This document shows, piece after piece, positions 1 through 64,000 of a stretch of 64,000 nt of DNA. The stretch's first letter is position 1, and every line of letters starts with the position of its first letter. The position numbers and the translations under genes are program-made. Source of the stretch: Marinobacter sp. es.042 (GTDB taxonomy: Bacteria; Pseudomonadota; Gammaproteobacteria; Pseudomonadales; Oleiphilaceae); NCBI RefSeq assembly GCF_900188315.1, contig NZ_LT897781.1:3348001-3412000 (forward strand). Reading direction: 5' to 3'. Under the pieces are notes generated by a model. It was not told the DNA's origin. It saw nothing but the letters and a program-made list of their open reading frames with translations, and searched no databases.

Positions 1-969
1 CTCCAGCGCTTGCCCCAGGTTGATCAGGCCGATGATCATCGCCGAGGCCTCAAAGTAGACATGGCGAGCCATTTCCGGGAGAGCACCGGGAATACTCGCC
101 ACGACAATGGAATAGAGCCAGGCGGTACCGGTACCCAGGGCAATCAGGGTGTCCATGTTGGCGTTATGGTGACGGAATGCCTTCCACGCACCTGTGTAGA
201 AGTGGCGTCCGGTAGCGATCATTACCCCAAGAGTGAGAATGCCCAGGTTCAGCCAGGTGAGCTGATTGGCATCCGTCACCATCATGGTGTCGAAACCCAT
301 GCCGTAGACCATCAGGCCAAGACCCAGGCTCAGACTCACCGCCATTTTTACCAGCAGTGACTTGTACTGCTTCCGGTCTTCCTCCTGCTTGCGATCGTCT
401 GCTTCGTCCGCGTCCTCGATCACGCTGGCGCCATAACCGGAACTTTCAACCGCCTTCACCAGGGCCTCGGGATCGGCATCACCCGTGGCAGTGGCGGTAT
501 TGTCTGCCAGGTTCATATGCGCATGGCTGATCCCGGAAACCGACATCAGAGCCTTTTCAATCGTATTGACACAAGAGGCACAGGTCGCACCTGTCACCGA
601 AAGATGAATTTGCTCATCCGCTCCGGTTGTCGCTTCAGAGCTGGCAGGTGCCGAACGTTCACCGGTTGCCCGGTCTTCGGCGCTGTCGTTGGAGTTGCCC
701 TTATCCTGATGAGCTGGAGGACAGCAACTGCCCGGCGTGGCGTCTTCTACAAAAGGCTCAGCCGGGTAACCAGTCTCGGTAACAATACGCGCGGCCTCAG
801 AGGCATCCACTCCCTCCGGCAAGGCCACGGTCTGTTTTTCCAGATCGACTTCAACCAGCCCAGTATCGCCGGTCAACGGCTCCAGGGCGTTACGAATCTT
901 CTTCGCACAGCCCTGGCACGAAGCTCCGGAAATGCTGAGGGTTGTTTGTAAAACAGGTGTATCAGTCAT
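1..969 (-). CDS. copA: Copper-type heavy-metal P-type ATPase, N-terminal part (runs off window)
   Basis: This is a P1B-type ATPase that would pump a metal, probably Cu(I), out of the cytoplasm. 323 codons are visible from ATG at 969, and the gene continues past position 1. Two HMA metal-binding domains are seen: the first near residues 5-70 with GASCQGC, the second near 120-185 with GATCASCVNTIEKAL. A linker between them carries a Cys-Cys-Pro-Pro-His cluster. The first transmembrane helices follow (from about residue 205), then a stretch reading NANMDTLIALGTGTAW, which is typical of copper ATPases. The CPC, DKTG and ATP-binding motifs lie outside the window, so metal choice is inferred from the HMA and helix motifs. 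It starts 6 bp after the MerR-family regulator and shares its promoter. Confidence 0.9.
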   Translation of the reverse strand, partial: MTDTPVLQTTLSISGASCQGCAKKIRNALEPLTGDTGLVEVDLEKQTVALPEGVDASEAARIVTETGYPAEPFVEDATPGSCCPPAHQDKGNSNDSAEDRATGERSAPASSEATTGADEQIHLSVTGATCASCVNTIEKALMSVSGISHAHMNLADNTATATGDADPEALVKAVESSGYGASVIEDADEADDRKQEEDRKQYKSLLVKMAVSLSLGLGLMVYGMGFDTMMVTDANQLTWLNLGILTLGVMIATGRHFYTGAWKAFRHHNANMDTLIALGTGTAWLYSIVVASIPGALPEMARHVYFEASAMIIGLINLGQALE

Positions 970-975
970 CCAGAA

Positions 976-1419
976 TCACCCCTCGTTCTGTTCGTTTGCC
1001 CCGCAACAGGGCGCCGGATCATCCCAGTGTTCGATCAACCGGCAGATGGTGTGTCCATCCGGCGTGCCATCCGGCATGTCCTGCCAGGCCGCCAGCGCAG
1101 AGGTCATCCGCTTGCGAAGCTGCTGCAGCTCCCGAATCTCCCGCTCAACTTCTGCCAGCCGGTGTTGAAACACATCCCGAACCATCGGACACGGCGAATG
1201 ATGGTCGTCCGCCTGATCCAGAATCTGCCGAATTTCAGGCAAGGAAAATCCCAGCTGACGGGCCTTACGGGCAAAGCGAAGCCGTCGAAGATCCTCGGTA
1301 TCGTATTGCTGGTAGTTGTTGTCCGGGTTACGGGTTGGTTTGAGCAGTTCTTCCCGGGTGTAAAAACGCACCGTATCCGGATTAACACCAGCGGCGTCTG
1401 CAATCTCTTTTACTTTCAT
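976..1419 (-). CDS. MerR-family heavy-metal-responsive regulator
   Basis: This 147-residue MerR-family dimeric activator has an N-terminal winged helix-turn-helix (residues 1-70, KVKEIADAAGVNPDTVRFY), a long coiled-coil helix (about 80-115) and a C-terminal metal loop. Cysteines lie at 77, 126, 138 and 139 (HSPCP and PAPCCG). Position 77 is Cys, the residue usual in divalent-metal sensors such as ZntR and CadR; CueR-type monovalent sensors usually have Ser there. The gene is followed after 6 bp by the P-type ATPase, so it probably controls itself and the pump from the operator at 1512-1532. It could be a CadR/ZntR-like or a divergent Cu sensor; the metal is not settled by sequence. Confidence 0.88.
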   Translation of the reverse strand: MKVKEIADAAGVNPDTVRFYTREELLKPTRNPDNNYQQYDTEDLRRLRFARKARQLGFSLPEIRQILDQADDHHSPCPMVRDVFQHRLAEVEREIRELQQLRKRMTSALAAWQDMPDGTPDGHTICRLIEHWDDPAPCCGANEQNEG

Positions 1420-1503
1420 CGTCTTGTGCTCAACTTGCCAAAGATCATGGCGTCAGGAACCACAGACTGAAGTCCGCACGGCAAACTCCAAACCAATAAG
1501 AAT

Positions 1504-1535
1504 AGACTAAAACCTGTGAGCAACTCACAGGTCAA
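1504..1535 (-). promoter_or_regulatory. MerR-type promoter and operator for merR-copA
   Basis: Read leftwards, there is a -35 box TTGACC (1530-1535), a 20-bp spacer and a -10-like TAGTCT (1504-1509). The spacer is filled by a perfect inverted repeat, ACCTGTGAG (1524-1532), centre TTG, CTCACAGGT (1512-1520). An overlong 19-20 bp spacer holding a dyad beginning ACC and ending GGT is the hallmark of MerR-family promoters, which the regulator untwists when metal binds. Transcription would start about 80 bp before the regulator gene. Confidence 0.8.
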
Positions 1536-1570
1536 AGGGTTTTTTCGAGGGAGGAATCCGGGAAGGCCTA

Positions 1571-1882
1571 TTAATCCTGGGAACGCAAAAACGTACCGCA
1601 GGTCTTGCATTGATCCGGCGCCATCAGCTTTGCCTGCCAGCCAATCTTGTGGCCACAGGCCGGGCACGCCAGCTTAAGCTGCAGAACTATGATCGGCGTG
1701 ATCAGGGCGGCGATCAGAACACCCAGGGGGCCCCAGCTTTCACCGCTGGACAAGCCCAGCTGGCTGCTGAACACCAGAATGATGGTCAGCGCCACAAAGG
1801 CAAAAATAAAATAGTTCCGGTTCCAGCGTTCCCACTGGCGAATCTTGTCGTCCTGTTCCGGTGTCAGGTATTGCGCAGCCAT
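1571..1882 (-). CDS. Small membrane protein with C-terminal zinc ribbon
   Basis: This 103-residue protein has no function I recognise. It has a polar N-terminus, two hydrophobic segments (about residues 23-41 and 52-72), and a cytosolic-looking tail with two CxxC pairs, CPACG and CKTCG, spaced like a rubredoxin-type zinc ribbon. ATG at 1882 is preceded by AGGTGAG. It ends 40 bp before the MerR-type promoter region and is oriented the same way as the flanking genes. Confidence 0.7.
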   Translation of the reverse strand: MAAQYLTPEQDDKIRQWERWNRNYFIFAFVALTIILVFSSQLGLSSGESWGPLGVLIAALITPIIVLQLKLACPACGHKIGWQAKLMAPDQCKTCGTFLRSQD

Positions 1883-1932
1883 AGAATCTCACCTGGAGGA
1901 TTTACCCGTATCTTGGGGACGGCCGGGGGGAA

Positions 1933-4200
1933 TTACAATCCGGAATCGGCGGTGATACCTGCCACCAGAACGCCGGAGGCCAGCGCCTTCTCAAGGTCAT
2001 CGACAGGGATCGGCCGGCTGATCAGGTAACCCTGGGCAAAGTTGCAGCGTTGGTTCTTCAGGAAGCTCAGTTGCTCCTCGGTTTCCACGCCCTCGGCAAC
2101 CACCTGAATACCCAGATTATGCGCCAGATTGATTACCGCCCGGGTAATGACGGCATCGTCGTGGCGTTCGGTGACCTCCGTGATGAACGAGCGGTCGATC
2201 TTCAGCAGATCGACCGGGAAATCCCGCAGGTAGCCGAGAGACGAATAACCGACACCAAAGTCATCAATCGCCAGGTTCACTCCCAACTGATGCAGACGGG
2301 AGAGCTGATTGCGATTGTGCTCGATATTCTGGATGAAGATCTCCTCGGTCAGCTCAACCTCCAGACGATCCGCCGGGACATTCTCTGCGGCCAGCGCTTC
2401 CCGGATATGATCCACCAGATCCTCATCGTCCAGCTCCCGGCCGGAGAGATTGACCGCAATGCGCAGGCCATCCTGTGGCGACCCTTTCCATGCTGCCAGC
2501 TGCCGACAGGCGGCCATCACTACCCAGCGCCCGATATCGGTGATCCGGCCGCTCTCCTCGGCCAGGGGAATGAATTCCACGGGAGGCAGCAGCCCCCGGC
2601 GGGGATGGCGCCAGCGTATCAGTGCTTCAACACTCTGGATTTCACCGGTGTCCAGATTCAACTGAGGCTGGTAGAAGAGCACGAATTCGTTGTTGGCCAG
2701 GGCCTGGCTCAGATCTTTGTCCAGCTCCAGGCGCATGACCTCCCGTTCCTGCATGCCTTCGGTATAGAACTGGTAGGTATTCCGGCCCTGCTCCTTGGCG
2801 CGATACAGGGCAATGTCGGCATTGCGCAACAGCGTATCTGCGTCCAGACCGCTCTGGGGATACACCGCCACGCCCATGGTGCCGGTAATGCTGTGGGACT
2901 GGCCCTGAACCTCGTAGGGCTGGTCAAAGCACTGTTTGATCTGGCCCAGCAGGTGAATGATGTCGTCAATGTCGTCTACCTGCTGCTGGCAGAACATGAA
3001 CTCATCGCCTCCGGAGTAGGCCACCAGCAGCCGTTCGTTACTCAAACGGTTGAGCCGCTCGGACACCTTGATCAGCAGCTCATCCCCGAACTGGTGGCCA
3101 AGCGAGTCATTCAGCGTCTGGAACCGGTCGAGGTCCAACATAACCAGGGCAACCTGGCGCATCTGGCGATCCGCAATGTTCAGGGTGTGAGACAGGTCTT
3201 CCATGAAGAACCGACGGTTGGCCAGACCAGTGAGGGTGTCGGTGGATTCCAGCCGCGCCAAATCCTTCTGGATCGCGGTGCGCTGTTCCATTTCCTGATC
3301 CAGTTCCCGACGGGTCTTCAGCAAGGCTTGATTGCGTTTCAGAATCAGCTGTACCAGTAACGTGGTCAGGCTGGTGAGAAGGCCCATCAACAGGAACGTG
3401 GTAAAGGTCAGGGCCGGCCAGTCGCTGTATTGGTTATCCACCCACTCGACAGACGGGCGAAGTGTCAGGGTCCAGTCCAGCGTTGGCAGATTGACGGACT
3501 GGCGTTGCGAAAACTCGCTGCTGACCGGCTGTGACACGTTCAGTTCATAGCTCACTTCGCCGGCTTCGCGGATCTCGATCCGGAACGATTCCAGGACCCG
3601 TTCGGTGAGGAGTTGGCGGGCCAGTACTTCCATCCTGAACACGCCGGCCATGAAACCATTGTTTTCAGGGCCTGCTCCCACGGGCGCATAGATCACCATG
3701 CCCTTGCCGCCCTGGCGCAAATTGATGACACCGGAAAGATCCCAGGTGCCGGACTGCTTCGCCAGCTCCAGCGCCTGGCGTCGTTCCTCGTTGAAGGCAA
3801 CGTTGTATCCGATGACCTCCTCGTTATCGGTGAATGGCTCCAGCCAGCGAATAACGAAATCAGAGTCAATCCATTCAATGGCCTGGTAAACCCCGAAATC
3901 GTCCAGATAGTTGCGGGCGTCCTGGCGCCACTCCTGTTCGGTGATGTCCGGGGCTGTCTCGAGTCTTTCAGCCATGCGCCGGATTGCTTCGGCATGGATC
4001 AGAAATTCCCGCGCGAGGTGGTTGGCCATGGCCCGGGCTTCGTTGGCCAGGTTCGCTTCTATCTGACGTTTGTCCTGCTGCACCAGGCCGTAGCGCAGGC
4101 CGGCTGCCAGACCCAGGAAAACCAGGAATATCACCACCGGAAACAGCGGGCTCAGCAGGCCCGAGACAACAGTTTTTTGGGGTGATACAGGTTGTTCCAC
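1933..4200 (-). CDS. CHASE-GGDEF-EAL membrane protein, cyclic-di-GMP turnover
   Basis: This 755-residue inner-membrane protein has a transmembrane helix near residues 15-37, a periplasmic CHASE sensor domain (about 70-230, with AIEWID and RWLEP), and a second helix near 265-290. A coiled coil precedes a GGDEF domain (about 310-475, intact SGGDEF) and an EAL domain (about 490-740). The EAL catalytic set is complete: VEALIRW, AVNLSG, ELTEE, DDFGVGYSS, LKIDRSF and AEGVET. Both synthase and phosphodiesterase sites look intact, though no clear RxxD inhibitory site precedes GGDEF. The start is GTG at 4200, with GGAAAG five bases upstream. The CHASE ligand is unknown. Confidence 0.9.
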   Translation of the reverse strand: MEQPVSPQKTVVSGLLSPLFPVVIFLVFLGLAAGLRYGLVQQDKRQIEANLANEARAMANHLAREFLIHAEAIRRMAERLETAPDITEQEWRQDARNYLDDFGVYQAIEWIDSDFVIRWLEPFTDNEEVIGYNVAFNEERRQALELAKQSGTWDLSGVINLRQGGKGMVIYAPVGAGPENNGFMAGVFRMEVLARQLLTERVLESFRIEIREAGEVSYELNVSQPVSSEFSQRQSVNLPTLDWTLTLRPSVEWVDNQYSDWPALTFTTFLLMGLLTSLTTLLVQLILKRNQALLKTRRELDQEMEQRTAIQKDLARLESTDTLTGLANRRFFMEDLSHTLNIADRQMRQVALVMLDLDRFQTLNDSLGHQFGDELLIKVSERLNRLSNERLLVAYSGGDEFMFCQQQVDDIDDIIHLLGQIKQCFDQPYEVQGQSHSITGTMGVAVYPQSGLDADTLLRNADIALYRAKEQGRNTYQFYTEGMQEREVMRLELDKDLSQALANNEFVLFYQPQLNLDTGEIQSVEALIRWRHPRRGLLPPVEFIPLAEESGRITDIGRWVVMAACRQLAAWKGSPQDGLRIAVNLSGRELDDEDLVDHIREALAAENVPADRLEVELTEEIFIQNIEHNRNQLSRLHQLGVNLAIDDFGVGYSSLGYLRDFPVDLLKIDRSFITEVTERHDDAVITRAVINLAHNLGIQVVAEGVETEEQLSFLKNQRCNFAQGYLISRPIPVDDLEKALASGVLVAGITADSGL

Positions 4201-4306
4201 AGGGCTTTCCAGTCTTCCGTTGATGTCAGCTGATTATGTCAGACCTGACAGACCGGTTACAGAAGAGTGGAGAAAGTGTGACTCAGTGCCTGATTTAGAT
4301 CAGGTT

Positions 4307-4744
4307 TCAGGGATGCTCAGAAACCCTGCGGATACCCAGCCGGGGAATTTCCTGCTTGGGGCAACGGTCCATCACCACTGTCAGTCCCGAGGCTTCGGCT
4401 CGCGCCGCACCTTCATGGTTGATGACGCCAATCTGGAGCCAGACCACGGGGATTTTCAGATCGATGGCCTGGTCGATAATCGCATCTGTGCGCTCCGGCG
4501 CCAGGAACAGGTCAACCATGTCCACCGGTTCGGGAAGGCTTCGGAGGTCGGCGTATACCGTTTCACCGAGCACGGTCTGACCGGCCAGGCGGGGATTGAC
4601 CGGTAGGATTCGGTAGCCCTGGGACTGCAGGTACTCCATGACCTCATGGGAAGGCCGGCTGGTCTTTTCACTCGCGCCGACAAGGGCGATGGTCCTGACA
4701 GTGGTCAGGATGTCACGCAACTGTTCCGGGCTGGTACTGGGCAT
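4307..4744 (-). CDS. CoA-binding (YccU-like) protein
   Basis: This 145-residue single-domain Rossmann-fold protein of the CoA_binding family has a glycine-rich nucleotide loop near the start (IALVGASEKTSRPSHEVM), followed by GYRILPVNP and PVDMVDLF. Such proteins bind CoA or a related nucleotide, but their cell role is not established. The reading frame is open further upstream, but ATG at 4744 (MPSTSPEQ) gives the family's normal N-terminus; the extension would overlap folX. It lies 23 bp downstream of folX on the same strand and is probably cotranscribed with folE-folX. Confidence 0.85.
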   Translation of the reverse strand: MPSTSPEQLRDILTTVRTIALVGASEKTSRPSHEVMEYLQSQGYRILPVNPRLAGQTVLGETVYADLRSLPEPVDMVDLFLAPERTDAIIDQAIDLKIPVVWLQIGVINHEGAARAEASGLTVVMDRCPKQEIPRLGIRRVSEHP

Positions 4745-4767
4745 GATGCTGGCGAAACCTCGCTGGA

Positions 4768-5142
4768 TTAACGGTGTGCCTGCAGACAGACAGACACGGA
4801 CTCCGCGTAGCGTAGCGCGTGAGGCTTGTCGATTTCCACCTCGGCCCACTGTACCGCCTCATGCTCCATGACGATGGTCAGGACCTCGTGGGTCAGACGC
4901 TCGAGCAGGGCGAAGCGATTGCCATCCACATGGTGAATGATCTGCTTGGTGATGGTTCGATAGTTGAGGGCGGCGGAGATTTCATTCTGGTTCACGGCTT
5001 CCGTCGCATCATAAGTTAGCGCAACGTTGATCAACACGTCCTGCTGATTATTGATTTCTTCTTCCTTGATGCCTATGTAGGCCCTGAGAAGAAGATCCTT
5101 GATGCGGACTTTTGCCAGGTGATTCCCGTTGACGTCTGTCAT
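4768..5142 (-). CDS. folX: Dihydroneopterin triphosphate 2'-epimerase
   Basis: This 124-residue protein belongs to the FolB/FolX tunnel-fold family. It converts 7,8-dihydroneopterin triphosphate to the monapterin form, the route to tetrahydromonapterin. Near-identical stretches to E. coli FolX favour folX over the aldolase fol[29 protein letters not shown], and [20 protein letters not shown] at the C-terminus. ATG at 5142 has GAGGGAGGG upstream. It follows folE by 24 bp, so the pathway's first enzyme and its branch enzyme are encoded together. Confidence 0.9.
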
Positions 5143-5166
5143 GCGCCCTCCCTCGGGTCAGATAGT

Positions 5167-5736
5167 TCAGCGATTGTTACTGATCAGCGTCAGAAACTCT
5201 GTGCGGGTCGCCTGGGATTTGCGGAACTGCCCCAGCATCATCGAGGTTTTCATGCGGGAATTCTGTTTCTCCACGCCCCGCATCATCATGCACATGTGCT
5301 GGGCTTCGATGACAACGGCCACGCCTTTGGCGCCCGTGACGCTCTCAACGGCCTCGGCAATCTGTCGGGTCAGGTTTTCCTGAATCTGCAGACGGCGGGC
5401 GTACATGTCGACGATGCGGGCAAACTTGGACAGGCCTAGTACCTTGCCGGCGGGCAGGTAGGCAATGTGGCACTTGCCGATGAACGGCAACATATGGTGC
5501 TCACACATGCTGTAGAGTTCGATATCCTGAACCACGACCATTTCATCCATGGCCGATTCGAATACCGCATTGTTGACCAGGTCGCCAAGGTCCTGCTGGT
5601 ACCCGCACGTGAGGAACTGCATGGCCTTGGCCGCGCGCATTGGAGTGTCTTGCAGACCCTCGCGATCCGGGTCTTCGCCCAGGCCATCGATGATGGCACG
5701 GAAGTGCCCTGAGAGGTCGTCAAGGAGTTTACTCAT
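5167..5736 (-). CDS. folE: GTP cyclohydrolase I
   Basis: This 189-residue type I enzyme turns GTP into 7,8-dihydroneopterin triphosphate, the first step of folate and pterin synthesis. The zinc and active-site motifs are in place: [10 protein letters not shown] (Cys and His ligands near residue 80) and [13 protein letters not shown] (second Cys near 150). [12 protein letters not shown] lies near residue 28. Length and motifs match the homodecameric bacterial enzyme. It heads the folE-folX-CoA-binding gene group and is divergent from the MEST-like hydrolase gene. Confidence 0.96.
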
Positions 5737-5932
5737 AGTCTTTTCCGGTTAGCAGTGTCTTACGAGGGCCAAAGCTTAAGGCAATTTGCCCGCCATCTCT
5801 ACGCTTTACGCAGGCATCGCCGGAAAAGACCACTTTGGCCGCCATGCCCAGTGGTATAGGCAGTGGGGCTATGGCAGTGGCGGCCGGTTTGTTCTAAAGT
5901 TTCAGGCTATCAATGTTCTTCGGGGACAATGC

Positions 5933-6853
5933 ATGGATGAGGTGATGCCGACCGTTGGTGGGGTTTCCGCCGCGGGGCGCGAGGAAGGCACCCTAGAAGG
6001 GTGGCAACATGGAGGTAAGTGGTTCAGTTTCGAGGGACATGCCATCTTCAGCCGGATGGCAGGCTCGGGAGAACCGCTGGTGCTGATTCATGGATTTCCC
6101 ACTGCCAGCTGGGACTGGAATCGACTCTGGCCGATGCTGATTCAGCAGCACAACGTGCTGGCCCTGGACATGCTGGGCTTTGGCTTTTCCGATAAACCCG
6201 CCGATTACGATTACAGCATTGAAGACCAGGCGGATCTGTTTCAAGGCTGGATTGAGGGCTTGGGTCTGCCGTCCGTGCACCTGCTGGTTCATGACTACGG
6301 GTGCAGTGTTGCCCAGGAGCTTCTGGCGAGGGAGCAAGAGGACCTGCTGCCATTCCGGATTGCGAGTGTCTGTTTCCTCAACGGCGCCCTTTTCCCCGAG
6401 GTCCACAATCCCCTGCTTATTCAGAAGCTGCTGGGGAGCCCCTTTGGCGGGCTGATCAGCCGGGGCCTGACCCGACGCAGTTTCGAGCGAAACTTCCGCC
6501 GGTTATTCGGAACCCAGAATCCGCCTGATCGACAGGATATGGAGGACTTCTGGCACCTGCTGACCTACAACAACGGCCGGGGCATCCTGCATCATCTGAT
6601 CCAGTTCATGGAAGAACGCCGCTGCCACCGCAACCGGTGGGTTGGCGCGCTACAGAAGGCAACGCAGCCGATGCGATTGATTTCGGGTACCGCCGATCCG
6701 GTCTCGGGTGCCGGCATGGTCAGACGCTACAGGGAACTGATGCCCGATGGTGATGTGGTCACCCTCAGGAATATCGGGCACTACCCCCATCTGGAGTGCC
6801 CCTGGGAGGTTTTCAGTGCCTATCGGGAGTTTCGCAAGCGCTGCGAGGGATAG
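5933..6853 (+). CDS. MEST-like alpha/beta hydrolase
   Basis: This 306-residue alpha/beta-fold hydrolase resembles the epoxide hydrolase/haloalkane dehalogenase branch, with Asp rather than Ser as nucleophile: the elbow reads VHDYGCSVAQELL. HGFPTASWDW gives the oxyanion loop, SGTADPV the acid region and GHYPHLECPW the catalytic His. The middle reads NGALFPEVHNPLL and RWVGAL, which I recognise as features of the animal imprinted protein MEST and its bacterial relatives. The substrate is unknown. The frame is open to 5786, but ATG at 5933 has a GGGGA site seven bases upstream and gives a sensible length. It is transcribed away from folE. Confidence 0.85.
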   Translation: MDEVMPTVGGVSAAGREEGTLEGWQHGGKWFSFEGHAIFSRMAGSGEPLVLIHGFPTASWDWNRLWPMLIQQHNVLALDMLGFGFSDKPADYDYSIEDQADLFQGWIEGLGLPSVHLLVHDYGCSVAQELLAREQEDLLPFRIASVCFLNGALFPEVHNPLLIQKLLGSPFGGLISRGLTRRSFERNFRRLFGTQNPPDRQDMEDFWHLLTYNNGRGILHHLIQFMEERRCHRNRWVGALQKATQPMRLISGTADPVSGAGMVRRYRELMPDGDVVTLRNIGHYPHLECPWEVFSAYREFRKRCEG

Positions 6854-6872
6854 CTCCCGGGGCGGGCTTTCC

Positions 6873-7940
6873 TCAGCCCGATGCGGAATCGGGCATATCC
6901 TCGGCACCCCTGCCTACAACCGGTAGCGGCCGGGCCGCGTTGACGACCTGGTTGCGACCCCGGGATTTTGCTTCGTAAAGCGCCTGGTCCGCCCGGTTCA
7001 GCCAGACTGACCAGGTCTCACCCTTGCTGACCTCGGCGACACTGGCACTGGCGGTTACCTTGATATCTTCCAGGAATGGCCGTGCGCTGATGCTGGTCAA
7101 AAGCTGATTCGCCAGCACATCGGCATCTTTCTGGCGGGTTTCCGGCAGCACGATCATGAACTCCTCACCACCAATCCGGAACAGCTGATCGCTCTCGCGC
7201 AGACGGGATCTCAGGCGCAGTGCCATTTCCGTGAGCACCTTGTCGCCGGCCAGATGTCCCCATTGATCGTTGATCGTCTTGAAGTAGTCAAGGTCCAGCA
7301 GAATCAGACTGGAGACCCGCTCATACCGCTCCCGCATCTGAATCTGGCTGTTTAGGATGTCAGCCAGTTGCGAGCGGTTCAGACAGCCGGTCAGGGGATC
7401 GGTGGTTGCCAGTCGCGTGAGTTCCTGCTGAAGCTTGCCCACCAGCCAGGCGAAAATCATGGCAAACAGGCACGTGAGACCGAGCGAAAAGGTTATCCGC
7501 CAGAAGTCGGCCTCGGGAAATCGTAAAAAGGACACGACGGCCATAACAACAACGAAAACAATGTTGCTTCCAATCGCCTCCCTGAGCGGTAGTAAAAAGA
7601 ACAGGGCAGTGGCCGCCGGGTAGGCCCAGTAGAGGCCGGCATGGCCATTGATGTGTGTCGAGTAGGCGGCACTGACCACAGCGAGCAGGGGAAACAGACG
7701 GCCTTTGAGGAAGTAGGTTCCGCGTAGCCGAAGAAAGGCAATGACTAGGATAGCGTTCGCACAGAACAGGACCAGCATTGCCGACAGCAGAAAGTGGTGC
7801 TGCTGCCATTGCACGACGACCAGAGGCGCTACTGCGACAAATGCCCAGAAATGCAGGTGATAGACCAACTGGCGCTTGAACCCCAGCACCGCGAGTGTCG
7901 GGTTGGTGGCAAGGGTGGAGGGTGGTACCGAAAAATTCAC
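6873..7940 (-). CDS. Membrane diguanylate cyclase (GGDEF)
   Basis: About 355 residues. Six hydrophobic segments in the first 180 residues form a membrane sensor module, followed by a GGDEF domain from about residue 195. The active site reads RIGGEEFMIVLPE and a product-inhibition RxxD site is present just before it (RESD), so an active, feedback-inhibited cyclase is likely. I chose GTG at 7940 because GGGAG lies six bases upstream; an upstream ATG at 8018 has no ribosome-binding site. It converges with the MEST-like gene, 19 bp away. Confidence 0.85.
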   Translation of the reverse strand: MNFSVPPSTLATNPTLAVLGFKRQLVYHLHFWAFVAVAPLVVVQWQQHHFLLSAMLVLFCANAILVIAFLRLRGTYFLKGRLFPLLAVVSAAYSTHINGHAGLYWAYPAATALFFLLPLREAIGSNIVFVVVMAVVSFLRFPEADFWRITFSLGLTCLFAMIFAWLVGKLQQELTRLATTDPLTGCLNRSQLADILNSQIQMRERYERVSSLILLDLDYFKTINDQWGHLAGDKVLTEMALRLRSRLRESDQLFRIGGEEFMIVLPETRQKDADVLANQLLTSISARPFLEDIKVTASASVAEVSKGETWSVWLNRADQALYEAKSRGRNQVVNAARPLPVVGRGAEDMPDSASG

Positions 7941-8135
7941 AGCATACTCCCGCTGTTTGAGTCGTATCCGCCCGCGTCCGGTGCCGGGACAGTCTTGAAG
8001 TCTAGCATGGCCGTTCATTTAATGAAGCAGATAGCGCCGTTTATGACCACCATTAGTTTTGTTCAGTTGGCCGCGCCTTGTCCACTTCGTTAAACTCCGC
8101 GGGACTGATTCAGGGACACGCCCAGGGACCATCCT

Positions 8136-9218
8136 ATGACTGCTATTCACATCCGAGAACCGGCTCTGACGATCCGGGCAGGCCGGCGCGCGATGCAGCG
8201 CCTCAGGGAAAAGCCGCTGTCGCCCGAGGACGTGCATGTCATTCCGGGTGCTGCCGGTGGCCCCAAGGCTCTGGGAATAAGTGGCCTGGACAAAGCCATT
8301 TTCGGTGACTGGTTGCCAAGGGTTCCGCAGGAGCGATCATTGATCGGCTCGTCGATCGGCAGCTGGCGTTTTGCCGCCGTGGCTTCCTCCGATGACCCAA
8401 AAGCCCAGCTCGCCCGGCTGGCGGAACTTTATACCGCACAACGCTTTGCCAAGGGTGTCAGCGCTGCGGAAGTGAGCCGCAAGAGCGTGCTGTTTCTGGA
8501 AGAGCTGCTCGGTGGGCGGGAAGACGCCATTCTGAACCACCCATGGTACCGATTGAACGTGGTGGTGGTTCGCAGTCTTGGCAGGTTGGCGGAGGATGCG
8601 CGAGGGCGGTTGGGGCTTGGCCTGATGAGCGCCATCAGCGCCAATATGGTCAGTCGCCGGCATCTGGGCCGGTTCATGGAGCGGGGCATAATCCACGACG
8701 CCCGTCTCAAGGCGCCCGTGTCAAAGCTGGTGGATTTTCCGAGCCATGAGGTTGCGCTGACCCGCGAGAACCTGTTGCCCGCTCTCCTGGCTTCTGCGTC
8801 TATCCCCCTAGTGATGTCCGGTGTTCGCAATATTCCCGGCGCCCCGGAAGGCGTCTATCGCGACGGCGGTCTTCTCGACTATCATCTGGATCTGCCATAC
8901 CAGCAGCCGGGCGTGGTGCTATACCCACACTTTACGGATAAGGTGGTCCCCGGCTGGTTTGACAAGTCGTTGCCCTGGCGGCGGGGCGACGCCACCCGTT
9001 TGCAGGATGTCCTGCTGGTTGCACCGTCAAAAGCCTATCTGGAATCCCTGCCTGACCGAAAACTCCCGGATCGGAAGGACTTCGAGCGCTATGTCGGAGA
9101 TGACGCCGGCCGTGAACGGGCCTGGCGATCGGCCATTGCCGAAAGTGATCGCCTGGGTGATGAGTTTATGGAGCTGATCGAAACCGGGCATCTGGCGGAT
9201 ATCGTCAGGCCCCTCTGA
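8136..9218 (+). CDS. Patatin-like phospholipase family protein
   Basis: This 360-residue protein carries the patatin Ser-Asp dyad. The oxyanion loop is PGAAGGPKALG (near residue 38), the nucleophile elbow is GSSIGSWR (near 71), and the catalytic Asp sits in YRDGGLLDYH (near 245). The expected activity is a lipid acyl hydrolase, but the substrate is unknown. No signal peptide is seen, so it is probably cytosolic. ATG at 8136 has AGGGA upstream. It is divergent from the cyclase gene. Confidence 0.85.
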   Translation: MTAIHIREPALTIRAGRRAMQRLREKPLSPEDVHVIPGAAGGPKALGISGLDKAIFGDWLPRVPQERSLIGSSIGSWRFAAVASSDDPKAQLARLAELYTAQRFAKGVSAAEVSRKSVLFLEELLGGREDAILNHPWYRLNVVVVRSLGRLAEDARGRLGLGLMSAISANMVSRRHLGRFMERGIIHDARLKAPVSKLVDFPSHEVALTRENLLPALLASASIPLVMSGVRNIPGAPEGVYRDGGLLDYHLDLPYQQPGVVLYPHFTDKVVPGWFDKSLPWRRGDATRLQDVLLVAPSKAYLESLPDRKLPDRKDFERYVGDDAGRERAWRSAIAESDRLGDEFMELIETGHLADIVRPL

Positions 9219-9281
9219 ACGATGTGTTTCTGTAGGAGTGTCTATACTGGTTCAGTAAAGTCATGACTTGGGGAGCAGATT

Positions 9282-9530
9282 ATGTCGGATGAAAAACCGG
9301 TGGTCGCCAGCAAGACACCTTTCTCTGTGATGGTTGAGGCGGGCAAGAACTACTTCTGGTGTGCCTGTGGCCGCAGTGGCAGCCAGCCATTCTGCGACGG
9401 TTCCCACAAGGAGACAGGGATAACCCCGATTAAATACGAGGCGGAGAAGAAAGAGTGGGTGTGGTTCTGCGGGTGCAAGCAAACCGGTAATGCCCCTCTC
9501 TGCGACGGTAGTCACAAAGCGCTCGAGTAG
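9282..9530 (+). CDS. Double CDGSH iron-sulfur domain protein
   Basis: This 82-residue protein consists of two tandem CDGSH motifs, CACGRSGSQPFCDGSH and CGCKQTGNAPLCDGSH. Each has the three Cys and one His that hold a labile [2Fe-2S] cluster. The single-chain, double-motif form is common in bacteria; a role in iron or redox homeostasis is likely but unproven. ATG at 9282 has GGGGAG seven bases upstream. Its last 19 bases overlap the 3' end of the convergent PAS gene. Confidence 0.92.
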   Translation: MSDEKPVVASKTPFSVMVEAGKNYFWCACGRSGSQPFCDGSHKETGITPIKYEAEKKEWVWFCGCKQTGNAPLCDGSHKALE

Positions 9531-10534
9531 AGCGCCATTCGCTGCAGGGTGCTTACCCTGAAGCCCGAGAGGCCGTGAACCGGGTCTTTCAGCGCCCGAA
9601 CCCTGAGTACTACTGGAATCTCCGTCTCCTGGTCACGATGGACCAGGGAAAGATCAACGCGTTCAATGGAACTGTCACTGCGGGCGGCCGCCAGGGCTCG
9701 CCGGAAATTGTCCCGGGACGCCGGTGCAACAAGTTCCTCCAGGGGCTGGTTGACCAGATCGGCGGGTGCCTGGTCCAGAAGTTCGGCGATTTGCGGTGAA
9801 ACAAAACCGATCCTGCCTTTTTCGTCCAGTTCCCATATGACCGCTCCGGACAGAGCCACCAGATCCCGGCTGCGCTGCTCACTATCGTTCAGTGCTCGCC
9901 GAAGTATCGATTTTTCTGTCTGAAAGTTGGCGATCTGATGGTCAGCACCAATTTCTCGCTGCTCCAGACCACGAATGTGTAGTGTTTGCCGGTGGAGCCG
10001 CCGGTTCAGCACCAGGGTGAGGGCGGCCGCGAACACCGACAGGGCTGCACCGGCGATCCAGACGGTTCGTCGAGAGGCTTGGGCGACCGCTTCAAGTCCC
10101 TCTGGAGACGGTACGGTTGTGAGTATCCAGTTCTGATCCATTGGCGAAACTTCGGTACGCAGCGCCCGTGTCGGGTCCACCGAACCGTTGGTGCCCAGTT
10201 CCAGCAGCGGCATCTTGGTATGTCGTTCGAGGGTGTCGATGCGCAGTCCGAGAGAATCCGGCAGGGTGTCACTGAACAAGGCCTGGAGCCAGGCCGACAC
10301 GGGTTGGTTGTGGTCGCCCACCATCGACTGGTCCGGAACGTTGGCCAGCAGATGATTCACCAGGGCCTGATGCTGGGCGTGATATCGCGCTTCGGCAAGC
10401 GCCATGGCCCGACGCGCTTCAATGTTTGCAGTAATTCCGGTTACCAGCAGGCCGGCTGCGACCAGGATCAGGGGAATCCAGATTCCTGGCCATAAGACCG
10501 GTCTGCGGAAACGGGCAGAAGTCGAGCTTTCCAT
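9512..10534 (-). CDS. Membrane PAS-domain sensor without output domain
   Basis: This 340-residue protein has a transmembrane helix near residues 15-35, a periplasmic region of about 120 residues, and a second helix near 155-178. A coiled coil precedes one PAS domain (about 220-335, LSGAVIWELDEKGRIGFVSP). The protein ends after the PAS fold (FRVSTLQRMALYSS), with no kinase, GGDEF or methyl-accepting part. It may signal through a partner or be a decayed sensor. ATG at 10534 follows AAGGAC. Its 3' end overlaps the CDGSH gene by 19 bp. Confidence 0.75.
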   Translation of the reverse strand: MESSTSARFRRPVLWPGIWIPLILVAAGLLVTGITANIEARRAMALAEARYHAQHQALVNHLLANVPDQSMVGDHNQPVSAWLQALFSDTLPDSLGLRIDTLERHTKMPLLELGTNGSVDPTRALRTEVSPMDQNWILTTVPSPEGLEAVAQASRRTVWIAGAALSVFAAALTLVLNRRLHRQTLHIRGLEQREIGADHQIANFQTEKSILRRALNDSEQRSRDLVALSGAVIWELDEKGRIGFVSPQIAELLDQAPADLVNQPLEELVAPASRDNFRRALAAARSDSSIERVDLSLVHRDQETEIPVVLRVRALKDPVHGLSGFRVSTLQRMALYSSAL

Positions 10535-10625
10535 GCCGTGCGTCCTTTGCGGCTGGGTCTGTACCCTCAGAACAGACCGACGTTACTCCTATACTCTAGT
10601 CCAGCTCGAGAAGAGAGGGAAATGC

Positions 10626-11438
10626 TCAGGTCCGGACTTTGCCAGCTGCGCCGTAGACCAGCAGGAATACGGCAAAAGCCGTGACAACGACGGAAGGGCC
10701 GGCCGGTGTGTCCAGGTGCCAGGACAGGCTCAGACCGCCGCTCACCGCCACAAACCCGAACCCGATGGCCATGGCCGCCATGATTTCCGGATTGTGGGCC
10801 AGGCGCCTGGCGGTTGCCGCAGGAATGATCAGCAGTGCGGTAATCAGCAGCACGCCGACGATTTTCATGGCTACCGCGATGACCAGTGAGAACATCAGCA
10901 TCAGAACCAGGCGAAGCCGCTCTACGGCAACACCCTCCACCCGGGCGAGTTCTTCGTGAATCGTGCTCATCAGCAACCCCTGCCAGAGCACGGCAAGGAG
11001 GATAATGATCAGTGCCGCGCCGCCGTAGATCCACAGCAGGTCTTCACGGCTCATGGCCAGCAGATCCCCGAACAGAAGGCCGGTCAGATCGACGCGGACA
11101 TCCGGCATGAAGCTCAGGGTTACCAGCCCTATGGCCAGGGCGCTGTGGGCCAGTATGCCCAGCAGGGTATCGGTTGCCAGAGTCCGGGTCCGTGACAGGA
11201 GTACCAGTGCCATGGCCAGCACCACACAGGTGATGATCACACCGAGGTTCAGCGGTACGCTGATCAGGAAGCTCAGGGCGATGCCGAGCAAGGCCGAGTG
11301 CGCCAGGGTATCGCCAAAATAGGCCAATCGTCGCCAGACCACGAAACAGCCCAATGGCCCGGCTACCAGGGCCACGCCGAGTCCGCCGATCAGGGCGCGC
11401 CAGAAAAAATCGTCCAGAATCGCGTCAATGATGGGCAT
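10626..11438 (-). CDS. znuB: Zinc ABC transporter permease
   Basis: This 270-residue integral membrane protein of the ABC-3 (ZnuB/MntB) family has about eight or nine hydrophobic helices and the typical start MPIIDAILDDFFWRALIGGLG. It forms the zinc import channel with ZnuC. The frame is open to 11603, but ATG at 11438 matches family N-termini; the extension is a read of the His-rich znuC tail in another frame. It overlaps znuC by 14 bp. No znuA binding-protein gene lies next to it. Confidence 0.93.
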   Translation of the reverse strand: MPIIDAILDDFFWRALIGGLGVALVAGPLGCFVVWRRLAYFGDTLAHSALLGIALSFLISVPLNLGVIITCVVLAMALVLLSRTRTLATDTLLGILAHSALAIGLVTLSFMPDVRVDLTGLLFGDLLAMSREDLLWIYGGAALIIILLAVLWQGLLMSTIHEELARVEGVAVERLRLVLMLMFSLVIAVAMKIVGVLLITALLIIPAATARRLAHNPEIMAAMAIGFGFVAVSGGLSLSWHLDTPAGPSVVVTAFAVFLLVYGAAGKVRT

Positions 11439-12192
11439 GGTCACACTCCGTGTGTCTGCCCTCGACAACATTCCCGTGCAGATCGTGGCTGTGGTTGTGG
11501 TGATGGTGATAGACCGCGAGAGACTCTGCCACCGGGCGACCGAATGTTTCGATGAAAGCCGGGTCGTGGGAGATGTCCTCGGGATAACCGCTGCAGCAGA
11601 CATGCTGGTTCAGGCAGATAACCTTGTCGGTTGCTGCCATGACCAGGTGCAAGTCGTGGGAGATCATGATAACACCGCAGTTCAGGTCATCCCTTAACTG
11701 ACGTATCAGATCATACAATGACGCCTGGCCATTGATGTCGACGCCCTGGGCGGGCTCATCAAGGACCAGGAGGTCCGGTTTGCGGGCCAGGGCCCGGGCA
11801 AGCAACAGCCTCTGCTTCTCTCCCCCGGAGAGGTGGTGCACGGAGGCATGCAGCAGGTGTCCGACGCCGGTGCGGGCAAGGGCAGACTCACATTCCGCGA
11901 GAGACCGGCCGCTGAGCAGCATGAACCGTTTGACGCTCAGAGGCAGTGTGGCCTCCAGCGTCAGATGCTGCGGGACGTACCCGATCACCAGGTTCTTTTT
12001 CAGGGACACCTTACCCTCAGATACTTTCTGGATGCCAAGTACGGCCTTGATCAGTGTCGTCTTGCCTGCCCCGTTTGGACCAATGATGGTGATGATGTCG
12101 CCACGGTGAATCTTCAGGTTGACCTGATCAACCACGGGGCGTTCGTCAAACCGGACAGTGAGGTTCTCCAGGTTGACCAGAGGATCAGTCAT
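11425..12192 (-). CDS. znuC: Zinc ABC transporter ATPase
   Basis: This 255-residue ABC ATPase has Walker A GPNGAGKTT (near residue 40), signature LSGGEKQR (near 137), Walker B LLVLDEPAQG, and an H-loop in MISHDLH. The C-terminus is His-rich (YHHHHNHSHDLHG and HTECDHAHH), a feature of zinc-related ZnuC proteins that may sense or buffer zinc. ATG at 12192 (MTDPLVNLENL) is preferred over an upstream start. Its first 8 bases overlap the zur stop and its last 14 overlap znuB, which indicates tight translational coupling. Confidence 0.94.
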   Translation of the reverse strand: MTDPLVNLENLTVRFDERPVVDQVNLKIHRGDIITIIGPNGAGKTTLIKAVLGIQKVSEGKVSLKKNLVIGYVPQHLTLEATLPLSVKRFMLLSGRSLAECESALARTGVGHLLHASVHHLSGGEKQRLLLARALARKPDLLVLDEPAQGVDINGQASLYDLIRQLRDDLNCGVIMISHDLHLVMAATDKVICLNQHVCCSGYPEDISHDPAFIETFGRPVAESLAVYHHHHNHSHDLHGNVVEGRHTECDHAHH

Positions 12193-12676
12193 GGCCCGGC
12201 TCCGACTGGCATCGGGGGCAAAGGCCGGCAATTTCAAGCGTCGTGGTCTCGGCCCGGAAGCCTTCGCCGGATGCGGCTTTGCGAACCTCTGTTGACACCT
12301 CTGGTGCGGTCAGTTCGAGCACATTGCCGCAGGCGCGACAGATCAGAAACATGCCGGTGTGGCTTTCACCCGCGTGGGTACAACCGATAAAGGCGTTGAG
12401 CGACGCGATGCGGTGCACAAGCCCATGCTGCTGAAGGAAATCCAGTGCGCGGTAAACGGTGGGCGGCGCAGCGTTATGACCATCGGAGGACAGTTCCGCG
12501 AGCACATCATAGGCACCCAGGGGCTTATGGGACTGCCAGATCAGTTCCAGAACCCGTTCCCGGATGGGGGTCAGCCGGGCATTCTGCCGCTGGCAAATGG
12601 TCCTGGCGTCAGTCAGGGCCTGACTGACACAGGCATCGTGGTTGTGAGGCCGGTAGGGAATAGCACGGGCAGACAT
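12185..12676 (-). CDS. zur: Zinc uptake regulator Zur (Fur family)
   Basis: This 163-residue Fur-family repressor has a winged helix in its N-terminal half (LTPIRERVLELIW and PTVYRALDFLQQHGLVHRI) and a zinc-binding dimerisation part. It carries structural Cys pairs CRACG and CPRCQ and an HTG/CTHAGESH metal region. The Zur rather than Fur assignment rests on these motifs and on the overlap with znuC. When zinc is plentiful it should shut off this operon, and a Zur box sits 22 bp upstream. Confidence 0.93.
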   Translation of the reverse strand: MSARAIPYRPHNHDACVSQALTDARTICQRQNARLTPIRERVLELIWQSHKPLGAYDVLAELSSDGHNAAPPTVYRALDFLQQHGLVHRIASLNAFIGCTHAGESHTGMFLICRACGNVLELTAPEVSTEVRKAASGEGFRAETTTLEIAGLCPRCQSEPGHD

Positions 12677-12697
12677 GGTCGAAATCCTGCAAAATTT

Positions 12698-12715
12698 GAA
12701 ACATTATAACATTTG
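12698..12715 (-). promoter_or_regulatory. Zur box upstream of zur-znuCB
   Basis: On the minus strand the sequence reads CAAATGTTATAATGTTTC. This matches the known gammaproteobacterial Zur half-site AATGTTATA and a similar second half. It lies 22 bp before the zur start codon and overlaps any likely promoter (TTATAAT can serve as the -10), so it predicts zinc-dependent autoregulation of the operon. Confidence 0.7.
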
Positions 12716-12749
12716 CAGGGCTGTCTGCCATGTCCGGCAGTGGCACGGT

Positions 12750-13211
12750 TCAGTGTCGGGACTTTACGACCAGGGATTCCAGAAATTCCAGATTCGGGAT
12801 CCAGGCATGCTCACCTTCAACCTCGACCTGCATCAGATCCGCCGGCCCTGGTTCACCCTCCAGCTTCCTGACCTGGTCTTCCGCCAAACGGGCCTGGCTG
12901 GGAATGCCCTGGGTAACCAGTGCCATAAACGGAACTTCGTTGTGGTGATCGCCGATGGTGTTGAGGACCACGATGCGGCCCCGATTATCGCCCGGAACGG
13001 TTAGGGCGCCGCCGTTGGCCGCGTCGTATGAAATCACCGGAAGTTGCAGGCCCCGCCAGTCAAGGTAGCCAACCAGCCATTCCGGCGTGTTCGCGCCGGC
13101 ATCAGCGCTGGCATAGTCGACCACTTCCGCAATCGAGACGTTGGGCAGCAACAGTTGCCGTCCGCTCATGGGAATCATGACGCAGGAGAGGGATTGGCTG
13201 TTGTCATTCAT
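12750..13211 (-). CDS. chpC: CheW-like chemotaxis adaptor ChpC
   Basis: This 153-residue CheW-domain protein (LPNVSIAEVVDY, WLVGYLDWRGLQLPVISYD) is the last gene of the twitching-motility chemosensory cluster. CheW adaptors couple receptors to the kinase; in P. aeruginosa ChpC is the accessory of two CheW-like proteins in the Chp system. ATG at 13211 has GAGGT upstream. It starts 11 bp after chpB. Confidence 0.88.
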   Translation of the reverse strand: MNDNSQSLSCVMIPMSGRQLLLPNVSIAEVVDYASADAGANTPEWLVGYLDWRGLQLPVISYDAANGGALTVPGDNRGRIVVLNTIGDHHNEVPFMALVTQGIPSQARLAEDQVRKLEGEPGPADLMQVEVEGEHAWIPNLEFLESLVVKSRH

Positions 13212-13222
13212 TGCGTGTTACC

Positions 13223-14275
13223 TCAGGCGGAGTCCCGTTTCTGCCGGCTCTTGAGCAGGCAGGATTCTTCGATGGTTTTTACCAGTTCCCGTGCCAGCTG
13301 CTCCGGGGTGCCACAGAAACCACTGCAACCGGTGGCGGCGACGGATTCGGGCATAGAGCTGTTGCCGCAGCTTGTGCTCTCCTGGACCCAGATCCGGCTA
13401 CCGTAGGCTTTCAGTAAAGGCGCTGCAATAGCGCCATCATTACCCATGCCGGAAAAAAGAATAGCATGGCAGCGCTGGCCGTAATGATCCGCGACGTTAA
13501 GCAGGACCTGATCAATGGAAGGGCCATAGGGCCCCGGCCAGGCATTGCTGGTTTCGGTGAGGGCTCCCTGCTCGTTCAGCTTCCATTCGTGCTCCACCGG
13601 CATCAGCACCACATCACCATTCTTGACCCGATAGCCTTCTTCGGCTCGCTTGAGCTGGTAATGGGCGTGGCGACCCAGTACCCGCGTAAGAACCTCTGTG
13701 AAGTTCCCATCTATGTGCTGGGCGTAGATGAAGCCCACGGGCAGATTCGGCGGCAGGTGGTCCAGAAACGTCTTAACCGCCGCCGGCCCTCCCAGTGAAG
13801 CGCCCAGAATCCAGACTTCCTCGGCCACCGAACCGGGTACGGCAGGCGTTATCCAGTGAGGCAGGCCCGGCGATGGTGCTGGTGCCGGCGTTTCCTGCTC
13901 CAGTTCTGCCAGAGTGGCTTCTGAGTCCAGCTCTTCCAGGTGCCCCAGTTGCTGCTCAAGTTTGCCCAGTAAACGTCGTTCCCAGCGAAAATACTCGGTA
14001 CTTCCCGGTTTGGGTGCTTCATCCAATCCGAACAGTACCGGTGCGTCGGTATTTTCAAGCAGGTGATCGAACAGCAATGGGTGATCGGCCTCGTCTTCGA
14101 GGGTAACCAGCCAGAGGCTGGCATCCGGGAACTCCGGGTAGCCCAGCAAACGCTCGGGATCCCCGGCAAAACGCACCTCCAGACCGAACTTGGATGTTGC
14201 GGCCTGCAGTCGGTGTCGCTGCAGAACCACATCCGAGACGATCCCGACCCGTGGCCGGCCAGTCTGGCCGGCCAT
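13223..14275 (-). CDS. chpB: CheB-like methylesterase ChpB
   Basis: This 350-residue protein has an N-terminal receiver-like domain (residues 1-110) that appears to lack a clear phospho-acceptor Asp, a Glu/Pro-rich linker, and a C-terminal CheB methylesterase domain. The catalytic triad is visible: Ser in LGASLGGPAA, His in AQHIDGNF and Asp in FSGMGNDGA. It removes methyl groups from the receptor PilJ. ATG at 14275 overlaps the chpA stop as TGATG; a GTG one codon earlier is possible. Confidence 0.92.
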   Translation of the reverse strand: MAGQTGRPRVGIVSDVVLQRHRLQAATSKFGLEVRFAGDPERLLGYPEFPDASLWLVTLEDEADHPLLFDHLLENTDAPVLFGLDEAPKPGSTEYFRWERRLLGKLEQQLGHLEELDSEATLAELEQETPAPAPSPGLPHWITPAVPGSVAEEVWILGASLGGPAAVKTFLDHLPPNLPVGFIYAQHIDGNFTEVLTRVLGRHAHYQLKRAEEGYRVKNGDVVLMPVEHEWKLNEQGALTETSNAWPGPYGPSIDQVLLNVADHYGQRCHAILFSGMGNDGAIAAPLLKAYGSRIWVQESTSCGNSSMPESVAATGCSGFCGTPEQLARELVKTIEESCLLKSRQKRDSA

Positions 14276-17200
14276 CACTGACGTCCGGTCAGCCGCTCAA
14301 TAGTCTCAAGCAACTCGGTTTCCTGGAACGGCTTGCCGAGGTACTCGTTCACACCAATGGCCAGCGCGCGTTCGCGGTGTTTCTCGCCGGTCCGTGAGGT
14401 GATCATGCAGATCGGGGTTTCCCGCAGGTTGTCGTCGTGGCGCACAAAGCTCGCAACCTCGAAACCATCCATCCGCGGCATTTCGATATCCAGCAGGATG
14501 ATGTCCGGTTTGTGATCCTGCAGCTGTGCGACCGCGTCCAGGCCGTCTTTGGCAGTGATGACCTCCATGCCGTTACGCTCCAGCAGTCGTGAGGTAACCT
14601 TCCGTACGGTAACCGAGTCGTCCACCACCATGACCACGGTAGCCTGCTCCTCGTACCGTGCAGACTCGCGGGCTTTCTCGAGATTGGCCAGGCGCTGGCG
14701 CTCGGACAGGATGTCGGAACGGATCATCGCAGGCAGGTCGAGAATCACCACCACGTTGCCGTCACCCAGGATGGTGGCACCGGACACACCGCGCACCGAA
14801 CTGAATTGCGGACCAAGGGATTTAACAACGATCTCCCGGCTGCCCATCAGGTTGTCCACCTGCAGGGCCATGGGCTGCTCGGCGCCGCGCACCAGGATCA
14901 CCGGCAGCGGCAGGGCCTGTCCCTGCAACTTCGGATGGTGATCGCTGTTCAGCAGGCTGCCCAGATACTGGAGCCGGTATTCCTGGCCGGCGTATTCGTA
15001 CATCGGCGCGTCCGGCTTGTAGTATTCCTCAAGCTCGTAGGTGCTGACCCGGACAATACCCTCGATGGTGTTCAGCGGGATCGCGTAGAAATCCTCGCCG
15101 GTGGACACCATCAGCGCCCGGTTGACGGAAACCGTGAACGGCAGGCGAACCGTGAAGGTGGTTCCGCGGCCAACGGCGGAATCGATGTCCAGGCTGCCAC
15201 CGAGCTGTTTGATCTCGCTGGCAACCACGTCCATGCCCACGCCGCGGCCGGAAATCTGGGTTACTTGTTGGGCGGTAGAGAAGCCGGGCTGCAGGATAAA
15301 CTGCAGGATTTCCCGCTCGGACAGATCCTCGTCTTCCCGCAGCATGCCCTGACGGATCGCCTTGTCGCGAATGACCGAAGAGGGAATGCCGGCGCCATCG
15401 TCGATCATCCTCAGGACAACGTCGCCGCCTTCGCGGGTCAGTGACAGTGTGACTTCGCCAGTCTCCGGCTTGCCGGCTTGCTTACGGTCCGCCGGGCTTT
15501 CGATGCCGTGGTCCAGGGCGTTCCGGAGCATGTGTTCCAGGGGTGCGATCATGCGCTCCAGGATGCTCCTGTCCATTTCGCCTTCGGCGTTGCGGACATC
15601 AAAGTCGACTTTCTTGCCCAGTTCGCCGCTGATCTGGCGAACGATGCGCCGCAGACGCGGCACCATGGAGGCGAACGGAATCATCCGGGTCTTCATCAGA
15701 CCCTCCTGGAGTTCCGTGTTGATCCGGGACTGCTGCACAAGCAGGGTTTCGGTGTCCCGTACCCGGTCAGACAGGGTTTCCCGCAGGTCTGCAAGGTCCG
15801 AAGAGGACTCGGTCAGAGCGCGGGACAGCTGCTGAATGGAGGAGTAACGGTCCATCTCCAGCGGGTCGAAGTCGTCGCCGTAATCCGGCCCGTGCTCTTT
15901 CTCGGCACTGAACAGTATCTGGGCTTCAGTCTCGATTTCCATCCGGCGCAGCTGCTCACGCAGACGCTCGATGGTGGCGGCCATTTCCTCCAGGGTATGG
16001 CCAAAATCACTGGTCTGCTGCTCAAGCCGGCCACGGGTAATACTGGTTTCACCCGCCAGGTTGACCAGCTCATCCAGCAGCGGTGCGGACACCCGAATGG
16101 TCTCCTGGGCCGCCCGCTGAGCCTCGGCCGCCTGTTTGCGAACCTTGGCCGGCGATTTTCCGGGCTTGGGTGCCGGTGCTACCGGTTTTTCTGCCTTGGC
16201 GGGAGGCGTCGGCTCTTCAGGCTTTTTCGGTTCCGGCGCGGCCGGGGCTGGCGCAGGCTGTTCGGCCTTTGCCGAAGGCACACCCATGCCGGACTCATAG
16301 CCCTTACGGATGTCGGCAACCAGGGCGATGATGGCGTCGTGATCTTCGGTAATGGCCTGCCACTGGGACTCATCCGGGGCATTGCCGCCAAGGTCGATCA
16401 GACGGGTCTCAAAGGCGTGGGCCTTGTCACCAAGTTGTGTGAGTTGGGACAGACGGGCACCGCCCTTGAGAGTATGCAATGCCCGCTGGGCTTCCTGGTT
16501 GAAGGTGTGGTTTGCCGGTTCCTTGCGCCAGTCATCGAGCAGCTGCTCCAACTGGTCCATGATTTCACCGGCTTCCTCCAGGAAGATTTCCAGTACTTCC
16601 GGATCGATCGCTTCCTGTTGGGACTCTTCTCGGGGAGCAGCGGTCTCTTCGGCGGCCACTTCGTGGGCCACCCGGAAGTCCTCAATCAGGTCCGCATCCG
16701 GCTCGGGCTTGCTGCCCTGTTCCAGGCTGTTGAGCATGGTCTTCAGGCTGCCCAATGCCCGGTCGCTGAGCTTCAGCAACGTCTTCTGGTTATTGGACCC
16801 GGAGATGAGGGGATCCAGAGCGTCGGACCAGGCTTCTGCCAGGTTGGCAATCGGATCGACGTCAGAAAGCCGTGCACCACCCTTGAGGGTATGCAGTTCC
16901 TGCTGCAGCTGGGTCAGTCCGGTCAGTTCTTCCGGTTCCTCGCGCCACTGGTCAAGACACTCACTGATGGCGCCATAGATTTCCAGGCCTTCGTCCAGGA
17001 AGATGCCGATCAGGTCATCATCGCTGGCCTGTGTCAGAGTCTCGCTGAGGTCGGGGGCTTCTGCTGACTCCTCGGACGGCGCCGACTCACCCCGAAGGAT
17101 AGACTGGACGCGAGCGACCAGCTCCTCCGCCGGCGGGCAAGGCTTCTGCGTCGCCACCTGCTCGACCATTTGCGCCAGCCGGTCATGGCAGGCGAACAAG

Positions 17201-20200
17201 AGGTCGTTCATGGCGTCGCTGGCTTCCAGCTGACCCTCCGCAATCTTTTCAAACAGGTCTTCGAGCACGTGGGTCAGGTCGCCAATGGGCTCAACGCCAG
17301 CCATCCGGGCGCCACCCTTGAGCGTGTGGACATCCCGTTGCAGTTCCGCGGCAATGCTCCGGTCCGACGGGTCTTCGGTCCAGGTGTGCAGAGCGCTGCC
17401 GGTAGAGTTGATCAGGTCGTAGGCTTCTTCCAGGAAGATGCCGACCAGCTCCGGATCCAGATGCGAGAGATCGGCAACGCCGTCTTCCGCCTCGCCGGTT
17501 TCCGCGGTTTCTGAATCGGAATCGACGGGTTCCTCGACCTCCGGGAGGGGGGCCTGCTCTTCGTCGTTGAAATCCGGTTCCGCTTCTTCTTCAGGGCTCG
17601 CAACATTGGTGACCGGGCGTGTTCCGGTGGCGCTGTCCATGTACGCCTGGATTTCGCCAATCAGATCCGGCGCAGGGCGAGGCGGCTCCTTGGCTTCCAG
17701 GTTCTCGACCATGCCCGCAAGCCGATCGTGGCAGCGGAACAGCAGATCCGAGAGCTCATCATTGATCGATAGCCGCTGCTCGGTCAGTCCCTCAAACAGG
17801 TTTTCCAGCTCGTGGGAGAGATCGCCCACGGCAGGAATGTCGGCCAGGCGTGCACCACCCTTGAGGGTATGCAGATCCCGCTGCAGCAACCGAAGGATAT
17901 CCAGGTTTCCGGTATTTTCGCTCCAACTCTGCAGCGCGTCAGCGGTGCTGTCGATGAGGTCGCGGGCCTCTTCCAGGAAGATCTCCGCAAGCTCCTCGTC
18001 CATGTCATCATCGGATTCGGACATTTCCGGCAGCGGCGGTTGTTCGGCCGCCGCTGGTTCTTCATTTGCCGGTACGTCGGTTTCATCCATCTCAAAGCTG
18101 AGATCGATTTCTTCGAGCTCACCGGTGAATTCCTGCTCGAAGGCGTCGGGTTCCTGGTTTTCTGTGCTCGGGGCCCGTTTCAGGTTTTCGAGCGCGGTAA
18201 CCATGTCGTCGCTGGATTCCGTGGCAAGCCCGGCAGCCACCTGATCCATCATGTTGATCAGCTGTTCGTGAGCTGCCCGAACGGTCTCGAAAAAGGCTTC
18301 GTCCGGCGCTTCATCGTGTCTGGCGGCTTCGTCGTAGGTGTCTTTCAACGCGCTTGAGAGCGCGGCAACGTCGCTGAGCCCGGCTTCGGAGGCGCCGGAG
18401 GTCAACTGCTCCAGCTCGGAACGTAACGGGTTCAACGACTCCATCTCGCCGGGGTTTTCTGCCCAGTGGTCGAGAATCCGGTCAGCATCCAGAACAATGT
18501 CGAGGCCCTCGTTCAGGAACAGCTGAACTAGCCGTGACGGAGCCTGCTGCGGATGTTCGCGCGGGGCCTCCTCGCTGTGGCCGCGGAGTGTCTCTTCTGT
18601 CAGTTGGTCCAGCTTCTCGAGGAAGGCTTCGGTGCCCGGCAGCGAGGCCTGTGGATTTTCACGGATCTGGGCCAGGCCCTGGGTCAGGAAATCGCAGGCG
18701 GATTCGATCAGCGAAAGCACGTCACGGTTGGCCCGCTTGTTCTGTGCCCGGGATTCCTTGACGAAGCGTTCCAGTGGTGTGATCACAGCAGCAATGGGTG
18801 CAATGCCGGCGGTATGGGCGCTGCCTTTTAGGGTATGCAGGGCCCGGGAAAGATCATCGGTGTAGGTAACCGTGGTCTTGTCTCCGGCTGCTGACAGGAA
18901 ATCCTTCAGCGTCTGCAGGTGGGTCTCGGTTTCACTTTCAAAAATATCGAGCAGTACCGGGTCGACCGCATCCTCTTCAGCCGTCTCGACCTCTGCGCCT
19001 GCAGTCGTGGTTTCCCCTTCGGCTACGGCTTCGGAGCCGTCCGATTCGGCCTCCGGCATCGTGCTGGCATCGGGAATCTCCCCGTTTGCCAGAGCGTTGG
19101 CGCGGGCTTCCAGGTTGGAGGTATCGACGGACGCCGAACGGCGCTTCTCGAAATCTTCGACCAGGGCCGGCAGGTTGGCGGTGACATCTCCCAGAAGACT
19201 GGCGATGTCATCGTTCATGAATATGCTGCCGTCGATAACGCGGTTCAGCATATTTTCCACGGACCAGGCCAGTTCACCAACAACCAGTGCGCCGACCATA
19301 CGGCCACTGCCTTTCAGCGTGTGGAAGGCACGGCGAACTTCGGACAGGGCGCTGCGGTCATCGTGCTGACGCAGAAGCATCGGCAGGTATTCGCGAATGG
19401 TGTCCAGCACCTCACCGGCTTCTTCGACGAATATTTCGAGTATTTCATCGTCAATCAGGTCGTCGTCAACAGCGGACTCATCCGACACGGCCTCAGCTGA
19501 GGCTTCTTCATCGATGGATGCCGGGATTTCGTGCTCTTCTTCTCCCTGGTCGGCGACTGTGTGTTCGACCTCGGGAGTTTCCGGCTCCGCCACAGCATCG
19601 TCGTCGGTGCGACGGGTGGTTGCCATGGCCTCGGCCCGGTTTGTGAGCTCCTCCACGTCGCCTGCGGTCTGGCCGTCCTTGAATTCACGGATCAGTGATG
19701 GAATCCGTGCATTGACCTCGTCCACCAGGGAAAACATGTCTTCGGTGGGGCGAATGGTCTGATCGATCACCCGGTTCAGCAGGTTTTCCACAGACCATGC
19801 CAATTCGCCGATACTGGTCGCGCCCACAAGTCGTCCGCTGCCCTTGAGCGTATGGAAAGCACGACGAACTTCGGTCAGAGCCTCACGGTCGTCGTGATTC
19901 TGGCGCAGACGCGGATAGAATTCATGAATGGTCTCGAGAACCTCTTCGGCTTCCTCAACGAAAATGCCGAGAATCTCGTCGTCCAGGAGCTCCGAATCCG
20001 AGCTTTTGGCTTCTTCCGGGGCGGTCGAAACGCTGGCTTCATCCTGCTCGTAAGACGGTTCAGCGACGGGCTCTTCCTGGGCCTTGGTTTCCGTCCAGGT
20101 GGGCTCAGCCCCGACCGGGAAGCCGAGGGAAGCGAGACTGTCCTCGGCAACCCGCAGAATCGAATCGTTTTCACCAATCCCTTCAGCGAGGCGCTCCAGG

Positions 20201-21810
20201 TAATACTCGATGCTGGTAACCGCATCGGCCAGGATGTCGAGCTGCTTCCAGTCAGGAACCTGCTTGCCGTCCAGTAGCACATCGCTGATGTAGCGCTCTG
20301 CCGAGGCCAGCATGCTTGCAACCCGGTCCAGCGGGATCAGGCTGATGCCGCCGCGAATGCTGTGCAGCAGGCCGGGGACATGCTCGATTTCCCGGGTATC
20401 CCATTGCGAGGCAATGAAATTGACGATGGCGGATTTCACCTGCTCCAGAGTGTTCCGTGATTCCCGCAGCAACGCGCCGCTGGCCTCGCCCAGTTCCCGG
20501 GAGCCAAGGTTAATCGGTGTATCGGAGGTTTCGTCAGCGGACGACTCCTGCTGACCTTCGCTGTCCAGACCGGCGAGACTGGCTTCGACGTAAAGCAGTG
20601 CGCCGGCGATATCCATCAGCGTCCCATCGTCAACCAGCTCGGCCTGGGCGCTGAGTTTTTCAACCAGTTCGACCTGCTCGGTGATCACTTTCCGCGGTAT
20701 GCCCAGACCCAGCACGGCCAGGGTATTGGCCACTTGGCGCAGACCCGGCAACAGGTCGTCAAGCTCACTGTTCTGGCGGAGCTCTGAGCGGACAAACAGA
20801 TCCAGCTGATCCTTCAGTTTCGCCAGCTCTTCATTGAGCGCGCCGACAACGGAATGGATGGCGTCCCGGCCGGGGCCGGAGACACGCGTTCGGGCGGCAT
20901 CAACATCGTCTTCTGACGGCAGTGCCTGGTTCAACTGGTAGGCCTCCCGCAGGGCACTGACCTGGGGTGAATCCAGATCCCGCGCACGGGCAACGTAGTA
21001 GAGCAGGTGTTTAAGCAGCGCTTCCGGTGCCGGTTGCTGAAGGATATCGGCGTGCTCATCGGTCAGTCGGCGTATTTCACTGTCCAGCTCCCTGAGCAGG
21101 GATTTCACCGCCGCATTCACCGGGTTTACGTGTGCCTGAAGTGTTTCCACAAACGCACTGGCCGCTTTCCAGAGCTCGCCCCGGGGCGTTTTCTGGCATA
21201 AACGGACCAACCGTTGAATAACCTTCTGCATGTACTCGAAATGAGCATCGAGATCCGCTTCCCGGATAACACCGGCCAGCGCGAACTGGTACATCTGGCG
21301 CAGTTTGCGGATGTGGCCCAGGACCGTGGGGTCCTGCAGGCGCTGGGAGACCTTCCCGGACACGGTCATTCGCGAGGGGGCCAGGTCTGGCTTGAACAAA
21401 GAGGTATCAGACAGCAGGGATTCGCCACGGGCGGCCCGGAGGTCGTTAAGCAGTGGCAGCAGCACCATCGGGAAATCGTCCTGGCTGCTGGCCAGATGCT
21501 CGAGGTACTGGGGCAACTGCAGGATGGCCTGCATCAGGACTTCAACGGCTTCGTCGGTATTGGCAACGGTTTCGTTGAGTACGGCCTGAGTGAGCTTTTC
21601 CATCTCCTCGGTGAGCAGGGCTGCACCGTAGAGCTCGACCATTTGCAGGGTGCCATGTACCTGATGGAGATAATTCAGGCAGAAGCGCAGGCGCGCGGTG
21701 TCGTCACGATTCTCGACATACGCTTCCAGTGCATGCTGACCCTGGGTCAGCGTGTCCTGTATCTCTCCCCGAACCCAGTCGAGGGCGATGCTGTCATGGT
21801 GATTGCCCAT
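14275..21810 (-). CDS. chpA: Giant hybrid histidine kinase ChpA (CheA-like, multi-Hpt)
   Basis: This 2511-residue protein is the central kinase of the Pil-Chp system that controls type IV pilus extension and cAMP. Hpt-like modules in order have the following cores: HQVHG (near residue 49), HSIRG (about 483), HTLKGSGRL (about 652), HTLKGSGRM (about 830), HTLKGSAHT (about 992), a degenerate NPLRSEL with no His (about 1127), then HTLKGGAR four times (about 1314, 1495, 1639, 1778). Acidic Glu-rich linkers separate them, followed by a Pro/Ala/Lys-rich hinge. Next come the CheA dimer domain (PLLDELVNLAGE), an ATPase (NALDHGIE, DDGAGI, GRGVGMDVV), a CheW domain and a receiver (MVVDDSVTVRK, DIEMPRMDG). 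ATG at 21810 has CGGAG upstream; a GTG two codons earlier is an alternative. Confidence 0.95.
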   Translation of the reverse strand: MGNHHDSIALDWVRGEIQDTLTQGQHALEAYVENRDDTARLRFCLNYLHQVHGTLQMVELYGAALLTEEMEKLTQAVLNETVANTDEAVEVLMQAILQLPQYLEHLASSQDDFPMVLLPLLNDLRAARGESLLSDTSLFKPDLAPSRMTVSGKVSQRLQDPTVLGHIRKLRQMYQFALAGVIREADLDAHFEYMQKVIQRLVRLCQKTPRGELWKAASAFVETLQAHVNPVNAAVKSLLRELDSEIRRLTDEHADILQQPAPEALLKHLLYYVARARDLDSPQVSALREAYQLNQALPSEDDVDAARTRVSGPGRDAIHSVVGALNEELAKLKDQLDLFVRSELRQNSELDDLLPGLRQVANTLAVLGLGIPRKVITEQVELVEKLSAQAELVDDGTLMDIAGALLYVEASLAGLDSEGQQESSADETSDTPINLGSRELGEASGALLRESRNTLEQVKSAIVNFIASQWDTREIEHVPGLLHSIRGGISLIPLDRVASMLASAERYISDVLLDGKQVPDWKQLDILADAVTSIEYYLERLAEGIGENDSILRVAEDSLASLGFPVGAEPTWTETKAQEEPVAEPSYEQDEASVSTAPEEAKSSDSELLDDEILGIFVEEAEEVLETIHEFYPRLRQNHDDREALTEVRRAFHTLKGSGRLVGATSIGELAWSVENLLNRVIDQTIRPTEDMFSLVDEVNARIPSLIREFKDGQTAGDVEELTNRAEAMATTRRTDDDAVAEPETPEVEHTVADQGEEEHEIPASIDEEASAEAVSDESAVDDDLIDDEILEIFVEEAGEVLDTIREYLPMLLRQHDDRSALSEVRRAFHTLKGSGRMVGALVVGELAWSVENMLNRVIDGSIFMNDDIASLLGDVTANLPALVEDFEKRRSASVDTSNLEARANALANGEIPDASTMPEAESDGSEAVAEGETTTAGAEVETAEEDAVDPVLLDIFESETETHLQTLKDFLSAAGDKTTVTYTDDLSRALHTLKGSAHTAGIAPIAAVITPLERFVKESRAQNKRANRDVLSLIESACDFLTQGLAQIRENPQASLPGTEAFLEKLDQLTEETLRGHSEEAPREHPQQAPSRLVQLFLNEGLDIVLDADRILDHWAENPGEMESLNPLRSELEQLTSGASEAGLSDVAALSSALKDTYDEAARHDEAPDEAFFETVRAAHEQLINMMDQVAAGLATESSDDMVTALENLKRAPSTENQEPDAFEQEFTGELEEIDLSFEMDETDVPANEEPAAAEQPPLPEMSESDDDMDEELAEIFLEEARDLIDSTADALQSWSENTGNLDILRLLQRDLHTLKGGARLADIPAVGDLSHELENLFEGLTEQRLSINDELSDLLFRCHDRLAGMVENLEAKEPPRPAPDLIGEIQAYMDSATGTRPVTNVASPEEEAEPDFNDEEQAPLPEVEEPVDSDSETAETGEAEDGVADLSHLDPELVGIFLEEAYDLINSTGSALHTWTEDPSDRSIAAELQRDVHTLKGGARMAGVEPIGDLTHVLEDLFEKIAEGQLEASDAMNDLLFACHDRLAQMVEQVATQKPCPPAEELVARVQSILRGESAPSEESAEAPDLSETLTQASDDDLIGIFLDEGLEIYGAISECLDQWREEPEELTGLTQLQQELHTLKGGARLSDVDPIANLAEAWSDALDPLISGSNNQKTLLKLSDRALGSLKTMLNSLEQGSKPEPDADLIEDFRVAHEVAAEETAAPREESQQEAIDPEVLEIFLEEAGEIMDQLEQLLDDWRKEPANHTFNQEAQRALHTLKGGARLSQLTQLGDKAHAFETRLIDLGGNAPDESQWQAITEDHDAIIALVADIRKGYESGMGVPSAKAEQPAPAPAAPEPKKPEEPTPPAKAEKPVAPAPKPGKSPAKVRKQAAEAQRAAQETIRVSAPLLDELVNLAGETSITRGRLEQQTSDFGHTLEEMAATIERLREQLRRMEIETEAQILFSAEKEHGPDYGDDFDPLEMDRYSSIQQLSRALTESSSDLADLRETLSDRVRDTETLLVQQSRINTELQEGLMKTRMIPFASMVPRLRRIVRQISGELGKKVDFDVRNAEGEMDRSILERMIAPLEHMLRNALDHGIESPADRKQAGKPETGEVTLSLTREGGDVVLRMIDDGAGIPSSVIRDKAIRQGMLREDEDLSEREILQFILQPGFSTAQQVTQISGRGVGMDVVASEIKQLGGSLDIDSAVGRGTTFTVRLPFTVSVNRALMVSTGEDFYAIPLNTIEGIVRVSTYELEEYYKPDAPMYEYAGQEYRLQYLGSLLNSDHHPKLQGQALPLPVILVRGAEQPMALQVDNLMGSREIVVKSLGPQFSSVRGVSGATILGDGNVVVILDLPAMIRSDILSERQRLANLEKARESARYEEQATVVMVVDDSVTVRKVTSRLLERNGMEVITAKDGLDAVAQLQDHKPDIILLDIEMPRMDGFEVASFVRHDDNLRETPICMITSRTGEKHRERALAIGVNEYLGKPFQETELLETIERLTGRQ

Positions 21811-21821
21811 AACCACTCCGG

Positions 21822-22721
21822 TTATTCTTCGTCAGTCTGGCGTTTGATCCACGCCAGCACATGTTCCGAGGGGACTCTCTGTAACCCTGGAGGCTGCCAG
21901 TCGGTCAGCTCTCCCTGGCCCAGTACCAGCAACCCCCCGGGCGCCAGCCGCTCTGCAAGTCGCTTGACAATTTCCCGCCGGCGCCAGCGGCGGAAATAAA
22001 TCAGCAGATTCTGGCAGAAGATAATGTTCATCCCGTGCATGGGTGCTTTATCCAGGTCCAGAACATTCAGTCTGGTAAAGCACACCCTGTCGCGGATGCT
22101 GTTCACGATTTCTACGGTGTTCCGCTCGGCCGGGCGGAAATACCGTGCTTTCATTTTCTCGTCCATTCCCAGCAGTTTGCGGGGATTGAACTGACCGTTC
22201 CGGGCCTTCTCGATCACCGGCTTGCTGATATCAGAGCCGGTGACACCGAACAGAGGCTGCAATGCCAGCTGCTCCATGCATTCATTCAGCACCATGGCCA
22301 GGGTGTAGGGCTCTTCCCCGGTGGAACATCCGACACTCCAGGCCTCTAGTGGGCGCTTTTTCAGCTGTTCCCGCGGCCGTGTCAGGACATAGTCGGATAC
22401 CAGCCGGAAAGCGTCGGGATCCCGGAAGAAACGGGTTTCCTGGACAGTGAGCCGGTCCACCAGCGTTGACCATTCCCTGATCGCATCCGGCCCGGATACG
22501 ATCTTTTCGTAATAGGCCTGATAGCTGCTGCAGCCGATTTCCCGCATCCGGATGCCAAGGTTCGTTTCCAGAAACGAACGGCGCTCGGACGACAGGGTGA
22601 TCCCGGTTCGGTGTTCCAGCAGGGTTTGCCACTGGCTGAACTGCGCCTCGTCCATATCCGGGAGTCGACGCAGTGACCAGATGCCCTCGGCAGGTGACAG
22701 GTTGTTATGCATTTGCGCCAT
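21822..22721 (-). CDS. pilK: CheR-like methyltransferase PilK
   Basis: This 299-residue SAM-dependent receptor methyltransferase has a CheR N-terminal helical domain (residues 25-85), then the SAM site VGCSTGEEPYTLAM (near 130) and a later IIFCQNLLIYFRR in place of the usual NVLIYF. It methylates glutamates of PilJ, opposing ChpB. The start at 22721 has a weak ribosome-binding site; ATG at 22712 is an alternative. It lies between pilJ and chpA. Confidence 0.92.
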   Translation of the reverse strand: MAQMHNNLSPAEGIWSLRRLPDMDEAQFSQWQTLLEHRTGITLSSERRSFLETNLGIRMREIGCSSYQAYYEKIVSGPDAIREWSTLVDRLTVQETRFFRDPDAFRLVSDYVLTRPREQLKKRPLEAWSVGCSTGEEPYTLAMVLNECMEQLALQPLFGVTGSDISKPVIEKARNGQFNPRKLLGMDEKMKARYFRPAERNTVEIVNSIRDRVCFTRLNVLDLDKAPMHGMNIIFCQNLLIYFRRWRRREIVKRLAERLAPGGLLVLGQGELTDWQPPGLQRVPSEHVLAWIKRQTDEE

Positions 22722-22748
22722 AAACCGTCAACAGCCCTGGAACGGAAA

Positions 22749-24824
22749 TCAGCCCACCACCGGAACGTCGCTGTCTTCCTCTTCCTCGTAATCCGCCACG
22801 TCTTCTTCCGGCAGAGTGAAGCCGGCAACGGAAGACCGAAGCTCGGACGCCATTTCTGCCAGGTTACCGATAGACTTCGCAGTCGCGTTGGTACCGGAAG
22901 ACGTCTGGGAGGTGATTTCCTGGATAACGTTCATGGTGTTGGAAATGTGCGCCGCCGACGAAGACTGCTGACGTGCAGCGTTGGAGATGTTCTGGATCAG
23001 TTCCGCCAGAGACATGGATACGTTCTCGATTTCCTCGAGGGCGATACCCGCGTCCTGGGCCAGACGGGCACCTCGAACCACCTCGGCGGTGGTGTGTTCC
23101 ATGGAGATAACCGCTTCGTTGGTATCCGACTGGATCGTCTTAACCAGCGCTTCAATCTGCTTGGTCGCTGCAGAGGAGCGTTCCGCCAGTCGCTGTACTT
23201 CGTCCGCAACAACCGCGAAGCCCCGGCCAGCGTCACCGGCCATGGAGGCCTGGATCGCCGCGTTCAGGGACAGGATGTTGGTCTGGTCGGCGATGTCGTT
23301 GATCAGGGATACGATGTCACCGATTTCCTGGGAAGATTCACCCAGACGCTTGATCCGTTTGGAGGTCTCCTGGATTTGCTCACGGATGTTGTCCATGCCG
23401 CGGATGGTGTTCTGTACCACTTCCGCGCCTTTCTTCGCGATCGCAACCGACCGCTCCGCAACCGCGGAGGACTCGGCAGCGTTCGAGGATACCTGGTCGA
23501 TGGACACGGCCATCTCGTTCACCGCGGCGGAGGCGCCGGCGATTTCCTGGGCCTGGTGCTCGGAAGCATCGGCAAGATGCATCGCAGTGGCCTGGGTTTC
23601 CTGAGCCGCTGACGCTACCCGCACGGCAGTACCACGAATCGCCTGAACCAGTCCGCGCATCTGGTCGATCGCGTAGTTGATGGAGTCGGCGATGGCACCG
23701 GTGAAGTCCTCGGTTACCGTGGCCTCGGTGGTCAAGTCACCATCAGCCAGGTCGGCCAGTTCGTCCAGCAGTCGCAGGATCGCGTTCTGGTTCTGCTCGT
23801 TCTGCTCTTGCGTAGTAGCCAGTCGGGCCTGGGCTTCGCGGTACAGGGCCAGACCGATAAACACAACAATGGCAACCATGGCGGCCAGGATCGCGAAGGC
23901 CAGGGTCGGGCTGACCAGACGTGAGCCGGACTGGGTCCGGAAGTTCTCGGCCAGTACAGAGAGTTCGGAAAGCAGGATCTCGGAATTCTGGAAGATGTCG
24001 CTGGCAGCAGTACGAACCTTGAAGAGGTCGGGAGAGGCTTCAAGGATTGCGTCTACGTTCTGGGAAACGAACTGGAACAGTTCATCGACAGCTTCGAGGC
24101 CGTAGATGGCGTCTTCGTCATTTACCTGAGAGATCCCCATGGCAGGGTTGCCGTTCAGCTGGCCTTCAAGCACTCGGCCGAATAGGCTCGCGTCACGACC
24201 GAAACGGTCCGCGGCAATAACCGCGTCTTCGTCACCGGAGAGTACGTTGTTAACCGAGCGAACAATCCGCTCCGCCAGGAGTGACTGACGCTGCGCCAGT
24301 GCGATCTGTTCGGCGGGGGCGTCGTTGTCGAGCAGGATCTGTACGATATCGTCGTACTCAACCTGCAGCTGCGGAATGGTTTCGTTCAGAGTCCGGGCAA
24401 CTTCGTGGAGACCGAGCACCGCATCCTGGGTGGAGAGGATGCTGTCGGCGTTTTCCCGCACGGTGTTCCAGTTTTCCTGAACGCCACTCTGCTGGGCCAG
24501 TTCACTCGGCGGCAGACCGGTTTCCGGATTACCCTCGGTTACGTTGGTCCAGAGCTGCTGGAATTCGTCACGGGAGCGGCGCAGCTGGTTGAAGGCCTCG
24601 GCGGTACCGCCGGCAGCCTCGGTCGCGTTCTTCGCAATCTCCTGAGAGAGCACCCTCAGTTCGGCGGTGTTGGCGATGTATTCCTGATCGTTCTGGCTGT
24701 CTGTATTGATAATGAACAGCACCACAACGAGCAGGATAGTGAGTGCGATCAGCGCGGCGATCAGGCCGGCAACCAGCTTGTTGCCTCCCTGTCCCATACT
24801 GAGTCTTCCGGCTCTGTTCTTCAT
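22749..24824 (-). CDS. pilJ: Methyl-accepting chemotaxis receptor PilJ
   Basis: This 691-residue inner-membrane receptor of the twitching system has a transmembrane helix near residues 18-40, a long periplasmic region made of two helical PilJ-type modules, and a second helix near 305-327. A HAMP-like region precedes the cytoplasmic signalling coiled coil with its conserved tip (about 530-570, including RGFAVVADEVQRLAERS). It ends in an acidic tail. The start has GGGAG upstream. In P. aeruginosa this receptor senses pilus or surface contact and signals through PilI and ChpA. Confidence 0.93.
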   Translation of the reverse strand: MKNRAGRLSMGQGGNKLVAGLIAALIALTILLVVVLFIINTDSQNDQEYIANTAELRVLSQEIAKNATEAAGGTAEAFNQLRRSRDEFQQLWTNVTEGNPETGLPPSELAQQSGVQENWNTVRENADSILSTQDAVLGLHEVARTLNETIPQLQVEYDDIVQILLDNDAPAEQIALAQRQSLLAERIVRSVNNVLSGDEDAVIAADRFGRDASLFGRVLEGQLNGNPAMGISQVNDEDAIYGLEAVDELFQFVSQNVDAILEASPDLFKVRTAASDIFQNSEILLSELSVLAENFRTQSGSRLVSPTLAFAILAAMVAIVVFIGLALYREAQARLATTQEQNEQNQNAILRLLDELADLADGDLTTEATVTEDFTGAIADSINYAIDQMRGLVQAIRGTAVRVASAAQETQATAMHLADASEHQAQEIAGASAAVNEMAVSIDQVSSNAAESSAVAERSVAIAKKGAEVVQNTIRGMDNIREQIQETSKRIKRLGESSQEIGDIVSLINDIADQTNILSLNAAIQASMAGDAGRGFAVVADEVQRLAERSSAATKQIEALVKTIQSDTNEAVISMEHTTAEVVRGARLAQDAGIALEEIENVSMSLAELIQNISNAARQQSSSAAHISNTMNVIQEITSQTSSGTNATAKSIGNLAEMASELRSSVAGFTLPEEDVADYEEEEDSDVPVVG

Positions 24825-24915
24825 TTTCTGGCTCCCGGCCTCTTCAAGAAATTGGCAAGTTTGTTTTTTCGGGTTTCAGGCGGTCAGGGTGATGTTCCTG
24901 CCATTGTCACCACCC

Positions 24916-25461
24916 TTACCACTGTGCGACGTCAAGAAATCGTTCGTCCTCGAGCAGGTCGACGGCCGAAAACACTTTCCAGACTTCCTCGTTGCGTTCA
25001 TAACCGCCTGAGACAAACGGTCGAACGTTTTCAGGCACGCCCTCGGGCGAATCCTTGAAACTGTCAGTTGCGAAATACTGCATGCCCAGCACACTATCGA
25101 CGACCAGCCCGCTGAAAATGTCACCCTGCTCTACCACCAGCACGCGCCGTTCCCGCTGGCTACGGGAAGAGCGGGGAATATCGAAAAAGCCGGCAAGATC
25201 AACCAGGGGCAGGAGGCGGCCGCGAACATTGGCCGCGCCAAGCAAAAACGGGCGAACCCCCGGTATATGGGTAAACCGGGGAACGTGGAGGATTTCAGTG
25301 ACTTCGCCCATGGGGGCAACGTACCGTTCGCCTGCGAGAACGAAGCCGATGCCGTTCCACAGTTCAACGGCTTGCTGTTGTTCCGGCAGGCCGGCAGCCA
25401 GCGACCGGCTGCGCGCGGCGATATCCGTCAGAACGGCAAAAGGGGCGGCCTGGGCGGACAT
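24916..25461 (-). CDS. pilI: CheW-like adaptor PilI
   Basis: This 181-residue CheW-domain protein has IGFVLAGERYVAPMGEVTEI, PFLLGAANVRGRLLPLVDL and VVDSVLGMQYF. It links PilJ to the ChpA kinase. ATG at 25461 has GGAG five bases before it. It lies between pilH and pilJ, as in Pseudomonas. Confidence 0.92.
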   Translation of the reverse strand: MSAQAAPFAVLTDIAARSRSLAAGLPEQQQAVELWNGIGFVLAGERYVAPMGEVTEILHVPRFTHIPGVRPFLLGAANVRGRLLPLVDLAGFFDIPRSSRSQRERRVLVVEQGDIFSGLVVDSVLGMQYFATDSFKDSPEGVPENVRPFVSGGYERNEEVWKVFSAVDLLEDERFLDVAQW

Positions 25462-25481
25462 GCTTACTCCACGGTTGGGGA

Positions 25482-25844
25482 TCAGGCAATCAGACTGTTG
25501 ATTGTTTTGATCAGGTCGTCTTCGTTAACCGGCTTGACCAGGTAACCCTTGGCGCCCTGGCGGGTGCCCCAAACTCGGTCAGTTTCCTGATCCTTGGTAG
25601 TTACGATGATGACCGGGATGGACGCGGTTTCCGGGGCGCGGGTCAGTTGGCGGGTTGCCTGAAAGCCGTTCAGGCCGGGCATAACGACATCCATCAGAAC
25701 CAGATCCGGGGTCTCTGCACGAGCCTTGGCAACGCCGTCTGCGCCGTTGTCAGCTGTAAGCACCTCGTGCTTATGCTTCTCGAGGATCGTAGAGATTTTC
25801 TTAACCTCGGTAGGGGAATCGTCAACAATAAGAATGCGGGCCAT
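25482..25844 (-). CDS. pilH: CheY-like response regulator PilH
   Basis: This 120-residue stand-alone receiver has an acidic pocket in LIVDDSP, phospho-acceptor Asp52 (LVLMDVVMPGLNG), and switch residues in IIVTTKDQ and KGYLVKPV. In P. aeruginosa PilH counters PilG and promotes pilus retraction or acts as a phosphate sink. It is encoded between pilG and pilI. Confidence 0.93.
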   Translation of the reverse strand: MARILIVDDSPTEVKKISTILEKHKHEVLTADNGADGVAKARAETPDLVLMDVVMPGLNGFQATRQLTRAPETASIPVIIVTTKDQETDRVWGTRQGAKGYLVKPVNEDDLIKTINSLIA

Positions 25845-25876
25845 GGTTTCCTCGATGGTTCTTTGGGTCAGCAGGT

Positions 25877-26269
25877 TTACTGTTCCGCCTGTGGAACATA
25901 CTGGCGGATGGTATTGAGCAGCTCATCCTTACTGAACGGTTTGGTCAGATACTGGTCCGAGCCGACAATACGGCCCTTGGCCTTGTCGAACAGACCGTCC
26001 TTGCTGGAGAGCATGATAACCGGCGTCTTTTTGAAGGAGGAATTGTTCTTGATAAGTGCGCAGGTCTGGTAGCCGTCCAGTCGGGGCATCATGATATCGA
26101 CAAAAATGATGTCCGGCTGTGAATCGGCAATCTTGGCAAGAGCGTCAAAGCCGTCAGTCGCGGTGATGACCTCACAGCCGACCTTTTTCAGAAGGGTTTC
26201 TGCGGTGCGACGTATGGTTTTACTGTCGTCGATCACCATGATCTTCAAGTTCTCGAAGTTGTCATCCAT
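25877..26269 (-). CDS. pilG: CheY-like response regulator PilG
   Basis: This 130-residue receiver is the first gene of the Chp operon. The acidic pair is in MVIDDSKTIRR, the acceptor is Asp58 (IIFVDIMMPRLDG), and conserved Ser and Lys lie in IMLSSKDG and YLTKPFSK. PilG promotes pilus extension and cAMP synthesis in P. aeruginosa. It is divergent from gshB across a 297-bp intergenic region that must hold both promoters. That region has a short palindrome, ACCTTAAGGT, near 26330, but I see no clear promoter consensus. Confidence 0.94.
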   Translation of the reverse strand: MDDNFENLKIMVIDDSKTIRRTAETLLKKVGCEVITATDGFDALAKIADSQPDIIFVDIMMPRLDGYQTCALIKNNSSFKKTPVIMLSSKDGLFDKAKGRIVGSDQYLTKPFSKDELLNTIRQYVPQAEQ

Positions 26270-26566
26270 TGTCCAACTGCCTTGCGCTCAGCGACTGTCG
26301 TTATTTTAAAACGGGGGTTTTAACACAAACCTTAAGGTTCTTCTATAAACCCCGCTCATTTATAGATTATCAATGGCCGGATAAAAAGTATTAGTTTGTG
26401 ACCAAATGTACTACTGCCCGCAACGTCACGTAACTGACTGAGGATTTCTCCGGATGCATTTGCAGTTCGGGTACAATACCATCTGATTTCAAAGCATAGC
26501 ACCTAATGTCTGGTCCGCTCTGCAGACCGGTTCGTGTTTTTAACCCTCAGGAGTGCAGGAACGCCC

Positions 26567-27520
26567 ATGACCGTCAGACTCGGGATCGTGATGGATCCGA
26601 TTGAAGATATCCACTTCAAGAAAGACAGCTCACTGGCCATGTTGCTGGCTGCTCAGAAACGCGGTTGGAAAATCGAGTACATGGAGCTCCCCGACCTGTA
26701 CCTGGACGGTGGCCGTGCCATGGCGCACACCCGTGACCTGACTGTGCACATGGATCCGGAAAACTGGTACGGCTTCGGGCCGTCCCAGGACCGGGCGCTG
26801 GGAGATCTGGATGTCATCCTCATGCGCAAGGACCCGCCGGTAGACCGGGAGTTCCTGATGGCCACCTATATACTGGAGGCGGCCGAGCAGCAGGGCGCTC
26901 TGGTTGTCAATCCCGCGTCCACGCTGCGCGACTGCAATGAGAAGCTGTTCGCCACGCAGTTTACTGACCTGACGCCGCCACTACTTGTCAGCCGTTCGGC
27001 GAGTCGCTTCCGTGAGTTCTACGCCGAACACGGCGATGTCATCATGAAGCCGGTGGACGGCATGGGCGGTCATTCGATCTTCCGTATCAGGGAAAACGAT
27101 TTCAATCTCGGTGTCATCATCGAAACCCTTACCAACTATGGCACGCACCAGGCCATGGCCCAGAAATACATCCCCGAAATCAGCGATGGCGACAAGCGCA
27201 TCCTGCTGATCGACGGTGAACCGGTCCCCTATTCGCTTGCGAGAATACCTTCTCATGGCGAGAATCGGGGCAATCTGGCCGCTGGCGGTCGGGGTGAGGG
27301 TCGTGAACTGACCGCTCGGGATCGCGAGATCTGCGAACGCGTTGCCCCGGTGATCAAAGAGAAGGGTCTCATTTTTGTGGGTCTGGATGTCATTGGTGAC
27401 TACCTTACCGAAATCAATGTCACCAGCCCGACCTGTATCAGGGAACTCGATGCGGCCTTCGGGATCGATATTGGTGGCTTATTGATGGACGCGATTGCAA
27501 AGCGTCTGGGCCAGGCATAA
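26567..27520 (+). CDS. gshB: Glutathione synthetase
   Basis: This 317-residue ATP-grasp enzyme joins gamma-glutamylcysteine and glycine. Typical features are the start VRLGIVMDPIEDIHFKKDSS, MRKDPPVDREF, the ATP-grasp core MKPVDGMGGHSIFR, and the C-terminal NVTSPTCIRELD. The frame is open to 26534, but ATG at 26567 has AGGA six bases upstream and matches the family start. It is followed by tonB3 after 48 bp and sits opposite pilG, as in P. aeruginosa. Confidence 0.96.
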   Translation: MTVRLGIVMDPIEDIHFKKDSSLAMLLAAQKRGWKIEYMELPDLYLDGGRAMAHTRDLTVHMDPENWYGFGPSQDRALGDLDVILMRKDPPVDREFLMATYILEAAEQQGALVVNPASTLRDCNEKLFATQFTDLTPPLLVSRSASRFREFYAEHGDVIMKPVDGMGGHSIFRIRENDFNLGVIIETLTNYGTHQAMAQKYIPEISDGDKRILLIDGEPVPYSLARIPSHGENRGNLAAGGRGEGRELTARDREICERVAPVIKEKGLIFVGLDVIGDYLTEINVTSPTCIRELDAAFGIDIGGLLMDAIAKRLGQA

Positions 27521-27568
27521 TCCGGTGATGGCGGCCGGACAGGTATAACGACAGGATCCATATCAGGA

Positions 27569-28435
27569 ATGGCAGTTCAGGTAAGCGACTTCGACCGGTT
27601 TTCCTTCACCCTGTTTATGGCGCTGGCGGTGCACGCCATCGTGGTGCTGGGAATCACCTTTGCGCCTGAACCGCCCCGCTCCTCTGCCCAGACCATGGAA
27701 ATTACCCTGTCCCAGTTTGACGATGAGGAAGCTCCGGAGAAGGCGGATTTCCTGGCCCAGACCAGTCAGAAGGGCAGTGGTACCGAGGAAGATGTTCGGG
27801 AAATGACCACCCCGCAACCGGCGGAGGTGAGCCAGCCGCAGGTAGCCCAGGTTCAACCCGAGCCTCCTGCGCAAACCGAGCCGCAGCCGCGTCAGGAAAA
27901 GCAGGTAGTTCAGACCGAAAGTTCTTCCAGTCAGAAGGTTCGCCAGCCTGAAGAGCGCACCAGGCCGGAAGAGGAGCCTCTGCCGGTTCGCGAGAAAAAG
28001 AGCCTGATGGAGCGCAGCCTCGAAATTGCCAGCCTTGAGGCCCGATTCGATGCCCAGCAGCAGGCTTATGCCCGCAAACCCAGGGTGATGCGGGTAACCG
28101 CCGCCTCTACGCTCAAGTCCACCAACGCCTGGTACGTTCAGAACTGGGTGAGCAAGGTCACGCGGGTGGGGAATATCAACTACCCGACCGAGGCGCGCAA
28201 TGCCGGAATCTATGGCACACTGCGAATGCTGGTGTCACTCAAGAAAGACGGCACCATTAAAGAGGTGGCGATCCTGCAGTCTTCCGGCAGCACCGTCCTG
28301 GATGATGCTGCCATCCGTATAGTCAGGATGGCCTCACCTTTTGCACCATTTCCGGACGAAATGCGGAAAGAGGTGGATGAACTCGAAATCATACGTACCT
28401 GGTCCTTCCAGCGTCGGGGGCTGACATCCGGATGA
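27569..28435 (+). CDS. tonB3: TonB-family energy transducer (TonB3-like)
   Basis: This 288-residue protein has a single N-terminal anchor (about residues 11-31), a Pro/Glu/Gln-rich periplasm-spanning region with many QPE and PE repeats (about 65-150), and a TonB C-terminal domain with YPTEARNAGIYGTLRMLVSL and SSGSTVLDDAAIRIVRMA. It would pass proton-motive energy to outer-membrane receptors. The TonB3 name rests on its place between gshB and yqgE; the P. aeruginosa gene at that place is needed for normal twitching. Its stop overlaps the yqgE start as ATGA. Confidence 0.87.
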   Translation: MAVQVSDFDRFSFTLFMALAVHAIVVLGITFAPEPPRSSAQTMEITLSQFDDEEAPEKADFLAQTSQKGSGTEEDVREMTTPQPAEVSQPQVAQVQPEPPAQTEPQPRQEKQVVQTESSSSQKVRQPEERTRPEEEPLPVREKKSLMERSLEIASLEARFDAQQQAYARKPRVMRVTAASTLKSTNAWYVQNWVSKVTRVGNINYPTEARNAGIYGTLRMLVSLKKDGTIKEVAILQSSGSTVLDDAAIRIVRMASPFAPFPDEMRKEVDELEIIRTWSFQRRGLTSG

Positions 28436-28998
28436 CAGCATCAAAACACTCTCCCCATAGCTTGCGCCACCAGTTCCTGGTGGCATCGCCCTATCTCGCT
28501 GATCCCCGTTTCCATGGCGGCGTGATCTACATTTGCGAGCATTCTGACGACGGTGCCCTGGGGTTAATGATCAATCAGCCGCTGGACATCCACCTTGGTG
28601 AAATCCTGGAACAACTGGACCTGCCAGGCGGCGAGCTGGATCTGCCGGTATTCAGCGGTGGTCCGGTGCAGCCGGAACGCGGCTTTGTGCTGCATCCCCC
28701 AGGCACCAGCTGGCAGAACACGGCGAAGGTCACCGACGATGTTTTGCTGACCACATCCCGCGATGTATTGGCAGGCATTGGTCGTGGCGAAGGTCCCGAC
28801 GAGTACCTGGTGGCATTGGGCTATTCCGGCTGGAGCGAAGGGCAGCTGGAAGAGGAACTGGGCAGTAACGCCTGGCTCACCTGTCCGGCCAACACCGACA
28901 TCCTGTTCCGTACTCCCTGGGAAGAGCGCTACAAGGCGGTGCTGCAGCTGATCGGAATTGATCTCAATCAGCTCAGCGAATCGGTCGGTCATGCCTGA
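28432..28998 (+). CDS. yqgE: YqgE/AlgH family protein
   Basis: This 188-residue UPF0301 protein has the family start LRHQFLVASPYLADPRFHGGVIYICEH and motifs GALGLMINQPLDI, FSGGPVQPERGFVLH and ALGYSGWSEGQLE. Its biochemical role is unknown; in Pseudomonas it was linked to alginate regulation. It overlaps tonB3 by 4 bp and ruvX by 8 bp, so the three are probably translated in a coupled way. Confidence 0.92.
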   Translation: MTASKHSPHSLRHQFLVASPYLADPRFHGGVIYICEHSDDGALGLMINQPLDIHLGEILEQLDLPGGELDLPVFSGGPVQPERGFVLHPPGTSWQNTAKVTDDVLLTTSRDVLAGIGRGEGPDEYLVALGYSGWSEGQLEEELGSNAWLTCPANTDILFRTPWEERYKAVLQLIGIDLNQLSESVGHA

Positions 28999-29413
28999 AC
29001 CGGCCAGCCGTCGCGTCATGGCGTTCGATTTTGGCACCCGCCGTATTGGCGTCGCGGTCGGTCAGGAGTTGCTTGGATCCGGCCAACCGGTGGCTCTGAT
29101 TCCTGCCCGAGACGGTATCCCCGATTGGCAACAGATTGAGTCCCTGCTCGAGGAGTGGCGTCCGGACCTGGTCGTGGTCGGTTTGCCCCTCAACATGGAC
29201 GACACCGAAAACGATATGTGTGCCCGGGCGCGCAAATTCGGCAAGCGCCTGCATGGGCGCTACCACGTGCCGGTCGAGATGGTGGACGAGCGGCTCACCA
29301 GCTTCGAGGCCAAGGGTGAAGTGATGGCCGCCGGAGGCAGTCGTGATTTTGGTCGCCACGGAGTGGATGACCGGGCCGCGGTGCTGATCCTGGAAACCTT
29401 TTTTCAACAGTGA
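28991..29413 (+). CDS. ruvX: Holliday junction resolvase-like protein YqgF/RuvX
   Basis: This 140-residue RNase H-fold protein has the catalytic Asp in MAFDFGTRRIGVAVG and further acidic motifs in DLVVVGLPLNMDDTE, VDERLTS and HGVDDRAAVLIL. YqgF proteins process pre-16S rRNA 5' ends and are related to RuvC. ATG at 28991 (MPEPASRR) overlaps the yqgE stop; the longer frame from 28958 is an extension into yqgE. Confidence 0.93.
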   Translation: MPEPASRRVMAFDFGTRRIGVAVGQELLGSGQPVALIPARDGIPDWQQIESLLEEWRPDLVVVGLPLNMDDTENDMCARARKFGKRLHGRYHVPVEMVDERLTSFEAKGEVMAAGGSRDFGRHGVDDRAAVLILETFFQQ

Positions 29414-29420
29414 GGACCGA

Positions 29421-29930
29421 ATGACGGCATTGCTTGATATTGATCAGTTGCTTGACCAGATGGAAACCGGGCTGCGTCAGGCGCTCCAGCAACGGGGCGT
29501 GCAATCCCCGGTCCTGATCGGTATACGGACCGGAGGAGTCTGGCTGGCCAACGTGCTGAGCAAACGCCTTGGCATCGAAGAGCCGTTGGGCGAACTGGAC
29601 ATCTCCTTCTACCGCGATGATTTCAGCCGCATCGGTCTGAATCCCCGGGTGAAACCCTCGAGTCTGCCCTTCGATACCGAAGGTCGTGACATCATCCTGA
29701 TTGACGATGTCATCATGAGCGGCCGGACGATCCGGGCGGCCATGAATGAGATCTTCGATTATGGCCGTCCAGCCAGTATCATACTGGCCACCCTGATTGA
29801 CCTCGGTGCCCGGGAATTGCCCATCCAGCCGGATGTGGCTGGCAAGACAATGGCGTTGGAAGCCCATCAACGCGTCAAACTGCGTGGCCCCGACCCGCTC
29901 CGTATCGAGCTTCAGGAAGCCGGACAATAA
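29421..29930 (+). CDS. pyrR: PyrR bifunctional pyr regulator / uracil phosphoribosyltransferase
   Basis: This 169-residue type I phosphoribosyltransferase fold protein has its PRPP loop in IILIDDVIMSGRTIRAAM (near residue 95) and IRTGGVWLANVLSKRL near 35. In many bacteria PyrR regulates pyr genes and has a uracil phosphoribosyltransferase activity. No pyr anticonvergence or attenuator hairpin is evident in the 27-bp gap to pyrB, so control at the RNA level here is not supported by what I see. Confidence 0.93.
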   Translation: MTALLDIDQLLDQMETGLRQALQQRGVQSPVLIGIRTGGVWLANVLSKRLGIEEPLGELDISFYRDDFSRIGLNPRVKPSSLPFDTEGRDIILIDDVIMSGRTIRAAMNEIFDYGRPASIILATLIDLGARELPIQPDVAGKTMALEAHQRVKLRGPDPLRIELQEAGQ

Positions 29931-29957
29931 ACCTCCGAATCGGATAACAGGCGACCC

Positions 29958-30971
29958 ATGACCGCGAACGACTCTTCCCCGCACCACTTGCAGCTGACCC
30001 GGGATGGTCAGTTGCGGCATTTCCTCACTCTCGACGGTCTGGATCGGGCGCTGCTGACCGACATCCTGGACACTGCGGACTCCTTTATCGAGGTCGGTGA
30101 GCGAACCATCAAGAAAGTGCCACTGCTTCGCGGGCGAACCGTGGTAAACCTGTTTTTCGAGTCCAGCACCCGAACCCGCAGTACCTTTGAGCTGGCGGCC
30201 AAGCGCCTCTCTGCGGATGTGCTCAACCTGGATATCAGCACCTCGGCCACCTCCAAGGGCGAATCCCTGTCTGACACGCTGCTGAACCTGGAAGCCATGG
30301 CCAGCGACATGTTTGTGGTCCGGCACTCCCAGAGTGGTGCGCCGCATTTTATCGCCGAGAGCGTGACGCCTGGCGTCGCCATCATCAACGCCGGTGATGG
30401 TCGCCACGCTCACCCGACGCAGGCCATGCTGGATATGCTGACGATTCGCCAGCACAAGGGGCGTTTCGAGGGCCTCAAAGTCGCTATCGTTGGCGACGTG
30501 CTGCACTCCCGAGTGGCCCGCTCCCAGATCCGGGCTCTCAACGAGCTGGGTGCCGAGGAAGTTCGCGTCATTGCCCCGGGAACCCTGCTTCCCAAAGACG
30601 TGGAAAGCCTCGGCTGCACGGTGGAATACGACATGACCCGCGGGATGAAGGATCTGGATGTGGTCATTATGCTGCGACTGCAGAAAGAGCGGATGGAAGG
30701 CGCATTGCTGCCCAGCGAGCGCGAGTTCTACCGGCTCTACGGCCTGAACCAGCAAAAACTGGCGTTGGCCCATCCGGAATGCATCGTTATGCACCCGGGG
30801 CCGATCAATCGGGGCGTTGAAATCGAATCGGCGGTTGCCGACGGACCACAGTCGGTCATTCTGAACCAGGTGACCAACGGCATCGCCATCCGGATGGCGG
30901 TCATGTCCATGGCCATGGGTGGCCAGGTTTCAGAACGGCAGCAGAAATTGAGTGAGAGGGGCCAGGCATGA
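29958..30971 (+). CDS. pyrB: Aspartate carbamoyltransferase catalytic chain
   Basis: This 337-residue enzyme condenses carbamoyl phosphate and aspartate in pyrimidine synthesis. The carbamoyl phosphate loop [18 protein letters not shown] lies near residue 70, [12 protein letters not shown] near 155, and [12 protein letters not shown] near 277. The N-terminal extension before [11 protein letters not shown] is like that of Pseudomonas enzymes, which hold the active site through the PyrC'-bound complex. The stop overlaps pyrC' as ATGA. Confidence 0.96.
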
Positions 30972-32272
30972 GCAGTGTCAACACATCCGGAACCAGCCTG
31001 AAGATTACCGGAGGCCGACTGTTCGATGGTCAGGGCCCGGAGCAGCAGAATACCGCGCTGCTGATCCGGGATGGCCGTATTGCCGCGATGGGCGAAGCTG
31101 CCGCCCGGGCACAGGCCGACGAGACAATCAGCGCCGAGAACGCTGTCATAACGCCGGGGTTTGTCGATCTTTGCTGTAACCTCCGTGAGCCGGGCAATGG
31201 CCAGAAAGGCAATATTGCCTCGGAAACTCTCGCAGCGGCTCATGGCGGTTTCACGACGGTCTGCGCTTCGCCGGAAACCTCGCCAGTGAATGATTCCAGT
31301 GCCGTCACCCATCTGATCCGGGACGGCGCCGCCAGCCGGTCGCCGATCCGGGTGTTGCCCATTGGTGCCATCACCCGGGGTCTGGAGGGTGATTTGCTCA
31401 GCGACATGGCGGGCCTGGCCTCAGCGGGTTGTGTCGCTGTGGGTAATGGCTCCCGGGGCGTGCGCAACGCCCGTATCTTGCGCCGCTGCATGGCCTACGC
31501 CCAGACCTTTGGTTTGACGGTGATGTTCAGTCCCGAGAACCAGGCCCTGGCAGCCGACGGCTACGCCCACGACGGCCTGGTAACATCTCGCTTGGGCCTG
31601 CTCGGTATTCCGGAAGTGGCGGAAACCGCCGCGGTGATGGAAATGCTGTTGCTGGCGGAGGAGACCGGGGTACGGTTGCATCTGAGCCAGCTCTCCTGTG
31701 GTCGCAGTGTTGAAATGCTGGCTGAAGCCCGCCGCCGCGGCATTGCGGTAACCGCCGATGTGGCTATGCACCAGCTTGTGTTCACCGAGGAGGCCCTGGC
31801 CGGTTTCGACAGCCGCTTCCATGTTCGGCCTCCTCTGCGCGGCGAGGGCGATCGGAAGGCGTTGATAGCCGGTGTTCGGGACGGTGTGATTGATGCCATT
31901 GTCAGTCAGCATCAACCTCACGATACCGCCGCCAAGCAGGCGCCCATGGCAGCCACCGAGCCGGGACTGTCGAGCATTGAGAGTGTGCTGTCGCTGGGGC
32001 TGGAACTGGTGGAGATGAATGAGCTGGCACTGCCTGATCTGATTCGCGCGCTGACCAACGGTCCGGCTTCCGCGCTGGGCAGAACAGCCCGCCTTGCCGA
32101 GGGCGAAATCGCTGATGTCTGTGTGTTTGATCCTGATGCCTTCTGGACACCGAACTCGAAAACACTGGTTTCAGCCGGTCGCCATGCGCCGGTGACCGAT
32201 CGCGAACTGCCGGGTGTCGTCCGGCTTACTCTCAGTGAGGGTCGAAAGGCCTGGCCAAAGCCGGCAATCTGA
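30968..32272 (+). CDS. pyrC': Dihydroorotase-like PyrC' (non-catalytic homologue)
   Basis: This 434-residue amidohydrolase-fold protein belongs to the class I dihydroorotase family. The first metal motif, normally DxHxH before REPG, reads [10 protein letters not shown], so both His ligands are missing. The later metal His/Asp motifs are also altered ([13 protein letters not shown] remains recognisable). In Pseudomonas such inactive PyrC' subunits assemble with PyrB as a structural partner; the 4-bp overlap with pyrB fits that role. A true dihydroorotase must be encoded elsewhere. Confidence 0.92.
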
Positions 32273-32484
32273 ATCCGGCTCAGGCGACAAAGTGCGGCAG
32301 GGGTTGCGGAACCTCTGTCGACACCATCACAGAATCCCCCCTTTTTGCTGAAAAACCCTTGATGGCAGGCACCTGTGCCAACGTATTCTTGTAGCCGTCG
32401 CCCTATGGTCGACCAAGGAAAGCGTGGCCTGACCGGCTCATTTTCACAGACCGGCGCCCGACAATAATAACCAGGAGTCATCCC

Positions 32485-33522
32485 GTGAAATCAGCAAACC
32501 TCCCCCAGCGGGTAGCTTTGGCAGCTGCCCTCTGTGCCAGTCTGGTATTCCCCTCGATGGGGCAGGCACAGGCGCAGAACGAGCCTCTGGAACGCAGCTT
32601 TTGCGTTTTTGACCCGGTTGGTGCCAATGGTCCCCTGTTTGCCATCACCAAAACCTTCCAGCCGGTTGCGCTGAAAAACGGCATCAAGCTTGACCTTCGC
32701 GCCTACACCGATGAGAAGGTGGCCGCCGAGGATTTCAAGGCGGGCCAGTGCGACGCCGTGCTGCTCACCGGCACCCGGGCCCGGGAATTCAACAAGTTCA
32801 CGGGCAGCCTTGAAGCCATGGGCGCAGTGCCCGGCGAAGAGGAAATGCGGCTGTTGTACAACACCCTCAGCCAGCCAAAAGCCCGGCCTTTCCTGATTGA
32901 TGGTCCCTACGAGGTTGCCGGTGTATTCCCCGGGGGCGCCATTTACCTACACACCCGGGACCGCAACATCGATTCTGTTGAGAAACTGCAGGGCAAACGG
33001 ATTGCAACCCTCGATTACGATCAGGCGTCCGTGCGGATGGTTCGCCATGTGGGGGCATCTGTGGTGGGGTCCAATTCCGCCAACTTTGCCGGCAAGTTCA
33101 ACAACGGTAGCGTGGACCTGGCCTATGCTCCGGCCGTCGCCTACACACCACTGGAACTTTACAAGGGCGTTCAGCCCAACGGTGCGGTGGTCAAATATGC
33201 CCTCGGGTATATGAATTTCCAGGTAATCATTCACCGTGACCGGTTCCCGGATTCCGCCGGCCAGATGGTGCGTGACCAGGCCATCAAACGCATAGACGAG
33301 GCCTACGAGATTATTGCCCAGGCAGAGGCTGAAATTCCGGAAGACGTCTGGATGCAGCTGCCCCAGGAAGACACCGCTGAATACGACAAGATGCTGCGCA
33401 AGGTGCGTCTCTCGTTGCTGGAGGACGGTGTATACGATGAGCGGGCTATCAAGTTGATGAAAGCGATTCGCTGCCGGGTAGATGCCACTCGCTCCGAGTG
33501 TGCTTCCGTCGCCGGAACCTGA
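32485..33522 (+). CDS. Periplasmic solute-binding protein of AdeT1/2-like family
   Basis: This 345-residue secreted protein has a signal peptide in residues 1-30 (ALAAALCASLVFPSMGQAQAQ). The body reads like a TRAP/periplasmic binding protein: FCVFDPVGANGPLFAITKTF, DFKAGQCDAVLLTGTRAREF, LQGKRIATLDYDQASVRMV and SVDLAYAPAVAY. I place it in the family often annotated AdeT1/AdeT2, which has been miscalled an RND pump but looks like a binding protein. GTG at 32485 has CAGGAG nine bases upstream. The TatT-like lipoprotein and permease genes downstream suggest one uptake system; the ligand is unknown. Confidence 0.8.
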   Translation: MKSANLPQRVALAAALCASLVFPSMGQAQAQNEPLERSFCVFDPVGANGPLFAITKTFQPVALKNGIKLDLRAYTDEKVAAEDFKAGQCDAVLLTGTRAREFNKFTGSLEAMGAVPGEEEMRLLYNTLSQPKARPFLIDGPYEVAGVFPGGAIYLHTRDRNIDSVEKLQGKRIATLDYDQASVRMVRHVGASVVGSNSANFAGKFNNGSVDLAYAPAVAYTPLELYKGVQPNGAVVKYALGYMNFQVIIHRDRFPDSAGQMVRDQAIKRIDEAYEIIAQAEAEIPEDVWMQLPQEDTAEYDKMLRKVRLSLLEDGVYDERAIKLMKAIRCRVDATRSECASVAGT

Positions 33523-33535
33523 TACAGGGGTAGAG

Positions 33536-33557
33536 CAGGCCCGCAGCTACGGGCCTG
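33536..33557. terminator. Hairpin between convergent genes
   Basis: A perfect inverted repeat, CAGGCCCG, loop CAGCTA, CGGGCCTG, lies between the 3' ends of the binding-protein gene and the HU gene. Neither strand has a good T-run, so it is a possible weak bidirectional terminator or mRNA end-stabiliser. Confidence 0.45.
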
Positions 33558-33564
33558 TGCCTGA

Positions 33565-33837
33565 CTAGCGGATTTCGTCTTTGAGAGCCTTGCCGGCTTT
33601 GAAGCCTACGGTTTTGCTGGCAGGGATGCGAATGGTCTCGCCGGTTTGCGGGTTTCGTCCATCACGCGCTTCGCGGCTGCGGATGTTGAAAGTGCCAAAG
33701 CCGATCAGGGTGACATCCTCGCCACGGGAGGCGGCGGCCGATACCTGGTCGGTAAATGCGGTAATCACTTCGCTGGCCTTTTCCCGGGTCAGCCCGGTGC
33801 GGTCGGCAATGGCCGCGGCGAGTTCAGGTTTGCGCAT
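33565..33837 (-). CDS. HU-family DNA-binding protein
   Basis: This 90-residue HU/IHF-family protein begins MRKPELAAAIADRTGLTREKA and has GFGTFNIRSREARDGRNPQTG over the DNA-contacting arm, then IPASKTVGFKAGKALKD. It bends and packs DNA. ATG at 33837 has AAAGGAG eight bases upstream. It is transcribed against its neighbours, inside an otherwise rightward TRAP-like gene group. Whether it is the major HU-beta or a paralogue cannot be told from here. Confidence 0.93.
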   Translation of the reverse strand: MRKPELAAAIADRTGLTREKASEVITAFTDQVSAAASRGEDVTLIGFGTFNIRSREARDGRNPQTGETIRIPASKTVGFKAGKALKDEIR

Positions 33838-34031
33838 CGGATACTCCTTTTATTGTATTTCTGCGGGTTCGGTCTGTACTGGCCGGAATCACAACGACTC
33901 TCGGTTGCTCCAATCTATAGTGGCTCGCGGCCCATTGTGCAAACCAAGGGGGGGCATAGGTGTGTGTAAATTGGCGTCATTTGCGGCATCGGTCGCATAA
34001 AAACGGGGCCCCCTGCGCCATAATGCGTGCC

Positions 34032-34050
34032 TTGTTACAGACTGTAACAA
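34032..34050. promoter_or_regulatory. 19-bp perfect palindrome, probable operator
   Basis: TTGTTACAGACTGTAACAA is a perfect 9+1+9 dyad lying 81 bp before the TatT-like lipoprotein gene, in the 294-bp gap between the divergent HU and lipoprotein genes. Its length and symmetry fit a site for a dimeric repressor. I do not recognise the cognate regulator, and no regulator gene is adjacent. Confidence 0.6.
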
Positions 34051-34131
34051 ACCGGTTTCTCCGCCAGAGTCCGGGCTGTGCGATTGCAGCAGGGCTGCAT
34101 CGGAACAAAAAACGCAAAAGGTGAAGAAGGT

Positions 34132-35196
34132 ATGACCCATTTCCGGAATCCCTCCCGCAAGTCGCCATTTTCCGCGCGTCGAGTACGTAACCTTGTGGCG
34201 GCTTTCACGGCCAGTTTGGTCCTTGGCGGCTGCAGCGCGGTGAATCACGTGATGTACAAGACCACCGGAGATGTGATGCAGGGCTTCTCAAGGGATCACA
34301 CGGTGCCTTTTCTGATGGAGAGCAACGATCTGGCCATGGGGTGCGCCATGAGCGAGGCGACTGCGCCACTGCTGATGTCCTTCGGCCGCGTTACCAATGA
34401 GCCGGACCAGTTGGCGGTGATGCTCTACCTCAGTGCCGGCGGCTGCGCCGAAGAAGAGGCGAGGGAGCACGAGCTGGCCGCACTTGCCGCCCTGAATGCC
34501 ATGAACGGCAATGCGGCCGAGGATGCCATGATCCGGCAGAAGCGCGCACATAGCGTTGCTGCCCGGCGCTATTACAAGGCCTGGCAGCACCACAATGCCC
34601 ATTACGGCAATCCTGCCGATGGCGAATGCCCGGATTTTGATGACGACATGGACGAGTTCATCTATATGGCGGGTCTTCTTTCCGGCCTCCAGGCGCTTAA
34701 TGCCCAGATTCAGTCCACCTCGTCCATTGGCGTACCGGCGAACGTTGGCTCCATTGCCGCCCGGGCCACGAGCTGCCTCGATAATGAAAAATGGTGGGGT
34801 GCGCCCATGGCATTGCGGGCAACGGTGTGGGCGATGATTCCGGGTGCCCAGCCCGAGGGTGAGAACGCGTTTGAACGGCTGGCCATCGCCGACGATCAGG
34901 GCGAGGTTGCGGGGGTGCGTTTGCCCCACGTGTTCCACGCTATCGCGGCCCTGAACAAGGGAGACGAAGCCATGGTTCGTTCGGTGATCCGGGATCATGC
35001 CGAATCGATCGAGACTACGCCGGCCAATGAGCAGTGGCGGTTCGTGGACGCCATGGCCACCGATATGATCGTCGCGGTTTCTGACCGTCTCTGGGTTGAG
35101 AATACTGGGCACCGTACACCCGTGGGGCAGCTGGGCAGCTTCTGGGATGACCAGGCGGAAGCCGTTGAAACCATGGATCTGGACGATCTGCTCTAA
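34132..35196 (+). CDS. TRAP-associated TatT-like lipoprotein
   Basis: This 354-residue lipoprotein has an N-terminal Arg-rich stretch, a hydrophobic segment and the lipobox LVLGGC (Cys near residue 35). The mature part is Ala-rich and helical, like the TPR-type TatT (T component) proteins of TRAP transporters (VPFLMESNDLAMGCAMSEATAP). Such proteins are thought to receive or hand over ligand to the binding protein. ATG at 34132 has GAAGAAGG upstream; the frame is open further up but without a good site. It is followed by the permease after 26 bp. Confidence 0.75.
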   Translation: MTHFRNPSRKSPFSARRVRNLVAAFTASLVLGGCSAVNHVMYKTTGDVMQGFSRDHTVPFLMESNDLAMGCAMSEATAPLLMSFGRVTNEPDQLAVMLYLSAGGCAEEEAREHELAALAALNAMNGNAAEDAMIRQKRAHSVAARRYYKAWQHHNAHYGNPADGECPDFDDDMDEFIYMAGLLSGLQALNAQIQSTSSIGVPANVGSIAARATSCLDNEKWWGAPMALRATVWAMIPGAQPEGENAFERLAIADDQGEVAGVRLPHVFHAIAALNKGDEAMVRSVIRDHAESIETTPANEQWRFVDAMATDMIVAVSDRLWVENTGHRTPVGQLGSFWDDQAEAVETMDLDDLL

Positions 35197-35222
35197 CCAC
35201 TTCCTACCCAGAGTAATCAGTT

Positions 35223-37286
35223 ATGTCGAAGGGCGGTTTTCATCGTAGCGGGCTGGAGTGGTTTTCATCGCTGCCCGCCTGTCTGTTATTGCTGGCGGTG
35301 GTCATTTTCTCCACGAGCAGCGACATCCACAATCAGATGCTTCGGGGCGGTGAACAGCTCTGGAGTGGCTATTACAAGTTGCGGATGGATCCGGTTCAGC
35401 CCACCTGTGACCCGAACCGGGATATCGACGCGGCGGTTGCTGAAGAAATGGCGGCGGATGCCGAGACGGATGACCCGATGGCCGCGTTGCTGGGGGCCGA
35501 GGAAAAAGACCCGGCTGACGTCCGGCTTGCCATCGAACGAGCGGTTGCTGACTGCCGCGAGGCCCACCAGAATTTCGAGAATCTCAGTGACCAACTGACA
35601 CCAGGGGTGAAAGCCTACCGGGACATCGAGCTGTTTATTGCTGACCTGATCGCCTTTGGCCTGGAGTCACAGCGTTTCATTCTCGTGATCCTTGTCATGC
35701 TGTGTGCGGTTACCGCGACCCTCACTCGTCATCATATCGCCATGCGTGCGATGGAAACGCGGCTGGATTACACCGTCTCCCATACTCTTCAAACCATTGC
35801 CAATGCCATGCTGCTGGGCTCGAGCGCAATCTTTCGCCAGTCCAGCCTGGGTTCAGACACGGCGGTCTCGTCCGAAGAGTTGTTGCTGCACAATTTCTGG
35901 ATTATCGGCTTCGCCTGCCTCACGCTGGCCAGCCTCTACCGGCTGTTCCGGGTGCCTGATGATCTTGAGGAGGGCGGCAGCCTGAACAAGGCCTTCCTGG
36001 CCGTTCCGCTCTATACCGTGATGTGTCTGATCTCCGGCACCTATTTTGCCCTGATCGGACACGCGTCGGGGATTGGTATCTATCTCGGCAAGATGATGGA
36101 GCTGTCCGACATGTTCCTGAACGTCGGTCTGTATGTGTGGGTGGGCATGATGCTCAAGCAGACCCGCCTGGCCACCCTGGTGTTCAATGTCTTCCGGCCC
36201 TGGCGCATGCCGCCGGAAATGCTGGCGGTTGTAGCGGTTCTGGTGGCTGCCGTGCCCACGGCCTACACCGGTGCCTCGGGCATCTTCGTCATCGCGGCCG
36301 GTGCCGTCATCTACAGTGAGCTGCGTGCCGCCGGTGCCCGGCGGCATCTGGCCCTGGCGGCGACCGCCATGTCCGGTTCCCTGGGTGTGGTTTTGCGTCC
36401 CTGTCTGCTCGTGGTTGTGATTGCTTACCTGAACCGGGAAGTTACCACTGATGAGCTGTTTGGCTGGGGCATCTGGGTGTTCGTGCTGACCGCCACCATG
36501 TTCGCGATTGTGGCCCTCAGTGTGAACCGACAGAGTGAATTCAACCTGGCGCCCTCTGCTGAAGCCTTCCCGGCCATGACGCAGGCGCTCAAACCCCTGA
36601 TTCCCTACGTTCTGGTCATCGCTGCCGTGGTCCTGTTCTACCGTCTGGCGCTGGACGTGAGCATGGATGAATTCTCGGCGCCAAGGCTGCTGCCGGTGAT
36701 CATGCTGGCAATCCTTGTGTACGAGCATGTCAGCCTGAAAAACCGGTCAGGAAAAGCCTCGGGAGAGATCAACCATCAGGGCCTGGAGCGAAGTCTCCGC
36801 GGCGCCACAAACGATACGACGGCGGAAATTGGCGCGCTGCTGCTGTTGCTGGGGCTGTCGGTCAGCATCGGTGGTGTGATCGAGCGGGCCCACCTGATGG
36901 AGGCTTTCCCGCAGTCGTTCGACAGTGCCTGGTCGGCCATGCTGCTGATGGTGGTGATCCTGGTGATCCTGGGCATGATCATGGACGCATTCGGTGCCGT
37001 GATCCTGGTGACCGCCACGGTTGCCACGATTGCCTATTCCAGCGGGATTCATCCTATCCATTTCTGGATGGTGACCCTGGTGGCATTTGAACTTGGCTAC
37101 CTGAGCCCGCCGGTAGCACTGAACCATCTGCTGACCCGGCAGGTGGTTGGTGAGGCGGAAGTGCTGGCAGCCCAGCAGGAGGGAGGTACTTTTTACCAGC
37201 GCCATGAACGCATCATCATGCCGTTGATCGCCATGGGCATTTCGCTGGTGCTGGTGGCCTTTGTGCCGCTTATATTCTACGCCTGA
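35223..37286 (+). CDS. TRAP-like large permease with extra N-terminal domain
   Basis: This 687-residue polytopic membrane protein has an N-terminal helix (about 10-30) followed by a soluble, acidic, probably periplasmic region (about 40-135, many Asp/Glu and two Cys). Some 14 further hydrophobic helices follow, resembling a DctQ-DctM fusion. DctM-like parts include AVPTAYTGASGIFVIAAGAVIY and LGMIMDAFGAVILVTATVATI. It probably uses an ion gradient to import the ligand delivered by the binding protein at 32.5 kb. The substrate is unknown. A hairpin at 37293 may end the transcript. Confidence 0.8.
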   Translation: MSKGGFHRSGLEWFSSLPACLLLLAVVIFSTSSDIHNQMLRGGEQLWSGYYKLRMDPVQPTCDPNRDIDAAVAEEMAADAETDDPMAALLGAEEKDPADVRLAIERAVADCREAHQNFENLSDQLTPGVKAYRDIELFIADLIAFGLESQRFILVILVMLCAVTATLTRHHIAMRAMETRLDYTVSHTLQTIANAMLLGSSAIFRQSSLGSDTAVSSEELLLHNFWIIGFACLTLASLYRLFRVPDDLEEGGSLNKAFLAVPLYTVMCLISGTYFALIGHASGIGIYLGKMMELSDMFLNVGLYVWVGMMLKQTRLATLVFNVFRPWRMPPEMLAVVAVLVAAVPTAYTGASGIFVIAAGAVIYSELRAAGARRHLALAATAMSGSLGVVLRPCLLVVVIAYLNREVTTDELFGWGIWVFVLTATMFAIVALSVNRQSEFNLAPSAEAFPAMTQALKPLIPYVLVIAAVVLFYRLALDVSMDEFSAPRLLPVIMLAILVYEHVSLKNRSGKASGEINHQGLERSLRGATNDTTAEIGALLLLLGLSVSIGGVIERAHLMEAFPQSFDSAWSAMLLMVVILVILGMIMDAFGAVILVTATVATIAYSSGIHPIHFWMVTLVAFELGYLSPPVALNHLLTRQVVGEAEVLAAQQEGGTFYQRHERIIMPLIAMGISLVLVAFVPLIFYA

Positions 37287-37292
37287 TTACAG

Positions 37293-37326
37293 GATGTGGG
37301 GCGACCGCTAGCGGTTGCCCCACATC
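37293..37326. terminator. Long hairpin at convergent gene ends
   Basis: A 16-bp-arm inverted repeat has outer arms GATGTGGGGC and GCCCCACATC, and inner GACCGC and GCGGTT about a 2-nt centre. It starts 6 bp after the permease stop. Its right arm also encodes the last residues and stop of the leftward small gene. There is no T-run on the plus side. Confidence 0.5.
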
Positions 37327-37586
37327 TTCGACACCGCAGCATCTGAGCCCAACGTCCCGACAACCAACGACACGCCACCAATACCGAAGAAAACAAGCAC
37401 GGGAATCAAGGCGCCTGCCTTACCGGTGTAAACGAGCATAGCCGTTGACACCGTCGCCAGAACGAGGAACAGGACGCCCACCACATTCAGCACGGTGCGG
37501 TGCGAATCTTTGTAGCTGGGCCCAACCTTTCCGGATTCCAGTGGTTTGAGAATAAACGAAAAGAGCTGGCGTAGACGCTGTTTCAT
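37308..37586 (-). CDS. Small two-helix membrane protein
   Basis: This 92-residue protein of unknown function begins MKQRLRQLFSFILKPLESGKVGPSYKDSHRTVL, followed by two hydrophobic helices (about residues 36-56 and 60-80) and a short tail. ATG at 37586 has AGGAAA upstream; the frame extends to 37619 but that part lacks a site. The 3' end lies inside the hairpin shared with the permease. It is separated from pckA upstream by that gene's terminator. Confidence 0.65.
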   Translation of the reverse strand: MKQRLRQLFSFILKPLESGKVGPSYKDSHRTVLNVVGVLFLVLATVSTAMLVYTGKAGALIPVLVFFGIGGVSLVVGTLGSDAAVSKMWGNR

Positions 37587-37621
37587 GAAGCCGTTTCCTA
37601 GAGTGTGTTGGGCTATCATAC

Positions 37622-37653
37622 AAAAAAAGCGCCGTGCTTTCGCAGGGCGCTTT
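37622..37653 (-). terminator. Rho-independent terminator of pckA
   Basis: On the minus strand, stem AAAGCGCC (37646-37653) and GGCGCTTT (37626-37633) enclose a 12-nt loop and are followed by a run of T. It lies 20 bp after the pckA stop. Confidence 0.85.
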
Positions 37654-37673
37654 CCTTACTTGCCGTAATCGAC

Positions 37674-39209
37674 TCAGCTCAGCTTCGGACCGGCTTCGAC
37701 GATCGAATCTGCCACGTCGAACTTCTTGAAGTTCTCGACGAACTGGGCGATCAGTTCCTGGGCCTTGCCATCGTAGTAGTCCGGGCTTACCCATGTGTTG
37801 CGCGGGTTCAGCAGCTTGGTGTCCACGCCCGGAACATGTTTGGGCACGTCCAGGTTCAGGGTCGGCAGGTGTTCGGTTTCAACGTCGTCCAGGTCGCCAT
37901 TCTGGATTGAGGCGATGATGGCACGGGTGGTCGGAATGCTGAATCGCTGGCCTTCACCGTAAGGGCCGCCGGTCCAGCCGGTGTTGACCAGGAAGACCTT
38001 GCTGCCAAACTCGTCCATCCGCTTCATCAGAAGTTCGGCGTAAACGCCGGCGGGACGGGGGAAGAAGGGCGCACCGAAGCAGGTTGAGAAGGTAGACTTC
38101 AGTTTCGAGGAGGAACCCATCTCGGTGGAGCCAACCAGAGCGGTATAGCCACTCAGGAAGTGGTAAGCGGCGCCTTCGCGGCTCAGGATGGACACGGGCG
38201 GCAGAACGCCGGTCATGTCGCAGGTCAGGAACACGATATGAGATGGCTCACCGGCGCGGTTCTCGATCACGCGCTTTTCAACGTGCTCAAGCGGGTAGGC
38301 GCAGCGGGAGTTTTCGGTGAGGGATACGTCGGTGTAATCCGGCTCACGGGTCTCGGGGTCGATGGTCACGTTCTCGACAATGGCACCGAAACGGATGGCG
38401 TCCCAGATGATCGGTTCATTTTTGCGAGACAGGTCGATGCACTTCGCATAGCAACCGCCTTCGACGTTGAATACGGTGCCCGGGCCCCAGCCGTGCTCGT
38501 CGTCACCGATGAGGAAGCGGTGCGGATCGGCGGAGAGGGTGGTCTTGCCGGTGCCGGACAGACCGAAGAACAGGCAGGTCTCGCCGTCTTCACCAACGTT
38601 GGCGGAGCAGTGCATCGGCAGCACGTCTTTTTCCGGCAGCAGGAAGTTCTGCACGGAGAACATGGCCTTTTTCATCTCGCCGGCGTAGTGCATGCCAGCC
38701 AGCAGAACCTTGCGCTTGGCAAAGTTGATCATCACGCAGCCGTCGCTGTTGGTGCCATCGCGCTCGGGATCGCACTCGAAGTTGGCGGCGTTCAGGATCT
38801 GCCATTCCTGCTTGTCGGCCTGGTTGTAGCTGTCCGGACGGATAAACAGGTTGCGGCCGAACAGATTCTGCCAGGCGGTCTCGGTCGTCATTTTGACCGG
38901 CAGGTAATGTTCCGGGTCGGAACCAACATGAACGTGAGACAGGAACTGGTCTTTCTCGGCGATGTAGGCTTCAACACGATCCCAGAGGGCGTCGAATTTT
39001 TCAGCGTCGAAGGGACGGTTGATCGGACCCCAGTGGATATCGTCCGAGGTGCTGGGCTCCTCGACAATATAACGGTCCTTGGGAGACCGGCCCGTGCGCT
39101 CACCGGTTTTTACGACCAGGGAACCGTTGGCTGCCAGCTGGCCTTCTTCACGCGCCAGTGCTACCTCAACCAGTCGTGCTGTACTCAGATCATTATAAGT
39201 GTTGCTCAC
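37674..39209 (-). CDS. pckA: Phosphoenolpyruvate carboxykinase (ATP)
   Basis: This 511-residue gluconeogenic enzyme makes PEP from oxaloacetate and ATP. The kinase P-loop [14 protein letters not shown] lies near residue 220; the substrate region [12 protein letters not shown] near 40 and [15 protein letters not shown] near 350. GTG at 39209 ([15 protein letters not shown]) has GAGGTC upstream and gives the usual family length; an ATG at 39290 would add 27 atypical residues. The terminator follows the stop. Synteny with hslO, hslR and yrfG resembles enterobacteria. Confidence 0.95.
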
Positions 39210-39382
39210 TTCGACCTCGCCCTCGGGATGTCTTAGTGATTGCTCAGGCCGCCCCCCTAAAATTGACGGAAATCTGAGCAATCGGGTCAATTCAGGCGCG
39301 CTATTATGCCAGAGACGCCGGTAAAAAACGACTGCCCGGGAAGCCTTGCTATCAGCGGGTTCCCGGCTAATCGAACGTGTTT

Positions 39383-40237
39383 CTAGTGTAGCGTATGACC
39401 GGTGAAAAGATGATCAATATCATTTCTATCGAAGCGATAGTGAGCATGACAGAACTGGCAGTCCATTTCGATAGAGCCCTCTTCCTCCACGATGCTGTAA
39501 CACTCCTCGCGGCCAATGGCTTCCAGGGCACCGAGGGTGCGCTCCCGGGAGCAGCTGCACTGGAAGGCGACCGGTTCGGCGTCAAACAGGCGTACGGTCT
39601 CCTCGTGGAACAGGCGGTGAAGCAGGGTTTCGCTGTCCAGCTCCAGTAATTCGGAGGCTTCCACGGTTCGGGCCAGGTGGTTGACCCGGTCCCAGAGGTC
39701 TTCATCCTCCTCTGTAGCGCCCGGCAGGCGCTGGAGCATCAGGCCGGCGGCGCCGTTTTCGTCGGCAAACAGGAACAGGCTGGTGGGAATCTGCTCCGAG
39801 CGATCAAAGTATTCCTCAAGGCAGCCGGAGAGTGTCTCCTGATCCCGGGGTACAACGCCCTGATAACGGTTGCCGCGGTTGGGCGTGATGGTAATAGCCA
39901 TCCGACCCTCGCCGAGCAGATCGTGGAAGCTGTCTTCGCTGACCGCGTGCTCATCAAAGCGGGCCAGGCCGCGGATGTGTCTGTCGTGGCTGCACTCGGC
40001 CATCAATGTGCGCAGAGGCCCTTCCCCCTGGGCCTGTACCGACAATGTACCTTCAAACTTCAGGGTGCTGCTCATCAGGATGCTTGCCACCAGTGCTTCT
40101 CCGAGGAGTTCCCGGACCGTGTCCGGGTAGGGCGCCTGGCTGCCTATTTCCTGATAGCTGTCCGCTAGCTGCACCCAGGCTCCGCGCACCTGGCTGTGTT
40201 CAAAAATAAAGCGCTGGAACTGGTCGCGGGCTGCCAT
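39383..40237 (-). CDS. hslO: Redox-regulated chaperone Hsp33
   Basis: This 284-residue protein is a holdase activated by oxidation of its zinc-bound cysteines. The four Cys are seen near the C-terminus as CSCS ([14 protein letters not shown]) and CQFC ([12 protein letters not shown]). The N-terminal domain has [14 protein letters not shown] and the [11 protein letters not shown] core. ATG at 40237 has AGGAG upstream. It follows hslR by 69 bp in a probable yrfG-hslR-hslO unit. Confidence 0.95.
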
Positions 40238-40306
40238 GTTGTATCTCCTGAATGCTGAATGCCGGTCGTTGCACGTTTGACCGAGGGCGGGGATGTGAAA
40301 AAGGGT

Positions 40307-40714
40307 TCAGAGGCCGTTCTGTTCGCGAAAGCGCTGAATGTCCCTGCGGTCTTTCTTTGAGGGCCTTCTGGCCGGAGGAAGCTGCGCTGCCTGCATGGTT
40401 TTACGCTGCCAGGCCATTTCCTCGCGTTTCTTAACGCTGTCTTCGGTTTCGTGGTATAGCTTCTGGGCTTCGGGTGCACCACGGCGCCGGTCGCTGATGT
40501 CATCAACAATAATGATTTTTTCCTGCCAGCCCAGGCGCAGCGTCAGCTTGGCGCCGGCTTCCACCAGCCTGCCGGGTTTGCATCTCTGGCTGTTGTAGTG
40601 GACCTTGCCACCCTCGATCGCTTCCTTGGCCAGGGAGCGGGTCTTGTAGAATCGGGCGGCCCAGAGCCATTTATCAAGTCTTACACGTTGGTCGTCAGCG
40701 GTTGATGCCGTCAT
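40307..40714 (-). CDS. hslR: Ribosome-associated heat shock protein Hsp15
   Basis: This 135-residue S4-domain RNA-binding protein begins RLDKWLWAARFYKTRSLAKEAIEGGKVHYN and has GAKLTLRLG and a basic tail RRPSKKDRRDIQRF. It rescues stalled 50S subunits bearing a peptidyl-tRNA. ATG at 40714 has GAGGAG upstream. It lies between yrfG and hslO in the order known from E. coli. Confidence 0.95.
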   Translation of the reverse strand: MTASTADDQRVRLDKWLWAARFYKTRSLAKEAIEGGKVHYNSQRCKPGRLVEAGAKLTLRLGWQEKIIIVDDISDRRRGAPEAQKLYHETEDSVKKREEMAWQRKTMQAAQLPPARRPSKKDRRDIQRFREQNGL

Positions 40715-40755
40715 GTCTCCTCACCTGATGGGCTAGTAGGCCAATTATAACCCTG

Positions 40756-41445
40756 TCATCGGCCGGATGGCAGGGGCGACCGCTGGCGAAGCGCGGGGAG
40801 AATTTCATCGAAGTGATGAATGCAGGGTATTTCCGGGTGCTGTTCCCGGGCTTCCTGCTGGCTGTCCGGCGCCAATACGGCCAGACATTGGGCAATGCCG
40901 GCTGCCAGCGCACTTTCCAGCACCGGAAAACTGTCGTCGACCATCAGGGTGCTGTCGGCCTGGTAAGGCGTTACCCGCTGGAGGTCCTGCCAGAACGAGG
41001 GATCTTCCTTGGGCTTGCCCAACTGGTGGCTGGATACAATGGCATCCACCCTTGTATCGAGGCCGGTTCGTTTCAGCTTCAGGGCCAAGGGGTCGGGGTG
41101 ACAGTTGGTGACAATCACCGAGTGAAGCCCGGCTTGTCGGAGGGCATCGAGAAAATCCGTTACGTGGGGGCGATAACCGATCCGGTCGCCCACCTCTGCT
41201 TTCAGTCCCGTGATGTCGAGGGACAGCCGCTCGCTCCAGTAATCGGTGCAGTACCAGTTCAATGAGCCGCGCTCGGCCATGATCATCGGAATCAGGCGGT
41301 CTTTCGCTTCCTGGGGGTGGAGGTCGTAGTGCTCGGCGTACCTTGCCGGCAGATGCTCTAGCCAGAAGTGGTTATCGAAATGCAGATCCAGCAGTGTCCC
41401 GTCCATATCCAGGAACACCGTGTTAAGCGAGGACCAGTCAACCAT
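40756..41445 (-). CDS. yrfG: HAD-family GMP/IMP nucleotidase YrfG-like
   Basis: This 229-residue HAD hydrolase has motif I FLDMDGTLLDLHFD (near residue 12), motif II VIVTNCH (near 115), and motifs III/IV with KPKEDP and MVDDSFPVLESA. E. coli YrfG dephosphorylates purine mononucleotides. The start is placed by the family N-terminus (VDWSSLNTVFLDMDG). Unusually, a terminator-like hairpin and T-run end five bases before the start codon, so the leader needs explanation. Confidence 0.9.
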   Translation of the reverse strand: MVDWSSLNTVFLDMDGTLLDLHFDNHFWLEHLPARYAEHYDLHPQEAKDRLIPMIMAERGSLNWYCTDYWSERLSLDITGLKAEVGDRIGYRPHVTDFLDALRQAGLHSVIVTNCHPDPLALKLKRTGLDTRVDAIVSSHQLGKPKEDPSFWQDLQRVTPYQADSTLMVDDSFPVLESALAAGIAQCLAVLAPDSQQEAREQHPEIPCIHHFDEILPALRQRSPLPSGR

Positions 41446-41449
41446 AGAG

Positions 41450-41480
41450 AAAAACAGCCTGAAGAATTTGCTTCAGGCTG
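41450..41480 (-). terminator. Rho-independent terminator abutting the yrfG start
   Basis: On the minus strand, CAGCCTGAAG, loop CAAATT, CTTCAGGCTG, is followed by TTTTT. It lies downstream of the small exported protein gene (stop at 41541) and only 5 bp before the yrfG ATG. It may serve as terminator of the former, attenuator of the latter, or both. Confidence 0.8.
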
Positions 41481-41540
41481 CCGGAGTTCGCTCGTCGGGG
41501 CAAGCCGTGATAGTACGGAGGCGTGCCCGATAGAGCCGGA

Positions 41541-41870
41541 TCAGTTGCTGGTCTGGACCGTCTCGGGTTTCTTGCCGGTACGGGTGCAGCCCAGGCAGCG
41601 CACGAAGGTCGCCTTGGCCGGGCCCATTACCAGAACTTCCCCTGCTTCATCGGCGTTGCCGCCCAGCAGGGAGAAGGGCAGGGAGACCAGGTAGACAGCG
41701 CTGCCCACGATGGTGGTAGCCAGCAAGGCCGGGCGAACAAAAATCGCATCACCGGTCATTGCCAGTGCCGACGGGGTTTCGTCCACGGCCTGGGCGTGCC
41801 CGAGGGATGAGAATGCCAACAGGCAGGCCGCCACAGTGGCTACCAGGGTGCGGGAAATCTTGCGGGTCAT
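41541..41870 (-). CDS. Small exported protein
   Basis: This 109-residue protein has a signal peptide (residues 1-27, LVATVAACLLAFSSLGHAQA), a hydrophobic segment near 48-68 (PALLATTIVGSAVYLVSLPFSLLGG) and a short tail with CLGC. The function is unknown to me. ATG at 41870 has CAGGAG upstream. It is followed by the terminator at 41450-41480 and looks monocistronic. Confidence 0.7.
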   Translation of the reverse strand: MTRKISRTLVATVAACLLAFSSLGHAQAVDETPSALAMTGDAIFVRPALLATTIVGSAVYLVSLPFSLLGGNADEAGEVLVMGPAKATFVRCLGCTRTGKKPETVQTSN

Positions 41871-42054
41871 CTTACTGTCTCCTGAGCTTTAGTGGCCCTG
41901 AAAGGGTACTGCTTTAAAGAAAAGCAAACCCGGATCGTATCAACCGGATACCATCCTATTGTAAACCGTGGGCGTTAATCCTCTGTTAACTATGAATCAT
42001 ATTTGCGCATTTTCAAACGATTTTTCGTTGCAGAATGTGCGATCTGGTCAGCGT

Positions 42055-42867
42055 TCAGCGCTGGCAACGGGGACAGTAAACCGTTGAGCGATTGTTCATC
42101 CGGATTTCCTTCAGAGGTGCCCCGCACTCCTTGCAGGGCTGGCCGCCCCGGCCATACACCAGCAGGGACTGGGCAAAATAGCCGGGCTTGCCATCGCTGT
42201 TCACGAAGTCCCGAAGGGTGGTTCCGCCCATCAGAATGGCGGCGCTGAGCGTTTCCCGGATGGCTTCGGCCAGCCTGTGATAGCGGTCGAGGCTGATTCT
42301 TCCGGCCTTGCGCCGGGGATGAATGCCCGATTTGAACAGCGCTTCATTGGCATAGATGTTACCGGCACCCACGACCACCTGATTGTCCATGATGAACGAT
42401 TTCACCGGTGTGTTTTTGCCGCGGGAGAGCCGGAACAGGTGCGCGCCATTGAATTCCGGGGCCAGGGGTTCCGGGCCCAGGTGGGTGATCAGCGGGTGCT
42501 CTTCGGCGGAATCAGCCCAAAGCCAGCAGCCGAACCGGCGTGGGTCGTTGAATCGAAGGATGACGCCGGACTGTAATGCCACATCGATATGATCATGGGT
42601 CAGGGGAGGGGTATTGTCAGTAATGATGCGCAGGCTGCCGGACATGCCAAGGTGAACAATCACCGTGCCCTGGTCCATATTCAGGAACAAATACTTGGCC
42701 CGGCGGTCTACACTTTTAATCACCTGACCTTCCAGTTTCACGCCCAGATCGGCCGGAACAGGCCAGCGCAGACTGCCGTTGCGGACTGTCACTCGGGTAA
42801 TTGTCTGGCCTTCGCAGTGGGGTGCAATACCCCGTCGCGTCGTTTCTACTTCGGGCAGTTCAGGCAC
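42055..42867 (-). CDS. mutM: Formamidopyrimidine-DNA glycosylase
   Basis: This 270-residue base-excision repair enzyme removes 8-oxoguanine. It starts with GTG, giving [13 protein letters not shown], with catalytic Pro2 and Glu3; the helix-two-turn-helix has [16 protein letters not shown], and the C-terminal zinc finger CKECG...CPRCQR is intact. It is divergent from the desaturase gene. Confidence 0.96.
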
Positions 42868-43007
42868 GGGCGGGAATCTCCGGTGGAAAACGGCTAAGTG
42901 TAATCAGTAACAATTTTGCATCCAAATGCTGTTGTTGTGGCTTACAGCTGTACGCTAAAGTGTGAAGGTTGGCTTCGCGCCAAAGATATTGATTTTGAGG
43001 ATTTGCT

Positions 43008-44186
43008 ATGTGGTTTAATGGTCTTCTTGACCTGTCGGTGATGCAGCTCATTCTGGTCACCCTCGGAATGACACACGTCACGATTGTCAGTGTAACGCTC
43101 TACCTGCATCGCCATTCGGCGCATAACTCGCTGGACCTGCATCCGGCCCTGAAACACTTCTTCCGGTTCTGGCTCTGGTTAACCACTGCGCAGAACACCA
43201 AGGAATGGACCGCCATCCATCGTAAACACCACGCCAAGTGCGAAACCGAGGAAGATCCCCACAGTCCGGTAGTGTTGGGTATTCGCAAGGTCCTGTTCCA
43301 GGGAGCCGAACTCTATGCGGAATCGGCGACGCCCGAAACGCTCGAGCGCTATGGCCAGCGGACACCGGAAGACTGGGTGGAGCGCAATGTTTACAGCCGC
43401 TACCGGATGTTGGGCATCGCGTTGATGGCGGTAATCAATCTGGCCCTGTTTGGCGTTCACGGTATCTGGATCTGGGCGGTGCAGATGATGTGGATTCCGG
43501 TCTGGGCTGCCGGTGTGGTCAACGGTATCGGCCACTGGATGGGTTACCGGAACTACGAATGTGCTGATAACGCCCGCAATATTTCGCCTATTGGTTTTCT
43601 GATTGGCGGCGAAGAGTTGCACAACAATCACCACACCTATCCGAATTCCTCCAAGCTGTCCCGCCGCTGGTTCGAAGTGGATATCGGCTGGGGCTACATC
43701 CGCCTGTTCCAGTTGTTCGGGCTGGCCAAGCCCAAGGGTTATCGACCGATTGCCCACCATGTGCCAGGTAAACTGGAGGTGGATGTGGAAACGGTTCAGG
43801 CCATCGCCAACAACCGGTTTGATATCATGCGCCAGTATCGTAAACGTGTCATGGAGCCGGTCCTGCGCCAGCAGAAGTCGCTGATGGACGATGAGATCCG
43901 TCCCCGTTACCGGAAGCTCAAGCAACTGCTCTCCCGTGAGATCACGCTGATTCAGCCGAAGGAGAAGGAAACCCTCGAGTCTGTGCTGGAGCGCAATGCG
44001 GTGCTGCGCCAGATCTATGAGAAGAGCCACGAGCTGCAGGCGCTCTGGCGCCAGCGTGGGCTCAAACCCCAGGACAAGCTGAACGCGCTGATGGAGTGGT
44101 GCCGTGAGGCGGAAGCCAGCGGTATCCGCTATCTGGAAGAGTTCGCCGAGCACCTCCGGGCCTACTCGCTGCGCCCCTCGGCCTGA
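43008..44186 (+). CDS. Fatty acid desaturase (acyl delta-9 type)
   Basis: This 392-residue membrane di-iron desaturase has three His boxes: HRHSAH (near residue 29), HRKHH (near 67) and HNNHH (near 205). Hydrophobic helices lie before and between them (about 8-28, 135-180). The C-terminal 140 residues are helical and charged, longer than in eukaryotic relatives but like bacterial DesA/DesB. It introduces a double bond into acyl chains of membrane lipids. ATG at 43008 has GAGGA upstream, and a strong terminator follows at 44232. Confidence 0.9.
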   Translation: MWFNGLLDLSVMQLILVTLGMTHVTIVSVTLYLHRHSAHNSLDLHPALKHFFRFWLWLTTAQNTKEWTAIHRKHHAKCETEEDPHSPVVLGIRKVLFQGAELYAESATPETLERYGQRTPEDWVERNVYSRYRMLGIALMAVINLALFGVHGIWIWAVQMMWIPVWAAGVVNGIGHWMGYRNYECADNARNISPIGFLIGGEELHNNHHTYPNSSKLSRRWFEVDIGWGYIRLFQLFGLAKPKGYRPIAHHVPGKLEVDVETVQAIANNRFDIMRQYRKRVMEPVLRQQKSLMDDEIRPRYRKLKQLLSREITLIQPKEKETLESVLERNAVLRQIYEKSHELQALWRQRGLKPQDKLNALMEWCREAEASGIRYLEEFAEHLRAYSLRPSA

Positions 44187-44231
44187 TACGGGGTAGAGAA
44201 TCGACGTAAACCTGCTTCGGCGGGGAATCCG

Positions 44232-44265
44232 GGGCCAGATGAAAGTGTTCATCTGGCCCTTTTTT
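44232..44265 (+). terminator. Rho-independent terminator of the desaturase gene
   Basis: A 12-bp stem, GGGCCAGATGAA with TTCATCTGGCCC, loop AGTG, is followed by six T. It lies 45 bp after the desaturase stop, and its T-run touches the convergent rsmD stop. Confidence 0.9.
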
Positions 44266-44914
44266 ATTCTGGCCCGGAAACAACCCGGAACAGGGAGTAG
44301 GTGACCTGTCCCGCACTTTTTTGCCGGTGCAGCTGCCAGGAAACGGGCACAGAAGGCGTTGGCAGCTCGCTCTCGTGTTCCACGTAAACCCAGCCGCCGG
44401 GTTTGATCCACGCCTGTTGTTCCAGCAACGGAAACAGCTTTTCGAGCCAGCCCTGGCGAAACGGCGGATCCATGAACACGATATCGAATGGCGGCCGGTT
44501 TCTCTGGGCCAGATAGCTTTCGACGTCCGAACACACCACTTCGCCGTTGTCGGATTTCAACAACCGGAGGTTGTCCCGCAGTGCTCTGGCCAAGGCTGGC
44601 GTGTGGTCCACGAGGGTGGCCTGCCCGGCACCGCGGGAAAGAGCCTCTAGCCCGAGGGCGCCGGAGCCGGCGAACAAATCGAGGCAGTCACTGCCGGCAA
44701 GGTGGAAGGCAAGCCAGTTGAACAGGGTTTCGCGGGTGCGCGCGGGGGTGGGTCGAACGCCACCGGCGTCCGGGAAGCGCAGTTTGCGGCTGCGCCAGTT
44801 GCCGCCAATGATTCGCAGCTCACCGGTGCCGCTGCCTTTGCCAGCCGGAGCCGCCTCGCGACCAGCTGGGGATCTCGTCTGGTGAGACCTGCTTGCGGAT
44901 TGTCTGCGCGTCAT
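44264..44914 (-). CDS. rsmD: 16S rRNA m2G966 methyltransferase
   Basis: This 216-residue SAM-dependent enzyme modifies G966 of 16S rRNA. It has LRIIGGNWRSRKLRFPD, RPTPARTRETLFNWL, the SAM motif DLFAGSGALGLEALSRGA and the catalytic DIVFMDPPF. A basic, low-complexity N-terminus (about 30 residues) precedes the usual start, so translation might begin later. It is divergent from ftsY, the common arrangement in gammaproteobacteria. Confidence 0.94.
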   Translation of the reverse strand: MTRRQSASRSHQTRSPAGREAAPAGKGSGTGELRIIGGNWRSRKLRFPDAGGVRPTPARTRETLFNWLAFHLAGSDCLDLFAGSGALGLEALSRGAGQATLVDHTPALARALRDNLRLLKSDNGEVVCSDVESYLAQRNRPPFDIVFMDPPFRQGWLEKLFPLLEQQAWIKPGGWVYVEHESELPTPSVPVSWQLHRQKSAGQVTYSLFRVVSGPE

Positions 44915-45075
44915 AGCCGCCGCTCCACGGAAATATTCGGTTCAGGATATGTGCCTGCATCTTACCGGAAACGTTTACGGTCGCGATAATCGGAGCGACC
45001 CTCACTTCACCGGGACAGTCTGCTAGAATACCGGCTTTCTTTGTCCCGCCCATTCAGACTGATGGATTGATTTTT

Positions 45076-46263
45076 ATGACGGCAGAGTGGATTTCAATCG
45101 GCCTCCTGGCCCTTCTTGTGCTCGTATTTGTCCTGGATATCGCCGGCAACCGTAGCCGGGCACCACGCCCCAAGCCGGTGCCGCAGCGCAAGCCCGAGGT
45201 TTCCAAAGGGCCGGCACCAGAGCCGGAAGAGGGCGAGATTGAAGCGCCTGCCGCCGCAGAGCCACAACCAGAGCCGGTGGCTGAGCCGGAACCGACCCCA
45301 GAGCCCGCGGAAGAACCGCAGAAAGCACCGGAACCGGAGCCTCAGGTCAGCGTTTTCGAGCGCATCAAAAAGGGGTTGGGCAAAACCCGGGCAAGCCTGA
45401 CCGGTGGCTTGTCCGACATGTTCTCGCTTGGCAAGAAAATTGATGAGGAGCTGCTGGAGGAAATCGAGACGACGCTGCTGATGGCAGACGTTGGCGTAAC
45501 CGCCACTTCTGAAATCATCGACTCACTCACCGACAAGCTTGAGCGCAATCAGCTCAAAGACGGCGAGGCCCTGCGTAAGGCTCTGAGGGATGAACTGCAC
45601 GGTCTGCTGAAGGATGTCACCAAGCCACTGCAGATCGACTCCGGCAAGACGCCTTATGTGATTCTCATGGTGGGCGTAAATGGGGTGGGCAAGACCACCA
45701 CCATCGGCAAGCTCACCAAGAAATTCCAGAACGAAGGAAAATCGGTCATGCTGGCCGCCGGCGATACCTTCCGTGCCGCTGCCGTTGAGCAGCTGCAGGT
45801 CTGGGGCGAGCGCAACAAGGTTCCGGTGGTGGCGCAACACACCGGTGCTGACAGTGCGTCGGTGATTTTCGATGCCATCCAGTCGGCCAAGTCCCGTGGT
45901 GTTGATGTTGTGATTGCCGATACTGCCGGCCGCCTGCAGAACAAGGACAACCTGATGCAGGAGCTGGAAAAGGTGGTCCGGGTTATGAAGAAGCTGGACG
46001 AATCCGCACCCCACGAGGTCATGCTGGTGCTGGATGCAGGCACCGGCCAGAACGCCCTGAGCCAGGCGCAGGTGTTCCAGCAGGCCGTCGGCGTCAGTGG
46101 CATTACGTTAACGAAACTGGACGGCACGGCCAAAGGCGGTATCGTGTTTGCCATCGCCCGTCAGTTGCAGTTGCCCATCCGGTTTATTGGTGTTGGTGAG
46201 CAGGTGGACGACCTGCGCAGTTTTGATGCCGAAACCTTTGTGGACGCCCTGTTTGACGAATAG
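45076..46263 (+). CDS. ftsY: Signal recognition particle receptor FtsY
   Basis: This 395-residue SRP GTPase receptor brings ribosomes making membrane proteins to the translocon. It has an N-terminal hydrophobic helix (residues 4-22), an acidic Pro/Glu-rich A-domain (about 35-95), then the NG domain with GVNGVGKTTT (G1), DTAGRLQNK (G3) and TKLDGTAKGG (G4). ATG at 45076 is preferred to an upstream in-frame TTG. A -10-like TAGAAT near 45024 may be its promoter. The ftsY-ftsE-ftsX-rpoH order is the classical one. Confidence 0.95.
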   Translation: MTAEWISIGLLALLVLVFVLDIAGNRSRAPRPKPVPQRKPEVSKGPAPEPEEGEIEAPAAAEPQPEPVAEPEPTPEPAEEPQKAPEPEPQVSVFERIKKGLGKTRASLTGGLSDMFSLGKKIDEELLEEIETTLLMADVGVTATSEIIDSLTDKLERNQLKDGEALRKALRDELHGLLKDVTKPLQIDSGKTPYVILMVGVNGVGKTTTIGKLTKKFQNEGKSVMLAAGDTFRAAAVEQLQVWGERNKVPVVAQHTGADSASVIFDAIQSAKSRGVDVVIADTAGRLQNKDNLMQELEKVVRVMKKLDESAPHEVMLVLDAGTGQNALSQAQVFQQAVGVSGITLTKLDGTAKGGIVFAIARQLQLPIRFIGVGEQVDDLRSFDAETFVDALFDE

Positions 46264-46292
46264 CCCGGAATCCAGCCGCGCGGAAGCCGCCC

Positions 46293-46985
46293 ATGATTGA
46301 GTTTCGCCAGGTCACCAAGCGTTACGACAGTGATCACACCGCTCTGCGACAGGTCAACTTTGGCCTGGAGCGTGGCGAACTGGCGTTCCTGACCGGTCAT
46401 TCCGGCGCCGGCAAAAGTACCTTGCTGAAGCTGATCATGGTGATGGAGCGCCCCAGTGCCGGTGAAGTGGTGGTTGGGGGGCAGGTTCTCAACCGTTTGC
46501 CCCGACGCCAGATTCCCTACATTCGTCGCCACATTGGCGTGGTCTTCCAGAACCACCAACTGTTGTTTGACCGCACGGTGTTCGACAACGTCGCCATGCC
46601 ACTGGAAGTCATGGGCGCCTCCCCCAGAGATACGGGTCGCCGCGTGCGCGCGGCCCTGGACAAGGTGGGTTTGCTGCAGAAGGAAAAAATGAACCCGATG
46701 CAGCTCTCTGGCGGGGAGCAGCAGCGCGTGGGTATTGCCCGGGCGGTGGTGAACAAACCCCCGGTGCTGCTGGCGGATGAGCCCACGGGTAACCTGGACC
46801 CGGCTCTGTCTGCGGACATCATGAATCTGTTCGGGCAGTTCAGCCAGGTGGGTGTGACCGTGTTGATCGCAACCCACGACATCGCCCTGATCAACGAGAT
46901 GGGGCGTCGAACGCTGAAACTGGATCATGGCCGTCTGGTGGCCGGCGGCACGCCAGTTCTCGGGGGAGGTGTCCATGGCCGCTGA
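46293..46985 (+). CDS. ftsE: Cell division ABC ATPase FtsE
   Basis: This 230-residue ABC-type ATPase has Walker A GHSGAGKST, signature LSGGEQQR and Walker B VLLADEPTGN. With FtsX it activates periplasmic murein hydrolases at the septum. It starts 29 bp after ftsY and overlaps ftsX by 11 bp. Confidence 0.96.
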   Translation: MIEFRQVTKRYDSDHTALRQVNFGLERGELAFLTGHSGAGKSTLLKLIMVMERPSAGEVVVGGQVLNRLPRRQIPYIRRHIGVVFQNHQLLFDRTVFDNVAMPLEVMGASPRDTGRRVRAALDKVGLLQKEKMNPMQLSGGEQQRVGIARAVVNKPPVLLADEPTGNLDPALSADIMNLFGQFSQVGVTVLIATHDIALINEMGRRTLKLDHGRLVAGGTPVLGGGVHGR

Positions 46986-47982
46986 TCCCCGCAAGAAAGC
47001 ACAGCCTACCCGCGGCGCCAACCAGGCTCGCGCGCCCTGGCGTGAGCAGGCAGAAAGTTATTTCATCCATCACCGCAAGGTCGCCAGGGACAGTGCCAAC
47101 CGCCTTTTGCATACACCGGTGGCGAGTCTGATGACGTGGACGGTCATGGGGGTTGCCCTGGCGCTGCCAGTGGCATTGCTGTTGCTGCTGACCAGTCTTC
47201 AGGGAGTCAGCGCAGGCTGGGAGAGCAGCGCCCGGGTGACGGCCTATATCCAGTTGGATGTGCCTCTCGAACGAGCCCGAGTGCTGGGTAACGAAATTTC
47301 CGGAGACGGCCGGGTGGCAGGTGTTGAGCTGGTGGATCGCGACCAGGCGCTTGCGGAGTTCCGCGCTTCATCGGGCCTGGAAGATGCTCTGGACTATCTC
47401 GAGGATAACCCGCTGCCACATACCCTGCTGATTACCCCGGAAGAGGGCGCCCGGTCCACTGAGGGTGTTGAGGGGTTGGTGCGGTTTATCGAGGGCATGG
47501 AAGGCATAGAGCGGGTTCAGGTAGACCTGGGCTGGTTGCAGAGGCTGAACGCCATGACGGATCTGCTTGCCCGTGCTGTCTGGGCGTTGGCGATCCTGCT
47601 TGCGGCGGCGGTTGTGCTGGTGATCGGCAATACCGTACGGCTTTCAATCGAGAGCCGTCGCGACGAGATCCTGGTTGCGAAGCTGGTGGGCGGAACAGAC
47701 AGCTTTGTTCGCAGGCCCTTTCTGTACACCGGCGCCTGGTTCGGGCTCGGTGGTGGGATTGTTGCCCTGATATTACTGCAATTGTCACTTTGGTGGCTCA
47801 GCGGGCCCATAGAGCGGCTGGCAGGCCTGTACAGGAGCGACTTTTCCCTGGATGGGCTGCACATTGATGGCGCCCTGGCGTTGATAATTGTTTCGATGCT
47901 GCTAGGCTGGCTAGGCGCTTGGGTGGCCGTGAAGCGTCATCTGGATGACATGGAGCCGGGTGATATTGCCGGAGGAGCATGA
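46975..47982 (+). CDS. ftsX: Cell division protein FtsX
   Basis: This 335-residue inner-membrane partner of FtsE has a basic N-terminal tail, then TM1 (about 63-85), a periplasmic loop (about 90-200, with the ECD that contacts EnvC-like activators), and TM2-TM4 near 200-225, 250-275 and 300-320. ATG at 46975 has GGGGGAGG upstream and overlaps the end of ftsE; the open frame to 46927 is inside ftsE. Confidence 0.95.
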   Translation: MAADPRKKAQPTRGANQARAPWREQAESYFIHHRKVARDSANRLLHTPVASLMTWTVMGVALALPVALLLLLTSLQGVSAGWESSARVTAYIQLDVPLERARVLGNEISGDGRVAGVELVDRDQALAEFRASSGLEDALDYLEDNPLPHTLLITPEEGARSTEGVEGLVRFIEGMEGIERVQVDLGWLQRLNAMTDLLARAVWALAILLAAAVVLVIGNTVRLSIESRRDEILVAKLVGGTDSFVRRPFLYTGAWFGLGGGIVALILLQLSLWWLSGPIERLAGLYRSDFSLDGLHIDGALALIIVSMLLGWLGAWVAVKRHLDDMEPGDIAGGA

Positions 47983-48100
47983 TCCGAATAACGGGAAAAC
48001 CGTATTGAAGAGACAGCTTCTATTAGCGTAGGTTGATAAATAGTAAAGCCACGGTGAATTTTCCAGATAGTTGTTTTATAACGTTTTACTGGGAATTTCG

Positions 48101-48128
48101 GGAACTTTCAGGGTTCTTGGCGGTCTAA
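48101..48128 (+). promoter_or_regulatory. Sigma-E-type promoter for rpoH
   Basis: GGAACTT (48101-48107), a 16-bp spacer and TCTAA (48124-48128) match the extracytoplasmic sigma factor RpoE consensus (GGAACTT, N15-16, TCnnA). The start would fall about 39 bp before the rpoH ATG. E. coli rpoH also has an RpoE-dependent promoter. Confidence 0.7.
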
Positions 48129-48173
48129 AGGGTAATTGATATATTTAGGGCCGTTGGGTTCGGAGGTTAGAGC

Positions 48174-49034
48174 ATGGGTACGAGTTTACAACTGGTTGAC
48201 AGACTGGTTCCGGGTCAGAATCTCGAGTCTTATATTCAGGCTGCGAGCCGCATCCCGGTACTCACAGTTGACGAAGAGCGGGAGCTGGCTGAACGGCTCC
48301 ATTACGAGGGCGATGTGGAAGCCGCCCGTCAGCTGGTTATGTCCCACCTGCGCTTTGTGATTCACATTGCCCGGAGCTATTCCGGCTATGGCCTCGCTCA
48401 GGCGGATTTGATTCAGGAAGGCAACGTTGGCCTGATGAAGGCGGTCAAGCGCTTCAATCCGGAATACGGTGTGCGGCTGGTGTCTTTTGCGGTGCACTGG
48501 ATCAAGGCAGAGATTCACGAGTTTATCCTGCGTAACTGGCGGATTGTTAAAGTGGCCACCACCAAGGCCCAGCGTAAGCTGTTCTTTAACCTTCGCAGCC
48601 AGAAGAAGAAGCTTGCGTGGCTCAGCCATGATGAGCTGAACGCTGTTGCCGAGGATCTGGGTGTCGAGCCCAGGGTTGTCCGCGAAATGGAAGGCCGGCT
48701 GGCGTCTCAGGATACCGCCTTTGACGGTCCTCAGGACGACGATGACGACAACGCCTATCAGGCGCCTGCGTACTACCTGGAAGACGCTCGCAGCAACCCG
48801 GCGACCCAGCTTGAGAACGCGGATTGGTCGGACGATTCCAATGGCCGGCTGATGCTGGCTCTGGGGCAACTGGATGAGCGCAGCCAGGATATTCTCCGGG
48901 AGCGCTGGTTGTCTGAAAGCAAGTCGACCCTGCACGAGCTGGCCGACAGGTACGGCGTCTCGGCCGAGCGTATCCGGCAGCTAGAGAAGAATGCGATGAA
49001 GAAGATTCGCATGCAGATGTCAGAGGTGGCCTGA
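48174..49034 (+). CDS. rpoH: Heat-shock sigma factor RpoH (sigma-32)
   Basis: This 286-residue sigma-70-family factor directs heat-shock genes. Region 2 has [20 protein letters not shown] and [19 protein letters not shown], and the diagnostic RpoH box [15 protein letters not shown] follows. Region 4 ends with [23 protein letters not shown] at 48174 has CGGAGG seven bases upstream. It is preceded by a sigma-E-type promoter and followed by a clear terminator. Confidence 0.97.
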
Positions 49035-49071
49035 GTTATTGGCTAGCCACTGAATACTTGAGTCGTAAAAA

Positions 49072-49104
49072 ACGCCACCACCGGTTCCGGTTGGTGGCGT
49101 TTTT
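49072..49104 (+). terminator. Rho-independent terminator of rpoH
   Basis: Arms ACGCCACCA and TGGTGGCGT enclose an 11-nt loop and are followed by TTTTTG. It lies 38 bp after the rpoH stop. The A-run on the left could let it act leftwards too. Confidence 0.9.
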
Positions 49105-49184
49105 GTTTGTATAATCGGCCATCTAACTTTTGTGGAAGACGCCACCCAACCACGCCCCGAACCTTTGAGTAAGGCCAGCTAACC

Positions 49185-50096
49185 ATGACCTCGACTAAAC
49201 CCCATATTGCATTTCTCGGCATCGGCCTGATGGGTACGCCCATGACCCGTAACCTCCTGAACGCGGGTTTTCCAATGACTCTGTGGAACCGCACGCCCAG
49301 TAAGTGCGAGCCGTTTTCCTCCCAGGCAACCATTGCCGAATCGCCAGTGGAGGCCGTGGCCAATGCGGATGTGGTGATCACCATGCTGGAGAACAGCGAT
49401 GTGGTGGAGCAGGTGCTGGTCGCTCAGGGCGTGATTGATGCCCTGAAACCGGCGGCGCTGGTTATTGATATGAGCTCCATCCAGCCTTCTGTAGCCCGTC
49501 GCCATGCTGAGTTGGCCGCAGAGAGGGGCGCGGGCTATGTGGACGCGCCTGTGTCCGGGGGTACGGTGGGTGCGGCGGAAGCTCGCCTGAGTATCATGGC
49601 GGGTGGTTCGGAAGCGGATGTCGATCGTGCCCGGCCAGTGTTTGAGGCGCTCGGCAAGTGCACGCGCATCGGGCCCGTAGGCTCGGGGCAATTGGCGAAG
49701 CTGGCCAATCAGGCTATTGTTGGGATCACCATTGGTGCCGTGTCCGAGGCGCTGTTGCTTGCGGCGAAAGGTGGTGCCGATCCTGCGGCCGTGCGGGAGG
49801 CATTGCTGGGTGGGTTTGCCGGGAGCCGGATTCTGGAGCTCCATGGCCAGCGGATGATCGACCGGGAATTTGCACCTGGCGCGCCGGCGCGGATCCAGCT
49901 CAAGGACATGCGGATGATTCTGGATGAGGCTCGCGCGGAAGGGCTGACTCTGCCCCTGGCTCAGCAGACCCATAACGAATACCTGTCACTGGTGGCCAAT
50001 GGCCACAGTGATGTCGACCACAGTGGCCTGTTGCTGGAGCTGGAGCATCTGAACGGTGCCCTGCTTGGCTCCCTTGGCCGCGGCCCGAAGGAGTAA
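49185..50096 (+). CDS. Tartronate semialdehyde reductase (2-hydroxy-3-oxopropionate reductase)
   Basis: This 303-residue beta-hydroxyacid dehydrogenase has an N-terminal NAD(P) fold FLGIGLMGTPMTRNLLNAGF, the substrate motif DAPVSGGTVGAAEARLSIM (near 122) and the catalytic Lys in GSGQLAKLANQ (near 170). It reduces tartronate semialdehyde to glycerate; GarR/GlxR fits best, given the hydroxypyruvate isomerase gene 7 bp downstream. No glyoxylate carboligase gene is in the window. Confidence 0.87.
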   Translation: MTSTKPHIAFLGIGLMGTPMTRNLLNAGFPMTLWNRTPSKCEPFSSQATIAESPVEAVANADVVITMLENSDVVEQVLVAQGVIDALKPAALVIDMSSIQPSVARRHAELAAERGAGYVDAPVSGGTVGAAEARLSIMAGGSEADVDRARPVFEALGKCTRIGPVGSGQLAKLANQAIVGITIGAVSEALLLAAKGGADPAAVREALLGGFAGSRILELHGQRMIDREFAPGAPARIQLKDMRMILDEARAEGLTLPLAQQTHNEYLSLVANGHSDVDHSGLLLELEHLNGALLGSLGRGPKE

Positions 50097-50103
50097 ACAC
50101 GCC

Positions 50104-50883
50104 ATGCCCCGTTTTGCTGCCAATCTGTCCATGCTGTTCACGGAAGTGGACTTTCCCGAGCGCTTTGCCATGGCCCGGGCCGCGGGTTTTGAGGGCGTGG
50201 AATACCTGTTCCCCTATGCCTACCCCAAAGAGCGACTCGGCCAGATGCTGAGCGATAACCAGCTGACTCAGGTGCTGTTCAATCTGCCGCCCGGTAACTG
50301 GGACGCCGGTGAACGGGGCATCGCCTGCCTGCCGGACCGGGTTGAGGAGTTCCAGGCCGGCGTGGATCAGGCGATCGACTATGCCAAGGCCCTTGGCTGC
50401 CGGCAGCTGAACTGCCTTGCGGGGCTGAAGCCGGCGAACGTTGCCGATGACATTGCCTGGCAGACGCTGGTGAGTAATGTCGCCTGGGCAGCGGGCAAGC
50501 TGGCTGACGAGGGTATCACCCTGTGCCTGGAAGCCATTAACTCGCGCGTGGATATGCCGGGCTTCGTACTGGATACCTCCGGCAAGGTGCTCGCACTGAT
50601 CGAGGAAATCGACGCCGACAACGTGCGCCTGCAGTACGACCTTTACCATATGCAAATCATGGAAGGGGATCTGGTGCGCTCCATGGAGTGTCTTTTGCCC
50701 TGGATCGGCCACATTCAGTTTGCGGACAACCCGGGGCGACACGAACCCGGCACGGGGGAGATTAACTTTTCGAATGTTTTTGCAGCCATCGATGCCATGG
50801 GATATGACGGCTGGGTAAGCGCGGAATACCGGCCTACAGCGGCAACCAGTGACAGTCTGGGCTGGTTTCCGGGGAAGGCCTGA
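50104..50883 (+). CDS. hyi: Hydroxypyruvate isomerase
   Basis: This 259-residue TIM-barrel isomerase of the xylose-isomerase-like family has the start RFAANLSMLFTEVDFPERF, catalytic Glu in CLEAINSRVDMPGF and DLYHMQIMEGD, then HIQFADNPGRHEPGTGEI. It interconverts hydroxypyruvate and tartronate semialdehyde, the substrate of the upstream reductase. ATG at 50104 has AAGGAG nine bases upstream. Confidence 0.9.
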   Translation: MPRFAANLSMLFTEVDFPERFAMARAAGFEGVEYLFPYAYPKERLGQMLSDNQLTQVLFNLPPGNWDAGERGIACLPDRVEEFQAGVDQAIDYAKALGCRQLNCLAGLKPANVADDIAWQTLVSNVAWAAGKLADEGITLCLEAINSRVDMPGFVLDTSGKVLALIEEIDADNVRLQYDLYHMQIMEGDLVRSMECLLPWIGHIQFADNPGRHEPGTGEINFSNVFAAIDAMGYDGWVSAEYRPTAATSDSLGWFPGKA

Positions 50884-50986
50884 CCGTCGCCATTGGCGAC
50901 ACCCTCTTACAAGATCGTAACTGGCCGGGTTGCCAACTTCTTCGTACCCTTGTCGTTACTGTAATCCGCTATCGGGAGGAGAGCCG

Positions 50987-51667
50987 GTGAAAGCGCTGGT
51001 AATCGAAGACGATCAGGACGTTGCAAATTATCTTGTCAAAGGGCTGAAGGAATCCGACTTCGTGGTCGACCATGCAGCCGATGGCAAGGAAGGCATGATG
51101 ATGGCGGCCAGCGAGGATTACGACATCATGATTGTAGATCGCATGCTGCCGGGGATGGACGGTCTGTCCATTATCAAAACCGTGCGTGCGACCGGAAACC
51201 AGGTGCCGGTTCTGATTCTCAGCGCCCTGGGTGATGTGGACGACCGCGTGGAAGGTTTGCGTGGCGGCGGCGATGACTACCTCACCAAGCCGTTCTCGTT
51301 TACCGAATTGCTGGCCCGTATCGAATCCCTGGTGCGCAGAAATCGGCAGTCGGCGGAAACCGAGACCGTACTGCGGGTCGCCGATCTCGAAATGGATCTG
51401 CTCGCGCGCACGGTAAAGCGGGCCGGCCAGAATATTGATGTCCAGCCCCGGGAGTTCCGTCTGCTGGAGTACCTGATGCGCAATGCCGGCCAGGTGGTCA
51501 CCCGGACCATGTTGCTGGAGAAAGTCTGGGATTATCATTTTGATCCCCAGACCAACGTCATTGACGTGCACATCAGCCGGCTGCGAGCCAAGATCGATAA
51601 GGAATTCGATACACCCTTACTGCAGACCATCCGGGGTGCAGGGTACATGTTACGTGAAACTGCTTAG
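50987..51667 (+). CDS. OmpR-family response regulator
   Basis: This 226-residue regulator has a receiver domain (acceptor Asp51 in IMIVDRMLPGMDG, KPFSF switch) and a winged-helix effector domain (about 128-222, RTVKRAGQNIDVQPREFRLLEYL and VIDVHISRLRAKID). GTG at 50987 has GGGAGGAG upstream. It overlaps the sensor kinase gene by 14 bp, so the two form one unit. The signal and regulon are not evident from sequence. Confidence 0.92.
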   Translation: MKALVIEDDQDVANYLVKGLKESDFVVDHAADGKEGMMMAASEDYDIMIVDRMLPGMDGLSIIKTVRATGNQVPVLILSALGDVDDRVEGLRGGGDDYLTKPFSFTELLARIESLVRRNRQSAETETVLRVADLEMDLLARTVKRAGQNIDVQPREFRLLEYLMRNAGQVVTRTMLLEKVWDYHFDPQTNVIDVHISRLRAKIDKEFDTPLLQTIRGAGYMLRETA

Positions 51668-53120
51668 CCAGCTCAGGACCTCGTCCTTCCAGCTAGCCCT
51701 GCTGTACATGGTGGTGTTTGCCACCTCGGTATTTCTGTTACTGGCCTTTATCTACTGGCGTACGGCGGGCTTCATGACCGCCCAGACCGACGAAACCATT
51801 GAAGCGGAAATCGCCGGTCTGGCGGAGCAGTATCGTGGCCGTGGCGTAAATGGCCTCATCACCATCATCCGTGAACGTGTTGCCCGCGACCCCAACGCCA
51901 AATCCATCTATCTGCTGACTACCGACGACTTCCTGAAGCTGGCCGGCAATATAGAGACCTGGCCGGAAGGCAGCCGTTCAGAGAGCGGATGGATCAACTT
52001 CACCCTGAACGAATCCGTCGGCTGGACCGGGGTTGAGCGCTTGGCCCGTGCGCGGATTTTTGAGGTTCAGGGTGGTTTGCGCCTGCTGGTCGGGCGGGAT
52101 GTGGACGAACTCACCAACCTCAAGCGGGTGATCGAAACCGCCATCAATTGGGGTATGGGGATCACCCTTGCCCTTGCGCTGCTTGGTGGCTTCCTGATGA
52201 GCCGCAGCACGACCCGGCGTATCGAGGTTATCAACAACACTTCTCGTCGGATCATGAACGGCCACCTTTCCCTGCGCATACCAACCCGTGGCACCGACGA
52301 TGATTTCGACCAGCTGGCGGAAAACCTGAACCAGATGCTGGACCGGATTGTGTATCTGATGGAGGGCATCCGGCACGTTTCAGACAGTATTGCCCACGAT
52401 TTGCGCACGCCCCTGACCCGACTGCGCAACCAGCTTGAAAATACCCTGATGTCGGTGGATAACGACGAGGCGAGAGAGCAGGCCGGCCGCGCCGTGGCGG
52501 AGGCCGATCAGCTGTTGGCCACCTTCAACGCGTTGTTGCGCATCGCCCGGCTGGAAACCCGGGGTAATACCGCCGACATGAAACCTGTGCCGCTGGATGA
52601 GTTGGTCACCGATGCCTGTGAGCTCTATGAGGCCTTGGCTGAGGACAAGGACCAGTCGTTCGAGCAGGGCCTGGAAAGCGGAGTGATGATCGAGGGCGAC
52701 CGCGACCTGCTGTTTCAGATGGTCAGCAACCTGATTGATAACGCTATCAAATATACGCCGGAGCATGGCGTTATAGGCGTATCTGTTCGGCGCGAGGGTG
52801 CCGATGCGGTGTTTGAAGTTCGGGATAGTGGAATCGGTATTCCCGATGCCGAGAAAGACCAGGTCTTCCAGCGGTTTTACCGGGTAGGCAAGAGCCGTTC
52901 GTTACCGGGGAATGGTTTGGGGCTGAGCCTTGTGAGCGCTGTTGCTGAGATTCACCAAGGCCGGATTGTCCTCAGTGATACGCATCCCGGGGAGGAATCG
53001 CCGGGGCTTACCGTGGCCGTGAAGATTCCCGCCTACAGCGAAGCCCGCAAACGCATCCGCGCGGCCCAGGCCGAGCAGCCGACGGATTCAGCAGCCGGGG
53101 AAACCCGAACCGCCTCTTGA
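51654..53120 (+). CDS. Sensor histidine kinase (EnvZ-type)
   Basis: This 488-residue inner-membrane kinase has TM1 near residues 14-36, a periplasmic sensor of about 130 residues, TM2 near 165-187, HAMP, and a phospho-acceptor His in SIAHDLRTPLTRLRNQ. The ATPase has NLIDNAIKYTP, RDSGIGIP and GNGLGLSLV. GTG at 51654 overlaps the regulator's stop. The C-terminal tail is Ala/Glu-rich. It pairs with the upstream OmpR-type regulator. Confidence 0.92.
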   Translation: MKLLSQLRTSSFQLALLYMVVFATSVFLLLAFIYWRTAGFMTAQTDETIEAEIAGLAEQYRGRGVNGLITIIRERVARDPNAKSIYLLTTDDFLKLAGNIETWPEGSRSESGWINFTLNESVGWTGVERLARARIFEVQGGLRLLVGRDVDELTNLKRVIETAINWGMGITLALALLGGFLMSRSTTRRIEVINNTSRRIMNGHLSLRIPTRGTDDDFDQLAENLNQMLDRIVYLMEGIRHVSDSIAHDLRTPLTRLRNQLENTLMSVDNDEAREQAGRAVAEADQLLATFNALLRIARLETRGNTADMKPVPLDELVTDACELYEALAEDKDQSFEQGLESGVMIEGDRDLLFQMVSNLIDNAIKYTPEHGVIGVSVRREGADAVFEVRDSGIGIPDAEKDQVFQRFYRVGKSRSLPGNGLGLSLVSAVAEIHQGRIVLSDTHPGEESPGLTVAVKIPAYSEARKRIRAAQAEQPTDSAAGETRTAS

Positions 53121-53137
53121 TCCGCCGGCGTAAATAC

Positions 53138-53419
53138 TTACTGACTGGCGCGGAAACGATTGATGCGTGACATCACGGGGCCAATCAGGGCGTCCCTGCG
53201 GGACTCGATCTCGTGGGTAATCTTTTCAACCTGGGAACGGCGACGGTTTACCCGCACCTGAATGCTGTCCCACTCACCTTCCAGATGCTTCTGCTCGGCC
53301 GCGAGAAAAGCCGCAATGTTGTGCCGATTGACCTTGCCAGTGATTCCGTACTGGTCCAGCCGGTAGCCGATGGCATCCACGCCATTAAGTGCCAGGTTCA
53401 GCAGCTTCTGAGTATTCAT
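53138..53419 (-). CDS. Small coiled-coil protein of unknown function
   Basis: This 93-residue protein begins MNTQKLLNLALNGVDAIGYRLDQYG and continues as a charged, mostly helical sequence (AAEQKHLEGEWDSIQVRVNRRRSQ). There is no signal peptide. The overall look is a little like phasin-related or granule-binding proteins, but I would not name it. ATG at 53419 has GGAGAAA upstream; a longer frame to 53635 is not supported. It converges with the sensor kinase gene. Confidence 0.65.
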   Translation of the reverse strand: MNTQKLLNLALNGVDAIGYRLDQYGITGKVNRHNIAAFLAAEQKHLEGEWDSIQVRVNRRRSQVEKITHEIESRRDALIGPVMSRINRFRASQ

Positions 53420-53585
53420 GTTGTTTTCTCCGAGAATGGAAACGTTCAAAAAGACTATAAGCGCTACGCTATGCTCCGAACCTAGAGTCTGCAACCTAAT
53501 TCCCGGGGCCGGCGTTCGTAGTTTCCCTGACGAAAACGTAATTCCTCGGCCACGCCGGTGTAATCCACGCTGTGCATAATTGAAA

Positions 53586-53671
53586 CTGTAGCTTTGGAAG
53601 CCTGCAGATTTGTTGCTTGCTTCTCCCTCCAGCACAGCGCTAGCCTTACCCCGTTTTTACGGGGTTTTTTT
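53586..53671 (+). ncRNA. Candidate small RNA ending in an orphan terminator
   Basis: A canonical rightward terminator (53649-53671) lies in a gap with no rightward gene ahead of it. An extended -10-like TGTGCATAAT near 53571-53580 would give an RNA of about 86 nt. Its middle carries CTTCTCCCTCC, an anti-Shine-Dalgarno tract that could bind mRNA starts. The -35 is poor and nothing else supports it; it could instead be a leader element for greB. Confidence 0.3.
53649..53671 (+). terminator. Orphan rho-independent terminator upstream of greB
   Basis: CCCCG, loop TTTTTA, CGGGG, is followed by seven T, ending 51 bp before the greB ATG. No rightward gene precedes it for more than 500 bp. Confidence 0.75.
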
Positions 53672-53721
53672 ATGCCCTGCCACTTTCTGATTCCCATTTG
53701 GAAAAGGACGTTTCGCGACCA

Positions 53722-54237
53722 ATGACCCAGGCTCCCGGAAATGGCGGACCGCGCCCAAGATACATCACGCCCGAAGGCGAACGGACCCTGCGTGATGAAC
53801 TGCAGTACCTCTGGAAGGTAAAACGCCCGGAAGTGACTCAGGCCGTGCGTGAAGCCGCCGCCCTTGGTGATCGGTCCGAGAACGCCGAGTATATCTACGG
53901 CAAGAAACAGCTACGGGAAATCGACCGTCGGGTGCGCTTCCTGAGCAAACGCCTGGAAGAACTAACCGTTGTAGACCGATTGCCGGATGACCGGGACAAG
54001 GTGTTTTTCGGCGCCTGGGTAACGGTGGAAGACGAGGACGGCGACGAACAGACCTATCGTTTGGTTGGCGCGGATGAGTTCGATCTGAACAAAGGCTATC
54101 TCAGCATTAACTCCCCCCTGGCCCGGGCCCTGATTGGCAAACGGCTGGATGACGAAGTGAGCGTTCGCACCCCGGAAGGGTGGAAGTCGGTCTTTGTGGT
54201 AGGTATTCGCTACGAGGCGCCATCCGACGACAAGTGA
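53722..54237 (+). CDS. greB: Transcript cleavage factor GreB
   Basis: This 171-residue protein enters the RNA polymerase secondary channel and stimulates cleavage of backtracked RNA. It has an N-terminal coiled coil (about 10-85, with the basic tip and GDRSENAEYIYGKK carrying the acidic cleavage residues) and a C-terminal FKBP-like domain (GAWVTVEDEDGDEQTYRLVG and LIGKRLDDEVSV). ATG at 53722 is chosen; an in-frame TTG at 53698 nearer an AAAAGG is possible. GreB rather than GreA is favoured by RPRYITPEG and VDRLPDD. Confidence 0.92.
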   Translation: MTQAPGNGGPRPRYITPEGERTLRDELQYLWKVKRPEVTQAVREAAALGDRSENAEYIYGKKQLREIDRRVRFLSKRLEELTVVDRLPDDRDKVFFGAWVTVEDEDGDEQTYRLVGADEFDLNKGYLSINSPLARALIGKRLDDEVSVRTPEGWKSVFVVGIRYEAPSDDK

Positions 54238-54348
54238 ATGATGTCACAAAATTGGCGAGTGCCCGGGCAGGTTGTGTAATTTGTCGATAAACTGATCAAA
54301 ATTTGTCACAACTGGTCGCAGACAGGATCGTCTGCCGGGGTAAATGCC

Positions 54349-54798
54349 ATGGGTATGCATGGAGAAGCGGGGAACGTTCAGAGCAGGGTAATCACGGTGC
54401 TTGTCTTGGCTGCGGCATTTTCTGCCGGTGCGGCGGTTGCGCAGGGCGACGCGCAGGACAGTGCTTTCAAGTACGAAGAACGCTCAACCATCCACACCAT
54501 CCAGCTGAATTCCATGGAGGAAGAGACGCTGGCCAATACCGTTATCGAGGGTGGCCTTGCGGCACCGGCTGCGGGTGTACCGCTCAAACCCCGGGTTGAA
54601 GACGACTTCTACCTGGATCCCCTCGGGCTTCGACCCGGAGATAACCGCACGGACCTCGGCCGATCACAGATTCCGGTGGAGTTCCGGTTCAGCAATCCGA
54701 AATCCATTCCCGGGCAGACCCACAGCAACAACTACGTGATCCGCCCACCCGAGAATCGCACTTACGATGCGCTTAACATCAATATGAATGAGCGTTGA
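54349..54798 (+). CDS. Exported protein of unknown function
   Basis: This 149-residue protein has a signal peptide (cleavage probably after AGAAVAQG near residue 33). The mature part has no recognised domain and no cysteine: KYEERSTIHTIQLNSMEEE, DDFYLDPLGLRPGDN, and a C-terminus SNNYVIRPPENRTYDALNIN. ATG at 54349 has GGGG nearby. It converges with the orphan integrase-domain gene, 10 bp away. Confidence 0.65.
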   Translation: MGMHGEAGNVQSRVITVLVLAAAFSAGAAVAQGDAQDSAFKYEERSTIHTIQLNSMEEETLANTVIEGGLAAPAAGVPLKPRVEDDFYLDPLGLRPGDNRTDLGRSQIPVEFRFSNPKSIPGQTHSNNYVIRPPENRTYDALNINMNER

Positions 54799-54807
54799 GA
54801 AAGGCTA

Positions 54808-55125
54808 TCAGGCTGCGGCGCAGCCGTTGTCTCCGGCGGGCGTCTTACCAAGTACATCTTCATAGAAAAATGCCAGGGCCTGGCTTGCCTGATTGAAACG
54901 CGCCCGGGATACCCGCAGACGATCGCTCAGGTACTCCAGAAACAGCCGGCGGTCTTCATTGGCCAGCGCATCCGGATCTTTCATGTCGTTAAACAGCACG
55001 AACCGGGTGATCCAGTGCAGGTAGGTTTGCTCTGAGCGTTGAGTGAGCTTGTGCTTGTGTATGGCGTCCTTGACCCGTGCCACCAAGCCTGGCTGGGACT
55101 GTTCCAGCGCTTCCGTGATGTCCAT
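54808..55125 (-). CDS. Orphan integron-integrase-like N-terminal (SAM-like) domain
   Basis: The 105 residues read like the N-terminal core-binding domain of IntI-type tyrosine recombinases: VKDAIHKHKLTQRSEQTYL, HWITRFVLFND, and FNQASQALAFFYEDVLGK, the last matching the SxxTxNQALxALLFLYxxVLG stretch of integron integrases. No catalytic domain (R...HxxR...Y) follows in any frame; the protein ends with KTPAGDNGCAAA and a stop. ATG at 55125 has AGGAAGAG upstream, so it looks expressed rather than a random remnant. It lies about 0.54 kb from the nearest attC site. Domesticated DNA-binding protein or relic are both possible. Confidence 0.75.
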   Translation of the reverse strand: MDITEALEQSQPGLVARVKDAIHKHKLTQRSEQTYLHWITRFVLFNDMKDPDALANEDRRLFLEYLSDRLRVSRARFNQASQALAFFYEDVLGKTPAGDNGCAAA

Positions 55126-55258
55126 AAATAACTCTTCCTGGTGAATTGGTGTTGTTATTTTGCGCGCATCTTATGACAGCTCATTTACGAGCGCAAAGCT
55201 TTATTCAGGAAGATTGACTCTGGTCATTTTTCGACCAGAGTCTGGGCTGGAACATCAG

Positions 55259-55519
55259 TTATTTCAGGGCTTCAAGCTTGTCGATGTACTTCTGCATGGC
55301 CTCATCGCTGGACATGCCCTTGGCCTTTTCCCAGGCATCAAACTTGGCGCGGCCGACAAAATCCATCATGCCCGGGCGCTTGCCGGACACATCGCCCTCG
55401 GTGGCCTGCTTATAGAGCGCATAGAACTCCAGTTTCATCTCGTTGGACGGTTTGAAGTCGCCCTCGGCAGTCTGGATGTAGTTGACAGCTTCTTCGAAGC
55501 GGGTTTTCAGGTCACTCAT
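55259..55519 (-). CDS. Acyl-CoA-binding protein
   Basis: This 86-residue four-helix ACBP domain begins MSDLKTRFEEAVNYIQTAEG and has the binding motif YALYKQATEGDVSGKRPGMMDFVGRAKFDAWEK. It binds long-chain acyl-CoA in the cytosol as carrier or buffer. ATG at 55519 has AAGGAG six bases upstream; the longer frame to 55639 is not supported. It is the last ordinary gene before the cassette array. Confidence 0.93.
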   Translation of the reverse strand: MSDLKTRFEEAVNYIQTAEGDFKPSNEMKLEFYALYKQATEGDVSGKRPGMMDFVGRAKFDAWEKAKGMSSDEAMQKYIDKLEALK

Positions 55520-55665
55520 GTTGATCTCCTTATGGTTTCGTGTTGATCCTGCTCGTTGGGCGAGTATAGCTAGCCGCTGTTCGAGCGTCATTGGCTGATT
55601 TTGGCTAAGGGGCTTTAAAGAAGGCGAATAGGATGCCATCGGGCATTAATGGTCTATCTTTGGAC

Positions 55666-55749
55666 GATCAACGCGAAGCTAAGCGGCGCCCTGACAAGGG
55701 CGTCCGGTGTAGGCCGTAGGCCGAAACAAACTTAAGCGCCTTGTTAGGA
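55666..55749 (-). other. attC recombination site 1 (84 bp)
   Basis: Read on the minus strand, the site runs from TCCTAAC to GTTGATC, with the outer arms AACAAGGCGCTTAAG and CTTAGCTTCGCGTT pairing imperfectly. The inside holds GGCCTACGGCC and GCGCCC/GGGCGT pairs. It follows the lipoprotein cassette gene. The right-hand core GTTGATC departs by one base from GTTRRRY, so this is the least certain of the four. Confidence 0.65.
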
Positions 55750-55772
55750 ATTTGAATATGCTGACTCCCGGC

Positions 55773-56195
55773 TCACTGAGCCAATTGCGAAGAGATTTCG
55801 CGCAGAATTGGCTGCAATTCACGAGCACTATCCTGTATCACCCTATGGTACCGTGCAGAAGGCTTTTCCGTTTGAAGCCAATCGACTTCAAAAATAATGT
55901 TATCAAGTCTTTTATCGGCTGAAGCCACGAGCAAATCAATGTCGTAGTTGTAATGCCCATCAATACTGCATCTGTTCATCTTTCGCGATAAATCTTCAAC
56001 TCCACCCGTTTCTTTGACCGTACGTTCGATACATTCGAAGCATACATTCTCCGCTGTGATCTCGGACTCAAGCTGCTTCATCTGCCCAATCATCACGGAG
56101 ATGTGATTTCTGCAAGTCTCAACTGCTGGATCCTGCCTAGAACACCCTGCCAAGAGAACTAAGATCAAAATTGAAATCGAGAGAGATTTGTTCAA
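55773..56195 (-). CDS. Cassette-borne small lipoprotein
   Basis: This 140-residue protein has a signal and lipobox (ILILVLLAGCSRQDP, Cys near residue 18). The mature part is helical with three further Cys (ETCRNH, VCFEC) and no recognised domain. TTG at 56195 is the apparent start, with AGGA contributed by the 3' core of attC site 2 just upstream. The previous cassette lies 9 bp up from the start. The function is unknown. Confidence 0.7.
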   Translation of the reverse strand: MNKSLSISILILVLLAGCSRQDPAVETCRNHISVMIGQMKQLESEITAENVCFECIERTVKETGGVEDLSRKMNRCSIDGHYNYDIDLLVASADKRLDNIIFEVDWLQTEKPSARYHRVIQDSARELQPILREISSQLAQ

Positions 56196-56203
56196 ACCAC
56201 AAT

Positions 56204-56275
56204 TCCTAACGCCTTGCTCACCGGAAAATTGGGAGCGCAGCGAGTAATTTTTCCGTGTGCAGCAACTTGTTATGC
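56204..56275 (-). other. attC recombination site 2 (72 bp)
   Basis: On the minus strand it starts GCATAAC and ends GTTAGGA. The outer arms AACAAGTTGCTGCACACGG and CCGGTGAGCAAGGCGTT pair with a few bulges around an AT-rich inner stem and a TGCGCTC apical part. The stop codon of the OLD-family gene (56270) lies within its first core, typical of cassettes. Confidence 0.85.
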
Positions 56276-58144
56276 ATTGCTACGCAAGACACGCTCAATG
56301 ATTTTAACTACGTCATCGTCTTTATCTATTGTCACAGGAAAGCCTTTAACATTAAGAATCTTACTTTCTATATCTATCGTTAATTTTCTACCATCAACAG
56401 AACATTTAAATATGTTGGCGCGTTCCCCAAGAATAGTTTTAGCTAATATATTGATGTCTTGCGTAGTTGTCTTTTCATTTGCGCTTAATCTGGCAGTTGC
56501 TGGTGCTGCAATGGAAAGAAGTATATCACTTAGTGATTCCGCCTCATCAATCCGTTTTCCGTCAGATGCGTGTTCAATACAACGGACTACATCACCTAGG
56601 TTTTCTCTGATTTCTGTAATTGAACTCTGATCTAAGTGCTCAATTTCATCAACGGCAGCAGTGGGCTTTCCTTCTGACGTATAAATATCAGAAGCTTGAT
56701 AATATGATTCAATCGCCCCCTTCCTTAAAATAAAACACCCAGATTCTTCTAGTAATCGCAATACAACCTCTAGCCGGTCTTGCATGGAAGACCATTTATC
56801 GGCGTTGTTTAAACCATTTAAATCCGAGCCAGCCAAACCCATTAGTGTGCAGAAAGCAGATCTTCTTTTGACTTTCTCATCAACTGGCTCTTCGGCGTTA
56901 ACGTAGTAAGGATGCATTTCAGCCAGTTTAGATATATCCCCCCAATTAGGACCTACTAATGAACAAAAATCGCTATATGTTGAAGATGCGAGTTTTATAG
57001 CTGAGGGCGCTCCAAGTTTCGAGGCACTTGCATCTGCAGCAGGGGAATTGGCTAAAAAGCATTGGACCAGTTCCATGTCATCTGTAAATGCGTCAGCGTC
57101 TGCGAGAACTACTGGATTTTTCCCAATTAGCCTCATGAACTTTGCTACAACTGGCATTTGACCTTTGCCAATTACCGGTAGCAATTGAGAGCCTGCAGCT
57201 TCGAGATGAAGCTCAAGTTTGTTGGAAATGAACGACGCAATCATTACATCACTTGGCCCTTCTACTAAGAGCGGCCTTCGGCAAAACAGTGAAAGCTTAT
57301 GCTCTTGGCCTAGCCGGGCGATCAAAGCTTGGAGCTTTCTGTTTTTCAATTGTTCATTGTTGGGATTTAGCTGGACAGGAGGCTTATCTAAATCATGACA
57401 AAATATTAGCGACGCTAGGTCACTAGGCTTGGTGATTCGGAGCATTTCTGTCGAATGCGTAGCCATAATCACTATCTTTTTATACCCACCTTCAGATGGG
57501 TGTCCAGCTGCAGTGATCATTTCATTCAATAAAAATGACTGCAGTTGTGGGTGGAGCGACACTTCAGGCTCATCAATTAATAAGGCTCCTACTTCATCGT
57601 CATACAAGGCTGCCAGAATGCCGACAAGATGAAGTAATCCTGATGCTTCTCGACCTGACGAGTATGGTTTAGCTGTGGTATCTAATCTTGCAAATACCAC
57701 CTTTAGAATTCCGGCATCCCATTCAATGATCAAATCCCGTTTGAACAGCTTTCTTAATCGCTCTTGCACCTTAATTAATATATCTGCGCGCTCAGAAAGA
57801 GTTTGGAAATCACCATTTAGCGTTTCCGTTTGATGCCTTCGGGTTGTGTCGTGTTTTGACCCAAAATTCGCGCTTTCATAATCCGGGTTACTTCCGTGAT
57901 GACCATTGTAATCTGAGCGATATTGCTCAAGTAGCCCCATTCTTCCAGCAGACAGAAAGCGAACCTTTTTCCCATTTACTGCGGAACCAAGCGGCTGTTT
58001 TAAACCTCTCAGAAGGTGAGTTTTACCACCACCATTTGGGCCAATGAGAACGGTTAGTCCTCCTTGAAGCTCTATATCTCTAGTAAAGTTGCCATTGTGG
58101 CTATTTACATCTGCTTTAATGCTTATTGGAAAATTCAAGATCAT
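56270..58144 (-). CDS. OLD-family ATPase with TOPRIM nuclease domain (defence candidate)
   Basis: This 624-residue protein has an ABC/AAA-type ATPase in its first half: Walker A IGPNGGGKTHLL (near 35), signature-like SSGREASGLLHLVGIL (near 165), Walker B GALLIDEPEVSLHPQ (near 190) and His switch MATHSTEM (near 230). The second half carries a TOPRIM domain with Glu in LLVEGPSDVMIASF (near 310) and DxD in PVVLADADAF (near 355). This is the layout of OLD nucleases such as P2 Old and the GajA subunit of Gabija. No UvrD-like partner is adjacent, so it resembles a stand-alone class 1 OLD protein. It is AT-rich relative to neighbours. An AAGGA lies very close to the ATG at 58144; TTG at 58138 is an alternative start. 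Confidence 0.85.
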   Translation of the reverse strand: MILNFPISIKADVNSHNGNFTRDIELQGGLTVLIGPNGGGKTHLLRGLKQPLGSAVNGKKVRFLSAGRMGLLEQYRSDYNGHHGSNPDYESANFGSKHDTTRRHQTETLNGDFQTLSERADILIKVQERLRKLFKRDLIIEWDAGILKVVFARLDTTAKPYSSGREASGLLHLVGILAALYDDEVGALLIDEPEVSLHPQLQSFLLNEMITAAGHPSEGGYKKIVIMATHSTEMLRITKPSDLASLIFCHDLDKPPVQLNPNNEQLKNRKLQALIARLGQEHKLSLFCRRPLLVEGPSDVMIASFISNKLELHLEAAGSQLLPVIGKGQMPVVAKFMRLIGKNPVVLADADAFTDDMELVQCFLANSPAADASASKLGAPSAIKLASSTYSDFCSLVGPNWGDISKLAEMHPYYVNAEEPVDEKVKRRSAFCTLMGLAGSDLNGLNNADKWSSMQDRLEVVLRLLEESGCFILRKGAIESYYQASDIYTSEGKPTAAVDEIEHLDQSSITEIRENLGDVVRCIEHASDGKRIDEAESLSDILLSIAAPATARLSANEKTTTQDINILAKTILGERANIFKCSVDGRKLTIDIESKILNVKGFPVTIDKDDDVVKIIERVLRSNA

Positions 58145-58187
58145 TCCTTCGAGTTAATATCTGCAAAATGCTTGGGTAACATCTAAT

Positions 58188-58259
58188 GCATAACGCCTTG
58201 GGTAAGCCGCCGGGACGGAGCGCAGCGGAGTACCGGTCGGCTTGACCCACTGGTTAAGC
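58188..58259 (-). other. attC recombination site 3 (72 bp)
   Basis: On the minus strand it starts GCTTAAC (matching RYYYAAC) and ends GTTATGC. The arms AACCAGTGGGTCAAGCCG and CGGCTTACCCAAGGCGTT pair with a one-base bulge, the usual strand-choice signal of attC. The stop codon of the next cassette gene (58254) lies inside the first core. Confidence 0.88.
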
Positions 58260-58682
58260 ATCCCGAGCCTCGACGACCCTCACACTTGGATTTTCCTGGG
58301 AGAGGACATGGAGAAGGTCATTCATAGACACGAATGCATAATGAGTAACTTTATGGCTTTTGTACTCTTCTGCCGCGTGAGTTCGCGCAGCATACAAATC
58401 TGCCCACTTTGAGTCAGGGACAATCAAAGTTGGGTATGTGTATGACTTGAATTCGGTAGCTGCGCACGCCGGCAACTCCGGAAGATCTATCAAACCGAAT
58501 GTTTCATCTTCCCACTGGACTGCCATAGGAGAAGTAAACGTCAGCTCAAGGTCCTTATCAAAGCCACCAATGACCCTTGAGAAGTGCATCGTGATGACAA
58601 GCCTTGGGTTGCGCTCGGAGAACCAACAGTAGGATATATCTGCGCACGGCACATCGAGCGATTCAAGAATTTCCCACTTAAT
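58254..58682 (-). CDS. Cassette-borne cytosolic protein with probable ATT start
   Basis: The 142-residue product has no function I recognise. The frame has no ATG in its first part, and the first GTG (58652) lacks a ribosome-binding site. AAGGAG followed by six bases leads to ATT at 58682 (IKWEILESLDVPCADISYCW), which I take as the likely start. The sequence has SERNPRLVITMHFSRVIGGF, AVQWEDETFGLIDLPELP and HYAFVSMNDLLHVLSQENP. No signal peptide or membrane segment is seen. The stop lies in attC site 3. Confidence 0.7.
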   Translation of the reverse strand: MKWEILESLDVPCADISYCWFSERNPRLVITMHFSRVIGGFDKDLELTFTSPMAVQWEDETFGLIDLPELPACAATEFKSYTYPTLIVPDSKWADLYAARTHAAEEYKSHKVTHYAFVSMNDLLHVLSQENPSVRVVEARDA

Positions 58683-58698
58683 GACGTTCTCCTTTTGT

Positions 58699-58799
58699 GC
58701 TTAACGCCAAGCACAGCGGCGGCCTTGGAGTGGCGACGAAGGAGCCACGTAAAGGGCGTCCGGCGGCCATCGGCCGCGTACTGATGCGAATTGTTAATG
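58699..58799 (-). other. attC recombination site 4 (101 bp)
   Basis: On the minus strand it starts CATTAAC and ends GTTAAGC (matching GTTRRRY). The outer arms AACAATTCGCATC and GTGCTTGGCGTT and the inner GGCCGCC/GGCGGCC pairs form a long imperfect hairpin. It follows the membrane-protein cassette gene, whose stop is 52 bp away. Confidence 0.8.
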
Positions 58800-58850
58800 G
58801 CTGACTGGCCACAAACATAGACCTGAGAGCCAAGACTGATAACCACTTTC

Positions 58851-59273
58851 TCACCTCTTTTCCTTAAGAGCAAAAAATGACAACAACAGAATATACACTG
58901 ATGAGACTATAACCATGTTTTCTTCTATTGTAGACTTCGTTCGTATTACTGCAGCCTCATATTCATCAGTGCCATAAACAACCTCGCCTCTATACTTTAG
59001 TGCCGCTATACTATTTTCGCCTACTAAACGAACCGATACCTCTTGAAAGTCCCTTACCCGATACCAAAATCCTCTTGCAGCCTTATTTGGCACAGCAATA
59101 TTCAAGTAACCGACTCCATCACTGATAGAAAACAATCCTTGAGGTGATCTGCTCTTCCCTTTCACAACTATTTTTTTCCACTCGGAGTAGGAGATTTCAT
59201 GCTTTGGTCCTCCATGAAAAATATATAAGATAACCATTAAAGTAACGTAAACAAATGTTAGTAACTTCTTCAT
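58851..59273 (-). CDS. Cassette-borne small membrane protein
   Basis: This 140-residue protein has an N-terminal hydrophobic anchor (residues 4-18), a central soluble domain of about 90 residues (ISYSEWKKIVVKGKSRSPQGLF, VGYLNIAVPNKAARGFWYRV), and a C-terminal helix (about 116-134, MVIVSSVYILLLSFF). It is AT-rich compared with the chromosome, with no recognised family. ATG at 59273 has no clear ribosome-binding site. A protective or immunity-like role is only a guess. Confidence 0.65.
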   Translation of the reverse strand: MKKLLTFVYVTLMVILYIFHGGPKHEISYSEWKKIVVKGKSRSPQGLFSISDGVGYLNIAVPNKAARGFWYRVRDFQEVSVRLVGENSIAALKYRGEVVYGTDEYEAAVIRTKSTIEENMVIVSSVYILLLSFFALKEKR

Positions 59274-59892
59274 CTAAAACACCGACTAAACGCTTTAATC
59301 AATTAAAATAATGGACTATCTATGATGATGAAAAATATACTGTAAATATAGCCATTTTAATTTTTTCACGAGTGATATCTGGCTTTCCCTCTCTCGATCC
59401 ATGAGCTCAGTATTTCCATGAGGGCGTCGATATTTACTGCACCTTAACAGCTAATTATACGAACGTGTTCGCCTATCACGCATTTGGGAAAATCCTAGCG
59501 TTGATCTTTTAGATAATATTTTGGCTTTTAGAATCATAAACCTATGTGCCGTTTCCAACAGTTGATGCCGGAGTAAAACGTCCACTTTTCCCGATTCACT
59601 TCCGTGGAGGGGCGTATAACTCCCAGACCTCCCATACATTTTCTGTGCCGTATCAGAGGGTTGCCAGCATTTCTCCGGTTGCCTTTCGGAGTTTTGCGAA
59701 CGCATTCGTATAACTCCGTTGTCACCAATACCGGCAGGGTAGCCCAAACCACTGAATTACGCACAAAAGTGATGCCTTTTGTTGAGTAGTTCATGGTGTC
59801 TCTGGGGATTACGGTGATAAGGTTTTTGCTGTATTGAAAGCCCTCCGTTAGGAAAGGCATCAAGGAAGTAATCGGTTGAAAAGGAAGCTCGC
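59274..59892. other. AT-rich tract without a supportable gene
   Basis: These 619 bp hold only short overlapping frames on both strands with no recognisable domain or ribosome-binding site. The tract contains an 18-bp inverted repeat (59455 and 59696) and a direct repeat CGTATAACTCC (59613 and 59707). It may be a decayed cassette, a small non-autonomous element or the lost right flank of the array. Confidence 0.5.
59455..59713. repeat. 259-bp segment bounded by 18-bp inverted repeats
   Basis: The left end reads TTATACGAACGTGTTCGC and the right end, on the opposite strand, TTATACGAATGCGTTCGC (16 of 18 identical). No target-site duplication is obvious and no transposase is encoded inside, so a MITE-like element is only one reading. 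Confidence 0.4.
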
Positions 59893-60342
59893 GTGAAAGC
59901 ATTCGTAGTTTTGGTCTCTCTCTGCCTTATCCCCCTCTCCGCAAACGCCGGCGTCTACAAATGGGTAGATGCCAATGGCCAGACCCACTTCGGAGACCGT
60001 CCACCGGCTAAAGCGGCATCAAGTGAAGTCGGGTTGAAGGCCGCTCCGGCCAGCGTGGATGCGGGTGCCAGGGAACGGCATCAGAAGATGACCGAGTTTC
60101 TGGATCAGCAGCAGGAAGAACGGGAGGCCCGGCAGGCAGCCAATGCCAAGGCTGAAGAGAAGGCAGAGAAGCGAGCCGAGCTGTGCAGAAAGCTTCGGGC
60201 GCGTCTCAAGTTCCTGGCCAGCGTTTCGACCTTTTACAACATCAACGATCAGGGCGAGCGGGTTTATGTGAATGAGGCCGAGAACGCCCAGATTCGAGAG
60301 GATTTCCGGGCGAAAGTGCGCAAAACCTGCGGCAACTTGTAG
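59893..60342 (+). CDS. DUF4124-domain exported protein
   Basis: This 149-residue protein has a signal peptide (residues 1-19, LCLIPLSANA) and then the DUF4124 motif GVYKWVDANGQTHFGDRPP. The rest is a charged coiled-coil-like region (QQQEEREARQAANAKAEEKAEK) and a C-terminal part YNINDQGERVYVNEAENAQ with a Cys pair. Function is unknown. GTG at 59893 is preceded by AAAAGGAAG, a good site. Confidence 0.85.
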   Translation: MKAFVVLVSLCLIPLSANAGVYKWVDANGQTHFGDRPPAKAASSEVGLKAAPASVDAGARERHQKMTEFLDQQQEEREARQAANAKAEEKAEKRAELCRKLRARLKFLASVSTFYNINDQGERVYVNEAENAQIREDFRAKVRKTCGNL

Positions 60343-60463
60343 AGTCCTTTGGTTGCTGTTCAGCACCCTGGCTTGACGGGGATCAAGACTGACAAGTGCA
60401 GCGAGCCATACACTGGGATGAGTCAACTTTGTCTCATCCCCCACAGTCATGGAGACTGCGCGA

Positions 60464-60721
60464 ATGTCACTGGAAAAACACGATCTGATTCACGAACTGC
60501 CGGAATCCAAAGAAGCTATTCACCTGCTGAAGACCAACAGCACTCACTTCGCGAAGCTGTTTGATGAATATCATGAAGTGGACCACGCTGTTCATCGCGT
60601 TGAAACCGGCGCTGAAAACACATCTGACGAATATCTGGAAAACCTCAAGAAGAAACGGCTGAATCTGAAGGACCAGTTGTTTGCCATGATTCGCGAGTAT
60701 GAGGCTTCGGCGGCAAGCTGA
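60464..60721 (+). CDS. DUF465 (YdcH-like) protein
   Basis: This 85-residue helical-hairpin protein begins MSLEKHDLIHELPESKEAI and has HFAKLFDEYHEVDHAVHRVE and LKKKRLNLKDQLFAMI, the pattern of the YdcH/DUF465 family. Role unknown. ATG at 60464 has GGAG nine bases upstream; ATG at 60449 is an alternative. Confidence 0.88.
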   Translation: MSLEKHDLIHELPESKEAIHLLKTNSTHFAKLFDEYHEVDHAVHRVETGAENTSDEYLENLKKKRLNLKDQLFAMIREYEASAAS

Positions 60722-60821
60722 GGGCAACCTGCCAGATAATCCAGCATCGGCTGTCAATTGGCCGTAATCCTCCTTGGGGAGACTGTTGATAAGGTATCAT
60801 TGGTCTCACAAGGAGGAAGTT

Positions 60822-62087
60822 ATGACGTTACGGATCCTTTCGGGGCTGGTGCTGTGCTCGGTGCTTTCCCTGGCACAAGCGGCGACCGTTGAAGAGCTCT
60901 CCCGGCAATCAATTGCGCTGGCGCCTGAACAGTCGGAGCCCTCGGTCCATCTGGGACCACGGCCTTTCTGGCTGGTTGGTGCAATGGACGACAGTCCGCT
61001 CAAAGAGAGTCTGCAAGCCTGCAATACCACCACTGTCGAAAAAACGGATTTCTCCATCGGCCATCGTGGCGCGCCCCTGCAGTTTCCCGAACATACCCGT
61101 GAATCCTATATTGCGGCAGCGCGCATGGGCGCGGGTATTCTGGAGTGTGATGTCGCCTTCACCAGGGATCGGGAACTGGTTTGCCGACATGCCCAGGACG
61201 ACCTTCATACCACCACCAATATCGTTGCCGTTCCGGCCCTGAACGCCAAGTGTACCCAGCCATTTGTACCCGCCGATCCTGCCACGGGCACGCCGGCACA
61301 GGCCGAATGTCGCACCAGCGATATCACTCTGGCCGAGTTCAAGTCACTGGAGGGCAAGATGGATGCCCACAACCCCATGGCGACCACGCCGGAGGAATAC
61401 CTGGCTGGTACCGCAGACTGGCGCACTGATCTCTACTCCAGCCGGGGCACCTTGATGACTCATCAGGAGAGCATCGAGTTGTTCAGGGCTCTGGGCGCGA
61501 AGTTCACTCCGGAATTGAAATCACCGGTGGTTGCTATGCCCTTTGAGGGGGATTACAGCCAGCAAGACTATGCCCGCCAGATGATCCAAGATTACATCGA
61601 TGCCGGTGTGCAGCCGGAAGACGTCTGGCCCCAGTCCTTCAATTTGAAGGACGTTCTTTTCTGGGTAGATGAGATGCCGGAATTTGGTCGGCAAGCAGTC
61701 TTCCTCGACCAGTCTGAGTCGACCCTTGTGAACGCGTCCGCAACCTATATGACTTACCTTAAAAGCAGGGGTGTGAACATTCTGGCGCCGGCGCTCTGGA
61801 AGCTGCTGACTCTGGACAGCCAGAAGCAAATCGTTCCGTCCCGGTACGCGGAGAATGCGCGCGAAGCCGGCCTGGACCTGATTGCCTGGACCGTTGAGCG
61901 CAGCGGTCCGCTGGAAAAGGGCGGCGGCTGGTACTACCAGACGGTGACCGATGCCATTAACAACGACGGCGACGTGCTCACCGTGATTGATGTTCTGGCC
62001 CGTGAGGTAGGTGTGATTGGGGTTTTCTCGGATTGGCCGGCGACAACGACCTTCTATGCCAATTGTATGGGATGGTCTAAGCATTGA
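60822..62087 (+). CDS. glpQ: Exported glycerophosphodiester phosphodiesterase
   Basis: This 421-residue periplasmic enzyme has a signal peptide (residues 1-21, ending SLAQA) and the GDPD domain: [18 protein letters not shown] with catalytic His, [18 protein letters not shown] with the metal Glu-x-Asp and second His, and FTPELKSP further on. It splits deacylated phospholipids into glycerol-3-phosphate and an alcohol. It is longer than E. coli GlpQ, with inserts near 130-190. ATG at 60822 has AAGGAGGAAG upstream. Confidence 0.9.
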
Positions 62088-62199
62088 GGTAGGGACGGCG
62101 CAGCGCCAAGTTGGCCCCCGGAGAGAATGTGAATCTATGGCCTGTTTCTCCGTAGGACAGACAATAGCACTCCTGAGCTCTTGTTCATTTAAAAGTCTT

Positions 62200-62216
62200 G
62201 TTCATTAATAATGAAC
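62200..62216. promoter_or_regulatory. Palindromic operator candidate for the AbiE-like operon
   Basis: GTTCATTAATAATGAAC is a perfect 8+1+8 dyad 34 bp before the antitoxin ATG. A further copy of the half-site TTGTTCATT lies at 62181. AbiEi antitoxins are known to bind inverted repeats in their own promoter, so negative autoregulation is likely. Confidence 0.65.
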
Positions 62217-62250
62217 GGTGCTATTTTGTGAACATAATGTTGGAGAGGCT

Positions 62251-63301
62251 ATGAAACCATCAATCAACGAGCGCGAATTTCTAAGCCAGGCAATCCGCGC
62301 GTTCCATCAAGAGACAGGTTTAGACTTACACCCTACTGTCGAGAGTGAAGTGATGCCCTACTCTGATGGCTTCATTCTTGAACTGGGCGATACGGGCATC
62401 CAGTACAGCGTTGAGCTGAAGCGCTGGGCGCAGCAGGCGAATATAGGCACTATTGTCGCTCAGCTACGGCGAATGCCGCCGCCCGCATTGCTGGTCGCTG
62501 ATTACGTAAACCCGAATATGGCAGACCGCCTTCGAGAAGCCGGCGCACAGTTCATTGACGCCGCCGGCAATGCTTATCTGAACGAAAAGACATTCTTCAT
62601 CTTCGTAAAAGGTAATCGCAAAACGCCGGTTCATGCATCAGCAAGGAAAACCTCCCGAGCCTTTAATTCATCTGGTTTAAAGCTGATTTTCAGATTTCTA
62701 ATAGACCCTCATCTGGTCGGTGAAACTTATCGAAAAATGGCAGAAGTCAGCGGTGTTTCCCTCGGAGCCATCGGCTGGGTTCTGAATGACCTGAAAGACA
62801 AGGGCTATGTCCGAGAACATGGAAAGAAGGGCGCAAGGTCACTTGAGAACCCTATGGGGTTGCTTGATCGCTGGGCCGAGTCCTACCCGGAAAAACTGCT
62901 ACCCGAGTTGGACATGGGACTATTTCAGGCAACCTCTGCGATGCCGTGGAAGAAAATCCGGCCGGAGCTTCTGGATGGGTGTTGGGGCGGGGAAGTTGCC
63001 GTCTCCCGGCTGGGCAACTATCTGTCGCCTGCCCAGGGGACTATTTATCTGCCCCGAGAAAAGCTGAAAAGCTTGGTGATGGAATATAGGCTTCGTAAAA
63101 GCCCGGGCAACTCACCCAATACGTCCGAGACATTGCAGATCAACGAGAAATTCTGGCTCGATGATTCACTCAACGTAAACCAAACTTCTGGGATTGCCCC
63201 AGATATTCTTGTCTATGCTGACCTCCTGATGACCGGCGACTCGCGTAACCTGGAAGCAGCGGAGCGGCTTTATGCCCAGATTAAAGATCGATTCCAAGAA
63301 T

Positions 63302-63306
<5 letters not shown>
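62251..63306 (+). CDS. AbiEi-family antitoxin / transcriptional regulator
   Basis: This 351-residue protein resembles the type IV AbiEi antitoxin class. An N-terminal region (ALLVADYVNPNMADRLREAGAQFIDAAGNAYL) is followed by a winged helix (about 155-200, TYRKMAEVSGVSLGAIGWVLNDLKDKGYV) and a C-terminal domain (LLDGCWGGEVAVSRLGNYLSPAQGTIYL). It would repress its own operon and counter the nucleotidyltransferase encoded downstream. ATG at 62251 has GGAGAGG upstream. The stop TGA overlaps the ATT at 63302 that begins the partner's homologous frame. Confidence 0.82.

Positions 63307-64000
<694 letters not shown>

Follow-up and report, generated by a model that had tools for sequence, protein, structure and literature searches.

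Four minus-strand genes in this Marinobacter chromosome are each closed by an attC-type site, and there is no integrase gene beside them. This raises the question of whether such an array is a relic or a store of cassettes that is still in use. The window is the whole 64,000-nt stretch of DNA that was analysed, and coordinates are positions in this window unless G000 is named. We think it quite probable that the segment 55666-59718 is an integron outpost in a system where one integrase serves several attI arrays in trans.

Four attC sites and their cassettes

We searched the window with a covariance model (R2) trained on 28 attC sites from arrays A and B of the same chromosome and on none from the window. 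Ten base pairs were set by hand in R2 because RNAalifold found zero common pairs in the attC alignment (model R1). With filters off, R2 matched exactly the four sites that an earlier note on this DNA had named, all on the minus strand, and the next-best matches had E-values of 1.1 and 1.7 (Table 1). The covariance-model check suggested in that note, run here with a model from elsewhere on the chromosome, therefore bore out its four attC-type sites, as did the core boxes; attC 2, with an E-value of 0.049, is weak on its own. The four sites lie inside 3.1 kb and three of them have E-values below 1e-5. The R' box of attC 1 (GTTGATC) abuts the chromosomal flank, and this site is 94% identical over 77 nt to one site of array A. 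The note was also right that stops fall inside the sites in two cases, those of the genes ending at 56270 and 58254, because the stops of the genes ending at 55773 and 58851 fall outside. Its description of AT-rich genes unlike the chromosome agrees with a G+C content of 41-47% in the four 1-kb windows across 56-60 kb, compared with 50% at 55-56 kb and 51-64% in every other. Scanning the window for Rfam families and tRNAs gave no matches.

Table 1. Array C, its attI platform and the adjoining chromosomal genes.
Feature	Position	Strand	Match or basis	Cassette extent
Left flank, acyl-CoA-binding protein gene, non-cassette	55259..55519	-	PF00887	
attC 1 (terminal site)	55666..55749	-	R2 50.5 bits, E 1.7e-8	
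Cassette 1 gene, 140 aa	55773..56195	-	ORF	~55672-56209
attC 2	56204..56275	-	R2 20.4 bits, E 0.049; AAC/GTT cores	
Cassette 2 gene, 624 aa	56270..58144	-	PF13304 65.6 bits, PF20469 38.8 bits	~56210-58193
attC 3	58188..58259	-	R2 38.3 bits, E 7.1e-6	
Cassette 3 gene, 132 aa, unknown	58254..58652	-		~58194-58704
attC 4	58699..58799	-	R2 40.8 bits, E 2.1e-6	
Cassette 4 gene, 140 aa, first position at attI	58851..59273	-	ORF	~58705-59447
attI platform copy	59445..59718	-	Homologous to the DNA that separates array A from intI, and to the end of array B	
Right flank, DUF4124 gene	59893..60342	+	PF13511	

Judged by eye, the cassette 1 protein is lipoprotein-like and the cassette 4 protein has hydrophobic stretches at its N- and C-ends alike; neither gene has a family match in Pfam or NCBIfam. 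Cassette 2 encodes an OLD-like ATPase with a TOPRIM domain, and the GajA and Old models of PADLOC were among 94 weak matches. An anti-phage role is possible for this gene.

The array ends at an attI platform

By sequence, platform C qualifies as an attI, being homologous to the site that separates intI from its first cassette and ending at a G^TT crossover. The array-side end of this ~275-bp platform is the cassette crossover point itself (GCTG^TTA at 59448/59447), and this end is common to 45 of 47 aligned platform copies, the exceptions (L092 and L106) not aligning there. Its intI-side end reads ...GTATAACTCC, and no intI follows. Platform C is 85% (52 nt) and 75% (107 nt) identical to platform B and 83% (52 nt) and 80% (71 nt) identical to platform A, which separates array A from intI. 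It aligns at its two ends only and, at 61-62% overall identity to A and B, is the most diverged of the chromosome's own three copies. Along the platform, a simple promoter scan (59250-59900) gave no site on the strand of the cassettes and one on the opposite strand, no more than in shuffles.

These results divide the claims of the earlier note. It had placed the array among CALINs with neither integrase nor attI nearby. Array C, with four attC sites and no intI found nearby, is a CALIN by definition, but the attI that the note did not see closes the array.

The chromosome has one intact cognate integrase gene

Array C and its platform are not a complete integron since the DUF4124 gene, not intI, adjoins the platform. 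In its position, the DUF4124 gene occupies the place that intI has in a complete integron. A PF13495 search of the genome gave three matches, and the only one near array C is a stand-alone 105-aa domain gene. The Phage_int_SAM_4 gene at 54811-55125 was rejected as a broken intI of array C because it lies at the wrong end of the array and because 97 of the 124 Marinobacter genomes have it as a gene on its own (at least 55% identity, counted by hand).

The only cognate intI is at locus A, ~1.78 Mb away, and is intact. Its product (G000 1627206-1628198) is a full-length IntI of 330 aa with no internal stops that scores 427.8 bits with TIGR02249 against a cut-off of 265, and a LexA-type box precedes the gene at platform A. 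Two further arrays with the same platform and this one intact intI had been missed earlier. The chromosome carries three platforms, A, B and C, with intI only at A. Array B has ~40 sites. Two stretches are common to arrays A and B: a 539-bp segment at 100% identity and a cassette of ~430 bp at 99-100%, which occupies position 1 at the intI-less attI B. Array C has attC sites, and no cassette, in common with A and B.

Cassettes at locus C differ among relatives

Two close relatives (L048 and L049) share the flanks of locus C, at 90-92% identity on the left and 81-85% on the right, but enclose other genes there, one in one relative and two in the other. The cassettes differ completely among the three genomes. 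This fits the earlier picture of an island in a conserved chromosome. The pattern that the note named as refuting it, the same genes always together as in an ordinary operon, is not what these near relatives show. Two distant Marinobacter species have the whole of cassette 3 at 95-97% identity, and this identity drops at both attC crossovers. Judging from this pattern, cassette 3 evidently moved between species recently with its ends at the crossovers, in a direction that the data do not give.

Platforms without integrase are common in the genus

We counted at least 110 platform copies in at least 67 of 124 genomes of the genus; these are lower bounds because at most six candidates per genome were scored. 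That integrase-less platforms are common had not been noticed earlier. A full intI lies beside 27 copies and an intI fragment beside 8, and none was found beside 75, some of which may be cut by a contig end because the intI side was checked for this in minus-strand copies only (1 of 75). No genome of the 124 has more than one full cognate intI. The census rows were entered by hand, omitting second pieces of one copy, and 24 of 134 copies with fewer than 100 aligned nt were excluded, including two true locus C copies (G108 and G080). Rows for intI were entered at 66% identity or above, and short fragments on other contigs (G096, G084, G068, G073 and the second of G027) were omitted.

Sites of the attC type adjoin 22 of the 25 intI-less platforms retrieved away from locus C, and all 207 attC matches around platforms were on the array side and array strand. 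The platforms with intI are at locus A in some species and at the nrdB locus in others, and the copies without intI sit in many neighbourhoods. The names nrdB, trpE, trpG and imuB are our presumption from the protein sequences, which had no family match. Locus A without intI in L069 marks one intI loss. Arrays with attI only also persist in several genomes that gave no cognate intI (for example G001, with three platforms), so the presence of a platform alone is no proof of its use.

For the most similar attI pair in each genome, median identity was 86% in 18 genomes with a full cognate intI compared with 73% in 12 without, a difference with a Mann-Whitney p of 0.0007, uncorrected for descent, and of 0.001 without the pair of G020, a possible assembly duplicate. 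Two genomes have unlike copies despite an intI (G080, 54.5%; G099, 59.9%), and four of the 12 counted as lacking the cognate gene (G060, G085, G095 and G114) carry an IntI that is more distant (49%). The test used 79 copies, with three short ones dropped (L243, L248 and L249) and L069, L079, L092 and L106 left out as absent from the alignment used; intI status was assigned by hand, and G045, G068 and G118, where it was unclear, were set aside. Near-identical cassettes (at least 95%) occurred between arrays in three of seven genomes with intI and one of ten without, in a comparison that covered ~8 kb per array outside G000 and, for one of the arrays in G034 and G036, just 96 and 819 bp.

Working of the array and alternative explanations

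From these data we infer action of IntI in trans. Array C would be four cassettes with their attC sites before an attI platform, lacking an integrase of their own. The IntI from locus A, when made, could excise cassettes anywhere and insert them at any attI copy, and for this reason the dispersed arrays would share one integrase. IntI A would still be acting on attI C today. The extra platforms would have arisen by the copying of whole integrons or of platform segments, with decay of the surplus intI genes afterwards. Counting against this reading are the drift of attI C, the lack of any cassette common to C and the other two arrays, the persistence of attI-only arrays where no cognate intI was found, the unlike attI copies of G080 and G099, the occurrence of near-identical cassettes in only some genomes with intI, and the promoter scan with no site on the cassette strand. 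A broader proposal, for which we see about even chances, is that Marinobacter has a distributed integron in which one SOS-linked integrase maintains dispersed attI arrays in trans, that attI copies within a genome stay alike mainly where the cognate integrase is present, and that many CALINs elsewhere may be such outposts.

The main rival is stranding after local loss of intI, in which array C is the relic of a complete integron with a fossil attI and stuck cassettes that are lost only by deletion. The decay of intI is indeed common, as the eight platforms beside intI fragments and the loss at locus A of L069 attest, attI C has diverged the most of its chromosome's copies, and arrays persist in genomes where no cognate intI was found. 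We nevertheless consider this rather unlikely, given the recent, crossover-bounded movement of cassette 3 and the wholly different cassettes of L048 and L049. Moreover, the array end of attI C is still 83-85% identical to A and B, whereas most of its middle has no blastn match, and searches of locus C in L048, L049, L050 and L063 gave no trace of an intI (at E 1e-10). Distinctly less probable is that the ~275-bp platform moves on its own as a MITE-like unit bounded by inverted repeats, carried by a transposase or by IntI without its gene and seeding arrays where it lands. Its matches in dozens of copies span about position 7 to 283 with mostly sharp ends, there is an inverted repeat at these ends, and the neighbourhoods of intI-less copies are many. 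However, the L077 platform adjoins a 25-codon piece like the 3' end of nrdB (76% identical), and the similarity of the L094 and L097 platforms to copies beside intI continues for some bases more, so the platform boundary is not fixed; L077 weakens dispersal as a fixed-end unit. Platforms bearing intI have changed place too, between locus A and the nrdB locus. At two other insertion loci, one of them presumably between trpE and trpG, comparison with relatives lacking the array revealed intergenic insertion and no clear target duplication, with flanks too diverged for certainty. Searches of plasmid and phage records for the platform gave no match.

Two other explanations were refuted. Cassettes are described as entering non-attI sites (attG-type insertion; Loot et al., 2024, as cited in PMC12444791), which would give a CALIN with no platform. 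This is very improbable here: a homologue of the intI-linked attI closes the array, and its crossover falls on the same base. If the genes simply formed a minus-strand operon and the palindromes were due to chance, all genes being on one strand would be accounted for. This reading has next to no credibility against the E-values of the attC model, the change of genes within shared flanks from relative to relative and the exact transfer of a cassette.

Comparison with known systems

The distributed arrangement that we favour resembles the Vibrio-type sedentary chromosomal integron in having attC arrays on the chromosome, an attI, an IntI and, here at locus A, a LexA-like box ahead of the integrase gene. 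It differs in that there are several separate arrays, each with an attI, and intI at only one. A literature search with thin coverage of subscription papers gave no account of Marinobacter attI copies that lack intI.

In Bacteria, CALINs are described as outnumbering integrons with an intI gene (PMC9668308), and about half of Xanthomonas genomes have CALINs, which occupy seven loci other than that of intI (PMC12444791). Like array C, these combine two or more attC sites with the absence of a local intI. By contrast, the Marinobacter arrays, at locus C and many other loci, come with an attI platform of their own that is a homologue of the one beside intI, and the Xanthomonas description is, in the part available, silent on attI. 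A prophage CALIN beside a complete integron also begins at its own attI (PMC9892861), but this is the case of one prophage, whereas the Marinobacter platforms are chromosomal and genus-wide. Unusual cassettes of mobile integrons also carry attI away from its usual place (PMC12901181); there the attI pieces sit inside cassettes, and here they are array platforms at other loci. Because attI detection in IntegronFinder 2.0 is limited to class 1 integrons (PMC9024848), the pattern could be widespread yet unseen, and CALIN outposts elsewhere may go unrecognised. In Marinobacter, arrays without intI keep their own attI, and their cassettes can be identical to those of the intI array and differ between relatives. 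Whether CALINs are dead relics or working stores is thus made testable in this genus with one gene deletion.

The window array and two further arrays in the chromosome

An earlier note had claimed four attC sites in the window, and these are genuine. An attC covariance model trained on 28 sites, taken from two further arrays of the same chromosome, was run over the window and recovered all four base-exact as its top four matches. The fourth and weakest site had an E of 0.049 and the next two matches had E values of 1.1 and 1.7. The two other arrays, A and B, were found by blastn of the window island (array C) against its own genome (G000, a single contig of 3.94 Mb, on which the window spans C1:3348001–3412000). 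A search of 80 kb over A and B gave 56 attC matches at E ≤1, of which array A holds 15 and array B 41; 28 of the 56 had served to train the model.

The same note had reported no attI, and this did not hold up. Past the first window cassette lies sequence that matches both the interval separating array A from its integron integrase gene (intI) and the terminal part of array B.

Features of the window and of related loci
Feature	Position	Strand	Remarks
Array C	window 55666–59718		cassettes of about 538, 1984, 511 and 743 bp, delimited by G^TT crossovers; positions from sequence
Cassette 3 of array C	window about 58194–58704
OLD-like cassette gene	window 56270–58144	–
Phage_int_SAM_4 gene	window 54811–55125	–
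Repeat ORFs	window 63611–63995	–
Array A	G000, about 1.617–1.626 Mb		ends at intact intI (1627206–1628198)
Array B	G000, about 1.990–2.014 Mb		without intI
Repeated cassette in array B	G000 2011919–2014039 (L017)
IntI-like fragment	G000:C1:2737647–2738039
intI and SOS mutagenesis genes	L005:3324–9036
Distant IntI-like gene	L269:394–1353

One window cassette carries a single-gene OLD-like ATPase/TOPRIM protein. Its top PADLOC matches were GajA, AriA and Old, and it is possibly an anti-phage gene. The window also encodes a stand-alone 105-aa Phage_int_SAM_4 domain protein that resembles the N-terminus of IntI. Of the 124 genomes of the genus, 97 keep this domain as a gene by itself, six of the 97 with an internal stop. 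In a protein search, the named ones among the best 120 of 161 matches are mostly from Marinobacter. Elsewhere in the window, ORFs with a short WL or AL motif repeated represent a small tandem repeat.

The attI platform in the genus

Alignment of 47 copies, inspected outside its middle part, gave a length of about 275 bp for the attI segment, or platform, that closes these arrays. In 45 of them variable sequence extends to TAACAGC or to a close variant of it, and this end is the minus-strand crossover GCTG^TTA; the copies in L092 and L106 did not align there. The opposite end is GTATAACTCC. Beyond it, most intI-linked copies carry a LexA-like box, CTGT N8 ACAG, in a stretch that is followed by intI; the remaining copies have other chromosomal sequence.

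A platform probe had matches in 75 of the 124 genomes. With a minimum of 100 aligned nt per copy, we counted at least 110 copies in 67 genomes, 27 adjoining a full intI, 8 adjoining a fragment and 75 without. At least two copies occurred in 35 genomes and no genome had two full intI genes cognate to the platform. An intI-less copy was present in 55 genomes, 22 of which have a full cognate IntI elsewhere. By their right flanks, the 47 copies of the alignment formed 15 clusters, and there were about 15 neighbourhoods when the intI-linked cluster was split by the sequence past intI and neighbours and same-locus cases were merged. Away from the locus of array C, attC sites (E 0.01) adjoined 22 of the 25 intI-less platforms fetched; among the three platforms lacking them, L081 had just 96 bp on the array side. 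All 207 attC matches were on the array side and strand of the platform. The platform end sequence was from Marinobacter in 43 of 46 named stretches. It was also seen in L146, L147 and L148 (a Granulosicoccaceae strain, a MAG labelled Actinomycetota and Mangrovitalea).

Position of intI and apparent movement of platforms

In G000 and several other genomes intI lies at the locus of array A, and behind it come the genes of pterin dehydratase, ImuA, an IMS-family (ImuB-like) protein and error-prone DNA polymerase. This arrangement, as in L005, puts an SOS-type integrase in the neighbourhood of SOS mutagenesis genes. In G034, G053, G047, G009 and G031 intI adjoins what we take, by its protein sequence, to be nrdB. 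Neither platform nor intI was found in the 1.5 kb fetched at locus A of the first four genomes (G031, where the flank is split, was left out). At another locus, the right flank of platform L077 has an attached piece of 25 codons that resembles the 3' end of nrdB (76% identical), and this segment seems to have moved together with part of its neighbour. Because the places of intI differ and L077 carries this piece, it seems that platforms moved as segments whose ends vary, both with intI and without it, and that surplus copies of intI decayed.

In L101 an array, a platform and some 400 bp extra are inserted between two genes, presumably trpE and trpG, that in relatives are separated by roughly 17 bp. 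G116 has a second, more distant IntI-like gene next to nrdB (48%), and one of 49% is found in G121. G000 itself has a fragment of an IntI-like gene (47%, two stops) elsewhere.

Cassette sharing and proposed service in trans

Four sets of observations bear on whether the arrays are active. Arrays A and B have in common a 539-bp segment at 100% and, directly at the intI-less attI of B, a cassette of about 430 bp at 99–100%. Nearly identical copies of this cassette occur three times in B and once in A. The first cassettes of the intI array and the intI-less array of G057 are identical over 425 bp; sameness of this cassette with the one in G000 was judged by the cassette end alone. In G036, A and C have an 820-bp block in common (99.8% identical). 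No comparable sharing was seen between arrays of G069, G053 or G117 in about 8 kb compared per array (G034 was left out), and among genomes without cognate intI it was seen in 1 of 10 (G062, a 606-bp segment at 97.5%).

The closest within-genome attI pair had a median identity of 86% with a full cognate intI (n = 18) versus 73% otherwise (n = 12), a difference with p 0.0007 before any correction for shared descent. Exceptions with a full cognate intI were G080 (54.5%, attI C versus the intI-linked attI) and G099 (59.9%). In G000, attI C is 61–62% identical to those of A and B, and no cassettes of C are common to A or B. Service of array C in trans by IntI is therefore less sure than that of B, and the main rival explanation is that a local intI was lost at C, with later decay.

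The content of array C varies between genomes. Between the same flanks, one different gene is found in L049 and two different genes in L048. Cassette 3 is 95–97% identical to cassettes in G118 and G020 (94–100% per 50-bp bin over 58200–58699, and at most 67% in bins outside), whereas the right-flank match in G118 is 69% identical.

Comparison with known systems

In the parts of the literature searched, we found no report of a genus-wide set of intI-less attI platforms or of attI likeness depending on intI. Mobilisation in trans of CALINs (attC arrays without a local intI) is stated in PMC12444791 and PMC9668308, the former also describing CALINs at several fixed loci in Xanthomonas. A CALIN and an In0 are listed for Marinobacter sp. 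LQ44 (PMC10295459), and one Shewanella prophage is reported to carry a CALIN that has an attI of its own (PMC9892861).
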